Origin: Candidatus Latescibacterota bacterium
GTDB lineage: Bacteria; JAAXHH01
Direction of reading: 5' to 3'
DNA: 64,000 bases
NCBI GenBank assembly: GCA_022821085.1
Contig: JAJEEG010000002.1
Location: forward strand, 310,001 to 374,000
A program made the translations under genes and the position numbers. Shown here in pieces: positions 1-64,000 of this stretch. The notes below the pieces were generated by a model. That model was not told the origin of the DNA. It searched no databases and worked only from the letters and a program-made list of their open reading frames with translations. Within the stretch, counting starts at the first letter, position 1, and every line of letters begins with the position of its first letter.

Positions 1-296
1 ACGATCCGATTCCCCTGGAACGGACCTCCGCGACCGGACTGAAACACGTCGACGGGGCCATTTCCATGGCGCGCATGGGTCCCGACACGGCGACCTCCGG
101 GTTCTTCTTCTGCATCGGCGACCAGCCCGAACTGGATTTCGGCGGCAAGCGCAACCCGGACGGGCAGGGATTCGCCGCTTTCGGCCGCGTGACGAAGGGC
201 ATGGACGTGATCAGGAAGATCCAGATGTCCCCCCGCGAAAACCAGCGTCTCACGCCGCCGGTCGTGGTCACCAGGGTGGAGCGAAAGACCAGGTAG
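1..296 (+). CDS. Peptidylprolyl isomerase, cyclophilin type (5'-truncated)
   Basis: This is the C-terminal part of a cyclophilin that starts before the window; the open frame runs from base 3 to the stop at 294-296. Cyclophilins catalyse cis-trans isomerisation of prolyl bonds and help protein folding. Visible family features are the GAISMAR strand, the TSGFFFCIGD strand (the place of the usual SQFFI motif) and the closing FAAFGRVTKGMDVIRKIQ segment. The ATG at 66 lies inside the conserved core, so it is not a start. Whether the protein is cytoplasmic or exported cannot be told because the N-terminus is missing. Confidence 0.9.
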   Translation, partial: DPIPLERTSATGLKHVDGAISMARMGPDTATSGFFFCIGDQPELDFGGKRNPDGQGFAAFGRVTKGMDVIRKIQMSPRENQRLTPPVVVTRVERKTR

Positions 297-350
297 CTGG
301 TAAGACCAGGCAGGCAGCACCGACAGGACAACCACGGACAGGAGCGTTTC

Positions 351-2924
351 ATGGCCGACCGCGTTGAGCGGCCGGAATCCTTCTTCGGCTTCCGGCTCGG
401 CGACGACTACAAGATGGCCCGATGGGACCGCATCGCGGAGTATTTCTACCTGCTAAGCCAGCAGAGCGAGCACATCCGCGTGGTCAACCTGGGTCCCACT
501 ACGGAGAACAACCCCTTCCTGCTGGCCATCATCACCTCCGCGGAAAACCAGGCCAGACTGGAGGAGCATCGGGAAGTCAACGGGCGGATCGCCGATCCGA
601 GGGGCCTGTCCGATGCCGAAATCGACGGCCTGGTACAGGAAGGCAAGGTCATCGTCTGCCAGTCCATGAGCCTCCACGCCAACGAGATCGCCGCGACGCA
701 GATGGCGCCCCAGCTCGCCCACGACCTGGTGACGGGCGAAGATGAAGCCACGAAAAACATCCTGGAAAACGTCATCTTCCTGATGGTGCCCTGCTTCAAT
801 CCCGACGGGCAGCTCATGGTGACCGACTGGTACAACAAGCATCTGGGCACGGACTACGAGGGATGCGACCTGCCCTGGCTGTACCACAAGTACTGCGGCC
901 ACGACAACAACCGGGACGCCTTCATGCTGAACCTGGTGGAGTCGAGGTACATGGCCCGGATCATGTTCCAGGACTGGCATCCCCACGTCTTCCAGGACCA
1001 CCACGAAATGGGCGGCTATCAGCCCCGCCTGTTCGTCTGCCCCTACTGCGAGCCCATTCATCCCCACGCCGACCCGCTCGTATGGCGCGAGATCAACTGG
1101 TACGGTGCCCACATGGTCTACAAGCTGGAGGAAGCGGGCCACCAAGGCGTCATCAGCGGCGCCATGTTCCCGGCCTGGTACCACATGGGGTTTCACTGGC
1201 TCGGCAACTACCACAACATCGCGAGCCTGCTCTCCGAAACGGCCCAGGCGAAACTGGCCAGTCCGCTGTACGTCCACCCTCACCAGCTCAGGGGAGAGGA
1301 CGGGAACACCCTGCACACGCTGCCCCATTACAAGCCGCAGACGAACTTTCCGAATCCGTGGCCGGGGGGCTGGTGGAGGCTGCGCGACATGGTGGACCAG
1401 CAGCTCGTTGCCGCCATGGGGATCATGGACATCGCGGCCCGGTGCCGGGAAACGGTGCTGCGGAACGCCGTGCAGAAGGCCCTGCACCAGACCCAGCGGG
1501 GCCGGGAGGACGATTCGGCAGGTTTCTTCATCCGCCCGGACCAGCATGATCCGGCCGTCGTGACCCTCCTCGTGAACGCCCTGCTTCGCCAGGGCATCGA
1601 CGTGCAGCGCACCCGGACCCGGGTGACGGTGGGAAGCCGGGTCTATCCCGCGGGCACCTGGTTCATATCCAACGCCCAGCCCAAGCGCGGCGTGGTCAAG
1701 ACGCTGCTGGAGCGGACCTTCTGGCCGGACGACGCCTGGGCGCGCAAGGCCGACGGCTCGCCTACGAGAATCTTCGACACGACGACGGATACGCTGGCGG
1801 AGATGATGGGCGTCCATGCGGAACCGGCGGAAGTGCCGCTCGACGCCCTGGACGAGGATGCCCTGAATCTGGATACCGTGACCGAACCGTCGCCGGCAAG
1901 CGGATCGGTGACCGGAGACGGCGCGCACGGCATGGCCGTCGACCCCCGCCTCAACGCCGCCTTCGCCGCGGTCAACGCGGCGCTCGAAGCGGGCGCCGAA
2001 GTCTCCCGCGCCGCCGGCCCCCTTTCCGTGGACGGCCGAGGCATGCCGGCCATGCCCCCCATGCCGGCCATACCGCCCGGCGCCTTTATCGTCAGCGGGA
2101 TCGACCAGGCGAGGTCCGAAGAAATCGTCCGGGATGCCGGGGCCGCCGGCTACCGCCTCGAAGCACCGGCGGAAGGCGAACCCGTCGGTCCGCCGCGCAT
2201 CGCCATGTACCAGCGGTACTGGGGCGGCAACATGCCCGAAGGCTGGACCCGCATGACGCTGGAGCAGTCGGGATTCTCCTACCGCTCCGTACGGGACGCC
2301 GATATCCGGGGCGGTCTCGACGGCCTCTGCGACGTGTTGATCCTGCCCGACGACACGATGGACATGATGGCCGGCACGGAACAGGAGATCGAAAGACGCC
2401 TGAAGACCGTGCCTCAGCCCGAAAAGTACCGCAGCGCCCTGGGTGAATCGGAAATCGAGGCCATCGGCGCCTTCGTGGAAAAGGGCGGCACGCTCGTGGC
2501 CGTCAGCCGCGCGTGCCAGTTTCCCATCGAGAAGTTCGGCCTCCATATCACCGACGTAACGGCCGGACTGCCGGAAAGCGCCTTCTTCTGTCCCGGTTCC
2601 ATGCTGCGGATACGGGTCGACAATACCCATCCGCTCGGATACGGCATGCCGGACCGGGCCCTGGCCATGCACCGCGGCAGTCCCGTGTATTCGATCAACC
2701 CGTCGCACTTCAACGACCGGTACGAGGTGGTCGCCGCCTATCCCGATAAAGACGTGCTCGAGAGCGGATGGTTGATCGGGGAGGAACACATCGCCGGCAA
2801 GCCCGCCATGATCAGCGTGCGCCACGGCGAAGGACGCATCGTGCTCTACGGATTCCAGGTCAATTTCCGCAACCAGACCCACGGCACCTTCAAACTGCTC
2901 TTCAACGCGTTGTACGGGAGCTGA
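351..2924 (+). CDS. M14-family zinc carboxypeptidase-like metallopeptidase
   Basis: Protein of 857 residues with an N-terminal M14 peptidase domain. The zinc motif HxxE is seen as H109-A-N-E112, the substrate-binding N-N-R at 186-188, and the third zinc histidine is probably H217 or H218 in QDHHEMGG. The C-terminal third (about 560-857) looks like the glutamine-amidotransferase-like module that often follows M14 domains in long environmental members; it has GGTLVAVSRA and ends in an LYGFQVNFRNQTHG segment. A Gly/Pro/Met-rich linker lies near residues 545-585. No signal peptide is visible, although many relatives are secreted. It starts 54 bp after the cyclophilin stop and 31 bp before the amidohydrolase. 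The substrate is unknown. Confidence 0.87.
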   Translation: MADRVERPESFFGFRLGDDYKMARWDRIAEYFYLLSQQSEHIRVVNLGPTTENNPFLLAIITSAENQARLEEHREVNGRIADPRGLSDAEIDGLVQEGKVIVCQSMSLHANEIAATQMAPQLAHDLVTGEDEATKNILENVIFLMVPCFNPDGQLMVTDWYNKHLGTDYEGCDLPWLYHKYCGHDNNRDAFMLNLVESRYMARIMFQDWHPHVFQDHHEMGGYQPRLFVCPYCEPIHPHADPLVWREINWYGAHMVYKLEEAGHQGVISGAMFPAWYHMGFHWLGNYHNIASLLSETAQAKLASPLYVHPHQLRGEDGNTLHTLPHYKPQTNFPNPWPGGWWRLRDMVDQQLVAAMGIMDIAARCRETVLRNAVQKALHQTQRGREDDSAGFFIRPDQHDPAVVTLLVNALLRQGIDVQRTRTRVTVGSRVYPAGTWFISNAQPKRGVVKTLLERTFWPDDAWARKADGSPTRIFDTTTDTLAEMMGVHAEPAEVPLDALDEDALNLDTVTEPSPASGSVTGDGAHGMAVDPRLNAAFAAVNAALEAGAEVSRAAGPLSVDGRGMPAMPPMPAIPPGAFIVSGIDQARSEEIVRDAGAAGYRLEAPAEGEPVGPPRIAMYQRYWGGNMPEGWTRMTLEQSGFSYRSVRDADIRGGLDGLCDVLILPDDTMDMMAGTEQEIERRLKTVPQPEKYRSALGESEIEAIGAFVEKGGTLVAVSRACQFPIEKFGLHITDVTAGLPESAFFCPGSMLRIRVDNTHPLGYGMPDRALAMHRGSPVYSINPSHFNDRYEVVAAYPDKDVLESGWLIGEEHIAGKPAMISVRHGEGRIVLYGFQVNFRNQTHGTFKLLFNALYGS

Positions 2925-2955
2925 TACGCAAGCGAGCGGAGAGGACAGGCACCCC

Positions 2956-3939
2956 ATGCCCATCGTCGATTTCCACAACCACGTCTATCCGCCCCGGTAC
3001 GTCGAGGAGATCCGGAAGGGTCCCAGCGCGTACACGGTGACCGATGACGAGGACGGCAACCCGGTCCTGCACTCTCCCGGCGACTACAACATCCTGGTGC
3101 CCGGCCACCGGCTCATGGACGTGCGCCTGGAGGTCATGGACGAGGCCGGCGTCGATACGCACGTCATCACGTTCACGGCGCCGGGCACGCTCATCGAGAC
3201 GCCGGACCGTTCCGCCGAACTCAGCAGCAAGGTCAACGATCTTTTCGCCGAAATCCAGGCGGCGCATCCGGACCGGCTGCCGGCCCTGGCCACCCTGCCG
3301 CTGAACAAGCCGGAGGCCTGCGCCGCCGAACTGGAACGGGCCGTCGCCTCGCTGAGCCTCAAAGGGGCGTGCGTGTACAGCAACGCCAACGGCGTGGCGC
3401 TCAGCGATCCGTGCTTCTGGCCCATGTACGAGATTGCGGACGATCGTGAAATGGCCGTCTTCATCCATCCCACTTTCCCCCTGGGCGTGGAGGCCATGAA
3501 GGATTACATGCTCATGCCCGCGGTGGGATTCCTGATGGATACGACCCTGGCCACGGCCAGCCTGCTCTTCAGCGGCGTGGTGGAGCGCTTTCCGAACATA
3601 CGCTGGATACTGGGCCACCTGGGCGGCGCCGTGCCTTATCTCGCCGAGCGCTTCGACCGGTGCTACGAGGCCTTTCCGCAGTGCCGCGCCAACCTGGAGC
3701 ACCATCCCACGGTCTATCTGAAGAACCAGTTCTACTACGACACGGTCAATTTCGACGTGGACGCGCTGCATTTCGCCCTGGGCTTCGCCGGGGTCGATCG
3801 TATCCTCGCCGGGAGCGACTATCCCCACCAGATCGGCAGCATGCCTAAGATGATCGAGAGCATCAACGCGATGGAGCTGTCCGAAGCAGACCGCGCCGCC
3901 ATTCTGGGAGGGAACGCCGTCCGCCTGCTGGGGTTGTGA
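2956..3939 (+). CDS. Amidohydrolase family protein (ACMSD-like, amidohydrolase 2)
   Basis: A 327-residue metal-dependent hydrolase or decarboxylase of the TIM-barrel amidohydrolase superfamily. The metal-binding HxH is at H7-N-H9 (VDFHNHVYPPRY). Further metal or catalytic positions are HPTFP near residue 170, GHLGGAVPYLAERFDR near 220 and the aspartate of GSDYPH near 288. This order is typical of the 2-amino-3-carboxymuconate-6-semialdehyde decarboxylase-like group, which acts on aromatic or ring-fission acids. The neighbouring SDR remnant, cupin and hydroxyacid-type dehydrogenase suggest a small catabolic cluster; the exact substrate cannot be read. Confidence 0.88.
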   Translation: MPIVDFHNHVYPPRYVEEIRKGPSAYTVTDDEDGNPVLHSPGDYNILVPGHRLMDVRLEVMDEAGVDTHVITFTAPGTLIETPDRSAELSSKVNDLFAEIQAAHPDRLPALATLPLNKPEACAAELERAVASLSLKGACVYSNANGVALSDPCFWPMYEIADDREMAVFIHPTFPLGVEAMKDYMLMPAVGFLMDTTLATASLLFSGVVERFPNIRWILGHLGGAVPYLAERFDRCYEAFPQCRANLEHHPTVYLKNQFYYDTVNFDVDALHFALGFAGVDRILAGSDYPHQIGSMPKMIESINAMELSEADRAAILGGNAVRLLGL

Positions 3940-4014
3940 CCGATACGCCGCCAGCCGAACCGCGCTGTCGACCGGACTGCGAGCGGCGTGCACCATCTAC
4001 CGGAAACGGAATTC

Positions 4015-4305
4015 ATGGACCTGAAGCTTCAAGGGAAAAGAGCGATCGTAACCGGCGCCAGCCGGGGCATCGGGCGTTGTTGCGCGCTGGCCCTGGCACG
4101 CGAAGGCGCCCGCGTGTGCGTCACGGCCCGCGGTCGGGACGTCGAGGACCTGCTTCGCGAAGCCGGTGAGCGGCTTCCCGCCGGCCGCATCGCGGAACCG
4201 GAGGAGATCGCTACCGTGGCGACTTTCCTCGCGTCCGAACCCTGTTCGTATGTCTTCGGCACCGCCGTCTACATGGATGGCGGCGAACGGCGGGGCACGC
4301 CCTGA
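4015..4305 (+). pseudogene. SDR-family oxidoreductase with large internal deletion
   Basis: The frame encodes only about 96 residues. The first 40 match the start of a short-chain dehydrogenase, with the cofactor motif TGASRGIG. The last 40 match the end of the same family (GRIAEPEEIATVATFLAS, then GTAVYMDGG). The roughly 150 residues that should lie between, including the catalytic S and YxxxK, are absent, and the two ends are joined in frame near ARGRDVEDLLREAGERLPAG. The ATG at 4015 gives the usual MDLKLQGKRAIVTG start; an upstream in-frame ATG at 3988 adds nine residues unlike the family. It cannot be a working SDR, so a decayed gene or an assembly deletion is likely. Confidence 0.75.
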
Positions 4306-4422
4306 AGCCGGAACAGATCCTGTTGCCGTGCACGCCCTGCAGATGGCACATAGCCTGAAACCTGGCCTGCGGGTGCTGGATCGCCCGCTTCTGTCATTTC
4401 CAATATAAAAAGGAGATTCATC

Positions 4423-4809
4423 ATGGCTGAGAACACTTCCAAGTCCTTCGCGGCGCACGCGGACGGCGCGGACTGGGTCAAGGGACTGCGGCCCTATTTC
4501 GTGTACCGCGACCTGGGCATGAAGTCCGCCACCGAAGGCCGCGTGATGGCCCACGTCATCCGGGCCGCCCAGTCCTGCGACGGCCCCATGGGCTATCATT
4601 CCCACGAACTCGAGTTCCAGATGAACTACCTGCTCAAGGGCTGGGCGCGCATCGACCTGGCAGACGTGGGCGAGATCGAGGTGAACGCGGGCGACGCGTG
4701 GTACCAGGCACCCGGCGTCGCCCATGAACTCATGGAGTACTCGGACGATTTCGAGGTCATCGAGATCACCATACCGGGCGACTTCCCGACCATCGACGAG
4801 ACACGTTAG
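4423..4809 (+). CDS. Cupin-domain protein
   Basis: Small 128-residue single-domain cupin, a beta-barrel that often binds a metal through histidines. Visible are the GYHSHELEFQMNYLLKG strand pair (H and E of cupin motif 1) and NAGDAWYQAPGVAHELMEYS (motif 2, with the conserved histidine). A clear ribosome-binding site (AAAAAGGAG) lies a few bases before the ATG at 4423. It sits between the deleted SDR and a 3-hydroxyisobutyrate dehydrogenase-like gene, only 8 bp from the latter, so the two are probably co-transcribed. Role unknown; likely an isomerase, dioxygenase or sensor for a small acid. Confidence 0.85.
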   Translation: MAENTSKSFAAHADGADWVKGLRPYFVYRDLGMKSATEGRVMAHVIRAAQSCDGPMGYHSHELEFQMNYLLKGWARIDLADVGEIEVNAGDAWYQAPGVAHELMEYSDDFEVIEITIPGDFPTIDETR

Positions 4810-4817
4810 GACCGGCC

Positions 4818-5705
4818 ATGAAGGTGGGATTCATCGGGCTGGGCAACATGGGCAATCCCATGGCCGCCAGCCTCCTGCGGGCCGGCCACGCCCTGCGCGT
4901 CCACGACCTGGACGAGGACAAGGCCGCTAACCTGCTGGAGGCCGGGGCTGCCTGGGCTTCCACCCCCCGCGAGACGGCGTCGGGCGCCGACGCGGTCCTT
5001 ACCTCGCTGCCCGGTCCCGCCGCGGTGGAGACGGTCGTCCTGGGCGAGGACGGCGTGTTCGAAGGGCTCGCACGCGGGACCGTCTATATCGACACGAGCA
5101 CGGGCGAACCGGATCTGATCCGGCGCATCGCACGGGAAGGCGCGGCTCGGGGCATCGACGTGCTCGACGCGCCGATCAGCGGCGGTGTATTCGGCGCTCG
5201 GGACGCCACCCTGACCGTGTTCGTCGGCGGCGCGCAGGCGGTGTTCGACCGGTACGAGCCCCTCTTGCGCGGCGTGGGCGAAACGGTCGTCCGCATGGGA
5301 GATACCGGCAGCGGCGTCGCGACCAAACTGGTGAACAATCTCATGATGTTCATCAATTTCATCGGCGCCTGCGAAGGGATGGCCATCGGCGCGCGGGCGG
5401 GCATCGATCCGCGTAAGTTGATCAACGCCATCCGTCCGAGCATGGGCCAGAGCCGGATGATGGAGCGGTGCCTGACCCGCTTCCTGGACGAGCAGTCACT
5501 GTATTCCGCCGTCGACCTGGGGGTCAAGGATATGCACCTGGGCGTCAAGCTCGGCAGGTCGCTCGACGTCCCGTTGGAAATCGCCCCGATGGTCGAGGAC
5601 CTTCTGAGGCGGTTCCAGGACCGGGGGAACGCACAGGCCGACCTCCTCGAATACATCGGAGATTACCTGAAGCGGGCGGGCGTCGACCCGGCCGGAAAAT
5701 CGTGA
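4818..5705 (+). CDS. NAD(P)-dependent beta-hydroxyacid dehydrogenase (HIBADH / tartronate semialdehyde reductase-like)
   Basis: A 295-residue member of the 3-hydroxyisobutyrate dehydrogenase family, which reversibly oxidises beta-hydroxy acids. The Rossmann motif GLGNMGNPMA is at residues 7-16, the substrate signature DAPISGGVFGA near 118, and the catalytic lysine in GSGVATKLVNN near residue 172. Length and domain order are normal. It follows the cupin by 8 bp and is followed by a secreted protein gene 8 bp downstream. Which hydroxy acid is used cannot be decided from the sequence. Confidence 0.88.
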   Translation: MKVGFIGLGNMGNPMAASLLRAGHALRVHDLDEDKAANLLEAGAAWASTPRETASGADAVLTSLPGPAAVETVVLGEDGVFEGLARGTVYIDTSTGEPDLIRRIAREGAARGIDVLDAPISGGVFGARDATLTVFVGGAQAVFDRYEPLLRGVGETVVRMGDTGSGVATKLVNNLMMFINFIGACEGMAIGARAGIDPRKLINAIRPSMGQSRMMERCLTRFLDEQSLYSAVDLGVKDMHLGVKLGRSLDVPLEIAPMVEDLLRRFQDRGNAQADLLEYIGDYLKRAGVDPAGKS

Positions 5706-5713
5706 GGAAAACC

Positions 5714-6220
5714 ATGCGCTGGAAAACATTTTTTAACCTGACCGTATTCCTGGTACCGGCCGCCGTCATGCTGGCCGCCGCCCCGAGCACAGACGCGCAG
5801 TCAGCGGCCGCCAACCCGCAGTCCGAGGCCGGGTCGCTCGATATCCGCGGCGCCTGGAAACCGGAAACGTACCGGCTCAAATCAGGACCGGTCCACGAGG
5901 TTACCGGGCTGATTTCCTTCACCGAAAAGGACTGGTCGGTCCTCTTCTTCATCGTGACCGACGAGGGCCCGCGGCGGGGATCCGGCGAAGGGGGCACCTA
6001 TACCCTGGAAGGAGACAAGCTGACCTTCCGCCACCTGTACAATCTCTCGGGCGGCCACGCCGTCGACGGATTCGAGGCCAGCGAACTGTCGATGAGGGTG
6101 AGGCCGCCGGACGCCGAAGACGCGCCCGCCGAGCCTTGCACCATCACGATAGAGGAAGATCTCCTGACCATCTTCTTTCCCAGCGGAAACCAGATGACCT
6201 TTCGCCGCAGTTCCCGGTGA
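5714..6220 (+). CDS. Secreted protein of unknown function
   Basis: The chosen start (ATG 5714) gives 168 residues beginning with a clear signal peptide: MRWKTFF, a hydrophobic stretch to about residue 22, and an alanine-rich cleavage region near TDAQSAAA. The mature part is mostly predicted beta strands (DIRGAWKPETYRL, GLISFTEKDWSVLFFIV, GGTYTLEGDKLTFRHLY, ITIEEDLLTIFF), resembling lipocalin-like small barrels. An open frame extends to 5468 but runs inside the dehydrogenase gene, so the longer start is unlikely. No family recognised. Confidence 0.7.
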   Translation: MRWKTFFNLTVFLVPAAVMLAAAPSTDAQSAAANPQSEAGSLDIRGAWKPETYRLKSGPVHEVTGLISFTEKDWSVLFFIVTDEGPRRGSGEGGTYTLEGDKLTFRHLYNLSGGHAVDGFEASELSMRVRPPDAEDAPAEPCTITIEEDLLTIFFPSGNQMTFRRSSR

Positions 6221-6343
6221 GGTACGGGCCGACCTGCGATTCACGTTCCGTTCCACGATCCATACCCCGGTCCCACGCCGGCCCATACCTTTCAGCCATA
6301 CGCGCAAACTTCCAGATACATGCGCTTAAGGAACCGGAATCAG

Positions 6344-6372
6344 TTGACTTGAACGGGTGAACCGGCTTATCT
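6344..6372 (+). promoter_or_regulatory. Sigma70-type promoter before rpiA
   Basis: TTGACT at 6344-6349 and TTATCT at 6367-6372 are separated by exactly 17 bp, about 45 bp before the rpiA ATG. It lies in the 196-bp gap after the secreted protein gene, which otherwise holds no gene that I can see. Confidence 0.6.
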
Positions 6373-6416
6373 TTGGACGCTGTCAAATAGCCGGTTCGAG
6401 ACCCGGAAACCAGTAC

Positions 6417-7127
6417 ATGTCATCCGAAGACCTGACCCGAGAAACGAAGAGGACCGTCGGCATCGAGGCCGCCCGTATGGTCGGCCAGGGCGACGTGGTC
6501 GGACTCGGCACGGGATCGACGGCGGAGTTCATGATCGAGGAACTGGGACGGCGCGTGCGCGAGGAAGGCCTCGACATCGTCGGCATCCCCACGTCCTTCG
6601 ACGCGGCGGTGCTCGCCCGCGGGAACGGCATCCCGACGGGCACGCTGGACGACGTGGACCGGGTCGACATCGCAATAGACGGCGCGGACGAGGTCGATCC
6701 CGCGATGAACCTGATCAAGGGCCGGGGCGCCGCCCACCTGCGCGAGAAGATCGTGGACGGCATGGCCGAACGGTTCGTCGTCATCGTGGACGAATCGAAA
6801 CTGGTCGAACGGCTGGGCACGAAAAGCCCTGTGCCGCTGGAAGTGCTTCCCATGGCCGCCCAGCCCGTCATGCGCGCGGTCGAAGCGATGGGCGGAGAAC
6901 CCGTGCTGCGGATGGCGGTCCACAAGGACGGGCCGGTCATCACGGACCAGGGGAACATGGTGGTGGACGCCCGTTTCGATGGGATCGACGACCCCGGTGA
7001 GATGGAGCGCGCGCTCAACAACGTACCCGGCATCCTGGAGAACGGCCTCTTCGTCGGACTGGCGACCGAGATTCTCGTCGGGAGGATATCCGGTCAGGGC
7101 CGGATCGAGGTGGAAAGACGAACTTGA
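6417..7127 (+). CDS. rpiA: Ribose-5-phosphate isomerase A
   Basis: Converts ribose 5-phosphate to ribulose 5-phosphate in the non-oxidative pentose phosphate pathway, in the cytoplasm. The 236-residue product from ATG 6417 has the phosphate-binding [12 protein letters not shown] (29-40), the IDGADEVD motif (87-94) and [11 protein letters not shown] (101-111), with K101 and the catalytic glutamate E110. The usual motif is KGGGGA/KGGGAA; an arginine replaces one glycine here. The frame is open to 6357, but that region carries the promoter, so the short start is preferred. Confidence 0.93.
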
Positions 7128-7200
7128 ACCTGTGGGGCCGGCCAGCGCGGTCAAATGCCCGTACGGTCCGATGTCCGCGCGGCCCCGTCTGAGTGAATAA

Positions 7201-9168
7201 ATGAACGATATCGGATACTTCAGCCTCCTGCTCGCCTTCATGACGGCGGCCTACGGCGGCGTGACCAGCGTGGTCGGCGCCCGGGCGCGGAACCCGCAGT
7301 TGATCGCCAGCGGGGCCCACGGCGTCCTCGCCACCTTCGGCCTGCTGACCCTTTCGTCCATCGTGCTGGTGTACCACCTGTACACGGGCAACTTCCAGGT
7401 GGAGTACGTCGCCTCCTACACCAGCAGCACCCTGCCCGATTTCTACCGCGTCACCGCGCTGTGGGCGGGGCAGAAGGGCTCCCTGCTCCTGTGGGTATGG
7501 ACCCTGGCCCTCTTCGCGCTGGTGGTGCACCTGACGAACCGGGACCGGAACCAGACGCTGATCCCCTACGTCCACGCGGTGATGATGTCGGTGGTCCTGT
7601 TCTTCGTCGCCCTGCTCATCTTCGTGGCCGATCCCTTCGAGCTGCTGCCCTTCGTGCCCGCCGAGGGCCGCGGCCTGAACCCGGTGCTGCAGATGCCGCT
7701 CATGATCATCCACCCGCCCATCCTCTACCAGGGCTACGTGGGGACCGTGGTCCCCTTCGCCTTCGCCATGGCGGCGCTGATCACCGGGGAACTGGGCGAC
7801 ACGTGGATCCGGACGATCCGCAGATGGACCCTCTACGCCTGGTTCTTCCTCGGTTTCGGCCTGATGCTGGGCGGCCGGTGGGCCTACGTCGAGCTGGGAT
7901 GGGGCGGTTACTGGGCCTGGGACCCGGTGGAGAACGCGGCGCTCATGCCCTGGCTGACCATCACGGCCTTTCTCCATTCCGTGATGATCCAGGAGAAGAA
8001 GGGCATGCTTAAGATCTGGAACTTCATCCTGATCATCCTGACCTTCGGCCTGGTCTACTTCGGCACCTTTCTCACGCGGAGCGGGGTCGTCTCATCGGTG
8101 CATTCCTTCACCACTTCGGGCATCGGCCCCATGTTCCTGGGTTTCGTCATCGTCTCGATGGTGTTGTCCTTCGGACTCCTGATCAGCCGCCGCAGCGCCC
8201 TGAAGGCCCGCAGCGAACTCGACTCCTTCGTTTCGAGGGAAAGCAGTTTCCTGCTGAACAACCTGGCCCTCGTCGGCGTGTGCTTCGCCATCCTTTGGGG
8301 AACCATATTCCCCGTGCTTTCCGAGGCGGTCAGCGGGGAGAAGATCACCGTGGCCGCGCCGTACTTCAACCAGATCAACGTGCCCCTGGGCATCTTCCTG
8401 CTCTTCCTCACGGGCGCGGGTCCGCTTTTTGCCTGGCGCAAGACGTCCGTGCAGAGCCTGAAGCGGCATTTCACCATACCCATAGCCTGCTTCCTCGCCG
8501 CGGCAGCCATCCTGCTCGCCTTCGGCATCCGCCACGTCTACGCCGTGCTTTCCTTCAGCATGTGCGCCTTCGTGGCCGGCGCCATTGGTCTGGAGTTCTA
8601 CCGCGGAGCCCGCGCGCGCCGTTCGACGAACGAAGAATCCTGGCCCGCGGCGTTCTACCGCCTGGTCATGAGTTACAAGCGCCGGTACGGCGGATACGTC
8701 GTCCATATCGCCATCGTGCTCCTTTTCGTGGGCTTCACGGGATCCGCGTTCAACCGGGAGGAGAATTTCGCGGTCCGGGAGGGCGAGTCGTTCCAGATCA
8801 AGAACTACACGCTGGACTTCGATTCCCTCACCGAGACCAACATGGGCGAGTACGTGTCCTACGCCGGCATGCTCCGCCTTTCCGTGGACGGCGAGCCCGT
8901 CGTGATGATGGCCCCGGAGAAGCGTCTTTATCCCATACAGGACCAGGTGACTTCGGAAGTTTCCATCTGGTCGACGGTGAATGAGGACCTGTACGTGGTC
9001 CTGGCGGAACTGAACGAAACGCTTGACGTAGCTACATTTAAGGTCTACATTAATCCATTAGTTAACTGGGTCTGGATCGGTACGGCATTGCTCATGCTGG
9101 GGACGATCATCCTGTTCCTGCCGGATCGATTCGGACGTAAGCCAGGCGCACGCGAGCGGTCCGCATAA
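7201..9168 (+). CDS. ccmF: Cytochrome c biogenesis heme lyase, CcmF/CcsA type
   Basis: A 655-residue polytopic membrane protein that ligates heme to apocytochrome c. The heme-handling tryptophan-rich (WWD) segment is seen as WGGYWAWDPVENA near residues 235-250, with conserved histidines nearby (MIIHPPILYQG near 170; ITAFLHSVMI after the WWD motif). The C-terminal part has a periplasmic domain (about 520-620, starting NREENFAVREG) and a last membrane helix, the CcmF arrangement. No ccmE, ccmG or ccmH is next to it. It is preceded by a 73-bp spacer after rpiA. Confidence 0.9.
   Translation: MNDIGYFSLLLAFMTAAYGGVTSVVGARARNPQLIASGAHGVLATFGLLTLSSIVLVYHLYTGNFQVEYVASYTSSTLPDFYRVTALWAGQKGSLLLWVWTLALFALVVHLTNRDRNQTLIPYVHAVMMSVVLFFVALLIFVADPFELLPFVPAEGRGLNPVLQMPLMIIHPPILYQGYVGTVVPFAFAMAALITGELGDTWIRTIRRWTLYAWFFLGFGLMLGGRWAYVELGWGGYWAWDPVENAALMPWLTITAFLHSVMIQEKKGMLKIWNFILIILTFGLVYFGTFLTRSGVVSSVHSFTTSGIGPMFLGFVIVSMVLSFGLLISRRSALKARSELDSFVSRESSFLLNNLALVGVCFAILWGTIFPVLSEAVSGEKITVAAPYFNQINVPLGIFLLFLTGAGPLFAWRKTSVQSLKRHFTIPIACFLAAAAILLAFGIRHVYAVLSFSMCAFVAGAIGLEFYRGARARRSTNEESWPAAFYRLVMSYKRRYGGYVVHIAIVLLFVGFTGSAFNREENFAVREGESFQIKNYTLDFDSLTETNMGEYVSYAGMLRLSVDGEPVVMMAPEKRLYPIQDQVTSEVSIWSTVNEDLYVVLAELNETLDVATFKVYINPLVNWVWIGTALLMLGTIILFLPDRFGRKPGARERSA
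9023..9051 (+). promoter_or_regulatory. Possible promoter inside the 3' end of ccmF
   Basis: TTGACG at 9023-9028 and TACATT at 9046-9051 with a 17-bp spacer, in a locally AT-rich stretch at the end of ccmF. It would fire into the gene-free gap before rny. Weak evidence on its own. Confidence 0.3.
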
Positions 9169-9695
9169 CCGCGTCGCAGTTCGAAGCACGACAACCCGGA
9201 TGATGCACCGGAAACTGCATATTGTACGACCTGATTGGGTAACTCGATAAGCAGGTTGGGGGCGCTCCTTAAGGTAGAACGGGCGCATTGGAACACGGAT
9301 TTCACAAGCAAAACGCATGACCGACACCGTTCCTGGCGAACAGGTGGAATCAGATTCAGTTCTACTTCAGATTTTACTTTGCTGAATTATGCACGCACTC
9401 TCCCGGCGCCGGATGGCGAAGGAACTTTCTTAAGCGGAATACACGGCAAACGCTTGACGGCAGATCGTCGGGAATACGCGCATAAACGCCCCTTCGGCGG
9501 AACGGTTCGAGAACCACGGGTGCCATCCCTTCCTCGCCCGTAAGCAAAACGCCCCCGCCGGCGAACGCCGACCCGGTCACCATCCGGTCCGGCGGCCAGC
9601 TTATCGACTATAATCCCGGGCTCGACGCCACGGCTCGACGCCACTGCGCTCGATGCCACCAAAGGGATGAGCTGCTCTATCGCGGGGGGTGTTGT
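9169..9695 (+). other. 527-bp region without a recognisable gene, upstream of rny
   Basis: The longest gap in the window. Small frames exist (9235-9543 plus; 9374-9583 and 9387-9662 minus) but their products are arginine-rich and overlap each other, so I do not call them. Structure that can be seen: an imperfect hairpin with arms GCCGACCCGG/CCGGTCCGGC near 9567-9593, a small hairpin GGTT-CGAG-AACC near 9503-9514, a consensus -10 TATAAT at 9609-9614, and three 12-bp repeats just after it. In several other bacterial groups 6S RNA lies before rny, but no 6S feature could be verified here. Confidence 0.5.
9620..9659 (+). repeat. Three 12-bp direct repeats in the rny leader
   Basis: GCTCGACGCCAC at 9620-9631 and 9633-9644, and GCTCGATGCCAC at 9648-9659, right after the TATAAT at 9609-9614 and 37 bp before the rny start. 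They would lie in the 5' leader of the rny transcript if that -10 is used. Confidence 0.65.
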
Positions 9696-11375
9696 ATGGA
9701 ATTCCCATTGGAGAACCTGAACGGGTTATTGCTGCCCCTGGCCGCGCTGACCGTGATTTCCGGTCTCGTCGGGCTGGTCATCGGCATGATCTGGCGGCGC
9801 AGCAAAGCCGGCGAAATGGAGGAGAAGGCGCAGAAGCGCGCCCAGCGCCTTTTCAAGGAAATGGAAGTGCAGCGCCGGGCGGAAATGCTGGAGGAGAAGA
9901 GGAAATGGCACGACGCGCGGGAGGCCCAGGAGGAGGAAATCAACAGAAGGCAGTCCGCCCTGGTGAACCAGGAGCAGGATATGATGGACCGGGAGAAAGA
10001 GTGCGAGCAGCGGTATGACAACCTGAAGGACCGCGAAGATCAGACCAGCCTGCGGGAAGACGAACTGGAAAAGTCGGAAGAGAGGTTGAACGCGCAGGAA
10101 ATCCGCCTGAAGGAATCGGCTTCGGAATACCGAAACCGTCTGGAATCCCTGGCCCGGCTGACCTCCGAGGAAGCCAAGCAGCAACTCCACGACGAACTCA
10201 TCCGCGACGTGAAGCAGGAAGCCGAGCACCAGGTGAGGGACATACTGAAAACCGCGCAGACCAATGCCAACCGGGAAGCGAGAAAGGTCGTTACACTGGC
10301 GATCAGCCGGTGCGCGGTGGATCAGTCCACGCAGACCAGCGTCGCGGTGGTTCCCCTGCCCAACGACCAGATAAAAGCCCGTATCATCGGAAAGGACGGT
10401 CGCAACATCCGGACTTTCGAGGCGGCCAGCGAAGTCAAGGTAATGGTGGACGATACGCCCGAAGCCGTGGTCATCTCCTGTTTCGATCCCATTCGCCGTG
10501 AAATCGCCCGTACGGCCATGGCGGACCTCGTATCCAACGGGAAGATCACCCAGAGCCGCATAGAGGAGATCATCGGGCGGGCACGGGAACAGATCGACAG
10601 CCGCCTGCTCTCGGAAGGACAACAGGCCGTCAACGAGCTCAAACTGAAATCGATGCACCCCGAGATGATGAAACTGGTCGGCCGGCTGCGGTTCCGTTCC
10701 AGTTACGGCCAGAACGCCCTGGATCACTCGAAGGAGGTGGCGTTCCTTACCGGCATGATGGCCGTCGAGATCGGCCTGGACGAACTGCTCGCCCGGCGGT
10801 GCGGACTCCTGCATGACGTCGGCAAGGCCCTGGACCACGAGATGGAGGGATCCCACCCGGAAATCGGCCTGGCCTTCGCGGAAAAGTACGGCGAACCCGA
10901 GGAAGTCAAGAACGCCATCATCGCCCATCACAACGACGAAAACGATGAAATCACCTCGCCGATCACCTTTCTGGTCGCCGCGGCGGACGCCATTTCCGGC
11001 GCCCGGCCCGGCGCCCGCAGGAATGATCCCGAAGACTATGTCCGCAGGGTGGTGGAACTGGAAGAACTCGCCCGGTCCTTCGACGGGGTGGCCGACGCCT
11101 ACGCCATCAACGCCGGCCGCGAGATCCGGGTCATGGTCCGTCCGGACCAGGTGGACGACGACCGGACGCACACGCTGGCCGCCGAGATCTCCCAGAAGAT
11201 CCGAAACGACCTGACCTATCCCGGGCACATCAAGGTGACCGTCATCCGGGAGAAGATCGCCCACAGGATGACGAACAAGCGGGACGACCAGCAGCACGGA
11301 GGACGTCGAAGGTCGTACGGACGCAACCGGAACCGGCGTCATGCTCCGGCGTCCAGCGGACAGGCGGCGGGATAG
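9696..11375 (+). CDS. rny: Ribonuclease Y
   Basis: Membrane-anchored endoribonuclease that starts mRNA decay. The 559-residue protein has the standard order: one N-terminal membrane helix (about 10-28), a long charged coiled coil (about 40-200), a KH RNA-binding domain with ARIIGKDGRNIRTFE near 230, and an HD phosphohydrolase domain with H373-D374 (LLHDVGKALDHEMEGSH), then a C-terminal region ending in a basic tail. Length is slightly above the usual 520. The next gene, queG, starts 22 bp downstream and is probably co-transcribed. Confidence 0.95.
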   Translation: MEFPLENLNGLLLPLAALTVISGLVGLVIGMIWRRSKAGEMEEKAQKRAQRLFKEMEVQRRAEMLEEKRKWHDAREAQEEEINRRQSALVNQEQDMMDREKECEQRYDNLKDREDQTSLREDELEKSEERLNAQEIRLKESASEYRNRLESLARLTSEEAKQQLHDELIRDVKQEAEHQVRDILKTAQTNANREARKVVTLAISRCAVDQSTQTSVAVVPLPNDQIKARIIGKDGRNIRTFEAASEVKVMVDDTPEAVVISCFDPIRREIARTAMADLVSNGKITQSRIEEIIGRAREQIDSRLLSEGQQAVNELKLKSMHPEMMKLVGRLRFRSSYGQNALDHSKEVAFLTGMMAVEIGLDELLARRCGLLHDVGKALDHEMEGSHPEIGLAFAEKYGEPEEVKNAIIAHHNDENDEITSPITFLVAAADAISGARPGARRNDPEDYVRRVVELEELARSFDGVADAYAINAGREIRVMVRPDQVDDDRTHTLAAEISQKIRNDLTYPGHIKVTVIREKIAHRMTNKRDDQQHGGRRRSYGRNRNRRHAPASSGQAAG

Positions 11376-11397
11376 CCACGCCGCGCAGCGGATTCCC

Positions 11398-12561
11398 GTG
11401 TCTCTTACCGAAGAAATCAAGGCGCATGCCGCGTCGCTCGGATTCGATCTTGCCGGCGTAACGACGGCCGATCCACCCCGCCACGGGGATTACTACGCCG
11501 AATGGGTCGAGCAGGGCCTGGCCGGCGAGATGGCCTACCTGGGACGCCAGATCGAGAAACGGCAGGATCCGCGGAAAATCCTTCCGAACGCCCGGTCCCT
11601 CGTCGTGGTCGCCATGAACTACCGTTGTCCGGACCCGGATCCCGTCCCCGGCATGCAGGCCGGCACACCTGAGGACCCGCCAGAAAGCACCACCCCTCGC
11701 GGCAAAATCGCCCGGTACGCCCGGGGCGACGATTACCATGACGTGATGAAAGAGAAGCTGCTGGCGCTGCTTCGATTCGTGCAGGACCGGGCCGGCCGCC
11801 CCGTGGAAGGAAAGGTATACGTGGACACGGGGCCCGTGCTGGAACGCGAGTTCGCCGTCCGCGCCGGCCTGGGATGGTTCGGGAAGCACACCAACCTCAT
11901 AAGCAAGCGCGTGGGTTCGTGGCTGTTGATCGGGGAGATCCTCCTCGACATCGAACTGAACCCGGACGGGCCCGAGGCCGATCACTGCGGCACGTGCACC
12001 CTGTGCCTCGAAGCTTGTCCCACGGACGCCATCGTCGAACCCTACGTAGTCGATTCGCGCCGCTGCATTTCTTACCACACCATTGAACTGAAGGGCGCCA
12101 TTCCCCTGGAGTACCGTGCGGCGGTGGGAGACCGCGTGTTCGGGTGCGACGACTGCCAGGACGTCTGTCCATGGAACCGCCGCGCGCCTGAAACCGGCCA
12201 TCCGGCCTTTGTGGCCCGTCCCTGGAACGAAATGCCCGACCTCATCGAAATGCTGGGGTTGACGCCGGAAGCGTTCAGGACCCGGTTCAAGGGCAGTCCC
12301 GTTAAACGGACGAAGCGGCGCGGCCTGCTGCGGAACGCCGCCGTAGCCCTGGGCAACACGAAGGACCCCGGGGCGGTTCCCGCCCTCGCCGATTCGCTGG
12401 GCGATGACGAACCGCTGGTCCGGGGCCATGCGGCCTGGGCGCTGGGAAACGTCGGCGGCGCCGGGGCGCTTGCGGCACTGGAGAAGGCGCGGAAGACCGA
12501 AGAAGATCCCTGGGTGGTCGAGGAAATTGAACGGGCGCTTGCCGAGTGCACGGCGTCTTGA
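11398..12561 (+). CDS. queG: Epoxyqueuosine reductase
   Basis: Last step of queuosine synthesis: reduces epoxyqueuosine to queuosine in tRNA, using cobalamin and two 4Fe-4S clusters. A GTG start at 11398 gives 387 residues, the usual length, with SLTEEIKAHAASLGFDLAGV at the start. Cluster motifs are CGTCTLCLEACP (about 197-208) and CDDCQDVCPWN (about 250-260). The C-terminus carries HEAT-like repeats (GLLRNAAVALGN, VRGHAAWALGNVGG) for tRNA binding. A proline-rich insertion follows MNYRCPDPD. queA, another queuosine gene, is found far away at 48.7-49.9 kb. Confidence 0.94.
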   Translation: MSLTEEIKAHAASLGFDLAGVTTADPPRHGDYYAEWVEQGLAGEMAYLGRQIEKRQDPRKILPNARSLVVVAMNYRCPDPDPVPGMQAGTPEDPPESTTPRGKIARYARGDDYHDVMKEKLLALLRFVQDRAGRPVEGKVYVDTGPVLEREFAVRAGLGWFGKHTNLISKRVGSWLLIGEILLDIELNPDGPEADHCGTCTLCLEACPTDAIVEPYVVDSRRCISYHTIELKGAIPLEYRAAVGDRVFGCDDCQDVCPWNRRAPETGHPAFVARPWNEMPDLIEMLGLTPEAFRTRFKGSPVKRTKRRGLLRNAAVALGNTKDPGAVPALADSLGDDEPLVRGHAAWALGNVGGAGALAALEKARKTEEDPWVVEEIERALAECTAS

Positions 12562-12562
12562 C

Positions 12563-12599
12563 GTTTCATGAACGTGTCCCGATGAAACACACTTTTTTT
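12563..12599 (+). terminator. Intrinsic terminator after queG
   Basis: Arms GTTTCAT (12563-12569) and ATGAAAC (12582-12588) with a 12-nt loop, then CACAC and seven T at 12593-12599. It begins 2 bp after the queG stop. The stem is short and AT-rich for this genome, so efficiency is uncertain. Confidence 0.5.
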
Positions 12600-12608
12600 C
12601 AAAAGCCC

Positions 12609-12636
12609 TTGCCTCCCCGAAGGTTGGCCATATATT
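12609..12636 (+). promoter_or_regulatory. Promoter before the LysM lytic transglycosylase gene
   Basis: TTGCCT at 12609-12614 and TATATT at 12631-12636 with a 16-bp spacer, directly after the queG terminator and about 80 bp before the next start codon. Confidence 0.5.
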
Positions 12637-12716
12637 TCAGGTGGCTTTGGAGGCGGTTGCCGGACGGTGGATCGACGTCAGGCGGCTTTGCCGGTATCTG
12701 AATCGCAGGCACGGAT

Positions 12717-14453
12717 ATGATTAGACACCTCCCGCTCATAGGCCTTGTGATCCTTGTCGGTTGCGCGGCTCCCCGGACGCTCGAACCGGGCGCGCGCACC
12801 GCGCCCCCAACCGCCACGTCGGATACCGCCGGGAATACCGTCGCGGTGGAAGACCTGCCCGACCCGGATCTTACCCTCGATCACGTCGCTCCGGTAGATT
12901 CTCTGGCGATGCGGGACCCGGCCAGCCTGCTCGCCGACGCCAGGCAGCGCTATGACGCGGCCCTCTCGGCGCTGGAACGATCCGACACCACGGCCGCGCG
13001 CGCCGCGGTCGATGAAGTGCTTGGGCTACTCGTCCTGCTGAGCGACGACCAGAAGCACGCAGCCACCCCCGAGCAGGCCGAACTCCTCAGGAAGCTCGGA
13101 CCGCTGGTGGACCGTATCCAGAACAGGCACCGCGCCGCCGCCGAAGTCCGGGGTTCTATCCCCAGGGTACTCAACCGCCGCGTCACGCAGCAGATCAATC
13201 TGTTGCTCAAAGACAGAGGCCTGAACATACTCAAGGCCGCTTACCAGCGGTCGGGACGCTACACGCCGATGATCCGCGAAGAACTGGCTGCCCGGGGAAT
13301 GCCGCCTGAGCTTCAATGGCTTCCCGTCGTCGAAAGCGGCTTCAAGCCCAGGGCGTTCTCGTGGGCGTCCGCGGCGGGCATGTGGCAATTCATCGTCGAT
13401 ACGGGAAAACGGTACGGACTCAAGCGGTCCGGCTGGGTAGACGACCGGTTCGATCCCATCAAGGCCACCCCGGCCGCCCTCGCCTACCTGGGGGACCTGT
13501 ACACCATGTTCGACGACTGGTTTCTCGCCATGGCGGCGTACAACTGCGGAGAAAACCGGGTGCTCCGCGAGATCAACCGGACGGGGAAGCGGGACTACTG
13601 GACCATGCGGCTGCCCAGGGAGACCCGGAACTACGTACCCAAGTTCCTCGCGGTGCTGCATATCCTCGAGAACCCGGAGAAATACGGCGTCGAATTGCCG
13701 GACACCCACGACCCCTACCTCTTCGAAGAGGTGCGCATCGACAAGTCGGTCGCGCTGCAGCATATAGCCGAACTGCTCGCCATGCCGCAGGACGATCTCA
13801 AGGCGCTGAACACCGACATCCGGTACGGCGTGACGCCGCCCACCGGATTCTCGCTGCGCGTGCCCCTGGGCGCGGGTTCGACCCTGCTCGGCAGTCTCCA
13901 TGAGCTTCCCGAATCGAATTTCAAGCCCCCTCCCGAGGTTCGCAGGTACCGCGTGCGGCGGGGTGATACACTGGGCCACATCGCCCGCAGATACCGGACC
14001 TCGGTCAGCAGACTCCGGAGCATGAACCGGATCCGGGGCAGCCTGATCCGTGTCGGCCAGCTCCTCCGCGTACCCGGAAGGAACTACGGCGGGCAGCAAT
14101 GGGCAGGGCAGACGGCTTCGTACGGTACGCCAAGGGACGCCGCTACACACACCGTGCGGCGCGGCGACTCGCTGACCCGCATCGCCCGGTACTACGGTAC
14201 ATCCGTCGTCGCGCTGAAGCTGGCCAACGGGTTGCGTGGAGACATCATCCACCCCGGCCAGGTGCTTCGACTGTCCGGAAGCGGCGGCGGAAGGGGAACA
14301 GACGGGGCGGTGACCTACAACATCCGGTCGGGGGATACGCTGGCGCGGATCGCCAGGGTCTTCAAGGTTACCGTCGCGGCCCTCATGCGGGCGAACCCCG
14401 ATGTGCAGGCCAGGCGGCTGCAAATCGGTCAACGGATCATCATACCCGGCTGA
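12717..14453 (+). CDS. Membrane-bound lytic murein transglycosylase with three LysM domains (MltD-like)
   Basis: Cleaves the glycan strand of peptidoglycan with formation of anhydromuramic ends. The 578-residue protein begins with a lipoprotein signal (lipobox LVGC, C16), so it is probably anchored to the outer membrane. The SLT domain starts near residue 196 with PPELQWLPVVESGFKP (catalytic glutamate in ESGF) and continues with SAAGMWQFIVDTGKRYG and AAYNCGENRV. Three LysM peptidoglycan-binding modules follow near 412-454, 479-521 and 535-577, each starting with a YRVRRGDTL-like strand. It has its own promoter and precedes the Rieske gene by 29 bp. Confidence 0.93.
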   Translation: MIRHLPLIGLVILVGCAAPRTLEPGARTAPPTATSDTAGNTVAVEDLPDPDLTLDHVAPVDSLAMRDPASLLADARQRYDAALSALERSDTTAARAAVDEVLGLLVLLSDDQKHAATPEQAELLRKLGPLVDRIQNRHRAAAEVRGSIPRVLNRRVTQQINLLLKDRGLNILKAAYQRSGRYTPMIREELAARGMPPELQWLPVVESGFKPRAFSWASAAGMWQFIVDTGKRYGLKRSGWVDDRFDPIKATPAALAYLGDLYTMFDDWFLAMAAYNCGENRVLREINRTGKRDYWTMRLPRETRNYVPKFLAVLHILENPEKYGVELPDTHDPYLFEEVRIDKSVALQHIAELLAMPQDDLKALNTDIRYGVTPPTGFSLRVPLGAGSTLLGSLHELPESNFKPPPEVRRYRVRRGDTLGHIARRYRTSVSRLRSMNRIRGSLIRVGQLLRVPGRNYGGQQWAGQTASYGTPRDAATHTVRRGDSLTRIARYYGTSVVALKLANGLRGDIIHPGQVLRLSGSGGGRGTDGAVTYNIRSGDTLARIARVFKVTVAALMRANPDVQARRLQIGQRIIIPG

Positions 14454-14482
14454 CCATCGTCCCGCAAAAGGAGCATGCGTAC

Positions 14483-14791
14483 ATGGGTTACGTCAAGGCC
14501 GCTGAGCTGGACGAACTGAGTCCCGGCCAGATGAAAATGGTCTCGATCAGCGGGAAAGAAATCGTCCTCTGCAACGTGGACGGAAAGTACTATGCCGCCG
14601 ACAATTTCTGCCCCCACATGGGCGCGCCCCTGAGCGAAGGGGAACTGGACGGCACCGACCTCTGGTGTCCGTTCCACGGCGCGTCTTTCGATGTGACCAC
14701 GGGCGACGTCCTGTCGCCTCCGGCCTACGAAAACCTCACGTGCTTCCCCGTCCGGGTGACCGACGAAGCCGTGGAAATAGAAATACAGTAG
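14483..14791 (+). CDS. Rieske [2Fe-2S] protein (small ferredoxin type)
   Basis: A 102-residue soluble Rieske protein that carries electrons, of the kind serving as ferredoxin subunit in dioxygenase or nitrite-reductase-like systems. The cluster ligands are in CPHMGAPL and CPFHGASF (C-x-H ... C-x-x-H). The start at ATG 14483 follows AAAAGGAG. A longer frame reaches 14099 but overlaps the transglycosylase. No partner oxygenase lies nearby. It ends 13 bp before the end of the convergent thiL gene. Confidence 0.9.
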   Translation: MGYVKAAELDELSPGQMKMVSISGKEIVLCNVDGKYYAADNFCPHMGAPLSEGELDGTDLWCPFHGASFDVTTGDVLSPPAYENLTCFPVRVTDEAVEIEIQ

Positions 14792-14804
14792 TCAGCCGCT
14801 AACG

Positions 14805-15920
14805 TCAGCCGCTGAAATGGTCGTACCCCTTTGGGCGCAGGGTCCGGGGTCCGGTGCGATCCGTAAAGGTGCATCCTCGGTCGGCGGACACGCATTCGCC
14901 AATGGGGGTCAGCGGCGTCCCGGTACGTTCCGCGAGTTCGGCCGTCAGGCGCTCCACCTCCTCTGGCGCAACAGCGCACAGCAGCTCGAATTCCTCGCCG
15001 CTTTCCAGGGCCGTCCCGACGGGATCGAGCCCGAGCGCCTCCATGGCCCGCCTGGTTTCCTCCACGATGGGCAGGGCGTTCCCATCCAGGTTCAACCCCA
15101 CCCCGCTGTCGCGAGCCACGTGCAGGGCGTCTGAACTGAGCCCGTCGCTCACGTCGATCATGGCGCGGACCCAACCGCTGTTCGCCAGCAGAACGCCTTC
15201 GAGGACCCGGGGAACAGGGGTGCGGTGGCGGCACAGCACGCCATCGAATGGGTCCGCCGGTTGCGCCGATGCCGCCCGCTCCGTAGTCAGCCGCTCTGTC
15301 GTCCCTTGCGCCGCCGTCCCTTGCGATGACGGCCTTCCCGCGGTCGGCCGCTCCCGAGCCAAACGAAGCAGGCGGAGACCGGTCTCGCTCGCGCCCAGGT
15401 GTCCGGTTACACACAGGATGTCGCCCGCCCGAGCGCCGCTGCGCCGCGTGATGTGTTTCTCCGCGGCTTCTCCGCTCACCGTGATGGAGATGACGGTCGG
15501 CCCGTCCGTCGAACTCAGATCGCCTCCGACGATGGACACGGGATGGCCGGTGTGCCCGGCCAGGTCGTGAAACCCCGCGTACAGTGCTTCCACGTCTTCC
15601 ATGGAACGATGGGCCGGAAGGCAAAGGGTCGTCAGCGCGTGCCGGGGTACGCCGCCCATGGCCGCGACATCGCTGTAATTCGCGGCCATGCACTTCCATC
15701 CGATCTGCCGCCAGGACGAGAAGGCCAGGTCGAAGTCCACGCCTTCCACGAAGGTGTCGGTCGTCAGCAGGATCGTCATGCCGGGCGCGGGCGTTATGGC
15801 CGCGGCGTCATCGCCGACCCCCAACAGGACGCTCGGATCCGGCTCGTGCAGCGCGTGCCCGATACGCCGGATCACCTCGAATTCGCCGGGAATACCCGCG
15901 CCTGCCTTACGATGCTCCAC
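14805..15920 (-). CDS. thiL: Thiamine-monophosphate kinase
   Basis: Phosphorylates thiamine monophosphate to thiamine diphosphate. Family motifs are LLGVGDDAAAI, LLTTDTFVEGVDFD, WKCMAANYSDVAAMGG, SIVGGDLSS and MIDVSDGLSSD. The most likely start is a GTG at 15920 (VEHRKAGAGIPGEFEVIRRIG), overlapping the last codons of the upstream gene; the frame stays open to 16106 but that part is shadow. The product is about 371 residues against the usual 320-340, because of a Thr/Ala/Arg-rich insertion (TAGRPSSQGTAAQGTTERLT and following) encoded near 15255-15350. No other thiamine gene is in the window. Confidence 0.9.
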   Translation of the reverse strand: MEHRKAGAGIPGEFEVIRRIGHALHEPDPSVLLGVGDDAAAITPAPGMTILLTTDTFVEGVDFDLAFSSWRQIGWKCMAANYSDVAAMGGVPRHALTTLCLPAHRSMEDVEALYAGFHDLAGHTGHPVSIVGGDLSSTDGPTVISITVSGEAAEKHITRRSGARAGDILCVTGHLGASETGLRLLRLARERPTAGRPSSQGTAAQGTTERLTTERAASAQPADPFDGVLCRHRTPVPRVLEGVLLANSGWVRAMIDVSDGLSSDALHVARDSGVGLNLDGNALPIVEETRRAMEALGLDPVGTALESGEEFELLCAVAPEEVERLTAELAERTGTPLTPIGECVSADRGCTFTDRTGPRTLRPKGYDHFSG

Positions 15921-18684
15921 GGTCCATCCCCTTGCCGAACCGCCCTTCGACACGCTCCCTCGAGCGCGTGAAGATCTCGATGCCGGCCGTAACGCCCCCG
16001 CCGAAGAGCAGCCCCTCCAGCGCGCCGAGGGCGACCTGGGTGGTGCGGCCGAACTCTCCTTCCCCGAAGATCGTCGCGATCGTTTCGAGCCGTATCTGCG
16101 ACGCATCGAAGGACTGCCGCAGGGTTTCCAGGCTGGCTGTGAACATGTTGCCGCCCATCACGGTCAGGACGATGCTGGCGATCATGCCGCCCAGCGCGCC
16201 GAAGACGATGTAGAGCAGGCTTCGCCACTGCCCGGGCCGCCTGGCCAGGTAGTATGTGACGACCGGTCCGAGGGCCACGCCCGCGCCGATGAAGGCGCCT
16301 TCGAGACCGCCGGTCAGGCCCGCGGGTTGCCGGCCGAACAGGGTCTGAATGGTATCGGAACTGTACAGATTGAACGCCGCGCCCACCATGCCGCCACCCA
16401 GCGCGCCGCCCAGTACGCCGAGCCACCGGCTGAATTTGCCGGACACGCGCCGCAGCGCGACCATGCCGAAGGACACGCCCGCGCCGCCGAATGCACCGCC
16501 GAACAGGCCCAGGCCGGCCAGGACGAAAATGGGCGTGAGCGCCTCCGACGTCAGGTCGGAACTGACGGCGGCCAGGGCGGTTCCGAGGAGTAGTCCGCCG
16601 AACAGGCCGGACACGGCGCCGCCGAACGTACCTCCGATGCCTTGCTGCATGATGTCGATCCCGCCCTGTTGCAGGCGCATCAGTATGAAACCGACCATCA
16701 CCATCACCCGGTACAGCCGGGAAAGCTTGACCGACCGGTTCTGTTCCCGCAGGAAGGCCAGGCTGACCGCCCGCTGGAGGCGGCTTACGGACTCGTTGCC
16801 CGTGGGCCGGGTCAGTACCGATTCCACCGCCGAGCCGAACCAGTCCGCCAGCTCGATACTCGCCGCCCGGCGCACACTCAACATGGGATCCCGCAACGCA
16901 AGGTGCCGGAGCCGGTTGTTCAGCGCCGCGCAGCGCACGGGCCGGGATGACTCCACCGCCCGTTTGCGTACTTCCCGGCGATCGTTGTACATGGCCTCCA
17001 GAATCACGTTCACCGCATCCGGCACCTTTTCAACCAGCCAGGGCGGCACGGGCCGGTCCCGGTTGAGCAGGCTGATGCATAGCAGATACGCTTCCTGGCC
17101 GGAGACGCCGATTTCTTCGAGGTAAGGTGCGAGCAGGTCCAGGCTTTCGTGGTCCATGATGAGTTGATATGTCCTGTAATTCTCCACCGACCGTTCGAGC
17201 AAGCTCCGTGCCTGCTTCGCTTCGTAAACGCTGCCGGTCAGCCAGCGGGACACCTCAGGTATCATGCATTCGTGGGCGAGTTCCAGCCACCCTTCCCCTT
17301 CCTGGTTTCGTCGCCGGACGATACGGGCGTCGACCAGTTCCCCGAGCAGCGTACCAAGGGCCTCGGCGTCGTACCGGTCGCCGGCCTGGATACGCGCTGC
17401 CAGATCGGCCTCCCGCACGACGATGAGCCGCTCCTCCGCGGAGATAAGCGCCAGCAACACCTGCTGCACCACGGACAGGTCGGCCGCCGAAAACCGCCGG
17501 AGCACCCTTGAGAGATAGTCGGCCAGGATCTGCGAAGCGCCGCCCAGCTGGTCGTAGGCCGATTCCGTGATCAGGTTTTTCGTATTGCGTTGATCGTATA
17601 GCGTATCGCACACGATCTGCAGGTGTGGCGGATCGACGGAGTTCTCGTCGGAGAGATCCTCCAGCAGGCGGTCGACGAGCGCGTCTTCGTACCGGCAGCC
17701 GACCCGCCAGGCGGGACCCGTGATGGCCTGTGCGGCCTGTTCGGAGGTCAATCGGCTGAGACGGTATTCATGGTGGAAGATCTCCGGGACCGACGGCTTG
17801 AGCCGGCTCATCTCCGCGAGCATGTCCTCCCGCATCACGAAGACGAACTGCAGGGGCAGTGTATCGTCTTCCATGATCACGGCGAGTTCATCGACGAACG
17901 CCTCCCGGCCCGGTTCATCGAGCAGGAGAAAGAACTCTTCGAACTGGTCCAGCATGACAACGATCCGGGACGCAGGGCCGGACCAGTTCCGGTGCAGCAG
18001 TTCCTGCAGAGAAACGCTGTCCGGATCGAAGCCGCCCGCTCCACTTCCCGTTACGAGCCGCCGGACCATCCGCTGCATGTGCTGCAGGGGATCGGTGAAG
18101 CTCCGGATGATACACGTCAGGTGGCCCTGGTCCTGCAACCGGGGGATGAGGCCGGCCCGGAGGATCGAACTCTTTCCCACTCCGGAACGGCCGTAGAGGA
18201 GAAACGAGCGCCGGGCAAGGATGCGGGAGCAGATGTTCTCGATCTCCTCCTCGCGGCCGAAGAACAGGCCCTGGTCGTTCTCGGTGTAGTAGTCGAGGAA
18301 CTTGTACGGACGGGTCGGCTTGTCTTTGGCGGCCTGCGGGGACGGTTCATCCACGATCTCCACCGCGTCGCCGATGAAGACGTATCCATGCTTCGGCACC
18401 GTCTTGACGTAACGGGGATTCGACGCGTCATCCTCCAACTGCTTCCGGATCGACTTGATACACTGGGTCAGCGCCGTATCGCTGACGATCACGTCCTCCC
18501 AGACTTCGTCGAAGATGCGGTTTTTTTCAACGAGCTGTCCGGCATTGGATACCAGCAGCACCAGCACGTCGAAATACCTGGAACTCAGCGGCAGCACGGC
18601 GTGTTTCCGGCGGATCTGGCGGTTCTGGATGTCCAGCACGAAGTCGTCGAACCGGAAGCCTTTTGCGGCGGTCTGTTGCATCAT
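15907..18684 (-). CDS. Winged-helix / STAND NTPase / glycine-zipper membrane protein
   Basis: A 925-residue protein with an unusual order of parts. Residues 9-105 form an OmpR/CadC-type winged helix (FRFDDFVLDIQNRQI, ending RYVKTVPKHGYVFIG). FFGREEEI (141-148) opens a STAND-type ATPase, with Walker A GRSGVGKSS (165-173) and Walker B IVVMLDQFEEFF (241-252). After an alpha-helical region with HEAT-like segments (about 560-660) there is a membrane part from about 670 with many G-xxx-G stretches such as GGTFGGAVSGLFGG, GLFGGAFGGAG and GVLGGALGGGMVG. Related nSTAND1 proteins usually end in WD40 or TPR repeats instead. It is divergent from ribB. Possible roles are a membrane-bound one-component regulator or a conflict/defence protein; neither is proven. 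Confidence 0.8.
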   Translation of the reverse strand: MMQQTAAKGFRFDDFVLDIQNRQIRRKHAVLPLSSRYFDVLVLLVSNAGQLVEKNRIFDEVWEDVIVSDTALTQCIKSIRKQLEDDASNPRYVKTVPKHGYVFIGDAVEIVDEPSPQAAKDKPTRPYKFLDYYTENDQGLFFGREEEIENICSRILARRSFLLYGRSGVGKSSILRAGLIPRLQDQGHLTCIIRSFTDPLQHMQRMVRRLVTGSGAGGFDPDSVSLQELLHRNWSGPASRIVVMLDQFEEFFLLLDEPGREAFVDELAVIMEDDTLPLQFVFVMREDMLAEMSRLKPSVPEIFHHEYRLSRLTSEQAAQAITGPAWRVGCRYEDALVDRLLEDLSDENSVDPPHLQIVCDTLYDQRNTKNLITESAYDQLGGASQILADYLSRVLRRFSAADLSVVQQVLLALISAEERLIVVREADLAARIQAGDRYDAEALGTLLGELVDARIVRRRNQEGEGWLELAHECMIPEVSRWLTGSVYEAKQARSLLERSVENYRTYQLIMDHESLDLLAPYLEEIGVSGQEAYLLCISLLNRDRPVPPWLVEKVPDAVNVILEAMYNDRREVRKRAVESSRPVRCAALNNRLRHLALRDPMLSVRRAASIELADWFGSAVESVLTRPTGNESVSRLQRAVSLAFLREQNRSVKLSRLYRVMVMVGFILMRLQQGGIDIMQQGIGGTFGGAVSGLFGGLLLGTALAAVSSDLTSEALTPIFVLAGLGLFGGAFGGAGVSFGMVALRRVSGKFSRWLGVLGGALGGGMVGAAFNLYSSDTIQTLFGRQPAGLTGGLEGAFIGAGVALGPVVTYYLARRPGQWRSLLYIVFGALGGMIASIVLTVMGGNMFTASLETLRQSFDASQIRLETIATIFGEGEFGRTTQVALGALEGLLFGGGVTAGIEIFTRSRERVEGRFGKGMDRGAS

Positions 18685-18930
18685 TCGGGGCTCAATGGGC
18701 GGATTCTGAAGAAAAAAAAGTGCGATTCACAGGTTTCTCACAGAATACTCACGGGGAACTCATGCAATTCATATTTGGTATGAATATAATCCCCTTATGA
18801 ACATATGTCTAATTTTCCACCTAGGCACGGCGGCCGGAGCGTTCTTCCTGAAAATCCATTCACTTGCGAATCCGATTGTGAGAGCGCGCCGCTCGTGTTT
18901 AATTACACCTTAGAAAAGGGGGTAAGCGAG
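18685..18930. promoter_or_regulatory. Divergent intergenic region, STAND regulator / ribB
   Basis: A 246-bp AT-rich spacer. It holds the TATAAT at 18785-18790 and the inverted repeat described separately. ribB genes often carry an FMN riboswitch, but its conserved core is not visible here. Confidence 0.45.
18767..18785. promoter_or_regulatory. Perfect inverted repeat between the STAND regulator and ribB
   Basis: ATTCATA (18767-18773) and TATGAAT (18779-18785) are perfect inverted arms around a 5-bp centre. The right arm touches a consensus -10 (TATAAT, 18785-18790) pointing toward ribB, with no good -35. The site lies 83 bp before the winged-helix gene start, so it could be an operator for that protein. 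Confidence 0.45.
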
Positions 18931-19578
18931 ATGTTATCCCATTTCTGCACCATTCCCGAGGCCGTGGAAGAAGTAAGAGCAGGACGGGTGCTGATCGTCA
19001 TCGATGACGAGAACCGCGAGAACGAAGGCGACTTCATGGTAGCCGCCGAAAAGGTCACGCCCGAAATCATCAACTTCATGTCGAGGCACGGACGGGGGTT
19101 GATCTGTCTGCCCACCACGAAACAGCGGCTTGCAGAGCTGGACATCCCCATCATGGTCGATGGGAAAACGTCGACCGGGGACACGCCCTTCACGGTATCC
19201 GTGGATGCCGTAAACGGCGTGACGTCCGGCATTTCCGCCCATGACCGGGCGGTAAGCGCTCAACTGTTCGTGAACCCGGATACGACGCCGGAGGACTTCG
19301 AACGGCCGGGACACCTCTTCCCGTTGCAGGCACGCGACGGCGGCGTGCTGGAAAGGGACGGGCACACCGAGGCCACGGTTGACCTGATGCGGCTGGCCGG
19401 TCTCTACCCGGCGGGGGTCCTGTGCGAAGTGTTGGACGAGGACGGCTCCATGGCCCGTCTTCCCCGGTTGGTCGAAATCGCCGACGAGCATCATCTGAAA
19501 ATCGCAACCATCAAGGACCTCATCGAGGACCGCCTCGAAGAGAAACTCGTACTGGAATTCGCCTGCAGCGGCGGGTAA
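18931..19578 (+). CDS. ribB: 3,4-dihydroxy-2-butanone-4-phosphate synthase
   Basis: Converts ribulose 5-phosphate to dihydroxybutanone phosphate and formate for riboflavin synthesis. From ATG 18931 the product has 215 residues, the length of a monofunctional enzyme without the GTP cyclohydrolase II domain. Motifs are DDENRENEGDFMVAAE (acidic metal/substrate loop), RHGRGLICLP, DTPFTVSVDA, GHLFPLQA and GHTEATVDL. GGGGTAAGCGAG precedes the start. An upstream frame to 18805 adds 42 residues that do not resemble the family. No other rib gene is nearby. Confidence 0.92.
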   Translation: MLSHFCTIPEAVEEVRAGRVLIVIDDENRENEGDFMVAAEKVTPEIINFMSRHGRGLICLPTTKQRLAELDIPIMVDGKTSTGDTPFTVSVDAVNGVTSGISAHDRAVSAQLFVNPDTTPEDFERPGHLFPLQARDGGVLERDGHTEATVDLMRLAGLYPAGVLCEVLDEDGSMARLPRLVEIADEHHLKIATIKDLIEDRLEEKLVLEFACSGG

Positions 19579-19584
19579 GGCGGC

Positions 19585-19611
19585 AGGCAGTCCAGGCAGT
19601 CCAGGCGGTTT
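19585..19611 (+). repeat. 9-bp tandem repeat after ribB
   Basis: AGGCAGTCC at 19585-19593 and 19594-19602, then the degenerate AGGCGGTTT at 19603-19611, in the 86-bp spacer between ribB and hpnC. It shares the 9-bp period of the other arrays in this window. Confidence 0.6.
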
Positions 19612-19664
19612 AAGCGTTCCGGCAGATCAGGCGGGCCGGGAGACGGTCTTTCCGCGTCTTATTC

Positions 19665-20603
19665 ATGTCCCAGTTACCCGACTATCTGCCGGAAGCCGTG
19701 CTCCGGTTCAATGATCTCGCCCTCGACGCCCTGCCCGGCGCCGGGGACGCCTCCCTGGAGTCCGCCCACAGGTATTGCAGCCACCTCGCGCGCCGGCATT
19801 ACGAGAATTTCATCGTCGTTTCCCCCTTTCTGCCCACCGCGCTCCGGCGGCACTTCTACCATGTCTACGCCTACTGCCGGTGGTCCGACGACCTCGCCGA
19901 CGAAACCGGAGACACCGGCCTGTCCCTCGAGCTGCTCGCCTGGTGGGACGCCGAACTGCAGGCCTGTTACGAAAACGAATTCCGTCATCCGGTATTCATC
20001 GCCCTCCGGGAAACGATCGACCGGTTCGACATACCGATTGCCCCGTTCCGGGACCTGCTGACCGCGTTCCGGCAGGACCAGGTCGTGACCCGTTACCGGA
20101 CCTACGCGGACGTGCTCGAATACTGTCGCTATTCCGCCAATCCCGTGGGCCGTCTCGTGCTTTACCTGTGCGGCTACCGGGACAGGGAACGCCAGGCGCT
20201 GTCCGACGCCACGTGCACCGCGCTCCAGCTGGCCAATTTCTGGCAGGATGTGCGGGTAGACCTGGAAAAGGGCCGGATCTACCTGCCCCTGGAGGATATG
20301 GACCGGTACCATTACACCGAAGCGGACCTCGAGGCAGGGGTCGTCGACGATCGATTCAGGGGACTGATGACGTACCAGGTGAGCCGGACGCGCAAGCTGT
20401 TCGAAGAGGGGCTCGGACTGTGCGGGATGGTGGACGCGAGGGTCGGGCTGGACATCGAACTGTTCAACCGGTGCGGTTCCGCCCTGCTGGACCAGATCGA
20501 AAGACGGCGGTACGACGTGCTGTCCCGGCGGCCCACCCTGTCGTCCGCACGGAAGGCCGGCCTGTTCATGAAATACGCACTGAAACGACTATGGATACGC
20601 TAG
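19665..20603 (+). CDS. hpnC: Presqualene diphosphate-forming pathway protein HpnC (squalene synthase-like)
   Basis: With HpnD and HpnE it makes squalene from farnesyl diphosphate by the three-enzyme bacterial route; HpnC converts presqualene diphosphate to hydroxysqualene. The 312-residue protein is all-alpha prenyltransferase-like. The first aspartate-rich motif is WSDDLADE (D75, D76, D79), the second is FWQDVRVDLEKGRIYLP. The order hpnC-hpnD-hpnE with overlapping ends is the standard operon. It follows ribB by 86 bp. Confidence 0.92.
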   Translation: MSQLPDYLPEAVLRFNDLALDALPGAGDASLESAHRYCSHLARRHYENFIVVSPFLPTALRRHFYHVYAYCRWSDDLADETGDTGLSLELLAWWDAELQACYENEFRHPVFIALRETIDRFDIPIAPFRDLLTAFRQDQVVTRYRTYADVLEYCRYSANPVGRLVLYLCGYRDRERQALSDATCTALQLANFWQDVRVDLEKGRIYLPLEDMDRYHYTEADLEAGVVDDRFRGLMTYQVSRTRKLFEEGLGLCGMVDARVGLDIELFNRCGSALLDQIERRRYDVLSRRPTLSSARKAGLFMKYALKRLWIR

Positions 20604-21574
20604 AACGTTCCTATGAATTCTGCCGCGCGGTCGCGAAATCGAGGGCGAAGAACTTCTACTATTCCTTCCTCGTCCTGCCGGCCGAACGAAGACGGGCCAT
20701 GTGCGCGGTCTACGCCTTCATGCGCTACTGTGACGATATCGTCGACGAGGAGGCCGGAGAGACCGGAGAGGCCGGCGCGACCGGGGAAGCCGGCGCTACC
20801 GGCACCACCGGGACGGACAACGAAACCGGCTCAATCGGAACGAACGGGGAGGCCGGAAGGGCGGACCGTCAATCCCGGCTGAAGGCCTGCCGCGAGATCC
20901 TGGACAGCGCCTATGACGGGACACCCGCCGGAGACCGCGCTAATGAAGGGGCGCCGGCCGGCGGCGGCATGTTGCCGGCGTTCAGCGACACGGTGCGGAG
21001 GTTCGACATCCCCAGGGCGTATTTCGACGCCATCATCGACGGCGCGGAAATGGACCTTACCGTGACACGATACGCCACCTTCGCAGACCTTTACCAGTAC
21101 TGCTACCGCGTGGCTTCCGCCGTCGGACTGGTGTGCATACGCATCTTCGGTTACCAGGGGGAAGAAGCCGAGCGGTACGCCGAATCCTGCGGCATCGCCT
21201 TCCAGCTGACCAATATACTCCGCGACATCCGGGAAGACGCCGGGATGGGCCGCGTCTACCTGCCGCAGGAAGACCTCGACGCCTTCGGGTACCCGGAAGA
21301 GAACCTGCGAAACGGACTGTTCAACGACCAATTCCGGCGGCTGATGGGATTCCAGGTGGAACGGGCCAGGAGCTTCTACGACGAGGCGCTGCCCCTCCTT
21401 CCGCTCGTACAACCCTCGAGCCGGGCGTGCCTGGCGACTATGATGGGCATCTACCGGGCGTGTCTCGAGGAAATCCCCCGCCGCCAGTACGACGTCTATA
21501 GCCAGCGCATCGGCCTGTCCCCGTGGAAGAAGCTCTCCATCACGGCCCGGGCGCTGATCCGGAAACGCGTATGA
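20591..21574 (+). CDS. hpnD: Presqualene diphosphate synthase HpnD
   Basis: Joins two farnesyl diphosphates to presqualene diphosphate. The start at ATG 20591 overlaps the end of hpnC by 13 bp and gives 327 residues. Diagnostic motifs are YCDDIVDEE (D48, D49, D52) and NILRDIREDAGMGRVYLP. Just after the first motif an insertion at about residues 56-89 consists of Gly-X-Y triplets (GETGEAGATGEAGATGTTG and further), encoded by a 9-bp-period repeat at 20756-20857. It sits where the family has a short loop. A longer frame (from 19775) is an out-of-frame shadow of hpnC. Confidence 0.92.
   Translation: MDTLERSYEFCRAVAKSRAKNFYYSFLVLPAERRRAMCAVYAFMRYCDDIVDEEAGETGEAGATGEAGATGTTGTDNETGSIGTNGEAGRADRQSRLKACREILDSAYDGTPAGDRANEGAPAGGGMLPAFSDTVRRFDIPRAYFDAIIDGAEMDLTVTRYATFADLYQYCYRVASAVGLVCIRIFGYQGEEAERYAESCGIAFQLTNILRDIREDAGMGRVYLPQEDLDAFGYPEENLRNGLFNDQFRRLMGFQVERARSFYDEALPLLPLVQPSSRACLATMMGIYRACLEEIPRRQYDVYSQRIGLSPWKKLSITARALIRKRV
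20756..20857 (+). repeat. In-frame 9-bp-period array inside hpnD
   Basis: Degenerate units of the type RCCGGNGNN follow each other (ACCGGAGAG, GCCGGCGCG, ACCGGGGAA, GCCGGCGCT, ACCGGCACC). They encode collagen-like Gly-X-Y triplets without proline. Confidence 0.7.
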
Positions 21575-23103
21575 CCCAGGTAATCGTCATCGGAGGAGGA
21601 CTGGCCGGACTGGCCGGCGCGGTCGCACTGGCCGATGCCGGTCTCCAGGTCGAGCTGTACGAAAGGCGTCCGATCCTGGGAGGCCGCGCCACCTCCTTCA
21701 TCCACCCGTCGAGCGGCGAAAGGGTGGACAACTGCCAGCATGTGCTCCTGGGCTGCTGTGTCAACCTCGTCGACTTCTATACGCGCCTCGGCGTCGCGGA
21801 ACATATCGATTTCCACGAGGACATCCCGTTCATCGACGAGTCCAGCCGGGTCTCGGTCATCGGGCCCTCGGCCCTCCCCCCGCCCCTTCACCTGCTTCCA
21901 TCGTTCCTGCGGCTGAAAACCATGGGCATCCGGGACAAGCTGTCGATCGTCCGGAACGTGATCGGCATGATTCGTCACGTTGCGAAACTACAGAGAACCG
22001 GCTATCCATCAGTGGCGCCTGCCTCGTCCGCGTCGCCCACCACGCCAGCAGCGCCCGCCTCGGCAGCGCCCGCTTCGGTGGCGCCCGCTTCGGTGGCGTC
22101 CCGCGGCGCGGAGCCTTCTCCGGTAACCATGGCCGCCTGGTTCGATGCCCACGGGGCAACGAAACGGGCCGTCGAAGCCTTCTGGAAACCCTTCCTGATC
22201 AGCGCGCTCAACGATGAAATGGACGACATCGACGCCGACTACGGAATCGGAACTGCCGTCCGGGCCATGCTGCTCAATCGCAGCGGATACGAGGTGGGAC
22301 TGCCCGCCGTTCCGCTGGGAGATCTATACGCGCCCTGTATAGACTACATCGAGCAGCGGGGCGGCCGCGTCCTGTTCAACCGGGGTGTTACCGGCATTTC
22401 CGTCCACGACGGCAAGGTGGCTTCCATCTCGCTGCAGGACGGTTCGTCCGTCGAAGCCGGGGCCTACCTTTCGGCCCTGCCTTTCGACGTTCTGTGCAGG
22501 CTGCTTCCTAAAAGCCAGGCCTCGGATCCCTACTTCTCGATGCTGGACGGGCTGTCGGTCTCGCCCATCACGGCCGTGCACGTCTGGTTCGACCGTCCCG
22601 TGACGGAACTGGGCTACGCCGCCGTGATCGGCCGGAGGATCCAGTGGATATTCAACCAGTCCAGCCGGCACGCCGGCGCCTTCTCCGCGGATAACGGCGG
22701 CGCCTATCTCGGACTCGTGGTCAGCGCATCCGATGACTGGATGAAAACACCCCGGCAGGTCATCATCGATCAGGCCATGGAAGATCTCGAATCCCTCCTG
22801 CCCGCCGTACGCCAGGCCAAACTGCTCAAGGCCATCGTCGTCAAGGAGGGCCGGGCCACCTTCGCGCCCCGGCCCGGCTGCGACGCGCTGCGCCCCGGTC
22901 CATCCAGTCCCCTCCCCAATTTCTCCATCGCAGGCGACTGGGTGCAGACAGGCTGGCCGGCGACCATGGAAAGCGCCGTGCGCAGCGGCTACCAGGCCGC
23001 CGAGGTCCTGCTGCGGACCCGGGGCGTACGGACGCCCATCCTGAAACCCGACCTGCCTGCGGAGGGACTGATGAAGTGGGTAACGGGACTGCGGGGCTTC
23101 TGA
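21571..23103 (+). CDS. hpnE: Hydroxysqualene dehydroxylase HpnE
   Basis: FAD-dependent amine oxidase/phytoene desaturase-like enzyme that reduces hydroxysqualene to squalene. The ATG at 21571 overlaps the hpnD stop (ATGA). The 510-residue product has the FAD motif VIVIGGGLAGLAGAVAL near the start, ELYERRPILGGRATSF, and the C-terminal FSIAGDWVQTGWPATMESAV typical of the family. A 35-residue Ala/Pro/Ser insertion near residues 148-185 (APASAAPASVAPASVAS) is encoded by a repeat with 15-bp period. No squalene-hopene cyclase gene lies in the window. Confidence 0.92.
   Translation: MTQVIVIGGGLAGLAGAVALADAGLQVELYERRPILGGRATSFIHPSSGERVDNCQHVLLGCCVNLVDFYTRLGVAEHIDFHEDIPFIDESSRVSVIGPSALPPPLHLLPSFLRLKTMGIRDKLSIVRNVIGMIRHVAKLQRTGYPSVAPASSASPTTPAAPASAAPASVAPASVASRGAEPSPVTMAAWFDAHGATKRAVEAFWKPFLISALNDEMDDIDADYGIGTAVRAMLLNRSGYEVGLPAVPLGDLYAPCIDYIEQRGGRVLFNRGVTGISVHDGKVASISLQDGSSVEAGAYLSALPFDVLCRLLPKSQASDPYFSMLDGLSVSPITAVHVWFDRPVTELGYAAVIGRRIQWIFNQSSRHAGAFSADNGGAYLGLVVSASDDWMKTPRQVIIDQAMEDLESLLPAVRQAKLLKAIVVKEGRATFAPRPGCDALRPGPSSPLPNFSIAGDWVQTGWPATMESAVRSGYQAAEVLLRTRGVRTPILKPDLPAEGLMKWVTGLRGF
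22063..22107 (+). repeat. 15-bp tandem repeat inside hpnE
   Basis: About three copies of CGCCCGCTTCGGTGG-like units (the first reads CGCCCGCCTCGGCAG) encode APAS(A/V) pentapeptides in frame. Boundaries are approximate. Confidence 0.6.
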
Positions 23104-23116
23104 CCGTTACGACACC

Positions 23117-23145
23117 TTGACCCCCCCTTTTACTTCCGTTATATT
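23117..23145 (+). promoter_or_regulatory. Promoter before the sugar isomerase-like gene
   Basis: TTGACC at 23117-23122 and TATATT at 23140-23145 with a 17-bp spacer, just after the hpnE stop and 75 bp before the next start codon. One of the clearest promoters in the window. Confidence 0.6.
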
Positions 23146-23219
23146 TCGTACAGTATTCATTCCGGTATCTGTCCGCTCCGTTTCCCACTAGTAAGGATCT
23201 ATCCGAAAGAAGGATCTCT

Positions 23220-23987
23220 ATGCCCGCCAACCTGCTTGCGTGCCGAACGGCAAGCTACGGAAAATTCAGTGAATCCGCCTACGCCCATCTGCCCACGATC
23301 GGCGTTCATCACGTGGAAATCAACGCGCCCGCGCCGGACCAGGTCGCCGGGGTCAAGACCAGGCTCGAAGATCACGGGCTTTCGGCCAGCAGCCTGCAGT
23401 GCCCGGTGGAGATCGGGTACGACGACGTGGACGCGCGGCTGACCCCGCACCTGGACGCCGCCGCGGCCCTGGGCGCCGGATTGCTTTTCGTAAGCGTACA
23501 GGCCGGGGATCTGGATAAGCGCCTGGCTTACGAGCGATTGCACCGCGCGGGGGCCAAAGCCGCCGAGTACGGGATCACCATCGGCATGGAAACCCATCCC
23601 GATCTGATCACCAACGCGGCCGTCGCCCTGGAGACCATGCGCGGCGTCGACCACCCGAGCGTCCGCGTGAACTACGACACGGCCAACATCCACTACTACA
23701 ACCGGGACGTGGACCACGTCGACGAAATGGAAAAGGTCATCGACTACATCGGCAGCATGCATCTCAAGGACACCGACGGCCGATTCAAGACCTGGTGCTT
23801 TCCCACTTTCGGCGAGGGCATCGTCGATTTCAAGAAGGTATTCGACCGGCTGAACGCCCACGGGTTCCACGGACCGTTCACCATGGAAATCGAGGGCGTG
23901 GAAGGGGAATCCTTAAACGAAGAGGAGACCTGCCGGCGCGTGGCGGATTCGGTGGCGCACCTGCGGAGCGTCGGGTGTGACGTGTAG
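23220..23987 (+). CDS. Sugar phosphate isomerase/epimerase (xylose isomerase-like TIM barrel)
   Basis: A 255-residue AP-endonuclease-2-like TIM barrel, a family of isomerases and epimerases of sugars and inositols. Visible metal-site elements are GITIGMETHPDLI, VRVNYDTANIHYYN, DYIGSMHLKDTDGRF and GPFTMEIEGVEGE, carrying the expected E, D, H and E ligands. The gene has its own promoter. Such genes are numerous in related environmental genomes, and the substrate cannot be assigned. The GNAT gene follows 14 bp after its stop, probably in the same transcript. Confidence 0.85.
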   Translation: MPANLLACRTASYGKFSESAYAHLPTIGVHHVEINAPAPDQVAGVKTRLEDHGLSASSLQCPVEIGYDDVDARLTPHLDAAAALGAGLLFVSVQAGDLDKRLAYERLHRAGAKAAEYGITIGMETHPDLITNAAVALETMRGVDHPSVRVNYDTANIHYYNRDVDHVDEMEKVIDYIGSMHLKDTDGRFKTWCFPTFGEGIVDFKKVFDRLNAHGFHGPFTMEIEGVEGESLNEEETCRRVADSVAHLRSVGCDV

Positions 23988-24001
23988 GAGGCGGGGCGTC
24001 C

Positions 24002-24535
24002 ATGCCTGAACGGCAACTCCGGATGGTGCGGCCCGACCTGGAAGACCTGCCGGAAATCAGCGTACCGGCCGGGTATGCGCTGAGGACCTACCGGCCCGGC
24101 GACGAAGCCGCCTGGTGCGAGATCATGAACACGGGCATCGGGACGGACTGGACGGCGGAGAAGTGCCGCAAAGAGCTTACGGAAACGGAACCGTTCATGG
24201 CGGACGGGTGTTTCTTCGCAACGCGATCGGGGCAGGCCGTGGCCACGGCCTGCGTCTATGACGTCCAGCCCGAGGGCGTTAGCACCGCGCAGGTACACAT
24301 GGTATGCGCGAAACCGGATCACCGCGGACGGGGACTGGGCCGCCTCGTAACCCTTGCCGTGCTCCATTACATGCGGGAGCGCGGTTACGCGGCCGCTTTT
24401 CTGGGTACGGACGATTTCCGCGTGCCGGCCGTCAAAACCTATCTCGGACTGGGCTTCATTCCCGACTATATCGAGGACAGTCACCGATTGCGCTGGTCCA
24501 GCGTGTTCGCGAAAGTCGGGGAGCTATCGTCCTGA
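24002..24535 (+). CDS. GNAT family N-acetyltransferase
   Basis: A 177-residue acetyl-CoA-dependent acyltransferase. The acetyl-CoA-binding motif A is seen as VCAKPDHRGRGLGRLV (R/Q-x-x-G-x-G/A), followed by AVLHYMRERGYAAAFLGTDD and KTYLGLGFIPDY, typical of motif B. No signal peptide. It lies 14 bp after the isomerase gene, suggesting co-expression; the acceptor substrate is unknown. Confidence 0.87.
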   Translation: MPERQLRMVRPDLEDLPEISVPAGYALRTYRPGDEAAWCEIMNTGIGTDWTAEKCRKELTETEPFMADGCFFATRSGQAVATACVYDVQPEGVSTAQVHMVCAKPDHRGRGLGRLVTLAVLHYMRERGYAAAFLGTDDFRVPAVKTYLGLGFIPDYIEDSHRLRWSSVFAKVGELSS

Positions 24536-24585
24536 ACCCGCGGCCGGCCGCTCACACACCACAACCTCAAACACGGACGTTTCCA

Positions 24586-25401
24586 ATGCAGCGTATTCCA
24601 AGCCGTAACTTCTCTCGTATATCCAGCCGTATTTGCCGCCGCGCAACGTACTCCGCATACATGGCGGCCCTGGTCGCCCTGGCCGTCCTGGTCAGCCTGG
24701 GGCGGGCGGCCCCGGCCAACGCGCAGGACGCGGAGGTCGTGGACGTGCCACCCGTCGTCATCACCGGTTTCGGCATCCTCGGCGGCTTCCCGTCTGGCGA
24801 GTTCGGTGACAACGTCAAGAACCCGGGTATCGGCATCTCGGGATACGTGGGCTACATGATCCCCCGGACGCCCGCCGTGATCGGCCTGGACCTGGGCTAC
24901 CTGATCTACGGACACGAGCGGCGCACCGAGCAGTTCAGCCTGACCATACCCGATGTCCTCGTCGGCGTGGTCACCGAGAACAACATCTTTTCGATGAACG
25001 CCTTTCTCCGCCTGCAGACCAATCCCGCCCCGCTGCGTTTCTACGTAGAAGGCGTCGTGGGCTTCCACTACCTTTTCACCAGCACGACGATCGAGGACCT
25101 CCCCCGGTTCAGCGGCGAGGATATCGCCAGTTCCACGAACCTCGACGACTTCGCCTTTACCAAGGGCGTGGGCGGCGGAGTCCTGATCGAAGTCTGGAAC
25201 GGCGCCGAAGACCGGACGCCGCAGAACCGCAGCCTGCGGTCCGTTTCCCTGGAACTCAGGATGCGCTACCATGACGGTTCCGAGGCCGATTACCTGAAGC
25301 GGGGCGATATCGTTCGCCGGGCGGGTACGGCCGAGCTCAATATAACCAAGTCGACCACCGATCTCATTACGGCCCATTTCGGAGTCGCGATCGACTTCTA
25401 G
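24586..25401 (+). CDS. Outer-membrane beta-barrel family protein
   Basis: From ATG 24586 the product has 271 residues: a long basic start with many arginines, a hydrophobic signal segment (MAALVALAVLVSLGRAAPANA) cleaved near ANAQDA, then alternating beta strands with aromatic girdles (GISGYVGYMI, GLDLGYLIYGHE, LRFYVEGVVGFHYLF, GVGGGVLIEVWN) ending in HFGVAIDF, a C-terminal phenylalanine as in outer-membrane proteins. Probably an 8-stranded barrel of unknown role. Its frame continues upstream inside the GNAT gene but that part is shadow. Confidence 0.75.
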   Translation: MQRIPSRNFSRISSRICRRATYSAYMAALVALAVLVSLGRAAPANAQDAEVVDVPPVVITGFGILGGFPSGEFGDNVKNPGIGISGYVGYMIPRTPAVIGLDLGYLIYGHERRTEQFSLTIPDVLVGVVTENNIFSMNAFLRLQTNPAPLRFYVEGVVGFHYLFTSTTIEDLPRFSGEDIASSTNLDDFAFTKGVGGGVLIEVWNGAEDRTPQNRSLRSVSLELRMRYHDGSEADYLKRGDIVRRAGTAELNITKSTTDLITAHFGVAIDF

Positions 25402-25435
25402 CGCGGGTCAAAACCACACATCCGGAGGCTTAAGG

Positions 25436-26770
25436 ATGATCCAGGACGATTACGCAATCGAGAGCATACCGGAATCGGCGTGGCAGGTGTCCCGCCGATC
25501 ATTCATGAAACGGCTGGCGGGCGGGATCGCCGCGGGCGGCGCCCTGGTTTACGGTACTTCCGCATCCGCGTCCGCCGCGGCGCCCCAGGATCTGGAGACG
25601 GCGGTCTCCGGCACGGATCCCGGCGACGAGCGGTACTGGCACGCGGTCCGGAGCCAGTTCCTCCTCCGGGACAACCTGGCGCTGATGAACGCCGCGAACC
25701 TCTGCCCATCGCCCTATCCGGTGATGGAATCGGTCTTCAAGTACACCCGTGACCTGGATTACGACGCGTCGTTTCACAATCGGACCAAGTACAGGGAGAT
25801 CAGAGAAAACACGCGCGAGAAGATGGCGCGTCTCCTGGGCGCACACCCCGACGAGATCGCGCTGGTGCGGAACACGAGCGAGGCCAACAACGCCATCAGC
25901 ACCGGCTTCCATCTCGGGGCGGGCGACGAGGTGCTGCTCTCCGACCTGAACCATCCCTCGAACAGACATGCGTGGCAGGTCAAGGCCAGGCGGTACGGCT
26001 TCAAGATCAACTACGTGTCGGTCCCCGTGATCCCCGGCGGCGAAGACGAGATCATCGATGCCTTTAACCGGGCGTACACCCCGGCGACGAAGGTTATGTC
26101 CTTCACGCACGTCTCCAACACCACCGGGCTGACCATGCCGGCCAGGGATCTGTGCGCGGCGGCACGGTCCCGCGGCGTGTTCTCCCTGGTCGACGGCGCC
26201 CAGAGTTTCGGCGCACTGGAGATCGATCTCGCCGACATGGGATGCGACGCCTACTCCGGCAGCGCGCACAAGTGGTTCATGGGCCCGAAGGAAGTCGGCG
26301 TGCTCTTCGTCCGCAAGGACAGCCAGGACGCCGTCTGGCCGGCCATCGTGAGCGCGGGCTGGCGGGATGAAGTGGAGGAAAGCGCGCGCAAGTACGAGGT
26401 CCTCGGACAGCGAGACGACGCGGCGCTGACGGCCACGGGCCGGGGCGTCGAGTTCCACGAGAAGATCGGGCCGGCCCGCGTGGAGGCCCGTATGCGCCAG
26501 GTGGCCACGGCTATCAAGGAAGGGCTTTCCGGCCTGCCGGGTATCGAGCTTAGAACGTCCATGGACCCTGCGCTTTCCGCCGGCGTCGTCATCTTCAAGC
26601 CGGGCGAGCTCGATCCGCGCAAGGTCTTCGACAAGCTCTACACGACGTACCATATCGCCGGTGCGGGCATGGGACCCAACGTCCGGCTTTCTCCCCACAT
26701 TTACAATACCCTCGACGAGGCGGACCGCGCCGTTACCGCGGTCGCGGAGATGCTGAGGGACGGGGTCTGA
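25436..26770 (+). CDS. Class V aminotransferase-fold PLP enzyme with Tat signal
   Basis: A 444-residue PLP-dependent enzyme of the isopenicillin N epimerase/cysteine desulfurase-like group. Residues 20-50 form a twin-arginine signal (SRRSFMKRLAGG, then a hydrophobic Ala/Gly stretch), so export of the folded holoenzyme is likely. The fold-type I motifs are NTSEANNAISTGFHLGAGD, SFTHVSNTTGLTMP, DGAQSFGALEID and the PLP lysine in SGSAHKWFMGPKEVG. Related Tat-exported members are common in some Acidobacteria-like genomes; the substrate is unknown. The next gene starts 38 bp downstream. Confidence 0.87.
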   Translation: MIQDDYAIESIPESAWQVSRRSFMKRLAGGIAAGGALVYGTSASASAAAPQDLETAVSGTDPGDERYWHAVRSQFLLRDNLALMNAANLCPSPYPVMESVFKYTRDLDYDASFHNRTKYREIRENTREKMARLLGAHPDEIALVRNTSEANNAISTGFHLGAGDEVLLSDLNHPSNRHAWQVKARRYGFKINYVSVPVIPGGEDEIIDAFNRAYTPATKVMSFTHVSNTTGLTMPARDLCAAARSRGVFSLVDGAQSFGALEIDLADMGCDAYSGSAHKWFMGPKEVGVLFVRKDSQDAVWPAIVSAGWRDEVEESARKYEVLGQRDDAALTATGRGVEFHEKIGPARVEARMRQVATAIKEGLSGLPGIELRTSMDPALSAGVVIFKPGELDPRKVFDKLYTTYHIAGAGMGPNVRLSPHIYNTLDEADRAVTAVAEMLRDGV

Positions 26771-26808
26771 GCCTACCCGCCGGTGCAGGCCCACCGCCTG
26801 ACGGGCCC

Positions 26809-28272
26809 ATGTCAAAACGAAGCGCCGCCGTCATACTCTATGCCGCGCTGCTTGTAGCGAGCGTGCTGCAGGTATTCCAGTCGATCGTCGTCGCCCATTT
26901 CTTCGACCCGGAATACCTGGCGCCCTACCGCTATGGCATCCTGGCGGCCGGATTCGCCTACCTGTTCGCCACCGGACTGATCGAGAGCGTCTTCTTCTTC
27001 ATTTCGGGCAAGTACGCCCAGAACGCCCGCAGGTACGTGGGGAACACCCTGGCCAGCTGCGCGCTGATCTTCCTGGCCCTTCTCCTGCTGTTTCATCTTC
27101 TCATCAGCCCCTACGCGCTCATCCACACGGAACTGGGGCCCTATCTCCGGGAGGTCGGCGCCTATCTCCTGATCGCCCTGTTCCTGTTCGTCAACATGAC
27201 CGCCCTCAACGCACTGGTCGGTAGCGGCCACGCGGCCGCCGCCAGCGTCCTGCGCGTGTTTCAGTACCTCCTGCGCATTCTGGCCATCGCCGGCGCGCTG
27301 TTCTCGGGCCTGATCGCGTCCATCTACCCGCTCATCCTGCTGATCGTCGTCCTGGAAGGGATCCAGTCCCTGCTGTACGGACTCGTCCTGCTCAACAGGA
27401 AGCTGCTGTCCTTCCGGCTGCGGGGCATCGAGACCCGCGCCCAGTACCGCTACGCCCTCGGGCTGGGCATCGCGGGATTCATCCCCTTCATCAACGGGAG
27501 CCTGGACAAGATCATGATCAGCGCCTTCCTGGGCGCCTCCAGCTTCGCGGTCTACAGCGTATCGGCCATCGAACTGCCCATCGCCGGCATCCTGATGAGC
27601 GTGTTCGGTTCGGTGCTCTTCTCCACCTACGTGGGATTCGCCGAAGGCGGCGATCATCCTTCCATGGCGGCGCTGTGGCGCAAGTGCTCCAAGTACGGCA
27701 TGATCGCCATCGTCCCCGCGGGGATCTTCGTCTTTCTCTTCTCCGACGTCCTGTACCGGCTTATCCTCCCGGACGCCTACTTCGAGGGCCACCGGGTCCT
27801 TGGCATCTACGCGCTGCTCCTCCTGCTCCGCTTCAACAGTCCGGACGTGCTCGCCCGGGCCCTCGACCGGAACGCGGTCATCGTCCAGGCCGCGACCGCC
27901 ATGCTCATCGTCAACGTCGCGGGCAACCTGGTCTTCATCCAGGCCTTCGGCCTGTGGGGCGCGGCCCTGGCCACCCTGTGCGGGACCGCCGCGGGATGGA
28001 TCTACTACCTGGCCCGCTACGCCCGGCTGCTGAAGCAACCCGTAAGCGCGCTCCTTCCCTGGAGGCCCTACGTCAGCCTGGTCGCCATTTCGGCGGTTTT
28101 CTTCGGCGCGGCCAGGTGGACCTTCGACCGGATCGAGGTCAGCGCCGCCCTGGCCATCCTGGGCATCGCCGCCTACCTCTGGTACGCGTTTTCCTTGTTG
28201 GAGGAGCCGGAAAAGGCATACGTTCGGGATTTGGTGAAGAAAACGGGCGTTCCGTTTCGACCGACGGACTGA
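26809..28272 (+). CDS. Oligosaccharide flippase family (MATE/Wzx-like) membrane protein
   Basis: A 487-residue integral membrane protein with about 12-14 hydrophobic helices, of the MOP exporter superfamily that flips lipid-linked oligosaccharides. Recognisable are the first helix pair (AVILYAALLVASVLQVFQSIV) with a short loop, FINGSLDKIMISAFLGASSFAVYSVS in the middle, and the final GLWGAALATLCGTAAGW repeat. It starts a run of cell-surface polysaccharide genes (two glycosyltransferases, a methyltransferase, YfhO) in the same direction with short spacers. Confidence 0.83.
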   Translation: MSKRSAAVILYAALLVASVLQVFQSIVVAHFFDPEYLAPYRYGILAAGFAYLFATGLIESVFFFISGKYAQNARRYVGNTLASCALIFLALLLLFHLLISPYALIHTELGPYLREVGAYLLIALFLFVNMTALNALVGSGHAAAASVLRVFQYLLRILAIAGALFSGLIASIYPLILLIVVLEGIQSLLYGLVLLNRKLLSFRLRGIETRAQYRYALGLGIAGFIPFINGSLDKIMISAFLGASSFAVYSVSAIELPIAGILMSVFGSVLFSTYVGFAEGGDHPSMAALWRKCSKYGMIAIVPAGIFVFLFSDVLYRLILPDAYFEGHRVLGIYALLLLLRFNSPDVLARALDRNAVIVQAATAMLIVNVAGNLVFIQAFGLWGAALATLCGTAAGWIYYLARYARLLKQPVSALLPWRPYVSLVAISAVFFGAARWTFDRIEVSAALAILGIAAYLWYAFSLLEEPEKAYVRDLVKKTGVPFRPTD

Positions 28273-28281
28273 TCTTGATTT

Positions 28282-29193
28282 ATGGATACTTCTCTTCCCC
28301 ACGTAACGATCGTCATACTCAACTGGAACCGGGTAGCGGACACGCTGGAGTGTCTCGATTCCCTGGTACGAATGAAGTACCCTTCTTTTTCGATCGTGGT
28401 CGTGGACAATGGTTCGACCGACGGCTCGCCCGAGGCCATCGAGCGGTGGGGACGCGAGCAACTGCCTTTGACGCAGATCCGCAACGCGGAAAACAGGGGA
28501 TTCGTCCGCGGCAGCAACCAGGGCATGCGCCATGCCCTTTCAACAGACACCGATTACGTGTTCCTGCTGAACAACGACACGGTCGTGGAGCCCGACGCGC
28601 TGCAGCTGCTCGTCGCAACGGCGGAACGGTCCGGCGATATCGGCATGGTAGGACCGAAGGTATATCAGCATGGGAAAGGGCCTGTGCTCGACAGCGCAGG
28701 TACGCGAACGATAACCTGGCTGGCACAGGGGTTTCTGCTGGGTCATGGAGAAGAGGACCACGGCCAGTACGACCATCCCGGTGAAATGCCCTATGTTACG
28801 GGAACAGCGCTACTCGTCAAGCGCGCTGTTCTGGAGAACGTCGGGCTGATGGACGAAGACTATTTCTGTTATTTCGATGACTTCGATTGGGGACTGAAGG
28901 CGCGGGGAGCCGGTTTCAAACTGCTGTTGGAACCCAGGGCCGTTGTCCACCACAAGGGGTCGCAAACGGCCGGTTTCAATAGTCCGTTCTACGTGCATCA
29001 CATGGTACGAAGCCGGATTCTCTTCGCGAGAAAAAACGTGCCGCTGCTGCTGTATCTGTTCGCGTTCCTGCCCTACCTTTTTCTGTATCGTTATCTTCGA
29101 CCGGCCTTTCCCCTTCTCGTACATCGAAAATGGTCCCATCTTCGATCGCTTCATCATGGGATGCTTAAAGGATTCAAGCTACCAGTCAAATGA
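28282..29193 (+). CDS. Glycosyltransferase family 2 (rhamnosyltransferase-like)
   Basis: A 303-residue GT-A fold glycosyltransferase. Motifs are VTIVILNWNRVADTLECLDS at the start, VVVDNGSTDGSPE, ENRGFVRGSNQGMRHA and the acidic FLLNNDTVVEPD, followed by the acceptor-side EDYFCYFDDFDWGLKARGAG. This is the pattern of rhamnosyl-type transferases of O-antigen clusters. The C-terminus has a hydrophobic segment (LLLYLFAFLPYLFLYRYL) that probably attaches it to the membrane. It follows the flippase by 9 bp. Base composition falls towards its 3' end, where the AT-rich island begins. Confidence 0.88.
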   Translation: MDTSLPHVTIVILNWNRVADTLECLDSLVRMKYPSFSIVVVDNGSTDGSPEAIERWGREQLPLTQIRNAENRGFVRGSNQGMRHALSTDTDYVFLLNNDTVVEPDALQLLVATAERSGDIGMVGPKVYQHGKGPVLDSAGTRTITWLAQGFLLGHGEEDHGQYDHPGEMPYVTGTALLVKRAVLENVGLMDEDYFCYFDDFDWGLKARGAGFKLLLEPRAVVHHKGSQTAGFNSPFYVHHMVRSRILFARKNVPLLLYLFAFLPYLFLYRYLRPAFPLLVHRKWSHLRSLHHGMLKGFKLPVK

Positions 29194-29230
29194 GACCAGG
29201 TTACAATCCACCTTTTGCGAAACCCGCTTT

Positions 29231-30136
29231 ATGAACGATTACACACAGAAAACCCGGGAATGGCTCGACGACAGATTCAGGCAGACCGATAGCCGTGGTG
29301 TATATTTTGCCCATCAGCCAATTTATGGTTTCCGCATGGGGCATAGTGAAAAAAGCCTGCTACACCGTTATATTATCACTTATCACATTATGAATACACT
29401 TTCACACTTTAGTTTCGAAAGCCTCGTTGATGTTGGAGGAGCGGAAGGCTATAAAGGCGCGATGGTACGGCATCTTTTCAACACGGACGTAAAAAGTTGT
29501 GATTTGTCACAAGAAGCATGCAATCGAGCGGATGAGATCTACGGTATTGATACTCAAGCCATTGATATTCAGGACCTGCCCTTTGAAACAGATTCCTTTG
29601 ACATCGTATTATGTAGCGAAGTGCTGGAACATGTTCAGGAATTCGAAACGGCCGTGGAGCAATTAGTTCGTGTATGCAGGAAAGCGGTGATTATTACGCT
29701 TCCGCATGAATCCAAGAAACATGTAGAGAAACATATTACCCAACCACATACCCATCTACGAACATTCAGCTTGAGTTCACTGGATTACCTTGAGTCACGC
29801 GGGTTTAAGATCACCCGAACAAAAATGAACAATTCGTTTTTAAAGCCATTGGGGTTGCTTGTAGAGGCAATGCCACGTACCCATAAGCATCTTTTTCCTT
29901 TGTGGAGTCTATATAACCGCTCATTGCCTCTGTTACGAGTTCTGTCTGGTAAGCGTTCGATGGAGTTTCTTATCTACTTGGATACCTTTGTTAGTCGCGT
30001 AATGTCCTACAATAGTATGATGTTTGTGATTCTGAAGGACACGACTGCATACTCCAAACGTCCATTAAAGCAAATTAGAAGTAGCCATATAATAGACTTC
30101 GCTGTGCCGTACCATTACGTTCGTAACCAAACGTAA
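29231..30136 (+). CDS. Class I SAM-dependent methyltransferase in an AT-rich island
   Basis: A 301-residue protein with a Methyltransf_11-type core: SLVDVGGAEGYKGAM (motif I), then DIVLCSEVLEHVQEFE (motif IV/post-I) and KAVIITLPHESKKHVE. The ATG at 29231 follows the glycosyltransferase by 37 bp; the longer frame to 28943 overlaps that gene in another frame. The gene is much richer in A+T than all its neighbours, with A/T-ending codons, which points to recent acquisition. Probably modifies a surface glycan, judging only from its neighbours. Confidence 0.82.
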   Translation: MNDYTQKTREWLDDRFRQTDSRGVYFAHQPIYGFRMGHSEKSLLHRYIITYHIMNTLSHFSFESLVDVGGAEGYKGAMVRHLFNTDVKSCDLSQEACNRADEIYGIDTQAIDIQDLPFETDSFDIVLCSEVLEHVQEFETAVEQLVRVCRKAVIITLPHESKKHVEKHITQPHTHLRTFSLSSLDYLESRGFKITRTKMNNSFLKPLGLLVEAMPRTHKHLFPLWSLYNRSLPLLRVLSGKRSMEFLIYLDTFVSRVMSYNSMMFVILKDTTAYSKRPLKQIRSSHIIDFAVPYHYVRNQT

Positions 30137-30163
30137 CACCCATACCACCGATAGAGAAAAGTG

Positions 30164-32638
30164 ATGGCGAAACGAAAAACCACTGCTTCAACATCAGGGC
30201 AGCGCAAAACGAGGGTGACCACCGGTCGGCCAGTAAACTCAACAGCCCGTAAACGTCAACATAGTCTCCATCCGTACGTCCAGGATGTCCTGCTGTGTCT
30301 TGTCATCGCGGTCCTTGCCGTCTTCGTGTACCGAGGCTATATCATCGAGGGCAAGGTGGACATCCGGCCCGATTTCATCGGCCAGGCCATACCCTTCGAC
30401 CGTTTCGCGCAGGATTTCAAAGAAAAATCCGACGAAACGCCGCTCTGGTACCCCCACATCTTCGGCGGCATGCCCTTCCAGGCCAGCGGCACGTATCACC
30501 ATCTGCAGTACAGTTTCGAAGCCCTGGTCAACGCCGTCCTGCCGGACCGGCTCATCAGCGCGCTGCACGGCCGTTTCTTCTTCCACCTGCTTCTCGGCGC
30601 AGTGTCCATGTTCTTCCTGGCGCGAGCCCTGTCGCTTTCCAGGCCCGCGTCTTTCATCGCGGCGACGGCCTTCGTGTTTTCCACCCACATGATGGCCACG
30701 GAACACGCCAACCGGTTCATCTGCTTCATGCACGTCCCCCTGGTCTTCCTGGCCGCTTACCGCGTCTTCGACCGCGGCCGGCCCATCGACACGCTGTTGC
30801 TCGGCGCGGCCCTGGGCTCTCAGCTGAGTTCCTTCCATCCCCAAATCGCCTTCTACACGGCCATGTTTATCGGCCTGTACGCCGTGTACGCGGTCGTGAA
30901 CGACTTACGGGATAAAACGTCCGCAGGCCACATATTCAGGAAATCCGCGCTGTTTGCCGGCGGCGTCGTGCTGGCCATTGCCGTCGCGGCCGTGCTGGTC
31001 TTTCCTATGCAGGAATACGCGCAGCATTCCGCCCGCGGCCTTTCCGTGGGAGGCAGCGACGTGAACGTGCCCTTCGCCACGAGTTGGTCGTTCCCTCCGG
31101 TTGAAATCCTGACCTTCATCATTCCTTCCTTTGCGGGTTTCGGCGGCCCCCTGTACTGGGGCGACATGCCGTTTACCGATTTCCCGAACTACCTGGGCAT
31201 CGTCGTTGTGGTCCTGGCCATGGCCGGACTGATGCTGAACAGATCGCGCATGACCCTGTTCCTGGTCATCGCGGCGGTCCTGGCCCTCCTGGTATCCTTC
31301 GGACGGCACCTGCCGCCCGTATCCTACGTCATGCTCCACTTCGTACCCTTCTTCGGCAAATTCCGCGCACCCGTCATAATCCTGGTCCTGTCGCAGTTCG
31401 CCATAGCACTTCTCGCCGGTTACGGCGTGCATGCGCTGGTCGAGCGTATGCGGGCAGGCAAAGACATGCTTGGGAGTTTCGCGAAGAGGCTGTGCGTCGT
31501 TGCCGGAGGGGTACTGCTGCTCGTCCTTGCGCTGACCGTGTTCGAATCCTCTTTCCAGTCCTTCATGACGGGCGTCTACACAGCGGCCGACACCGCGCAC
31601 GGGGCACGCAGCGCCATGGTCAACAACGCGGATTACCATGCCGGAGTCAATGACATGCGTTTCTATCTGCTCATGGGCGACCTGTGGATCATGGTCTTGT
31701 TCCTCTGTGCGTCGTCCGCATTGATCTATGCCACCCGCAAGACGAGTCCCAAGCTGTTGGCCGCGGGTTTGGGCACCCTTGTCGTCGTCGATCTTTTGCT
31801 CGTAGCCTCGCGGGTCGTGAACCCCGAGGATGATCCCGCACAGATCGAGGCCTACTATGCCGCACGGGAAACCGAAGTCGTGACGGCACTGAGAAACGAT
31901 ACCAGCTCTTATCGCGTCCTGCCGCTCTCCGAATTCTCCTCGAATGAGTACGGCTACTTCGGAATCTCCAGCATCGGCGGCTACCACGCGGCGAAACTGG
32001 GGGTCTACCAGGAACTCATGGACCAGGTGGGATTCAGCTCCTTTCCTGTGCTGAACATGCTGAACACCAGGTACCTGGTTTCCCGGCAACCTATTCAGAC
32101 CGTCGGACTTACGCCCGTTGTCGAATCTGAAGGCGGTTACCTCTACCGGAACGAGACCGCCCTGCCGAGGGCCTTCCTGGTGGACAGCGTGCGGGTCATT
32201 TCCGAGAAGGACGCCATTTTCGAAGCAATGAGGGATCCCGGGTTCCGGCCCGGCGAATATGCAATCGTTGAAAAACCCGTTGCGGAGCGGCTCGGTCCGC
32301 TGGGCGATTCGTCCGTGGAGATCACGCTTCACACGCCCCACCGCATCGAGATGTCAGTAGATGCGGCCGCGCCATGCTTGCTGGTGCTGAGCGAGATCTA
32401 CTATCCAGCCGGGTGGAGGGCCGAGATCGAAGGTTCTCCCGCGGAAATCCACAAGACGAACTACGTGCTTCGATCCGTGGTCGTACCGGAAGGTAGGCAC
32501 GAGGTGGCCATGACGTTCGAACCACTGAGCTTCACTGCAGGCCACCTGGTGAGCCGGATCGCCAGTGCGCTGGTGCTGGCCGGGTTGATCGCCGCGGGTG
32601 CGATGCGCATCAGAAAAAGCCTTAAAAACCGGACCTGA
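30164..32638 (+). CDS. YfhO-family polytopic membrane protein
   Basis: About 824 residues with a basic, Ser/Thr-rich N-terminus of about 37 residues and a dozen or more hydrophobic helices up to about residue 540, followed by a soluble domain and a last helix. This is the layout of the YfhO family (GT-C-like), involved in glycosylation of teichoic acids or other lipid-linked glycans. Typical are the exoplasmic GQAIPFDRFAQDFKEKSDET and FGGMPFQASGTYHH near the start and the later YRVLPLSEFSSNEYGYFGIS and LNMLNTRYLVSRQP. ATG 30164 is preferred to GTG 30161. It sits in the surface polysaccharide run. Confidence 0.83.
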   Translation: MAKRKTTASTSGQRKTRVTTGRPVNSTARKRQHSLHPYVQDVLLCLVIAVLAVFVYRGYIIEGKVDIRPDFIGQAIPFDRFAQDFKEKSDETPLWYPHIFGGMPFQASGTYHHLQYSFEALVNAVLPDRLISALHGRFFFHLLLGAVSMFFLARALSLSRPASFIAATAFVFSTHMMATEHANRFICFMHVPLVFLAAYRVFDRGRPIDTLLLGAALGSQLSSFHPQIAFYTAMFIGLYAVYAVVNDLRDKTSAGHIFRKSALFAGGVVLAIAVAAVLVFPMQEYAQHSARGLSVGGSDVNVPFATSWSFPPVEILTFIIPSFAGFGGPLYWGDMPFTDFPNYLGIVVVVLAMAGLMLNRSRMTLFLVIAAVLALLVSFGRHLPPVSYVMLHFVPFFGKFRAPVIILVLSQFAIALLAGYGVHALVERMRAGKDMLGSFAKRLCVVAGGVLLLVLALTVFESSFQSFMTGVYTAADTAHGARSAMVNNADYHAGVNDMRFYLLMGDLWIMVLFLCASSALIYATRKTSPKLLAAGLGTLVVVDLLLVASRVVNPEDDPAQIEAYYAARETEVVTALRNDTSSYRVLPLSEFSSNEYGYFGISSIGGYHAAKLGVYQELMDQVGFSSFPVLNMLNTRYLVSRQPIQTVGLTPVVESEGGYLYRNETALPRAFLVDSVRVISEKDAIFEAMRDPGFRPGEYAIVEKPVAERLGPLGDSSVEITLHTPHRIEMSVDAAAPCLLVLSEIYYPAGWRAEIEGSPAEIHKTNYVLRSVVVPEGRHEVAMTFEPLSFTAGHLVSRIASALVLAGLIAAGAMRIRKSLKNRT

Positions 32639-32643
32639 AATCG

Positions 32644-32674
32644 ACCGGAAACTTACCGGAAACCGACCGGAAAC
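32644..32674 (+). repeat. Three ACCGGAAAC copies at 11-bp spacing
   Basis: ACCGGAAAC occurs at 32644-32652, 32655-32663 and 32666-32674, filling the 37-bp spacer between the yfhO-type gene and the start of the next glycosyltransferase at 32676. The last copy lies where a ribosome-binding site would be; GGAAA is its only purine run. Confidence 0.65.
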
Positions 32675-32675
32675 C

Positions 32676-33389
32676 ATGAAAACCCTGATTATCGTCCCCA
32701 CCTACAACGAACTTGAGAATATCCGGCGGCTTCTGCCCGAGCTGATGGCGCTGGGCCCGGATATCCGGGTGCTCGTGGTGGATGACAATTCGCCGGACGG
32801 GACGGGAAAGCTGGCCGATGAACTGGCCGCGGAGTACGGCCGGATCGGCGTCCTGCATCGGCCCGGCAAGCTCGGCCTCGGCACGGCCTATGTGGCGGGT
32901 TTCAAGTACGCCGTCCAGCAGGACGTGGACTGCGTATTCGAGATGGATGCGGACTTTTCCCACGATCCAGCCATGATTCCCAGGTTCATCGAGGAGATCG
33001 CGTCCTGCGACGTGGTGATCGGATCCCGGTACATCAGCGGCATCAACGTGGTGAACTGGCCCATGTCCCGGTTGCTGCTCAGCTATTTCGCCAACATCTA
33101 TACCCGCGTGGTCACGGGCATGTCGATCCGGGACACCACCTCGGGATACAAGTGCTTCCGTCGCGAAGTGCTGGAAAATATCGACCTGGACAACGTCCGG
33201 TCCGACGGATACGCCTTCCAGATCGAGATGAATTTCCGGTGCTGGCGAAAGGGATATCGCATTCGTGAAATCCCCATTATTTTCGTAGACCGCCGTTCGG
33301 GTACGTCGAAACTCTCCCAGGGCGTCATCAACGAGGCGGTCTGGATCGTCTGGTGGCTGCGCCTGCAGCGCCTGCTGCGCCGCATATAG
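32676..33389 (+). CDS. Polyprenol monophosphomannose synthase-like glycosyltransferase (Dpm1 type, GT2)
   Basis: A 237-residue soluble GT2 enzyme that transfers a sugar, usually mannose from GDP-mannose, to polyprenyl phosphate for later use by membrane glycosyltransferases. Motifs: LIIVPTYNELENIRRL, VVDDNSPDGTGKLAD, RPGKLGLGTAYVAGFK, the DxD-like EMDADFSHDP, VIGSRYISG and the late RRSGTSKLSQGVI. It lacks the C-terminal membrane helices of longer homologues. A polyprenyl-phosphate sugar would fit as donor for the YfhO-type protein encoded 37 bp upstream. Confidence 0.88.
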   Translation: MKTLIIVPTYNELENIRRLLPELMALGPDIRVLVVDDNSPDGTGKLADELAAEYGRIGVLHRPGKLGLGTAYVAGFKYAVQQDVDCVFEMDADFSHDPAMIPRFIEEIASCDVVIGSRYISGINVVNWPMSRLLLSYFANIYTRVVTGMSIRDTTSGYKCFRREVLENIDLDNVRSDGYAFQIEMNFRCWRKGYRIREIPIIFVDRRSGTSKLSQGVINEAVWIVWWLRLQRLLRRI

Positions 33390-33437
33390 GAATACGCCAA
33401 TAGGAAGCCGCAAGCTGGAGATTGAAGGAGCCTCATC

Positions 33438-34241
33438 ATGTTGACCGAACAACAGTATCAGCACTACAAGACCTTCGGGTTTGTCGTCCTGCGCCAGGTC
33501 TTCACGCCGGATGAACTGGACGTGATTAACAGGGAGTTCGACCACGGCCTGGAAGCGGCCTATCGCCACCTGCCCTTCGACGGATCGGTCCGCCACTGGG
33601 TCACGATGATGGGAAAATCCACGCCCTTCTTCGCGAGCCTGCTGGAGGATGACCGCCTTTGCAGTATCGCCGAGCAACTCTACGGCGACGATACGCTGGG
33701 GGTCGCGTCCGACGCGAACCGGTACGTGGGTGACACGCGATGGCATCCGGATACCCACAGCATCCACCAGTACGGCATCAAGTTCGCCTACTACCTGCAA
33801 CCCGTCGGACCGGAGACCGGGGCGCTGCGCGTCATTCCGGGTTCCCACCGCAATCCCTACCACGGCGAGTTGAGAAAGGTGATGCCCGAACTCGGCCTGC
33901 CCATCGACGAAGTGCCGTCCCACGTCTGCACATCGGAGCCGGGGGACGTGGTGGGCTTCGATCTGAGATTATGGCACGCCAGTTACGGGGGATCCGACGA
34001 CCGGCGCATGTGCACCTGCGTGTACTACAACAATCCACGGACGCCGGAAGAAACCGAGGCGACACGGAAGCAGGGGGCGAGCAACGGCAAGGCCACTACC
34101 ACGTACAATCGGCCCGGGGATCCCCTGATCGATCCTTACTGGATCGCCAATGCAGATGGAAGTCCGAAACGGCGGCAATGGCTGGACCGCCTCCTCGAGC
34201 TGGGTTTCTACCAGGACATCATAGGCGGCGAATCACGATGA
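33438..34241 (+). CDS. Phytanoyl-CoA dioxygenase family (PhyH) protein
   Basis: A 267-residue Fe(II)/2-oxoglutarate-dependent oxygenase. The iron triad is H103-x-D105 in RWHPDTHSIHQYG and H180 in LRLWHASYGGSDDRR; the arginine at about 189-190 would bind 2-oxoglutarate. ETGALRVIPGSHRNPYH is also typical. A GGAG site precedes the ATG at 33438. The stop overlaps the start of the HpcH aldolase (ATGA), so the two are translationally coupled. Substrate unknown. Confidence 0.88.
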   Translation: MLTEQQYQHYKTFGFVVLRQVFTPDELDVINREFDHGLEAAYRHLPFDGSVRHWVTMMGKSTPFFASLLEDDRLCSIAEQLYGDDTLGVASDANRYVGDTRWHPDTHSIHQYGIKFAYYLQPVGPETGALRVIPGSHRNPYHGELRKVMPELGLPIDEVPSHVCTSEPGDVVGFDLRLWHASYGGSDDRRMCTCVYYNNPRTPEETEATRKQGASNGKATTTYNRPGDPLIDPYWIANADGSPKRRQWLDRLLELGFYQDIIGGESR

Positions 34242-35014
34242 ACAGCCGCCTCAGGACACTGCTGGACGAAGGGAAGCCCGCCTTTGGGATCCAACTCCGA
34301 TTCGGATCACCCGCCATCGCGGAACTGGCCGGCCTGGCCGGGTTCGACTGGATCCTGATCGACACGGAGCACGCGCCGCAGACGCCTGTGACCGTCCAGG
34401 CCCAGATCCAGGCGGCGTGCTGCACGCCGGCCACGCCGATCGTCCGCGTCGCCCGCACCGACCCGGACCTGATCAAGCTGTACCTCGACATGGGTGCCCT
34501 GGGGATCGTCGTCCCATTCGTGAACACCCCGGAGGAGGCGAAGCGGGGGGCCGATGCCTGCCGCTATCCGCCGCGCGGTACGAGGGGATGGGGACCTCAC
34601 CGTGCAGCGGGTTACGGGCTGTTCGAAAAGGAATATACCGCTGAAATTGACCACATGGTGATGTACGCGCCGATAATCGAGTCGGTCGAAGCAGTCCGTA
34701 ATATCGACGCCATCATGGATGTGGAGGGGGTGGACGGCTGTATCGTGGGTCCGGTGGACCTGTGCATTTCCCTCGGCATCCCCTTCCGGTTCGACCATCC
34801 GAAATACTTAGACGCGCTTCGCCGCGTGCGGGAAGCCGGTCAGCGTACGGGAAAGCCCGTGGGCCATCCTCTGCTGGGTTCCCTGGATGACGAGGAGAAC
34901 GTCCTCAGGCAGGTTGCAGCAGGCGTGCGTCTGCTGCTCGTCGAAGGCGACGAGCCGGTGTTGAAGGACGGGTGCCGTCGGGCGGTAGAAGCGTTGGCGT
35001 TTCTGCGGAACTAG
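34238..35014 (+). CDS. HpcH/HpaI aldolase family protein
   Basis: A 258-residue class II pyruvate-type aldolase of the 2-keto-3-deoxyglucarate/4-hydroxy-2-oxoheptanedioate group. It has FGIQLRFGSPAIAELAGLAG, FDWILIDTEHAPQTP (metal/catalytic region), VPFVNTPEEAKRGADACRYPP, RGWGPHRAAGYG and GCIVGPVDLCISLG (metal ligand region). ATG 34238 overlaps the dioxygenase stop. Its last 4 bases overlap the end of the convergent methyltransferase gene. With the PhyH partner it may degrade an oxidised sugar acid; this is inference. Confidence 0.88.
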   Translation: MNSRLRTLLDEGKPAFGIQLRFGSPAIAELAGLAGFDWILIDTEHAPQTPVTVQAQIQAACCTPATPIVRVARTDPDLIKLYLDMGALGIVVPFVNTPEEAKRGADACRYPPRGTRGWGPHRAAGYGLFEKEYTAEIDHMVMYAPIIESVEAVRNIDAIMDVEGVDGCIVGPVDLCISLGIPFRFDHPKYLDALRRVREAGQRTGKPVGHPLLGSLDDEENVLRQVAAGVRLLLVEGDEPVLKDGCRRAVEALAFLRN

Positions 35015-36021
35015 GCGCCGGCCGCCGGTTTCCGGGCAATCAGTGCCTGGGTCACCGTCGACTGTCCCAACACGATGGCCAACAGATCGATCATGCAGCA
35101 TACCGACTTGATGACAAAGTTGTCGTAGCTGATCACGCGGTACATGAATCCGGTCGACCGGGGCGCGTGGGGTTCCATGCCCAGTTTGATGCGGAGGCTT
35201 CCGGGCCAATGGCTCGCCTCGACGATGGCGCCGTGAAACGATATCTCCAGGTCGCATCGCCGGACGCAGGCCGCGAAAGCCTTTCGGGAGAACACATGGA
35301 AATGTCGAGGCGTGCTCAGGGCTTGCCACTGGTTCCTGAAGACGTAACGTGACAGCGCGTTCAGATCGGGCGTTTCCAGATAAACTATGCCGCCGGGCGC
35401 CAGATGATCCGCAATCCAACGGACCAGCCGTTCGGGATCGGTCACGTGCTCGATGGCATGTTGGCAGATGATGGCATCGAACTGTTCCCCGCACTGTACG
35501 TCCTCGATAGGACCTTCGATAAGCGTTACGCCGCGATCAGTAAGGTATGACCGGGCCTCGGGCTCGAACTTGAGATCATTGGCGAAGAGTTGGAGCGGAA
35601 AGGGCGCTAGTTCCGCCAGGTAGGTCAGATTCCCGCCGAATCCGGCGCCGATATCCAGCACCCGGGAACCGGCCTGGAGATTCGCGATCACCTTTCGGTT
35701 CCATCCCCGGTCGAGTACGTTGAGCTTCAGCCACCTGAACGGCGCAAACGCGGGGTACGCTGTTTCCATGACGCGGACCGTGTAACTCCTCGGATAGATA
35801 CGATCGATGTCCTCCATCCGGACCCTCGGCGACAGGTACACGTGACCGCAATCCGCGCACGCCACGAATCGGAACCGGTTGTCGCAGGTTCGGTACTCGT
35901 AGTCGTATCCCTCGAAGACCGGCCGCGGCTTTGTGTCCGAGTTCCCGCACATCGCGCAGGCGACCGGGACGAGGTCCAGTTCGACGCCACTGCCTATAGG
36001 GTTCATGGGATTATAGGCCAT
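35011..36021 (-). CDS. Class I SAM-dependent methyltransferase with N-terminal zinc-finger
   Basis: A 336-residue protein. Four cysteines (C22, C25, C55, C58) form a probable zinc site, as in sugar C-methyltransferase-like proteins, followed by a Methyltransf_23 core with RVLDIGAGFGGNLTYL and FDAIICQHAIEHVTDPERL, then GGIVYLETPDLNALSRYVF. A C-terminal part extends to KPAAGA. Starts are possible at 36021 or 36006. It lies just behind atpC in the same direction, with a hairpin in the spacer, but its function fits the glycan genes on the other side better. Confidence 0.83.
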   Translation of the reverse strand: MAYNPMNPIGSGVELDLVPVACAMCGNSDTKPRPVFEGYDYEYRTCDNRFRFVACADCGHVYLSPRVRMEDIDRIYPRSYTVRVMETAYPAFAPFRWLKLNVLDRGWNRKVIANLQAGSRVLDIGAGFGGNLTYLAELAPFPLQLFANDLKFEPEARSYLTDRGVTLIEGPIEDVQCGEQFDAIICQHAIEHVTDPERLVRWIADHLAPGGIVYLETPDLNALSRYVFRNQWQALSTPRHFHVFSRKAFAACVRRCDLEISFHGAIVEASHWPGSLRIKLGMEPHAPRSTGFMYRVISYDNFVIKSVCCMIDLLAIVLGQSTVTQALIARKPAAGA

Positions 36022-36058
36022 GCAAGCGGGAGGGCTATTGCCGAATCGCCCCCTTGCA
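36021..36058 (-). promoter_or_regulatory. Stem-loop between atpC and the methyltransferase gene
   Basis: TGCAAG (36021-36026) pairs with CTTGCA (36053-36058), and further G/C pairs follow after one mismatch. No T run follows, so it is not a standard terminator; it covers the start region of the methyltransferase gene and could attenuate expression after the ATP synthase operon. Confidence 0.35.
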
Positions 36059-36067
36059 GCAGGAGGA

Positions 36068-36469
36068 CTACTGCTGGGTCGCCTTGATGCGGTTGAGCGC
36101 CCGGTCCAGCGAAGCCCTGGCCCGGCCCAGGTCGACGCCTTCTTCGCCGGATCCCAGGCGCTGGCGCGCCCGTTCCTCGGCCTGTTTCGCCCTTTCGACG
36201 TCGATGGCGCCGACCTCTTCGATGGTCTCGGCCAGGACCGTCACCTGGGCCCTGAGCACTTCGACGAATCCGCCGGACACGGTATACTGCGTACGGCCTT
36301 CGTCGTTCCGGATGGTCAGTAGGCCCGGACGCAGCGAGGTGAGCATGGGCACGTGGCCGATCAGCACCTCGAAGTAGCCGTCCGTGCCCGGGGCCAGCAC
36401 GCTGCGCGCCTCGCCTTCGAAGGTCATGCTCGAAGGCGTTACGATGACGAGGGGAAATTCGCCTGCCAT
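36068..36469 (-). CDS. atpC: ATP synthase F1 epsilon subunit
   Basis: A 133-residue rotor subunit that links the c-ring to gamma and can inhibit ATP hydrolysis. The N-terminal beta-sandwich has the conserved LVIVTPSSMTFEGEARSVLAPG, DGYFEVLIGHVPMLTSLRPG and VSGGFVEVLRAQVTVLAET, followed by a two-helix C-terminal region (VERAKQAEERARQR ... ASLDRALNRIKAT). It is last in the ATP synthase operon, 3 bp after atpD. Confidence 0.93.
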   Translation of the reverse strand: MAGEFPLVIVTPSSMTFEGEARSVLAPGTDGYFEVLIGHVPMLTSLRPGLLTIRNDEGRTQYTVSGGFVEVLRAQVTVLAETIEEVGAIDVERAKQAEERARQRLGSGEEGVDLGRARASLDRALNRIKATQQ

Positions 36470-36472
36470 GAT

Positions 36473-38776
<2,304 letters not shown>

Positions 38777-40309
38777 CTACGCGTTATACGTCTTGCTGAA
38801 TTCCTCGACCGCGTCCCGGATGCGCTGCTCGGTGTCTTCGCTCAGTTCCTTGGTCTCCCGGATCTCCCGGCCCACGTCCGAATGGTGCGTCTCCATATGC
38901 TGGAGGAAGGCCTCCACGAAGGGCTGCACGTCGCCCACGTCGAGGTCGTTCAACATCCCGTTGACGCCCACGTAGAGCGAGAAGATCTGTTCCTCGACCG
39001 CCATGGGCCGGTACTGGGGCTGCTTGAGCAGCTCGACCAGCCGTTCGCCGAGGTGAAGCTCCCGCTGCGTGGTCTGGTCCAGACCCGACGTGCCGAACCG
39101 GGCGAAGGCCTCCAGCTCGCGGTACCGGGCCAGCGACGTTCGGAGCAGCCCGGCGACCTGGCGCGATTTCATCGCCTTGATCTGCGCGGCGCCGCCCACG
39201 CGGGAGACCGACAGGCCCACGTTCACCGCCGGCCGCTGACCGGCGAAGAACAGGTTGGATTCCAGGAAGATCTGCCCGTCGGTAATGGAGATCACGTTGG
39301 TCGGAATGTAGGTCGACACGTCCCCGAACTGGGTCTCGATGACGGGCAAAGCGGTCAGCGACCCGGATCCGTATTCTTCGCTCATCTTGGCCGCACGCTC
39401 CAGGAGGCGGGAATGGAGGTAGAACACGTCCCCCGGATAGGCTTCCCGGCCGGGCGGCCGCCGCAGGTTCAGCGACAACTGGCGGTAGGCCACCGCGTGC
39501 TTGGTCAGATCGTCGTAGATGACGAGGGCGTGCTTGCCGTTGTCGCGGTAGTGCTCGCCCATGGTCGCGCCGCCGTAGGGCGCCAGGAACTGCATCGGCG
39601 CCGGCGTGCTGGCCGAGGCCACGACCACGGTGGTGTACTCCATGGCGCCGTGTTCCTCCAGGGTCGCGACCGTCTTGGCGATCGTGGAACCCTTCTGGCC
39701 GACGGCGACGTAGATGCAGACCATGTCCTGGCCCTTCTGGTTGATGATCGCGTCCAGGGCCACGGCCGTCTTGCCCGTCTGCCGGTCGCCGATGATCAAC
39801 TCGCGCTGCCCCCTTCCAATGGGGAACATGCTGTCGATCACCTTCAGGCCGGTATACATGGGTTCGTTCACGGGCTGGCGCTGCACCACGCCGGGGGCCT
39901 TCGTCTCGATCGGGCGGGAATCCGCGCCTACGACAGGGCCCTTCCCGTCGATCGGCCGGCCCAGGGAATCCACCACGCGGCCCAGCAGGCCGTCGCCCAC
40001 GGCGCACTCGACGATCCGCCCCGTCCGCTTGACGGGATCCCCCTCCTTGATCAACTGGTCGTCCCCGAAGAGGATGCACCCGACGTTGTCCTCTTCCAGG
40101 TTCAGCACCATGCCCACCACGTCGTTGGGGAACTCGACCAACTCGTTCGCCATCACGTTGGAGAGGCCCTGCACGCGGGCAATCCCGTCGCCGACCTGCA
40201 GCGCGGTACCTGTTTCGTAGATGTCGACCTCTCTCTTGTAGTCGAGCACCTGCTGCTTGAGGAGTTCGGAGACCTCGTCCGCACGAATTGCTATTTCATC
40301 AAACGCCAT
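38777..40309 (-). CDS. atpA: ATP synthase F1 alpha subunit
   Basis: Non-catalytic nucleotide-binding subunit, 510 residues from ATG 40309, which has GGAGAAG as ribosome-binding site; an upstream in-frame ATG at 40321 precedes that site and is less likely. P-loop [18 protein letters not shown], then [36 protein letters not shown] and the Arg-finger region [21 protein letters not shown] with [13 protein letters not shown]. It follows atpH by 18 bp. Confidence 0.96.
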
Positions 40310-40327
40310 TGTCTTCTCCATCGAAGG

Positions 40328-40870
40328 TCATTTTCGAACGAGCGCCTGCCGGACCTGCTGGAGCTGGGTCGCCAGGCTGCTGTCGAACACCAGGTCGCCC
40401 ACGCGTACCACGAAACCGCCGATCAAGTCCGGGTTTACCGTGGTCCGCATGCGAACGCTCTTGCCGGTCTGCGCTTCCAGCCTGTTTTTCAAGTCGTCTT
40501 CCTGCCCGTCGGTCAGCGCCACCGCGCTCACGACGTCCGCGTTTACGATGCCGTCCCATTCGTCCAGGATCGTGCGGCAGGCGTCCAGGATCTCCGGCAG
40601 GTTGCGCGCCCGCCGCCTGGAAGCCAGCAGATAGAGGAAATTAAGGGTGATGTCCTGGACTTTGCCTTCGAATATCTCACCCAGCATGCGTTGCTTTACG
40701 TCCGCGGGTATGACCTTGTCCGTGATGAATTCCACGAAGGGCTGCGAGTCCCGGCACAACTGCTCGAAAGCCGTGATTTCCCCGCGAACCGCGTCCAGGG
40801 TGTTGGTTTCCGCCGCGGCTTCCAGCCACGCCCCGGCATAGCGGTATGCGATGTCTGACTTGCTGGCCAT
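40328..40870 (-). CDS. atpH: ATP synthase F1 delta subunit
   Basis: Peripheral stalk cap joining F1 to the b subunit; 180 residues. The N-terminal helical bundle begins SDIAYRYAGAWLEAAAETN, and the C-terminal part has the characteristic ALTDGQEDDLKNRLEAQTGKS and VNPDLIGGFVVRVGDLVFDSS. Short spacers on both sides (7 bp to atpF, 18 bp to atpA) place it inside the operon. Confidence 0.93.
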   Translation of the reverse strand: MASKSDIAYRYAGAWLEAAAETNTLDAVRGEITAFEQLCRDSQPFVEFITDKVIPADVKQRMLGEIFEGKVQDITLNFLYLLASRRRARNLPEILDACRTILDEWDGIVNADVVSAVALTDGQEDDLKNRLEAQTGKSVRMRTTVNPDLIGGFVVRVGDLVFDSSLATQLQQVRQALVRK

Positions 40871-40877
40871 CGGTCCC

Positions 40878-41384
40878 TTATTCCTTTGAAGGCATCTGAG
40901 CGATGAACTCGTCCACGACCTTCCGGTGTTCCGTCGCGTCCAGGGTGCTGTTCAGGATCCTGCCCGCGATTTCCACCGCCAGGCCGCCCACCTGGGCGCG
41001 CAGTTCGGCCACGGCGTATTCCTTCTCGCGCCGGATCGTGTTGCGCGCCTTCTCGAGCTCGCGCTCCGCGTCCTGCTGGGTCTGCTCGAGGATCCGGCCG
41101 CGTTCCGCGTTGGCCTGGTCGACCGCGGCCTGCATCTTCTCGCGGGCCTCGGTCTCGATTTCCTCGAGCCGCCGCCGGGCTTCTTCGTGCAGACGGTCCA
41201 GTTCCGCCCGGTCCGCGTCCAGTCCCTCCATGCGGTCGCGGATATCCCGTTTCCTGTCTTCGATGGCCTGGGCGATGATGCCGAAGACATACTTCCTCAG
41301 GACGAAGAACAGGACGGCGAACCCGATCATCTGGATGATCAGGGTGCTCAGGTCAATGCCAAGATCGTGCAGTATATCTAACAC
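40878..41384 (-). CDS. atpF: ATP synthase Fo b subunit
   Basis: Peripheral stalk, 168 residues: one N-terminal membrane helix (LSTLIIQMIGFAVLFFVL, about 11-28) followed by a long charged helix (residues 35-150) rich in E, R and A, forming the dimeric stalk. The C-terminus has AVAELRAQVGGLAVEIAGRIL, typical for b. It is encoded between atpE and atpH. Confidence 0.93.
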   Translation of the reverse strand: MLDILHDLGIDLSTLIIQMIGFAVLFFVLRKYVFGIIAQAIEDRKRDIRDRMEGLDADRAELDRLHEEARRRLEEIETEAREKMQAAVDQANAERGRILEQTQQDAERELEKARNTIRREKEYAVAELRAQVGGLAVEIAGRILNSTLDATEHRKVVDEFIAQMPSKE

Positions 41385-41451
41385 GCGCTATGCTCCTTCG
41401 AACGCCGGCGGCACGCTCCTTGACCGGCGCGCGCCGCAAGCCGCTTGTCTT

Positions 41452-41724
41452 CTACTGGGCGAGGCGGCTCAGTTCCATGACCTGTTCGAAGGACGGCAAC
41501 TGGCCCTGGAGCATGAAGAACACCAGCAGGCCGTAGATCGCCAGCGATTCCATGAACGCCAGGCCGATGATCAACACCAGCTGAATGCGGCCGGCGGATT
41601 CGGGTTGACGGGAAATGCCCTGACAGGCCAGACCGGTTGCGATCCCCTGACCGACACCCGAGCCGATAGCCGCAACAGAAACGGCCAGCGCCACGCCAAG
41701 TCCTAAACCCATGTAGTACAGCAT
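41452..41724 (-). CDS. atpE: ATP synthase Fo c subunit
   Basis: Rotor ring subunit, 90 residues, two membrane helices with the polar loop SRQPES (38-43). ATG 41724 has AAAGGAG before it; the frame is open to 41769 but that part is not protein-like. The ion carboxylate is E59 ([10 protein letters not shown]). With Q26 in helix 1, S60 and Y64, four of the residues that bind Na+ in Ilyobacter tartaricus (Q32, E65, S66, Y70) are present at identical spacing; L61 replaces T67. Gly-rich helix 1: [13 protein letters not shown]. Confidence 0.94.
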
Positions 41725-41818
41725 GAAGCGAGCTCCTTTCGGAATGGAGAATGAACTACAACAAATCAAACATCTAAACCAGAATCAGTTATATCGGAAT
41801 CCGTGGCCTTCCTCCCCA

Positions 41819-42631
41819 TCAGTGGTCTTCCTCCCCGTGGTCGTGATCCAGGAACTGGGCCACGTACACGGCGCTGAGCACCGAGAAGATCATCGCCTGG
41901 ACCGTCCCTGAAAACACGCCGAACATCAACATGGGAACCTGCATCGGCACGAAGGGCACCTCGAGCGCGCCGATCAGGAACACCGGGGACAGGCCCAGCA
42001 GCACCAGCACGATCATCTCTTCTCCGAACACGTTTCCGAAGAGGCGGATCGACAGGGAGATGACCTTGGCGAACTCGCCCACGATATGAAGCGGGCACAT
42101 GAGTACGCCCATCCACTTGGGCTCGCCCCAGAAATGCCAGAGATAGGCCTTGAGCCCGATCTCGCGCAGGCCGATGAGATGGGCCGAGACGATGGAGATC
42201 AGTGCGAATCCGAGGGTGGTGTTCAGATCGGCGGTGGGCGACTGCATGCCGGGTATGACGCCCAGCATGTTCATGAACCAGATGTAGATGAAGAAGGAGG
42301 CGAAAAAGGGTATGTACTTCCGGCCGCGCTCCCCGACGATGTTGAGTAAGAACCCGGTCAGACCCTCGACGGCCATTTCGAACAGCGTCTGGACCGAGCC
42401 TTCGGGTATGCGCTTGAACGTTCGTACCGCGATGGTTACGAGAACGAGGACGATGACGAAGACGAGCAGGGTATTCAGCAGGAGATCCGGCTGTCTGACG
42501 GGTTGGGGGATCCAATCGGCCAGCGGGCCCAGCAGGTAAAATATCCCATGTAGAATCGAGTAGTGCGCTTCACCGCTTCCTCCCTCGGACGCCATCTCCA
42601 GAGAGAGGACACTCGACCACGGACCAGTCAA
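41819..42631 (-). CDS. atpB: ATP synthase Fo a subunit
   Basis: Stator channel subunit, 270 residues, with about five to six membrane helices. The essential arginine is in KVISLSIRLFGNVFGEEM. Other family elements: FEMAVEGLTGFLLNIVG, YIPFFASFFIYIWFMNMLGVIPG, and the C-terminal FGVFSGTVQAMIFSVLSAVYVAQF. The last residues are histidine- and acid-rich (DHDHGEEDH). It lies 94 bp before atpE and 12 bp after atpI. Confidence 0.94.
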   Translation of the reverse strand: MTGPWSSVLSLEMASEGGSGEAHYSILHGIFYLLGPLADWIPQPVRQPDLLLNTLLVFVIVLVLVTIAVRTFKRIPEGSVQTLFEMAVEGLTGFLLNIVGERGRKYIPFFASFFIYIWFMNMLGVIPGMQSPTADLNTTLGFALISIVSAHLIGLREIGLKAYLWHFWGEPKWMGVLMCPLHIVGEFAKVISLSIRLFGNVFGEEMIVLVLLGLSPVFLIGALEVPFVPMQVPMLMFGVFSGTVQAMIFSVLSAVYVAQFLDHDHGEEDH

Positions 42632-42643
42632 AGGACAACCTCC

Positions 42644-43105
42644 TTACCGGTAAGACCGCTTCGGCTTGTTCAACACGGCGGTCCAGTCTGCCCGATTATC
42701 CGATGAACCCTGTCTCATGACCAGGACAAGGCCGCACAGGGTCAGCGTGAAGGGAATCAGGGACACGCCCGTAAGCAACCCGATAGGGTGGAACCAGTTC
42801 CCCGAAGTCACGAAATAAAGCACGATGCCCAGCAGCGGCAACTTGGCCATCAGCAGCAGGAACAGCTTGTTGCGGTTCCGCTTGATTTGTTCGCCGGGCG
42901 TCACGAAACGGCGGACCAGCCAGGCCGTGAGAAACAGCATCATCAGACCGATCATCGACCCGACGAAGAAATTGACGGCAAGCAGGTCCGCGCCCGCCAC
43001 GCGCGCCGCGATGGTGCCGACGATGGTCAGCACGGCACTGATCCGGTAGACGCGGGGCAAAAACCGCCTCAGCGGTTCGCCGTCATGTTCAGTGATTTGC
43101 GCCAT
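42644..43105 (-). CDS. atpI: ATP synthase subunit I (AtpI-like)
   Basis: A 153-residue protein with four hydrophobic helices (about 20-35, 42-65, 83-102, 105-130) joined by short basic loops (RRFVTPGEQIKRNRNKL). It is recognised by topology and by position between atpZ and atpB. Subunit I assists assembly of the c-ring. Low sequence conservation makes this a context-supported call. Confidence 0.78.
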   Translation of the reverse strand: MAQITEHDGEPLRRFLPRVYRISAVLTIVGTIAARVAGADLLAVNFFVGSMIGLMMLFLTAWLVRRFVTPGEQIKRNRNKLFLLLMAKLPLLGIVLYFVTSGNWFHPIGLLTGVSLIPFTLTLCGLVLVMRQGSSDNRADWTAVLNKPKRSYR

Positions 43106-43358
43106 CTCTCTCCCGTTCCGCCGCTTCGATCTTCCTATTCAGCCGTCTCAGCGTCCTCGCCATCTCCAGGAACCCGGCCACGACCCCGAGCATGGCGCCG
43201 ACGACACCGCCCCAGGGATTCCACTCAGGCCAGACCCGTTCGACCTGGTGACCCAGGAAGTACCCGATCGCGGTGGCGAATACCAGGGTCAGGCCGATTA
43301 CGGCGAGCTCCCCGGCTTCCCTCATGTACTGCCATTTGCCCTGCGTGTCCCTTGCCAT
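43089..43358 (-). CDS. AtpZ/AtpI-type putative Fo gene 1 protein
   Basis: An 89-residue protein with two membrane helices, of the ATPase_gene1 family: ELAVIGLTLVFATAIGYFLG then GGVVGAMLGVVAGFLEMARTL, with a charged C-terminal helix. It overlaps the atpI start by 17 bp. In other operons the pair AtpI/AtpZ is proposed to help c-ring assembly or divalent ion uptake. Confidence 0.8.
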   Translation of the reverse strand: MARDTQGKWQYMREAGELAVIGLTLVFATAIGYFLGHQVERVWPEWNPWGGVVGAMLGVVAGFLEMARTLRRLNRKIEAAERERDGANH

Positions 43359-43382
43359 AGCCCATCATTGAAAGCCCGTCAA

Positions 43383-43892
43383 TCAACGCCCGTAAGAATA
43401 CTTCGATTCGCCTGATTCGTCTGATTCGCCTGGTCCGCCCGATCCGCCCGATTCGGTTGTACCGGACACACCGGATGCGGCGCCGTCGCCGCCGTTTCCT
43501 CCGTCCACGCGGTCCGCCTGGCTCGCCCGGTCCGCCTGATTCGCCCGGTCCGCCCGGTCCGCCCGGTCCGATCCGGCGGGTTCGTCCATCATGGCCGAAT
43601 TCCCGTGGAAGACCGCCCCTTCCTCGATGACGAGGGTCTTGGTGTTCAGGTCGCCGACCAAGGTGGACTTGCCGCCCAGGAGAATGTGTTGCGATACGAT
43701 AAGGTGGCTTTCCACGTATCCATGTATGACCGCGGTCTTGGATTCTATGGACGATCCGACGATCCGGCCGGTCTTGCCGACCTCGACCCCTTCGGTGGCT
43801 CTCACGTCGCCGTGCACGGTGCCGTCTACCCGGACATTGCCCTCTATGTCCATCGAGCCGTTCATTTCAGCACCTTTGGCTATAATCGTCAT
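43383..43892 (-). CDS. Bactofilin with 9-bp-repeat-encoded tail
   Basis: A cytoskeletal polymer-forming protein of 169 residues. The beta-helix core is at about 8-100 (MDIEGNVRVDGTVHGDVRAT, GRIVGSSIESKTAVIHGYVE, LVGDLNTKTLVIEEGAVFHG). The C-terminal 60 residues are low complexity: DRADRADRANQADRASQADR and a Gly/Ser/Glu-rich end, encoded by two arrays of a 9-bp unit. Bactofilins often sit beside an M23 peptidase and direct cell-wall shape; the M23 gene is directly upstream here. Confidence 0.9.
   Translation of the reverse strand: MTIIAKGAEMNGSMDIEGNVRVDGTVHGDVRATEGVEVGKTGRIVGSSIESKTAVIHGYVESHLIVSQHILLGGKSTLVGDLNTKTLVIEEGAVFHGNSAMMDEPAGSDRADRADRANQADRASQADRVDGGNGGDGAASGVSGTTESGGSGGPGESDESGESKYSYGR
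43405..43458 (+). repeat. 9-bp tandem array 1 in the bactofilin gene
   Basis: Six adjacent 9-bp units on the plus strand: GATTCGCCT, GATTCGTCT, GATTCGCCT, GGTCCGCCC, GATCCGCCC, GATTCGGTT. They encode the Gly/Ser/Glu-rich end of the bactofilin on the minus strand. Confidence 0.8.
43511..43573 (+). repeat. 9-bp tandem array 2 in the bactofilin gene
   Basis: Seven adjacent 9-bp units on the plus strand: GGTCCGCCT, GGCTCGCCC, GGTCCGCCT, GATTCGCCC, GGTCCGCCC, GGTCCGCCC, GGTCCGATC. In the bactofilin they give the DRA/NQA/SQA tripeptide repeat. Confidence 0.85.
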
Positions 43893-43944
43893 ACCGCACT
43901 CCTGGAATCGTCCTGCGCCAGACGGACTGCCCGATCTGAACGGG

Positions 43945-44880
43945 TCACCGTTCCGTCCGCATGCTCAACAGCAGATCGTCCCAGTGGATGACCTCGGGCA
44001 GGTAGCCGCGGGGATCCACGGGAACGTCGTCCTTCCAGACCTCGTAATGCAGATGCGGCGCCGTACTACGGCCCGTACTCCCGACCAGGGCGATAATCTG
44101 CCCTCTGCGGACCGCCTGGCCGCGGTCGACGCGAAGCCTGGCGTTGTGACCGTACCGCGTCGACATGTCATATCCGTGATCGACCTCGACCAGCCAGCCC
44201 AGGTTCTGGTCCCAGTCCGCGAACGTCACGATCCCGTCGGCCGTGGACACGACCGGCGTACTTTCGCGGGCGGCGACGTCCAGGCCGAAATGCGTCGTGA
44301 CGATCGGGTCGCCCGCGGTTTGAAACTCCCGGGTCACCCAGCCCGCCACGGGCCAAATGGACGGCACGTACCGGAACAGCGCAGCGCTTTCGCTTTCCGC
44401 GGCGGCCGCTCCGTCAAGGGAGGCCTGACCGGCCAGGTTGGCCAGACCGGCCAAGCCAACCGCGGTACCCGCCGTCAGGCCGTCATCCGCCAGGAAGGGC
44501 AGCCCGTCCCGGTGGACGGCCAGGGCGGACCAGGCCGACCGGTGGCCGGATACGTCGTCCACACGGGCCAGGTATCCGGATTCGATCCCCTCTACACCCG
44601 CCAGCCTGCGAATGGTGCTGACGGTATCCTTTAACTCCTCCAGCTCCCGGGCCAGTTCCATGGACCTGTCCTCGACCGACTGCATCTGTGCCTTCCAGGA
44701 ATAGCCGAATGTTACATCTACGACGCCCGCCGGAAGGACCAGGATCGCTATCGGCGCAAGTACGCACAGGCCAATCACCACGACGAGCGCGCCGAACAGG
44801 AACCGCGGCATGCGCATTTCGTGCGCCCGGCCCGACCGGTCGGAGACGAAAACCAATGTCATCCAGTGCATTCTGAACAT
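43945..44880 (-). CDS. M23 family metallopeptidase (cell-wall endopeptidase)
   Basis: A membrane-anchored peptidoglycan hydrolase: one N-terminal membrane helix (FLFGALVVVIGLCVLAPIAI), a coiled coil (MELARELEELKDTVSTIRRL) and the C-terminal LytM/M23 domain with zinc motifs HFGLD (H-x3-D) and HLHYEV (H-x-H). The start is unsure: GTG 44925, ATG 44880 or ATG 44871; a perfect AAGGAGGT lies between 44925 and 44880 but too far from the ATG. A Leu/Ala/Gly repeat (GLAGLANLAGQASLDG) at about 44405-44460 interrupts the linker. Gene order with bactofilin and ATP synthase suggests one operon. Confidence 0.87.
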   Translation of the reverse strand: MFRMHWMTLVFVSDRSGRAHEMRMPRFLFGALVVVIGLCVLAPIAILVLPAGVVDVTFGYSWKAQMQSVEDRSMELARELEELKDTVSTIRRLAGVEGIESGYLARVDDVSGHRSAWSALAVHRDGLPFLADDGLTAGTAVGLAGLANLAGQASLDGAAAAESESAALFRYVPSIWPVAGWVTREFQTAGDPIVTTHFGLDVAARESTPVVSTADGIVTFADWDQNLGWLVEVDHGYDMSTRYGHNARLRVDRGQAVRRGQIIALVGSTGRSTAPHLHYEVWKDDVPVDPRGYLPEVIHWDDLLLSMRTER

Positions 44881-44955
44881 GGCCGGCACCGCTCGGGAAA
44901 GGTTCGTACCTCCTTGTTCCGTCACGCCTCTAGACGGATTCTGCGCAACAGGATA

Positions 44956-44983
44956 AATATAGGCCGCCGGCCCGAAAAGTCAA
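44956..44983 (-). promoter_or_regulatory. Promoter for the M23/bactofilin/ATP synthase operon
   Basis: On the minus strand TTGACT (44983-44978) and TATATT (44961-44956) with a 16-bp spacer, 30-75 bp before the possible M23 starts. No other strong promoter was seen before the ATP synthase genes. Confidence 0.6.
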
Positions 44984-45044
44984 CGGATATCGGCAAAATA
45001 ACGGGGTTGAACAGGCATGGGGCGCGTGCGGGGTCAGGCGGGTC

Positions 45045-45905
45045 TCACAGTCGCACTTTGAGTAGTTCAAGGATGCGGTTCAGGTCGTCCGTGGAATAGA
45101 ACTCGATTTCGATCTTCCCCTTGTGCTGCCTGCGATTGATGTTCACCTTCGTGCCGAGTATGCGCTGCATGATGGACTCGGCGGCCGCGAGGTCGTGGGG
45201 CTTGCGCGCCGGGGCGCTTTCCCGCTTCTCCTCGTAGCGTTTCTTGACCAGCTCCTCCACCTTTCGGACGGACAGGCCCTTCTTTACGACCTGCTTGCAC
45301 AACTCGGCCTGTTCCGTGCGGTTCTCCAGTCCGAGCAGGGCCCGCGCGTGACCCATGGTGATCTCGTCGGCCAGGAGGCACTTCTGGACCTCGGCCGGCA
45401 GTTTCAGCAACCGGAGCGTGTTGGCCACCGTCGTCCTGTTCTTTCCGACGCGGGTAGCGACTTCCTCTTGCGTGAGGTGGCATTCTTCCTGCAGCCGCAG
45501 GTACGCCCGGGCTTCGTGGATCGGGTTCAGGTCGTCCCGCTGGATGTTCTCGATCAGCGACAGTTCCATCATTTCTTCGGGGGATGAAACCGCCATGACG
45601 ATGGCCGGTATGGTCTGGTAGCCCGTTTGCCTGGCGGCCCGCAGCCTCCGTTCCCCGGCGATCAGTTCGTATTCCTCCTGCCCGTTCTTCCGGCGGACGG
45701 TGACCGGCTGGATCACGCCCTTTTCGAGGATGGACCGGGCCAGTTCGTCGAGCCTGGCCTGGTCGAACGTCTGCCTCGGTTGGTAGGGATTGGCCGAAAT
45801 CCGGTCTATCGGCACCTGGAGCACGCTTTGCCGGCCTTCCTGGTCGTCAGGAAGGTCAGGAATCAGCGCTTCCAGCCCCCGTCCCAGCGCTTTCCTGGCT
45901 GCCAT
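45045..45905 (-). CDS. parB: ParB chromosome partitioning protein
   Basis: CTP-dependent clamp that loads at parS and segregates the origin. The 286-residue protein has the usual start RKALGRGLEALIPD, the N-terminal domain with ISANPYQPR and the arginine-rich ELIAGERRLRAARQTG box, the HTH (LTQEEVATRVGKNRTTVANTLRLL), and a C-terminal dimerisation domain (GKIEIEFYSTDDLNRILELL). Its start overlaps parA by 50 bp. Confidence 0.94.
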   Translation of the reverse strand: MAARKALGRGLEALIPDLPDDQEGRQSVLQVPIDRISANPYQPRQTFDQARLDELARSILEKGVIQPVTVRRKNGQEEYELIAGERRLRAARQTGYQTIPAIVMAVSSPEEMMELSLIENIQRDDLNPIHEARAYLRLQEECHLTQEEVATRVGKNRTTVANTLRLLKLPAEVQKCLLADEITMGHARALLGLENRTEQAELCKQVVKKGLSVRKVEELVKKRYEEKRESAPARKPHDLAAAESIMQRILGTKVNINRRQHKGKIEIEFYSTDDLNRILELLKVRL

Positions 45906-46659
45906 TGGCCATCACCTCCCTGGCCAGATTCATATAGCTTTCCGCGCCAGACGAGAGAATATCGTAGAGGATGATCGGACTCCCGAAACTCGGCGCTTCG
46001 CTCAACCGGACGTTTCTCGGGATGGTGGTCTCGTAGACCTTGTCCGCGAAATACTGCTTGGCTTCCACCTCGATCTGTCTCGAGAGATTGAGCCGCTTGT
46101 CGTACATCGTCAGGAGGATGCCTTCGATCTTCAGGTTGCGGTTCAGGTGCTTCTGGATCTTCCGGATCGAATTGAGCAGCTGCCCGAGTCCCTCGAGGGC
46201 GTAATACTCGCACTGTATGGGAATCAGCACCGAGTCGGCCGCCGTGAGGGCGTTCAGGGTGAGCAGGCTCAGGGAGGGCGGACAGTCGATCAGGATGTAC
46301 TCATACTCGTCGCGTATGGGCTTGATCGCCTCTTCCAGCTTCCGTTCCCGGGCGATGGCCGATACCAGTTCGATTTCGGCGCCTACCAGCCGGCGATGGG
46401 CCGGAACGGCGTGAAGCGCGGGGATCTCGGTCTGCTGGACGGCTTCCTCGATGTCGCGCTCGTCCAGCAGGACTTCGTAAATCGTCACGTCCAGCGTCCG
46501 GTCCTGCAGCCCGAGTCCCGACGTGGCGTTCGACTGCGGGTCCAGGTCGACCAGCAGCGTCTTCTTTTCCGCGACGCCCAGGCAGGCGGACAGGTTGACG
46601 GACGTCGTCGTCTTGCCCACCCCGCCCTTCTGATTCGCAATCGAAATGACCTTGCCCAT
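45856..46659 (-). CDS. parA: ParA chromosome partitioning ATPase
   Basis: Deviant Walker ATPase that moves ParB-bound origins. ATG 46659 gives 267 residues with ISIANQKGGVGKTTTSVNLS (signature lysine and P-loop), LLVDLDPQSNATSGLG and YILIDCPPSLSLLTLNAL. The frame is open to 46710 but the extra residues do not match the family. Followed by parB; downstream of ispF in the same direction with a 66-bp gap. Confidence 0.94.
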   Translation of the reverse strand: MGKVISIANQKGGVGKTTTSVNLSACLGVAEKKTLLVDLDPQSNATSGLGLQDRTLDVTIYEVLLDERDIEEAVQQTEIPALHAVPAHRRLVGAEIELVSAIARERKLEEAIKPIRDEYEYILIDCPPSLSLLTLNALTAADSVLIPIQCEYYALEGLGQLLNSIRKIQKHLNRNLKIEGILLTMYDKRLNLSRQIEVEAKQYFADKVYETTIPRNVRLSEAPSFGSPIILYDILSSGAESYMNLAREVMANGSQESAGTGAGSADS

Positions 46660-46725
46660 AATTATCCCGCAGCGGCGCGCGAAAACGCAGATCACCCGCC
46701 GTTTTTCCAATACAAATAACGCACG

Positions 46726-47223
46726 TCACCCGCGGTCAGCGGAACGGATCAGTACCACGGCGTGGGCCGCGATGCCTTCTTCCCGTCCCGTGAATCCGAG
46801 TTTCTCTGAAGTTGTGGCCTTGATCGACACGCGGTCGTCCGGGAGTCCCAAGGCTTCGCCGATCCGGCTGCGCATCCGCGGCACGAAGGGCGACAGTTTC
46901 GGACGTTCCGCGATGACGGTGGCGTCCACATTCGTTACAGTATAACCGGATTCACCCAGTGCGTCAATAATCCGTTGGAGCAGTACGAGGCTTGAAATCC
47001 CGCGGTATCGGGCGTCGGTATCCGGGAAGTGAATCCCGATGTCGCCCAGCCCGGCCGCACCCAGAATAGCGTCGCCGATGGCGTGCGAAAGCACGTCCGC
47101 GTCCGAGTGGCCCCGCAGCCCGTGTTCGTGGGGAATGGTCACGCCGCCCAGCACGAGGGGCGTGCCTTCCGCGAAAGCGTGGACGTCGTAGCCGGTTCCC
47201 ACGCGAATGTCATCCATGTCCAA
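46726..47223 (-). CDS. ispF: 2-C-methyl-D-erythritol 2,4-cyclodiphosphate synthase
   Basis: Fifth step of the MEP isoprenoid pathway. The 165-residue enzyme has the metal motif GTGYDVHAF (D and H), GLRGHSDADVLSHAIGDAILGAAGLGDIG with the second histidine, and the C-terminal IKATTSEKLGFTGREEGIAA substrate region. It follows ispD by 33 bp. The MEP products would feed farnesyl diphosphate for the hpnCDE route at 19.7-23.1 kb. Confidence 0.95.
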   Translation of the reverse strand: MDMDDIRVGTGYDVHAFAEGTPLVLGGVTIPHEHGLRGHSDADVLSHAIGDAILGAAGLGDIGIHFPDTDARYRGISSLVLLQRIIDALGESGYTVTNVDATVIAERPKLSPFVPRMRSRIGEALGLPDDRVSIKATTSEKLGFTGREEGIAAHAVVLIRSADRG

Positions 47224-47256
47224 TACCTCGTTCGTCGGTATTCGGTTGCCGCACGG

Positions 47257-47943
47257 TCAGATCCGCCCTTGCCGCCGCAATATGCGCTCGGCGATTTCCA
47301 GGTCTTCCGCCGTGGTCACCTTGATGTTGTCGGGGCTGCCCTCCAGCACCCGAACCACGTATCCGGCCCGTTCCACCAGTTCGGCGTCGTCGGTACCCAC
47401 GTAGCCTTCTTCGCGGGCCCTTTCATGGGCCGCCCGCAGGATCCTGTATTCGAAGGTTTGCGGTGTCTGAGCACGCCAAAGCACCGACCGGTCCGCCGTC
47501 GCCTCGACCACGCCGTCCCGGATGATCTTCATCGTATCCGTGGCCGGGGTGGCCGAGATCACGGCGCCGTGCCTGGCGCCCCCGAGGACGGACGCTTCGA
47601 GCGCGCCCTGATCGACGCAGGGCCGCGCCGCGTCATGAATCAGCACGGACGCGGTGCCCTCGTCAAGGGCCATCAGGCCGCGGTAGACCGACTCCTGGCG
47701 CGTGCTACCGCCGGCGACCACTTCGGCCAGTTTGGGATGGGGGCTGCCCGCATCGTCAAGGTGCGCCCTGCAGGACGCTACCCTCGACGGTTCCACCACC
47801 ACCACGTAGCCGTCCACGGCAGGGCACGCCTCGAAGACGGCGAGGGTATGGGCCAGGATCGACCTCCCGCCGATCGCGATATACGGTTTCTCCTCGACCG
47901 ATTGCATGCGCAGGCCGGTTCCGGCGGCGGGGATGATACCCAT
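47257..47943 (-). CDS. ispD: 2-C-methyl-D-erythritol 4-phosphate cytidylyltransferase
   Basis: Third step of the MEP pathway, couples CTP to methylerythritol phosphate. Motifs: MGIIPAAGTGLRM (CTP loop), EEKPYIAIGGRSILAHTL, GGSTRQESVYRGL, LIHDAARPCV, WRAQTPQTFEY and GTDDAELVERAG. The frame is open to 48006, but AAGGAG at 47970-47965 lies inside it, so the start is the TTG at 47955 or the ATG at 47943; the ATG is used here. Confidence 0.93.
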   Translation of the reverse strand: MGIIPAAGTGLRMQSVEEKPYIAIGGRSILAHTLAVFEACPAVDGYVVVVEPSRVASCRAHLDDAGSPHPKLAEVVAGGSTRQESVYRGLMALDEGTASVLIHDAARPCVDQGALEASVLGGARHGAVISATPATDTMKIIRDGVVEATADRSVLWRAQTPQTFEYRILRAAHERAREEGYVGTDDAELVERAGYVVRVLEGSPDNIKVTTAEDLEIAERILRRQGRI

Positions 47944-48123
47944 GACCGAATTCAAAAGCAATGGCTCCTTCCGGGGGCGGATCGCGCCGAAAAATCGTTC
48001 GTTCACGCGCGCTGCAGAGATCCTGCTTTAATGAATACAAATTAAAGCGATCGCGTGAAAGAATTTGAATGTTATTTCGGGTACCGATTCAAAAATCCGG
48101 GACGAGGCCGTACCATTCCCGGA

Positions 48124-48585
48124 TCAGGGGCCGCCCAGATACCACCAGGCAAGCAGGCTTCCGGATGTCCCGGCCGTGAGGATCGCGCCGACGAAAAACG
48201 CCAGCAGAAAAGCGCGCCACAGCATGGCGCGGCCCCATTTTACGGCGTCCTCGACGCGCCGTATTTTGCGGAAACAGACCGGACCCCGGTTCAGGGCCGG
48301 ATTGACGCGATCACGGCCGGAATCCGCGCCATCTCCGGGCCAGGGCGTGGTCGTAACCGCGCCGATAGGGGTCCGCCGACTCCAGGCGCGCCAGGTTGCG
48401 AGGATGGTCAACAAGGCGAAGGCCAGGATAATGGCATCCGCCAGGGGATCGATAAGGCCTGTATACACGCGGGACGTGGCTGCCGCGCCACCGATCTCGT
48501 CAAGGGTCATGTCCGTCCTGTGGGTAGAGGCCGCCAGGAGCGCCGCCGGATTCGACAGCCGCGAGCAGTATGGAACGGCACTCAT
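48124..48585 (-). CDS. Small membrane protein of unknown function
   Basis: A 153-residue frame with two hydrophobic segments (DAIILAFALLTILATWRAW and WRAFLLAFFVGAILTAGTSG) separated by a basic, proline-containing stretch. A promoter-like sequence lies just upstream. The start may instead be ATG 48510, which removes 25 poorly protein-like residues. No family recognised. An opposite-strand frame covers the same bases but lacks membrane segments and is rejected. Confidence 0.45.
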   Translation of the reverse strand: MSAVPYCSRLSNPAALLAASTHRTDMTLDEIGGAAATSRVYTGLIDPLADAIILAFALLTILATWRAWSRRTPIGAVTTTPWPGDGADSGRDRVNPALNRGPVCFRKIRRVEDAVKWGRAMLWRAFLLAFFVGAILTAGTSGSLLAWWYLGGP

Positions 48586-48617
48586 CGGATAACTAAATAA
48601 CCATCTGTTTCCGACGA

Positions 48618-48648
48618 GTTATAATATGAGCATAAATGCAAATGTAAA
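48618..48648 (-). promoter_or_regulatory. Promoter-like sequence in the AT-rich gap after queA
   Basis: On the minus strand TTTACA (48648-48643) and ATTATA (48625-48620), 17 bp apart; TATAAC (48623-48618) is an alternative -10. It would serve the small membrane protein and perhaps ispD-ispF-parAB. Confidence 0.4.
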
Positions 48649-48678
48649 GTTGTTTGATGTTTTAATGTTTGAGTTTAT

Positions 48679-49905
48679 TCAGACGATCAACATGGCGTCG
48701 CCATAACTGTAGAACCGGTATTTCTGCCGCACCGCTTCATCGTATGCGGATAGGATCAGCTCCCTCCCGGCAAAGGCACTGACCAGCAACAGTAGCGTCG
48801 ATTTCGGCAGGTGGAAATTGGTCAGCAGCGCGTCGACCAGCTTGAATTCGAAGGGAGGATAGATGAAGCACCGGGTCAGGCCTTCGTACCGGCGTGGTTC
48901 GAGTACGAATTCGGCCCTTTCGCCTGCACGGCCTGATCCGCCCGGTCCGCCTGATTCCCCGGGTCCGGACCCTCGATCGGCATTGGATCCTGCATCGCCG
49001 CCGCCCTCCGCCGCGATCGTCTCCAGGACGCGCACGGTCGTGGTCCCCACGGCGACCACGCGCCCTTCGGAGCGCCTGCCAAGGATCGTTTCCGCCTGGC
49101 GCGCTTCCACCCGGTAGTATTCCGCGTCCATCTCGTGGTCCTCCACGGCTGCTGCGCGGATCGGCTGGAACGTTCCCGGCCCGACGTGGAGCAGGACTGG
49201 CACCACGGCCGTGCCCCGCGAACGGATGCGATCCAACAAACGCGCCGTAAAGTGCAACCCGGCCGTGGGCGCGGCCACGGCGCCGTATTCCTCCGCGTAG
49301 ACCGTCTGGTAACGGTCCCGGTCCTCCGCATCCGGCGCGCGGCGTATGTAGGGCGGCAGCGGCGTGCGGCCCACTTGCTCGATGATCCGGGCCACGTCCG
49401 TGTCCCCTTCGAAACAGACGTGGCGAATCTCCTTCCCCGGATCGTCCTCCACGGTGGCGGTCAGGACGCCGCCCTCCAGTTCCAGGCGCGTCCCTTTCGC
49501 GAGTCGCGCGGACGGCTTCAGCAACGCTTCCCAACGGGCTGGCGAGGTTTCGCGGGCTGGCCCATTTTCGCGGGCTGGAGAGGATGCGCGGATTGGCGCG
49601 GTTTCGCGGGCCGGGTGGACCGGGCGGACCGGGCGGTCCGGACGGACCGGGCGGATCAGTACGACTTCGACCCTGCCTCCGGTTTCCGGCCGCACCCCAC
49701 GGAGCCTGGCGGGCATCACCCGCGTCCGGTTGAGCACCAGCGTGTCGGCCGGGGAAAGGAAGTCGACGATATCCCGGAATTTCCGATGTTCGATCTTGCC
49801 GCCGCGGCGGTGCACCACCATCAGCCTCGACGTGCCGCGGGGTTCGACGGGGTATTGGGCGATCAGGTCTTCCGGCAGGTAATAGTCGTATTCGGATAGA
49901 TTCAC
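48679..49905 (-). CDS. queA: S-adenosylmethionine:tRNA ribosyltransferase-isomerase
   Basis: Adds the epoxycyclopentane ring from SAM to preQ1 in tRNA (queuosine pathway). Family landmarks: [21 protein letters not shown] at the start, [73 protein letters not shown] and [13 protein letters not shown]-like [14 protein letters not shown] at the end. With 408 residues it is about 50-60 longer than usual, because of two low-complexity insertions (about residues 86-125 and 300-335), both encoded by 9-bp-type repeats. Stop and start overlaps tie it to ruvB upstream. Confidence 0.94.
48935..48970 (+). repeat. 9-bp array in queA (C-terminal insertion)
   Basis: Units GATCCGCCC, GGTCCGCCT, GATTCCCCG and GGTCCGGAC. 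The first two are identical to units in the bactofilin arrays. In QueA they encode a Gly/Ser/Pro linker. Confidence 0.75.
49531..49657 (+). repeat. Repeat region in queA (N-terminal insertion)
   Basis: Two kinds side by side. At 49613-49657 five 9-bp units on the plus strand (GGGTGGACC, GGGCGGACC, GGGCGGTCC, GGACGGACC, GGGCGGATC), the reverse complement of the bactofilin unit. At about 49540-49610 a TTTCGCGGGCTGG-type unit recurs three to four times. Together they encode [17 protein letters not shown] and [15 protein letters not shown]. Confidence 0.75.
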
Positions 49906-50951
49906 GGATTATCGAACAGCCCGGGCTGCGGCCGGGGCGGCGCAGGCGGTCCAGCGAACCCCAGGTGGTCGTAAGCCAGTTCGGTGGCCACCCTGCCCCG
50001 GGGGGTGCGCTTGATCAGGCCCTGGACGATGAGGAAGGGCTCGTACACCTCCTCGAGCGTTCCGCTTTCCTCGCCCACGGCCACGGCGAGCGTATTCAGG
50101 CCCACGGGACCGCCTTCGTACTTCTCGATGATGGTCGTGAGGATCAGCCGGTTCATGTCGTCCAGCCCCATGTGGTCCACGCCCAGCATTTCGAAGGCGG
50201 CCTTCGCGGTCTCCCCGGTAATGCGGCCGTCACGCTTGACCTGGGCGTAGTCCCGCACGCGCTTCAGGTACCGGTTGGCGATCCGGGGGGTTCCCCTGGA
50301 CCGCAGGGCGATCTCCATCGCGCCGGATTCATCGGTCTCCACGCCGATGATTTCCGCCGCCCGCGCAACGATCAGGTAAAGCTCGTCCGGCGTGTAGAAA
50401 TCGAGGCGGATCGGGATCCCGAAACGCGCCAGGAGCGGCGCCGTGAGCAGGCCCGTGCGCGTCGTCGCGCCCACCAGGGTGAAATGGTCCAGGTTCAGGG
50501 CGAGGGACCGGGCGTTCGGCCCGCGGTCCACCAGGATGTCGATCTTGAAATCCTCCATCGCCGCGTACATGTGCTCCTCCACCACGTGGTTCAGGCGATG
50601 GATCTCGTCGATGAAGAACACGTCTCCCGGCTGCAGGTTGGTCAGCAGGCCCGCCAGGTCGGCCGGCTTGTCCAGCACCGGTCCGGCGGTCTGGCGGATC
50701 TCCACGCCCATCTCGTTGGCGAGAATGGTGGCCAGCGTGGTCTTGCCCAGTCCGGGCGGACCGTGGAGCAGCACGTGGTCGATGTGGTTCTCGCCCCGCG
50801 TTTTCGCGGCCTCGATGTAGAGCTGCAGCTCCGCCTTGGCCTTTTCCTGCCCGGGGAATTCATCGAAACGGCCCGGCCGCAACGCGCGGTCGAACTCGGC
50901 GTCCTCGTCGAGCCGGTCGGGGTCGGTAAGCGGAAAGTCCCGTTCGTCCAT
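49902..50951 (-). CDS. ruvB: Holliday junction branch migration ATPase RuvB
   Basis: Hexameric AAA+ motor that drives branch migration with RuvA. The 349 residues include [19 protein letters not shown] at the start, Walker [12 protein letters not shown], Walker [13 protein letters not shown], the sensor region [20 protein letters not shown] and the C-terminal winged helix ending [22 protein letters not shown]. Encoded directly after ruvA, and overlapping the queA start by 4 bp. Confidence 0.96.
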
Positions 50952-51563
50952 CTATTGCCTTTTCTGACTTTTAAGCACCGTTCTGATGATTTCCGACGCG
51001 TCGGGCGTCTCCGCGCTTTCGGAGATCACGCGGATGACCTGCCTGCGCGCTTCGGGATGATCGATGCCCAGGGACACCAGACCCGTGATCGCGTCGTCCA
51101 CTTCGGGGGTCTCTCCCGCCGGCGCCACGGGCAGCGGCGTCGTTCCGCCGGTATCCACCATGGAGGCCAGCTTGTCGCGCAGTTCCATGATCAGCCGCTG
51201 CGCGGTCTTCCGGCCGATCTTGGGCAGCGAGACCAGTTTACCGATGTCTTCGTTGATGATGGCCGCGGTGAACTCGGCGACCGTCGCGCCGGAGAGGATG
51301 TTCAGGGCCACGCCGGGACCGATGCCGGGCAGGGTGATCAGCACTTCGAAAAGGCGTTTCTCATCCGCGGTCGCGAAACCGTACAGCTGCATGCCGTCCT
51401 CCCGCGAATGCAGCACCGTTTCCACGCGGACGCGCGAGCGCGCGGGTCCCACGGCCTCGAGCGTGGAAAGGGGGACGAACATTTGCAGGCCGATCCCGCC
51501 GACGGACACCGTGATGGCGTCGGACTGCTTGTCGACCAGTTCACCTTCGACGAATGCGATCAA
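50952..51563 (-). CDS. ruvA: Holliday junction DNA helicase RuvA
   Basis: Tetrameric junction-binding protein, 203 residues. The OB-fold N-terminus is MIAFVEGELVDKQSDAITVSV, followed by two helix-hairpin-helix motifs (LITLPGIGPGVALNILSG and LVSLPKIGRKTAQRLIMEL) and a C-terminal domain for RuvB contact (DDAITGLVSLGIDHPEARR). It overlaps ruvC by 23 bp and abuts ruvB without a gap. Confidence 0.95.
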   Translation of the reverse strand: MIAFVEGELVDKQSDAITVSVGGIGLQMFVPLSTLEAVGPARSRVRVETVLHSREDGMQLYGFATADEKRLFEVLITLPGIGPGVALNILSGATVAEFTAAIINEDIGKLVSLPKIGRKTAQRLIMELRDKLASMVDTGGTTPLPVAPAGETPEVDDAITGLVSLGIDHPEARRQVIRVISESAETPDASEIIRTVLKSQKRQ

Positions 51564-52059
51564 CCGCCTTGATCCCTCCGGTTATCCGGTGATAGTGGCA
51601 GATGGCGACCGCCAGCGCGTCCGACGCGTCCTCCGGCAGAGGTTCACGGCCGGGGTCCCGGTCGAGGCTCAGCATGGCGCTTACCATGTACTGTACCTGC
51701 TGCTTCGATGCGCCGCCGGCGCGGGTAATGGCCATTTTCACATCGCGCGGGGCGTATTCCCAGACCTGCAGTCCCCGGTTCGCCGCGGCCAGGAGGGCGA
51801 CGCCCCGGGCATGGCCCAGTACGAGGGCCGCCCTGGGAAACCGGCCGCCAAAGGTGGACTCGACGGCCACCAGTTCCGGTTGGTTCCGGTCGATGACCTC
51901 GCACAGGCCGTCGTAGATGACCTTGAGCCGGTCCGCGAGGACTTTTCGCGATCCCGGACGCAATACGCCCTGGTCCAATAGCCGGCACTGCCTGCCCCGG
52001 GCCTCGATCACGCCGTATCCCGTAATCACGCTGCCCGGATCGATTCCGAGGATGATCAT
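51541..52059 (-). CDS. ruvC: Crossover junction endodeoxyribonuclease RuvC
   Basis: Resolves Holliday junctions made mobile by RuvAB. The 172-residue nuclease has the RNase H-like IILGIDPGSVITGYGVIE (catalytic D), AVESTFGGRFPRAALVLGHARG (catalytic E) and the C-terminal LPEDASDALAVAICHYH with two catalytic aspartates. The order yebC-ruvC-ruvA-ruvB-queA is a widespread operon. Confidence 0.95.
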   Translation of the reverse strand: MIILGIDPGSVITGYGVIEARGRQCRLLDQGVLRPGSRKVLADRLKVIYDGLCEVIDRNQPELVAVESTFGGRFPRAALVLGHARGVALLAAANRGLQVWEYAPRDVKMAITRAGGASKQQVQYMVSAMLSLDRDPGREPLPEDASDALAVAICHYHRITGGIKAVDRIRRR

Positions 52060-52068
52060 GGATACCCG

Positions 52069-52818
52069 CTACCCGTTCATTTCCTCCAGCACCTTGTCGT
52101 CCATGTCGAAATTGGCGTATACATGCTGGACGTCGTCGTGGTCCTCGAGGACCTCCAAAAGCCGGAGAAGCTGTTCCGCTTCCTTGCCCGCGACGGCCAC
52201 GGTCGACTGCGGGATGCGGCCGATTTCCGCCCGCAGGGGGGCGAAGCCGCTCTCCTCGAGCCGGACCCGGACCGCCTCGAAATCGGCGACGGCCGTCATC
52301 ACATCCAGGGTATCTGCCTCGTCCAGGATGTCTTCCGCGCCGGCGTCGAGGGCGACCATCATGACCTCGTCCTCGTCGACGCCGTCCTTGTCCACCACGA
52401 TCGTGCCCTTCTGGTCGAACATCCAGGCCACGCAGCCCGACTCTCCCATGTTGCCGCCGTTCTTGGTGAAGGCATGGCGCATTTCGGACGTGGTGCGGTT
52501 CTTGTTGTCCGTCACCGCTTCCACCAGGAGCGCCACCCCGGACGGCCCATAGCCCTCGTAGACCAGTTCCTCGTAATGCACGCCGTCCAGCTCGCCCGTG
52601 CCGCGCGCGATGGCCCGGTCTATGTTGGCCTGGGGCACGTTTTCCGTCTTGGCAGCGAGTACGGCCGTCCGGAGCCGGGGGTTGCTCGCGACCGCTCCGC
52701 CGCCCTGCCGCGCGGCAATGGTGATCTCCTTGATGACCCGGGTGAAGATCTTCCCGCGGGCGGCGTCTTTCTGCTCCTTCTTCCGCTTGATCGTGCTCCA
52801 CTTGGAATGACCCGACAA
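52069..52818 (-). CDS. yebC: YebC/PmpR-family protein
   Basis: A 249-residue protein of the YebC family, linked to transcription control and to translation of proline-rich stretches. The start is a TTG at 52818 (read as M-SGHSKWSTIKRKK), preceded by GAGGAGG; the frame open to 52920 overlaps the upstream gene. Motifs: GKIFTRVIKEITIAARQGG, ANIDRAIARGTGE, NRTTSEMRHAFTKNGGNMGE and CVAWMFDQKG. First of the yebC-ruvCAB-queA operon. Confidence 0.94.
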   Translation of the reverse strand: MSGHSKWSTIKRKKEQKDAARGKIFTRVIKEITIAARQGGGAVASNPRLRTAVLAAKTENVPQANIDRAIARGTGELDGVHYEELVYEGYGPSGVALLVEAVTDNKNRTTSEMRHAFTKNGGNMGESGCVAWMFDQKGTIVVDKDGVDEDEVMMVALDAGAEDILDEADTLDVMTAVADFEAVRVRLEESGFAPLRAEIGRIPQSTVAVAGKEAEQLLRLLEVLEDHDDVQHVYANFDMDDKVLEEMNG

Positions 52819-52840
52819 CTTGGCCTCCTCAGGGAATCGC

Positions 52841-55132
52841 TCAGGGAATCGTAACGATCCGTTTCCCCGTTCCCGTGTTATTGGATGTGTCCCTGGCACG
52901 AATGGCGAGGGTATGCTCACCGGATTCCAGGCCGTCCAAAGCGACCTCGAAGGCCTCCGTCTCCGAATCCGTCACGCCGTCTTCGGGATGGACCACCCGC
53001 CAGTCGCCGCCGTCAATCGCGTATTCGACCCGGAACAGGGGACTGGCGCCGTCCCGTACCGTGAAGGACAGCCTGTCGTCCGCCACATCGATCCCGGAGA
53101 CCAGCGGGCCGGTATTGTCCACCAGGAAGGGCTCGCTGAGATGTTCAGCTTTCAAAGCCTGGTCCGGAGGATTCGAAGGGGCGTCGCTGGCCACGACGCG
53201 GAGGACATATTCGCCGTCCGGAAAGGTCTCGGAATCCCAGGAATAGGAAGGAGCGCGCCGCTCCGACTCCAGGAGTTTCCACGTTGCTTCCGCTTCGCCC
53301 CGGAAATAGATCTCGTAAGACAGTCCGTCCCCGTCGGGATCGCTCGCCCGGACCGCGACTGCCCGCATGCCCTTCCGGTAAGCGGGCGACCCGGAGGATG
53401 CATTCTGGCCGCGACCGTTGCCCCGGCCGCCGACCTGCGCGGCGATGCCCGGGGGGAGATTGGTCTGTCCGGACTGCCCGACCTGGCCCGTCGCGGCGTC
53501 CCGAAGGTAGACGCCCGGCTCGTACACCGTGACCCCATGCACCCTGGGCGGATTGTTCCGCGTCAGGTACGAGGCCGAAACGGACGAGACGGAAGGGGTC
53601 TCTTCGTTTTGCGTGCCCAGGACCGCCTTCCACTGCAGGTACCGGGCGGAAGGGCAGGTCAGGGCTTCCCCTGCCGGATCGGTATATGGACCGGTCCACT
53701 CGCTCCAGGTCTGGTCCGGCGAATCCGTGTTTCCGGACCGCGCGAACAGGCGGACCGACGTTCCGGGGGGCTGCTCGTCCTCCCACCGGATACGGCCCCA
53801 CCGCGCCATGCCCCGGGTATCCCGGACGTCGGACTCGTACTCGCCCTCGCGCACGGGCGTGGAACGAAGGCGGTACAGGTTGCCGCGATTGCTCGTCGCC
53901 ACGACCACGCCGTCCGATGCGTCGGGCGACAGCGCCGTGATCTGCGATTCCTGCAGTTCGTTCAGCAGCGTGCCGGCGCCCCGTTCCCGGACGCTGTATA
54001 GCCGGCCGCTCGATCCGGTACCGATGAGCAGTTCGTCTTCCCCGCGTATCGCCAGCGACAGGCCTACGTCCGCCTGGGACCGCCACCATTCCTCCACGCG
54101 GCCGTCCGGATCGATCCTGAAGACGACGCTGCCTCCCGTGGCGAAACCACCGACGGACGGCCGATCGGGGGCCTCAGCCGCTGCGGTCACTTGAACCGCG
54201 TTGAGCATCGGACCTCCGCCCGGATCATCGGGCGCGCCAGTGGAAGGCGGAGGCATCGAAGCGCCCGCCGTTCCGGCCCGGCCGCCGCGGGCACCGCGAC
54301 GCGGTCCGCTCAGTGCGCCGGCGAACACCGCGCCGTCTTCGCCGACCAGAAGGGTATTCACTTCACCGTAGGGAGAATCGTGAAGGACGGAGATGGCGCC
54401 GTCGGACATAATCCGGTAGACTCTTCCGCCCGGCTCGGTCCCGGCGATGAGCCGTCCCGATCCATCCACGGCCAGGGCCATCACATGGGCCTCCTCCAGC
54501 TCGGCCAGCAGGCGTGCTCCGCCGTCTTCGTCGATACGATATACCCTTCCCTGCTCACCCGTACCCGCGTAGAGCCCGCCCCCGGCGTCCAGCGCCAGCG
54601 ACCAGATGTAGTTCGTGCCGCCGTCCGTGTCGTCGCCTGCGCCGCCGTCCGGGCCGTCCGCGCCATTCAGGCCGCCATCCTGCGCAGGATCGAAAAACAC
54701 CGCGTGCGTCCCGTCCGGGTCGATCCGGTAGATCCGGCCGTCGGGGAAGGTGGCGGCGTAGACCCGGTCATTCCCATCGATCACGACGCTGCGGATTTCC
54801 AGCTCGTCCGCATCGAAAAACACCTCGGACCGGCCCGAAGAATCTATCCGGTACAGCTTGCCGTCGTTTCCCGTGCCCGCGTACAAGTTCCCCCCGGAAT
54901 CGGCCGCGAGACTCCAGATCAGCGGCTCGTCGCTCTCGAAAACAAGGTCCAGGACCGGTGACAGGGTCAGGCGGCCTTTGCCGGTGATGGAAACGCCCCG
55001 GGTTTCTCCTTTTATGAAATCCCCGTGTCCGAACTGTTTCCAGATGACCGGCGTCGACGCGAGAACGCCGAACGCCGCCGGCAGAAACACTGCGGCCATG
55101 CATAGCAATCGCCACCCCGGTACCTTGCTCAA
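52841..55132 (-). CDS. Secreted beta-propeller protein of unknown function
   Basis: A 763-residue exported protein: signal peptide (WRLLCMAAVFLPAAFGVLA) then six or more propeller-like repeats with the pattern LYAGTGNDGKLYRID, VYAATFPDGRIYRIDPDG, LYAGTGEQGRVYRIDEDG and LLIGTGSSGRLYSV, up to about residue 410. The C-terminal half has an Ig-like or fibronectin-like region (VRASDPDGDGLSYEIYFRG, GEHTLAIRARDTSNNTG). It follows the S55 gene by 9 bp, so the pair is probably one transcript. Relatives appear as hypothetical or WD40-like proteins. Confidence 0.78.
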   Translation of the reverse strand: MSKVPGWRLLCMAAVFLPAAFGVLASTPVIWKQFGHGDFIKGETRGVSITGKGRLTLSPVLDLVFESDEPLIWSLAADSGGNLYAGTGNDGKLYRIDSSGRSEVFFDADELEIRSVVIDGNDRVYAATFPDGRIYRIDPDGTHAVFFDPAQDGGLNGADGPDGGAGDDTDGGTNYIWSLALDAGGGLYAGTGEQGRVYRIDEDGGARLLAELEEAHVMALAVDGSGRLIAGTEPGGRVYRIMSDGAISVLHDSPYGEVNTLLVGEDGAVFAGALSGPRRGARGGRAGTAGASMPPPSTGAPDDPGGGPMLNAVQVTAAAEAPDRPSVGGFATGGSVVFRIDPDGRVEEWWRSQADVGLSLAIRGEDELLIGTGSSGRLYSVRERGAGTLLNELQESQITALSPDASDGVVVATSNRGNLYRLRSTPVREGEYESDVRDTRGMARWGRIRWEDEQPPGTSVRLFARSGNTDSPDQTWSEWTGPYTDPAGEALTCPSARYLQWKAVLGTQNEETPSVSSVSASYLTRNNPPRVHGVTVYEPGVYLRDAATGQVGQSGQTNLPPGIAAQVGGRGNGRGQNASSGSPAYRKGMRAVAVRASDPDGDGLSYEIYFRGEAEATWKLLESERRAPSYSWDSETFPDGEYVLRVVASDAPSNPPDQALKAEHLSEPFLVDNTGPLVSGIDVADDRLSFTVRDGASPLFRVEYAIDGGDWRVVHPEDGVTDSETEAFEVALDGLESGEHTLAIRARDTSNNTGTGKRIVTIP

Positions 55133-55141
55133 GTATCGCTC

Positions 55142-57016
55142 CTATCGCTTTACAGTCAGCCGGCTCCAGTTCTGCCCGGCGACGACGTAGTCCGTGCGAA
55201 TCGTTTCTTCGGCAACCACCTTCTCGCGGATCGGTACGAAACTGCCCCTGGTCCGTTCCGAATCCATGACGGCGAGGACCGACGGGGGCAGGCCGGGCAT
55301 TTCCCTGCCCTTCACCATGCCGCCCGCGCCGCCCTGGAACATCTTCAGGTATACCCTGTTTCCGGTCCGGCGGTTGTTGAGCAGTTCGATCAGCCGGGGG
55401 CCGTCCGTGGGCCTGTATCTCTGGGGAACGGCGTTCAGATCGTGGCGGGTGACGGCCCGGGCGGAACCGACCAGGACCTGTACCTGTCCGGCCGATACGG
55501 TCTTGGGGATCGTCACGTCCATGCGCCTGACCAGGCGGTCGCCCCGGTAGGGCCGGAGGTATACCCTGACCTCGAGCGTGTCGCCCGGCTCGACGGTTTC
55601 CGAACCGAACCAGACGTCTTCGATGACGGCCGTACTACGTTCATCGGATGAATGGATCTCGATCGAGAGGGACTCGATCATCGGCGTGATGAACCGGTTG
55701 TCGAGGACGAAACTGAGCACGCCGTTCACATCCCGGGCCACCGCCGACAGGGACGCCTGGCCGGAAAACTGGTCGTCGAAGACGACGTCCGGATGGCCCC
55801 GCAGGGCGATCCGGCCACCGAGCGATATGGTTCGCTCGCCGGCGCTGCGGCCGTTTGCCAGGATCGTATTCGCCACGGCCACGTTCACCAGAAACGGCGT
55901 CCAGCCGTTCGCCATCATCACGTCGAAACGGTAGGTCCGGGGCGCTCGGACGGCATCGGCATAGGAGAGTTCCACAGGGATCATGCGCGCCGTATCGCCA
56001 AGCTGGCCGTATATACCGTTCGTGTGGTCCCACAGGACCGAACCGACTTCGTCCGCCACGCTGCTGATCTTGGTGGAACCGGCCTGGTCCGGGATGACGG
56101 TGATGATTTCCGCCCGGTTCATCGGGATGTTCAGGGCGCCGGTCCACAGAAAGGGATGCCCAAAGGCCAGTATGGCGTCTTCCTCGCGCCAGGTGACCGT
56201 ACCCGTGCCCGACAGATTGAAATCGCCCCGGATGAGCTGTGCACTCACGGCGGATCCCGGTTCCAGGGGGGACGTCCCGCCGGATGCGCCGGCCACACTG
56301 CCGCCCGTAGCACCAGTCACGTTTCCGCCGGTCACGCTGCCGCCCGCCACCGGAACGAGTCCACGTTGACGCAACTCATCTTCGAACAGGGATATGGTGC
56401 CAGGGTGAAATCCCGAAAACACCATGGGCACGGCAATGGGCTTGAGACCGGAAGGACCGGGATCGGACGGATCGAGATCGTTCCGGCCGCCGCCCATTCC
56501 TCCCGGCGTACCATCGGGCGCGTTGCTTCCCGGGGTCGTTTCAGTTTCCACGGCCTCGCGAATGTCCAGCATATGGCCTATCGGCGTGACGCCGCCGATG
56601 GGTTTCATCGGAAACATCCCGAAGCGGTACGCCAGCGCACCGACGAGTTTTCCGTCGATGTAGACGGGGCTGCCGCTCATCCCCGCGATGACGCCCGCAT
56701 CGTCGACATAGGGACCCGAGACCCCCACCATGATGATGTCGTGGTCCGTGTAGAACTGGTTCTTGATAACACCGATCACTTCGACGTCGAAGGTATCGAT
56801 CCGGGCATCCTGAAAGACCGTGAGGCCGTATCCCTGCATGCCCGGTCGCACGTCGTCGATATCCATGAACCCGGCAGGCTGGCCGGCGGACTGGACCGCA
56901 GCAGGCGAGGCGGACTGGCCCCCGGCCGGCAAGCCAGATTGGCCCAATGCCGGCATGGCGGGTGAAAGCAGGCCTGCGAAGAGGAAAAGCACGACCATCG
57001 ATTGAATGGTATTCAT
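55142..57016 (-). CDS. SpoIVB-type S55 peptidase domain protein, secreted
   Basis: From ATG 57016 the product has 624 residues, starting with a signal peptide (MNTIQSMVVLFLFAGLLSPA, cleaved near ALGQ). A low-complexity Gln/Ser/Ala/Gly segment (28-49) precedes an S55-like domain at about 52-155: MQGYGLTVFQDARIDTF, then AGMSGSPVYIDGKLVGALAY with the probable nucleophile S114, and GGVTPIGHML. This is the form found in non-sporulating bacteria. A second glycine/valine-rich repeat (GGSVTGGNVTGATGGSV) follows near 240-260. The rest is beta-rich. The frame upstream to 57097 is less likely. Confidence 0.82.
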   Translation of the reverse strand: MNTIQSMVVLFLFAGLLSPAMPALGQSGLPAGGQSASPAAVQSAGQPAGFMDIDDVRPGMQGYGLTVFQDARIDTFDVEVIGVIKNQFYTDHDIIMVGVSGPYVDDAGVIAGMSGSPVYIDGKLVGALAYRFGMFPMKPIGGVTPIGHMLDIREAVETETTPGSNAPDGTPGGMGGGRNDLDPSDPGPSGLKPIAVPMVFSGFHPGTISLFEDELRQRGLVPVAGGSVTGGNVTGATGGSVAGASGGTSPLEPGSAVSAQLIRGDFNLSGTGTVTWREEDAILAFGHPFLWTGALNIPMNRAEIITVIPDQAGSTKISSVADEVGSVLWDHTNGIYGQLGDTARMIPVELSYADAVRAPRTYRFDVMMANGWTPFLVNVAVANTILANGRSAGERTISLGGRIALRGHPDVVFDDQFSGQASLSAVARDVNGVLSFVLDNRFITPMIESLSIEIHSSDERSTAVIEDVWFGSETVEPGDTLEVRVYLRPYRGDRLVRRMDVTIPKTVSAGQVQVLVGSARAVTRHDLNAVPQRYRPTDGPRLIELLNNRRTGNRVYLKMFQGGAGGMVKGREMPGLPPSVLAVMDSERTRGSFVPIREKVVAEETIRTDYVVAGQNWSRLTVKR

Positions 57017-57067
57017 AGGGCCGCTGCGCGGTGAGCAGGGGATTGGGAAACGACGCCAGACTACTGC

Positions 57068-57097
57068 AATATAAGGTCGCACCGCTTCCCCTGGCAA
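57068..57097 (-). promoter_or_regulatory. Promoter for the S55 peptidase gene
   Basis: On the minus strand TTGCCA (57097-57092) and TATATT (57073-57068), 18 bp apart, about 50 bp before the signal-peptide start at 57016. Confidence 0.5.
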
Positions 57098-57153
57098 CTG
57101 GTTTGTAGCGGCTTCCGGACGATCGCGGCGCAGCCGTTAATGACAGAAACCGC

Positions 57154-57182
57154 TTGACTTACCGCCATGGTTCCGCGAGATT
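57154..57182 (+). promoter_or_regulatory. Possible promoter for cysE
   Basis: TTGACT at 57154-57159 with a weak -10 GAGATT at 57177-57182, 17-bp spacer, 90 bp before the cysE start. Confidence 0.35.
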
Positions 57183-57271
57183 CAGACAGCCGCGCAAGGG
57201 TACGCAAAGCAGGCCCCGGGCATACCTCGGCACCTTCGGAAAACGGCAGGCGAAACCCGGCAAGGAGCACC

Positions 57272-58255
57272 ATGGAGCAGTCCCGACGCAAGAAGACCGC
57301 GGAAGAGAAGCTGGTGCCGAACGTCAACATGACCATGTCCGAAACACGCAGCCAGATCGGCGCCATTTCCTCCCGGATCGTGCAATCCTACGACACGATC
57401 GGCGGACTGAACCGTATCGACGGCAAGAACCTGCCTTCCAGGGAACGGGTCTACGGCATCCTGAAGGACCTGCTGGCGCTCTGCTTTCCCGGCTACTTCG
57501 GCGCCGAACCCCTCGTGACGAAGAACGTGGCCTTCTACGTGGACGGGCTGGTGGACACCATCTACATCCGCCTGAGAGAGGAAGTGACCCGCAGCCTCAT
57601 GCACGACGCGCAGTGCAAGGGCAAGGACCCCGTGGCCTGCGAGGAGATCGCCGACCGGATCGCGCTCGAACTGCTTGAGGCCGTTCCCGGTATCCGGAAG
57701 CTGCTCATGGGCGACGTGGAAGCCGCCTACGACGGAGATCCCGCGGCGAAGAGCCACGACGAGATCATCCTCAGCTACCCGTGCGTGGAAGCCATCTCCA
57801 CCTACCGGATCGCCCATGAACTGTACTTGAGGAATACGCCGCTCATCCCGCGGATCTTGTCCGAGCACGCCCACAGCCGCACGGGCATCGATATCCACCC
57901 CGGCGCGACCATCGGCACCCGTTTCTTCATCGACCACGGAACGGGCGTCGTCATCGGGGAAACGGCGCTGATCGGCAATAATGTAAAACTTTACCAGGGC
58001 GTGACGCTCGGTGCACTGAGTTTCAGGAAGGATGACGGCGGACGTCTCATCAAGGGCGGCAAGCGCCACCCCACCATCGAGGACGACGTGGTCATCTACT
58101 CCGGGGCGACGATCCTGGGCGGCGGAACGACCATCGGCCACGATGCCGTCATCGGGGCAAACGTCTGGCTGACGGAACCTGTGCCCCCCCATTCCAAGGT
58201 GACCATCGGCGACCCGGACCTGGACGTGGTGAAGCACGACGCCCGAACGGCCTGA
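57272..58255 (+). CDS. cysE: Serine O-acetyltransferase
   Basis: Acetylates serine for cysteine synthesis. ATG 57272 has AAGGAG before it and gives 327 residues, longer than the roughly 270 of enterobacterial CysE because of an extended N-terminus, as in the EpsC-like plant/bacterial group. The left-handed beta-helix carries hexapeptide repeats: HSRTGIDIHPGATIGTRFFI, DHGTGVVIGETALIGNNVKL (catalytic histidine), YQGVTLGALSF, RHPTIEDDVVIYSGATILGG. No cysK is next to it. Confidence 0.93.
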   Translation: MEQSRRKKTAEEKLVPNVNMTMSETRSQIGAISSRIVQSYDTIGGLNRIDGKNLPSRERVYGILKDLLALCFPGYFGAEPLVTKNVAFYVDGLVDTIYIRLREEVTRSLMHDAQCKGKDPVACEEIADRIALELLEAVPGIRKLLMGDVEAAYDGDPAAKSHDEIILSYPCVEAISTYRIAHELYLRNTPLIPRILSEHAHSRTGIDIHPGATIGTRFFIDHGTGVVIGETALIGNNVKLYQGVTLGALSFRKDDGGRLIKGGKRHPTIEDDVVIYSGATILGGGTTIGHDAVIGANVWLTEPVPPHSKVTIGDPDLDVVKHDARTA

Positions 58256-58336
58256 CCAACCTGGCCGGTCTGACCGGCCGCCTTACCGAACGGCCTGAAC
58301 GACCCGACCGCCCGACCGCCTGACCGAACGGCCCGC
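58256..58336. repeat. 9-bp-like degenerate repeats and palindrome between cysE and trxB
   Basis: The 81-bp spacer between the convergent genes is made almost fully of GACCGGCC/CCGACCGCC-like words with a period near 9. It contains the perfect 17-bp palindrome GGCCGGTC-T-GACCGGCC at 58263-58279, which can fold as a hairpin in transcripts of both directions. No T run follows, so a factor-independent terminator is doubtful. Confidence 0.6.
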
Positions 58337-59260
58337 CTAGCCCCCGTTTTCAGCGATATACTTTTCCGCTTCCATGGCGGCGGCGCATCCCGTGCCCGCC
58401 GCGGTGACCGCCTGACGGTAAACGTGGTCCTGCACGTCCCCGCCCGCGAACACGCCGGGCACGCTGGTGTGCTGCCTCCGGTCCGTCAGGATGTAACCTT
58501 GCTCGTCCACTTCGAGCTGGTCCCTGAAGAGGGCGGTATTGGGCGTATGCCCGATGGCGATGAAGAGGCCCTCGGCGTCCAGTTCCCGGACCCGGTCCGA
58601 TTCCAGTTCCCGCACGCGCACGCCGGTCACGCCGGTGGTTTCGTCGCCCAGCACCTCGTCGACCACGGCCCCCCACTCGAACGCGATCTTCGGATACTTC
58701 AGGGCCCGCTCCTGCATGATCCTGCTCGCCCTCAGTTCGTGGCGGCGGTGTATGATCCAGACGTGACTCGCGAATCGCGTCAGGAAGAGCCCTTCCTCCA
58801 TGGCGCTGTCGCCGCCGCCCACTACGGCGACTTTCCGGTCCCGGTAGAAGGCGCCGTCGCAGGTCGCGCAGGTGGAGACGCCGCGGCCGAAGAACCGTTC
58901 CTCGCCCGGCACGCCGAGCAGGCGGGGCGACGAACCGGTGCTGATCACCACGGCCTTCGCCGTGTACTCGTTCCGGTCCGTCGTGATCCGGTGCGCCCCC
59001 GGTTCGAATTCCACCGAAGAGACTTCCTCGTATTTCATCTCGGCGCCGAACCGTTCGGCCTGCTGCCGCATGCGGTCCATGAGGTCCATGCCGCCCAGGC
59101 TCTCGGGGAATCCCGGGAAATTCTCGATCTCGCTGGTGAGCGACAGCTGCCCGCCGATCGTACTGCCCGTCAACACGACGGGAGACAGGTTCGCCCGGGC
59201 CGCGTACAGGGCTGCCGTGTAACCCGCCGGACCCCCGCCGATGATGACGACCTGCTCCAT
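58337..59260 (-). CDS. trxB: Thioredoxin reductase
   Basis: Reduces thioredoxin with NADPH through FAD and a redox-active disulfide. The 307-residue protein has GGGPAGYTAALYAARANLSP (FAD), the CATC pair C131-C134 with DGAFYRDRKVAVVGGGDSA (NADPH motif), IHRRHELRAS and the C-terminal GVFAGGDVQDHVYRQAVTAAGTG. It is the last gene of the minus-strand run from the PfkB kinase, 31 bp after the TPR-parvulin gene. Confidence 0.95.
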   Translation of the reverse strand: MEQVVIIGGGPAGYTAALYAARANLSPVVLTGSTIGGQLSLTSEIENFPGFPESLGGMDLMDRMRQQAERFGAEMKYEEVSSVEFEPGAHRITTDRNEYTAKAVVISTGSSPRLLGVPGEERFFGRGVSTCATCDGAFYRDRKVAVVGGGDSAMEEGLFLTRFASHVWIIHRRHELRASRIMQERALKYPKIAFEWGAVVDEVLGDETTGVTGVRVRELESDRVRELDAEGLFIAIGHTPNTALFRDQLEVDEQGYILTDRRQHTSVPGVFAGGDVQDHVYRQAVTAAGTGCAAAMEAEKYIAENGG

Positions 59261-59291
59261 TTTCAGATGCTTCCCTGTTATCTGGTTTCTT

Positions 59292-60851
59292 TTACTCGAT
59301 CCGCTTGATGATGTGAAAGCCCATGGGCGTCTGAACGACCCCGCTGATCTCGCCGACCTCCAGACCCATCGCGGCCTGCTCGAATTCCAGGATCATTTCG
59401 CCCGGACCGAAGAACCCGAGGTCGCCCCCGCTGTCCCGGCTCGAATCGATGGAGGTCTCCCGGGCCAGTTCGGCGAAATCGGCGCCGGCCGTCAACCGGT
59501 CCATCACGGCGTCCGCGGCCTCACGCGTGGCGACGACGATCTGACGGACGCGGATCTTGTTGGATTCGATGGCCTTCGCCCGCTCCTCCACGATCCGCCG
59601 GACCCGGTTCAACGCGACTTTCAGCTGCGCGTTTTCCGGCACAAGCTCGAGGGCCTGTTCATAGTGGACGATCGCCTGGTCGAAGTCCTCCCGACGCTCG
59701 TGTACCAGGGCGATTTCCGCGGAAATGCGCGGGTCTCTCGCACCGAGGTCGAGTATTTCTTCGTAGTAACGCAGGGCATCGGGGAGGCGCCCTTCCGCAA
59801 AGGACAGGCGGGCCAGCGCCACACGGGGCACGACCGACTGCCCTCCGACCTCCAGGGCCCTTTCCCAGACGGCCCGCGTGCTGTCCGGCATGTTCTTGTT
59901 CTGGTAGGCGGTGCCCAGGTTCATGTAGGCGTCCATGTAGTCCGGCGCGAGCGCGGCGGCTTGTTTCCACTGCGTGATCGCGTCGTCGACGCGGTCCAGG
60001 CCCATGTAGGCGACGCCGAGATTGAGATGGATCCTGGGCAGTTGGTCCTCCGGGGGCGACAGGGTAAGCACTTTCTCGTAAGCCTCGGCCGAGTTTTCAT
60101 ATTCTTCGGTATCTGAATAGACCTTGCCGAGATTCGTATAGGCGTCGACGTAGGAGGAATCGCTTTCAATGGCCTGTCGGTAGTGGTGGACCGCTTCGTT
60201 GAGGTACCCGCCCTGGTTGTAGGCGATCGCCATGTCGGTATGGGCCGCGGCCAGGTTCGGCATCCCCACCATCATCCTGCCGTACTGGCTTCGGGCCCAG
60301 GCATAGACGGTATCGGGCGGTACGGTGTTCATGCGCGCGACGCTGAGCGTATCGCCCTCGACGGTCTTTATGAACGCATCCAGCGCCGCGGCCGAATCCC
60401 CCCTGGCGTGGTGTACCAGCCCCAGCGTGAGGTAGGCGGCGGCGAAACTCGGCGCGATCTCCAGGGCGTGTTCGAGATGAACCTGGGCGCTGTCGTACTG
60501 TCCCTGCTCGAAATACACCGCGCCGAGGTTGTTCTTCGTCAGGGCGACGGTGGTCAGGAACTGCTGGACCGCGGCCTGCTGGCGCTGCTCGAGCGTCAGT
60601 GCAGTGTCCGGCTGCGCGTCCTGCGGGGCGGGCGAGGGGGGTGGAACTGCCGGCGTTGAGGGACCCGCCGCATCCTGCCGAGTGACCGGGGTACCCTGGG
60701 TGGCCGGTACTTCCGTCCGGGGCGGTGGATCGGTGGTCGTTTGCGCGACGGCCGGGCCTGTCCCGATGAGTGAAAGACAGAGGATGCAAGACGCCAGCCA
60801 TGTTCCCGGCCGGACCCATGCGGTTTCCCTTGTCTGATTGACCTTGCTCAT
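59292..60851 (-). CDS. Exported TPR protein with C-terminal parvulin-type (PPIC) rotamase domain
   Basis: A 519-residue protein: signal peptide (ASCILCLSLIGTGPAVAQ, about 20-37), a Pro/Thr-rich linker to 80, then about eight TPR units from 90 to 420 (for example NNLGAVYFEQGQYDSAQVHL, YMDAYMNLGTAYQNKNMPDS, AQLKVALNRVRRIVE) and a parvulin domain at 430-519 (IRVRQIVVATREAADAVMDR, SGGDLGFFGPGEMILEFEQA, ISGVVQTPMGFHIIKR). It probably acts as a periplasmic chaperone or assembly scaffold. This TPR-first fusion is less common than the SurA/PrsA layouts. Confidence 0.87.
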   Translation of the reverse strand: MSKVNQTRETAWVRPGTWLASCILCLSLIGTGPAVAQTTTDPPPRTEVPATQGTPVTRQDAAGPSTPAVPPPSPAPQDAQPDTALTLEQRQQAAVQQFLTTVALTKNNLGAVYFEQGQYDSAQVHLEHALEIAPSFAAAYLTLGLVHHARGDSAAALDAFIKTVEGDTLSVARMNTVPPDTVYAWARSQYGRMMVGMPNLAAAHTDMAIAYNQGGYLNEAVHHYRQAIESDSSYVDAYTNLGKVYSDTEEYENSAEAYEKVLTLSPPEDQLPRIHLNLGVAYMGLDRVDDAITQWKQAAALAPDYMDAYMNLGTAYQNKNMPDSTRAVWERALEVGGQSVVPRVALARLSFAEGRLPDALRYYEEILDLGARDPRISAEIALVHERREDFDQAIVHYEQALELVPENAQLKVALNRVRRIVEERAKAIESNKIRVRQIVVATREAADAVMDRLTAGADFAELARETSIDSSRDSGGDLGFFGPGEMILEFEQAAMGLEVGEISGVVQTPMGFHIIKRIE

Positions 60852-60962
60852 TGGCTTCCGTCCTCCGGTATTTGCCGCCTGAAGGGTTTCGCGTTTCTAT
60901 TTGGCATCTTCGCGTTCGTTGTCGACCGCTTCATGTTTCTCTTCAATGGCTACGTTTGGTTT

Positions 60963-62306
60963 TCAACGACTGGCCGTTTCTTCAGGTTCCAGTTCGTTCA
61001 GCACTTCCAGGACCTCTCCCACCAGCGCGAAGCACCCTGTCACCAGGACCAGGTCGTCCGGGCCTGCACTGCCCATAGATTCGGAGAGGGCCGACGCCAC
61101 CGACGGCGTCGTCCGCGCCGGCGTACCGGCACGCGTGCAGGCTGCAGCCACGTTCCCGGGATCCGCCTGCCTTTTCCGCAGCACGCGCCGCTCGGGGACG
61201 ACGATCTCGTCGGCGTAACGGGCAATGACCGCGCACAGTTCTTCTACGTTCTTGTCCAGGTGCGCGGATAGCACGACAATGGCGCGCCGGGCCGGAAACA
61301 GGTCGCGCAGGCTGTCCGTCAGGCTTTCGGCCGCAAGTACGTTGTGGGCGCCGTCCAGCACCACCCAGGGCCGGTCCTGAAGGACCTGCAGGCGTCCGGG
61401 CAACCGCACCGAAGCCAGGCCGCGGCGCACGCCCCTGTCCGTGATCTCCATGCCCCGCTCGGAAAGCGACTGCGTCACCCCCACCGCCATGGCCGCGTTG
61501 GCGGCCTGGTACGTCCCGGAGAGCGGCAGCGCGAGGTCTTCGTACGTCCGGCCCGCGGCCTCTATGTCGATCACCTGGCGGCCGATCGCCGCTTCCTTGA
61601 CCGCATACCGCACGTCTACGCCCACCTGCACCAGGGAACTCCCATAGCGCCGGCAGGCTTCCCGGATGGCTTCGTACGCCTCCGGAAGCTGGGTGGCGGT
61701 AACGGTGCAGACCCCCTCTTTCACGATCCCGGCTTTCTCGCGGGCGATTTCCGCGATCGTCCCGCCGAGGCGGTCCGTGTGGTCCAGGCCGATGGGCGTA
61801 ATCGCACAGACCCTGGGCCGGATTACGTTGGTCGAATCCAGCCGTCCGCCCAGTCCGCATTCGACCACGGTCAGGTCCACGCGGCGTTCCTTAAAATACA
61901 CAAAGGCCAGGGCGGTGAGTACATCAAAAAACGACCCCATGTCTTTCCACCGCGGCCCGGTTCCTTCGATGGCCGGGCGGGCACGCTCGGTGAGTTCGGC
62001 GAATTCCGGTTCGGATATGGGCTCGCCGTCGACCTGTATGCGTTCGCGCAGGGAGACGAGGTGGGGCGAGGTGTAGAGGCCCACGCGGTAACCGCTTTCG
62101 CGGACGATCGCCGCGACCATGGCCGCTGTGGATCCCTTTCCCTTGGTCCCGGCCACGTGAACTGATTTCCACTGACGTTCGGGATGGCCCAGGGATTCGG
62201 TCAGGGCGCTTATGCCCGACAGGTCCATGCGGGCCGGAGCGGCGCCCGGCCGCTGCTCGAAGTCCACGAATCCGTACAGATAGTCCAGCGCTTCATTATA
62301 GTTCAT
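60963..62306 (-). CDS. folC: Folylpolyglutamate synthase / dihydrofolate synthase
   Basis: Adds glutamate to folates, Mur-ligase family, 447 residues. P-loop VHVAGTKGKGSTAAMVAAI, then YRVGLYTSPHLVSLRERIQV, LTALAFVYFKERRVDLTVVE, CGLGGRLDSTNVIRP, GLDHTDRLGGTIAEIAREKA and the C-terminal VVLDGAHNVLAAESL. Encoded 25 bp downstream of the ATP-grasp gene and 111 bp before the TPR-parvulin gene. Confidence 0.93.
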   Translation of the reverse strand: MNYNEALDYLYGFVDFEQRPGAAPARMDLSGISALTESLGHPERQWKSVHVAGTKGKGSTAAMVAAIVRESGYRVGLYTSPHLVSLRERIQVDGEPISEPEFAELTERARPAIEGTGPRWKDMGSFFDVLTALAFVYFKERRVDLTVVECGLGGRLDSTNVIRPRVCAITPIGLDHTDRLGGTIAEIAREKAGIVKEGVCTVTATQLPEAYEAIREACRRYGSSLVQVGVDVRYAVKEAAIGRQVIDIEAAGRTYEDLALPLSGTYQAANAAMAVGVTQSLSERGMEITDRGVRRGLASVRLPGRLQVLQDRPWVVLDGAHNVLAAESLTDSLRDLFPARRAIVVLSAHLDKNVEELCAVIARYADEIVVPERRVLRKRQADPGNVAAACTRAGTPARTTPSVASALSESMGSAGPDDLVLVTGCFALVGEVLEVLNELEPEETASR

Positions 62307-62331
62307 GCGGATATCCCGATTCCGGCCGGCG

Positions 62332-63498
62332 TCATGCGGGCGCCCGGATTCCGGCCAGGGTCTTCGCGTACTCGAAGGGACGGGCTACCGACTGGCGACG
62401 TATCGCGCCGTACCGTTGGCGGACCAGGGCAGAGACGTCCTCGCTGCGGGCGATGCGCCTGAACACGTTCCGGCCGGGACGGGCGTTGATCTCGATGATC
62501 CACGGCAGTCCGGCCGTGTCCGGCACGATGTCGAGACCCACCTCTCCGATGGGTCCGAGTTCCGCGTCCAGCAGGCGGCAGGCCGCGTAAGACGCCTCCT
62601 CGGCACGGCGCAGGATTTCCTTCCTGACCGGCCGGCCGTACAGCCCGTCGAGGACGGTTTCGGCCTCCTCCGAACGGGCGCCGTTACTCAGGTTGGTCGT
62701 GGGGCCGCTGGTCTGGCCGACGCGGGCCGCCAGGCCGGTAAGGTCCCACCGGGCCTGCCCGTTCTTCTGCATGAGCAGCCGAAGGTCGAACCTCGGAAAA
62801 CGCCTTTTGTCTGCGGGTTCGGCCGATATCCCCTGTTGCACCAGGCAACCCTTGGGTTCCCCGCGCGCTCCGGCGGTCAGCGCCATGATCCGGTCCATGG
62901 CCGGTCCGGCGCCCCGTGTCTCATAGGTTGCGTCCAGCGTCCTGATGACCTGGCGTCCCTCCGCGGATCGGACGATTTCCATGACGCCCCTTCCCAGAGA
63001 GCCGACCCTGGGCTTGACGTATACGTGATCGTACCTCGCCAGGAAAGCCCGCAGCGTGTGCGCATCGAGGATCTCGGTATGGGGTAAGACGAGGCCGCCG
63101 CCCACCAGGTGCCGGTGCATCTCCAACTTGTCCACCGCCAGCCGGACGAAGGACACGGGATTCACGAAGGGTAAGCCCGCCCGATCGAAGAAGTCCCGCG
63201 CGCGGTCCGCGGCGGGAGATCCGGCGGGATCCAGCACGGGTGCCCGGTCGTAGATGACCGCCGGCCAGGGTTCGCGGCCGCATTCGACCCACCTTCCGTT
63301 CACGACCGTGGCCGGAGACACCGTCCCTTGTGCGGCATCCACGTCCGCCGCGTCGAACACGACCGCGCGCAGGTCCAGCGCCGCCGCCGCTTCGCAACAC
63401 TCCTCGAAATATCCAGTGGGCGGACCGAAGGGCCGTCCTTGTCCATCGGGCGGCCGGCGGGTCAGTATGCCCACGGTGAACATGGCCATCGGCTTCAT
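62332..63498 (-). CDS. YheC/YheD-like ATP-grasp protein
   Basis: A 388-residue protein starting at ATG 63498, which overlaps the PfkB stop (ATGA). The N-terminal part (MFTVGILTRRP, then TVVNGRWVECGREPWPAVIYDR) and the ATP-grasp core (NPVSFVRLAVDKLEMHRHL, YVKPRVGSLGRGVMEI, FPRFDLRLLMQKNG, EVGLDIVPDTAGLPWIIEIN) match the YheC/YheD family known from Bacillus spore coats. No sporulation gene is seen here, so the role must be different, probably ligation of amino acids or a similar carboxylate-amine condensation. Confidence 0.8.
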   Translation of the reverse strand: MKPMAMFTVGILTRRPPDGQGRPFGPPTGYFEECCEAAAALDLRAVVFDAADVDAAQGTVSPATVVNGRWVECGREPWPAVIYDRAPVLDPAGSPAADRARDFFDRAGLPFVNPVSFVRLAVDKLEMHRHLVGGGLVLPHTEILDAHTLRAFLARYDHVYVKPRVGSLGRGVMEIVRSAEGRQVIRTLDATYETRGAGPAMDRIMALTAGARGEPKGCLVQQGISAEPADKRRFPRFDLRLLMQKNGQARWDLTGLAARVGQTSGPTTNLSNGARSEEAETVLDGLYGRPVRKEILRRAEEASYAACRLLDAELGPIGEVGLDIVPDTAGLPWIIEINARPGRNVFRRIARSEDVSALVRQRYGAIRRQSVARPFEYAKTLAGIRAPA

Positions 63499-64000
63499 GA
63501 TCTTGCGGGCCGGGTGGACGGCGCGGTGCCGGTGGACGACGCCGGCCGGGTGGACGGTGAGGAGCCGGTGGACGGCGCGGACCTGGCGGTACGGACCGGA
63601 CGGGCCATCTGCTTCACTTCCTCCAGCGTCGACCAGGTCATGTCGCCCCGTTCCGACAGGCACAGTGCGGACAGCGCGGTGCCGTAGGACATCCCGGTAG
63701 ACAGGTCATCGCGCAGCAGGCCGTACAGCAGGCCGGCGTCGAAGGCGTCGCCGGCGCCGAGCCGGTCGACCGGTTCCACCACGTAGGGATCCGTGTAGAG
63801 AAGGCCGGTCTCCGAGGACCAGCCCACGGCCCCGCCCTCGGACAGCGTCAGCACGACGATCTCGTTCCCGAACCGCCCGTGGAGGGCTTCGACGGTTTCC
63901 TCCGGCGCTCCGTCCAGACCGAAGATCAGCGCCGCGTCATCGGACGTCGATACGAGTATGTCGACCTGGTCCAGCAGCGATTCCAGGACGATTCGGGCCT
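63495..64000 (-). CDS. PfkB-family carbohydrate kinase (5'-truncated, C-terminal part)
   Basis: The frame enters from beyond the window. Visible: VDILVSTSDDAALIFGLDG, EIVVLTLSEGGAVGW and the PfkB signature 2 with the catalytic aspartate, DRLGAGDAFDAGLLYGLL. This resembles 2-keto-3-deoxygluconate kinase-like or ribokinase-like enzymes. After the domain ends (MTWSTLEEVKQ) a 35-residue tail (RPVRTARSAPSTGSSPSTRP and more) is made of an 18-bp repeat. Its stop overlaps the next gene's start. Confidence 0.87.
   Translation of the reverse strand, partial: ARIVLESLLDQVDILVSTSDDAALIFGLDGAPEETVEALHGRFGNEIVVLTLSEGGAVGWSSETGLLYTDPYVVEPVDRLGAGDAFDAGLLYGLLRDDLSTGMSYGTALSALCLSERGDMTWSTLEEVKQMARPVRTARSAPSTGSSPSTRPASSTGTAPSTRPARS
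63510..63581 (+). repeat. 18-bp tandem array at the 3' end of the PfkB gene
   Basis: Four copies with GGTGGAC at exactly 18-bp spacing (63513, 63531, 63549, 63567). They encode hexapeptides of the type APSTGS/SPSTRP at the C-terminus of the kinase. Confidence 0.8.

Follow-up and report, generated by a model that had tools for sequence, protein, structure and literature searches.

A genus-wide family of 9-bp tandem arrays, mostly in frame within unrelated genes of Latescibacterota

Repeat families can occupy bacterial protein genes, as do the Rickettsia palindromic elements, which lie in frame within protein genes and are longer and dispersed. Short tandemly repeated repetitive (STRR) sequences are lineage-specific short words that form small tandem arrays in many places. 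Those of filamentous cyanobacteria usually have 7-bp units, were described from a promoter and an intergenic region, and are of unknown function (PMC2670836). In a minority of bacteria, families of short-repeat satellites with related units occur across the genome, for which transposition has been suggested but not shown; examples are the 6-8 nt repeats of Burkholderia, those of Chloroflexus aurantiacus, and an octamer of Mesorhizobium (PMC6749651).

Here we analyzed a window of 64,000 nucleotides (G000:C2:310001-374000) from a genome of 3.75 Mb in seven contigs, in which arrays of the 9-bp unit GGWCCGCCY occur. As in bacterial satellite families, a short tandem unit is scattered, in related form, over many places in the genome and confined to a restricted lineage, which in those families comprises one or a few related species. 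The arrays differ from such families in their 9-bp unit, in lying mostly in ordinary genes, in being read in three phases, and in occurring in all 12 species of the genus. With STRRs they share lineage-specific short words in small arrays at many places, but they are 9-bp and mostly genic (19 of 24 sites) rather than 7-bp and mainly intergenic; the 8-bp arrays of AATCACCA found in a sister genome (G001) look closer to STRRs. The genic arrays also resemble coding VNTRs or intragenic minisatellites: they are head-to-tail, keep an open frame, have periods that are multiples of three, vary in copy number between relatives, and are tolerated in linkers. Coding VNTRs, however, usually have their own unit at each locus, whereas GGWCCGCCY is common to many unrelated loci of this genome. 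The likeness to the Rickettsia elements is that of a repeat family inside unrelated protein genes, but the present repeats are 9-bp tandem arrays instead of longer dispersed palindromes, and no such element was seen here. We found no description of such repeats in Latescibacteria in the literature searched, and the mainly genic, three-phase, and genus-wide occurrence distinguishes them from the known satellites and STRRs.

QueA and bactofilin are lengthened in frame by a repeat that is constant in its DNA word, not in its peptide. The twelve species, with shared sites and array-free outgroups, form a natural series for asking whether such a word spreads between loci or only expands from seeds. 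The repeat also explains the low-complexity, collagen-like GGP inserts of the genus, which annotation could mistake for functional domains.

Arrays of the window

The original prediction gave the bactofilin gene two 9-bp arrays, of six and seven copies, and placed identical 9-mers in queA. The coordinates and units of the bactofilin arrays and the positions of the queA arrays were confirmed (Table 1), with the unit refined from GRTYCGCCY to GGWCCGCCY (RGGCGGWCC on the coding strand), and both bactofilin arrays sit in the tail of the protein, beyond its PF04519 match. The 9-mers GGTCCGCCT and GATCCGCCC are indeed found in both genes, and the exact unit is present in both bactofilin arrays and both queA arrays. 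The QueA loops were placed by alignment to PDB structures; an AlphaFold model with a mean pLDDT of 49 was not used for placement. The 18/36-bp SPARE/GPARE repeat that adjoins the 9-bp array of loop 1 (window 49535-49611) is itself length-variable among species.

Table 1 Repeat features of the window and the genes that carry them, with identity at a lag of 9 bp.
Feature	Position in window	Strand	Lag-9 identity	Unit, phase or remark
Bactofilin gene	43383..43892	-		Pfam PF04519 at residues 2-99, E 2.3e-20
Bactofilin C-terminal array 1	43511..43573	-	0.76	Seven degenerate 9-bp units; coding phase SDR/ADR/ANQ/ASQ
Bactofilin C-terminal array 2	43405..43458	-	0.78	Six units; coding phase GGS/GGP/GES/DES
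queA (SAM:tRNA ribosyltransferase-isomerase)	48679..49905	-		Two insert loops, both lacking in solved QueA homologues
QueA loop 1 array	49606..49657	-	0.81	Unit read VRP/DRP on coding strand; abuts conserved VEVVLxR codons
QueA loop 1, remainder	49535..49606	-		18/36-bp repeat, SPARE/GPARE peptides; different word
QueA loop 2 array	48929..48970	-	0.58	GES/GGP/GGS phase
Second squalene/phytoene-synthase-type gene	20749..20857	+		9/18-bp repeat GETGEAGATGEAG; period alike, word different
M23 peptidase gene	44405..44460	-		Weak 9/18-bp repeat (LAGLANLAGQA); word different
Intergenic 9-bp array after ribB	19584..19611	.		Unit CAGGCAGTC, 2 mismatches from GGWCCGCCY
Array word as single unit				GGTCCGCCC

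Looser arrays elsewhere in the window had been taken as kin of this word. What holds of that claim is the period, which is about 9 or 18 bp in the M23 gene and in the squalene-synthase-type gene (first called hpnD) and a true 9 bp after ribB; the word itself is absent from all three, and in the two genic repeats no 9-mer comes within fewer than 2 mismatches of the unit. The 9-bp period proposed between cysE and trxB was not recovered, the identity there being 0.47 at lag 9 and 0.48 at lag 8. Two other repeats were seen in the window: a 36-bp repeat with an 88% match at 63505-63580, close to where the gene at 62332-63663 is proposed to start and possibly upstream of its true start, and an 11/22-bp tandem repeat (AAACCGACCGG) at 32626-32675, where two genes meet.

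Excess, sharing, and genus restriction of the word

Array statistics were obtained from a 464-kb sample, made up of the window and 20 evenly spaced blocks, whereas pattern searches covered the whole genome; for comparison, 400 kb were sampled from another species and 397 kb from two sister genera. Counting as a lag-9 region any stretch in which 16 or more of 18 positions match at that lag, we observed 17 regions, against 0.1 in codon-shuffled sequences, the null proposed at the outset, and 4.9 in synonymously shuffled ones. This places the greater part of the lag-9 signal at the DNA level, with a protein-level part in addition. The neighbouring lags 8 and 10 gave 2 regions and 1 region in the same sample. 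Genome-wide, exact or near-exact double units occupy 24 sites, and 52 exact double units were counted.

The arrays share their word across loci. Of the 17 arrays in the sample, 10 differ from GGTCCGCCY by no more than 1 mismatch, compared with 1.6% of random genomic 9-mers, 5.3% of GC-rich ones, and 3.9% under a codon-pair null in which tripeptides are drawn from the array residues and encoded with the genome's own codon-pair use. Because the word had been defined from the window, we repeated one test with the window arrays excluded, and 8 of 13 were still within 1 mismatch of the unit (p ~6e-9). When array units of this genome were compared pair by pair, 24 of 136 pairs differed by at most 1 mismatch, against a mean of 2.9 in a GC-matched null. 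The suspicion that shared words exceed what independent slippage gives is thus upheld statistically. GGP arrays collected by a protein search, blind to DNA words, likewise have GGCGGWCCR as the unit on the strand read as GGP. A reversed-pattern control was set aside, as reversing the unit gives a rotated form of the GGWCCGCCY word and the control is not independent.

Outside arrays, the single-copy word occurs at expectation (observed/expected 0.66-1.13 in this genome and 1.06-1.31 in its congener G007), so the arrays are the only enriched form. A strong word bias had been one of the explanations offered; if it is taken to mean that the word is common in the genome, it is rejected on this ground. 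The same observation rules out a genome signal word such as an uptake sequence or a Chi-like site.

Counts in related genomes, another check proposed for this DNA, confine the arrays to the genus. The genomes compared represent twelve species of the genus, its two sister genera, and another two genera from the order. Exact doubles number 52 in the window's genome, G000, and between 4 and 44 in each of its eleven congeners, but 1 and 0 in the sister genera and 0 in the two further genera; no lag-9 arrays occur in the 397 kb sampled from the sister genera. Arrays of any kind (TRF score of at least 45) reach 216 per Mb in G000 and 328 per Mb in G007, compared with 40 per Mb in the sister genome G013 and 161 per Mb, mostly of other periods, in the sister genome G001, densities that are not directly comparable with those of the satellite survey (PMC6749651), whose detection thresholds differ. 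G007 has more arrays overall, but only 2 of 13 are near the unit, indicating a weak word preference. The private 8-bp word of G001, AATCACCA, forms 132 exact doubles and does not occur in any of the 15 other genomes searched from the phylum. Its arrays are spread genome-wide (e.g. L146:7533-7585 and L151:30-54), and 7-bp relatives (ACCAATC) are present too.

Reading frame and variation between species

Among 19 genic arrays scored, 18 carry GGCGGACC on the coding strand and one is reversed; the array of QueA loop 1, outside this set, is a second reversed one. The 18 are read in three phases, 8 as GGP, 7 as ADQ/ADR, and 3 as GRT/RRT. Single copies divide 45 to 31 between the strands, compared with 18 to 1 for the arrays (Fisher p 0.003, or 0.009 with QueA loop 1 included). 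This strand bias could reflect a process linked to transcription, or selection acting against what the opposite strand would encode (GPP, VRP/VRL, SAW).

The period is not a multiple of three in 55 of 98 arrays between genes but in only 7 of 114 within them (p 3e-16, two species, G000 and G007), with genes called by codon score, so that some intergenic labels may be wrong. Since all periods occur between genes and multiples of three within them, the tendency to make repeats is general and genes keep the in-frame ones. In the same intergenic samples, multiples of nine, especially 18, are somewhat favoured, at 20 of 98 arrays where one in nine would be expected (p 0.006), and 20-bp periods recur.

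The original prediction held that expansion keeps the frame in tolerated loops, and that orthologues should be aligned for copy-number variation. Such variation was found between species in QueA, bactofilin, and a third protein (the L057 gene, with nine perfect units in this genome), whose inserts vary in length between species that are ~70-88% identical elsewhere; copy number and unit differ while the flanks stay alignable. The bactofilin tail has a different length and different units in every species compared. Both QueA loops are short or absent in the sister genera and different in nearly every member of the genus; QueA relatives with 73-84% identity belong to MAGs that carry the labels Gemmatimonadetes and Candidatus Latescibacterota. 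The L057 gene (L057:1393-2715) contains a second expansion besides its 9-bp array, with peptide GVGRADGRADDRADVRADDRTDDR and a 12-bp, four-codon period, which is nearly absent in most relatives, so that this gene has two expansion sites.

Array sites are partly shared among species. In G009, 3 of 13 sites are at the same place as an array of G000, 3 are nearby at a different spot, and the remaining 7 strictly match none of the compared sites; further shared sites exist in other species. This mixture indicates shared hot spots with turnover.

QueA loop 1 retains the starting point of an array. In relatives, the codons of the VEVVLxR motif contain the seed CTGGTCCGC. In G011 and G012, which have no array in this loop, the Leu-Val-Arg codons are CTGGTCCGC, exactly one unit, and the arrays of G006 and G000 begin at these same conserved codons. 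The loop is the clearest single case of nucleation at a pre-existing local copy of the unit; it fits local slippage and also microhomology-primed copying.

Origin of the arrays

The arrays probably originated in a burst of slippage expansion at the level of the genus, with a recurring word and with selection on the reading frame as the filter. The genus would form short tandem repeats unusually actively, by local duplication and slippage in replication or repair; slippage as the motor is what we infer, and the excess of arrays, their confinement to the genus, their differences between species, the filtering by frame, and one local seed are seen in the data themselves. Between genes, repeats of any period survive; within genes, almost only multiples of three do so, where loops, linkers, and tails can accommodate additional residues. 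The 9-bp arrays are the smallest common genic class, and in the species of the window the GC-rich GGWCCGCCY is their commonest unit. Single copies of the word, present at ordinary frequency, would serve as seeds and then undergo expansion, contraction, and local homogenisation, and the phase of the seed would set the peptide added (GGP, ADQ/ADR, or GRT). Purely local slippage at random seeds would not predict one word at so many loci, as the all-pairs comparison shows, and a mutational or selective preference for GGWCCGCCY would probably have to be added. The weak preference in G007, which is richer in arrays, also speaks against this reading. Hairpin-driven slippage was considered and rejected, as most other orders of the unit's letters would form hairpins more readily and more stably. 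Loss of mismatch repair seems not to apply either, as putative MutS1 and MutL genes with open frames are found in the genus.

Spread of the word between loci would account for unit sharing far beyond the codon-pair null, with existing arrays templating microhomology-primed switching or ectopic conversion and seeds capturing distant units. It also suits a word that is private to the genus and has fared unequally from species to species, with 4 to 52 exact doubles, a sister genome with a private word of its own, and the QueA loop 1 arrays of G006 and G000, in which the seed is the CCT form and the added units the CCC form. A single T-to-C change explains the last case without a donor, however, no homology beyond the units is seen between the array loci of one genome, and the arrays look locally homogenised, e.g. 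where a given site has an ADQ-type tail in one species and an ADR-type tail in another. We regard such copying as unlikely. Its most general form, in which short tandem words are self-propagating, any seed that matches can receive new units templated by existing arrays, and genus-private words such as GGWCCGCCY and AATCACCA invade genes and intergenic DNA without a transposase, is likewise doubtful.

Selection at the protein level, favouring flexible Gly/Pro/Ala/Asp/Gln/Arg linkers whose DNA looks alike through codon and codon-pair preferences, is quite improbable as the whole explanation. Codon context does favour GGCGGWCCR for GGP (25% of GGP outside arrays), ADQ or ADR in preferred codons yields the same word, and synonymous shuffling retains 4.9 of the 17 lag-9 regions. 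Yet one DNA word encodes unrelated tripeptides in three phases, the codon-pair null falls far short of the 10 of 17 arrays observed, intergenic arrays exist, and CCA, which outside arrays encodes only 5% of the prolines that precede a glycine, is common within them. Codon context thus accounts for part of the GGCGGWCCR preference, not for the frequent CCA, and pure protein-level convergence is disfavoured by the codon-pair null and the three phases.

That the arrays are kept for their own sake, as a protein-binding or chromosome-organising site, would agree with one word in one genus at dispersed sites and with the strand bias (18 to 1 against 45 to 31), but is very unlikely given single copies at expectation, copy numbers that differ widely among species, and site turnover. 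An assembly or binning artefact is hardly credible: tandem repeats are described as a cause of assembly errors (PMC6868369), but the arrays occur in 12 separately assembled species, with open frames and at orthologous sites common to species.
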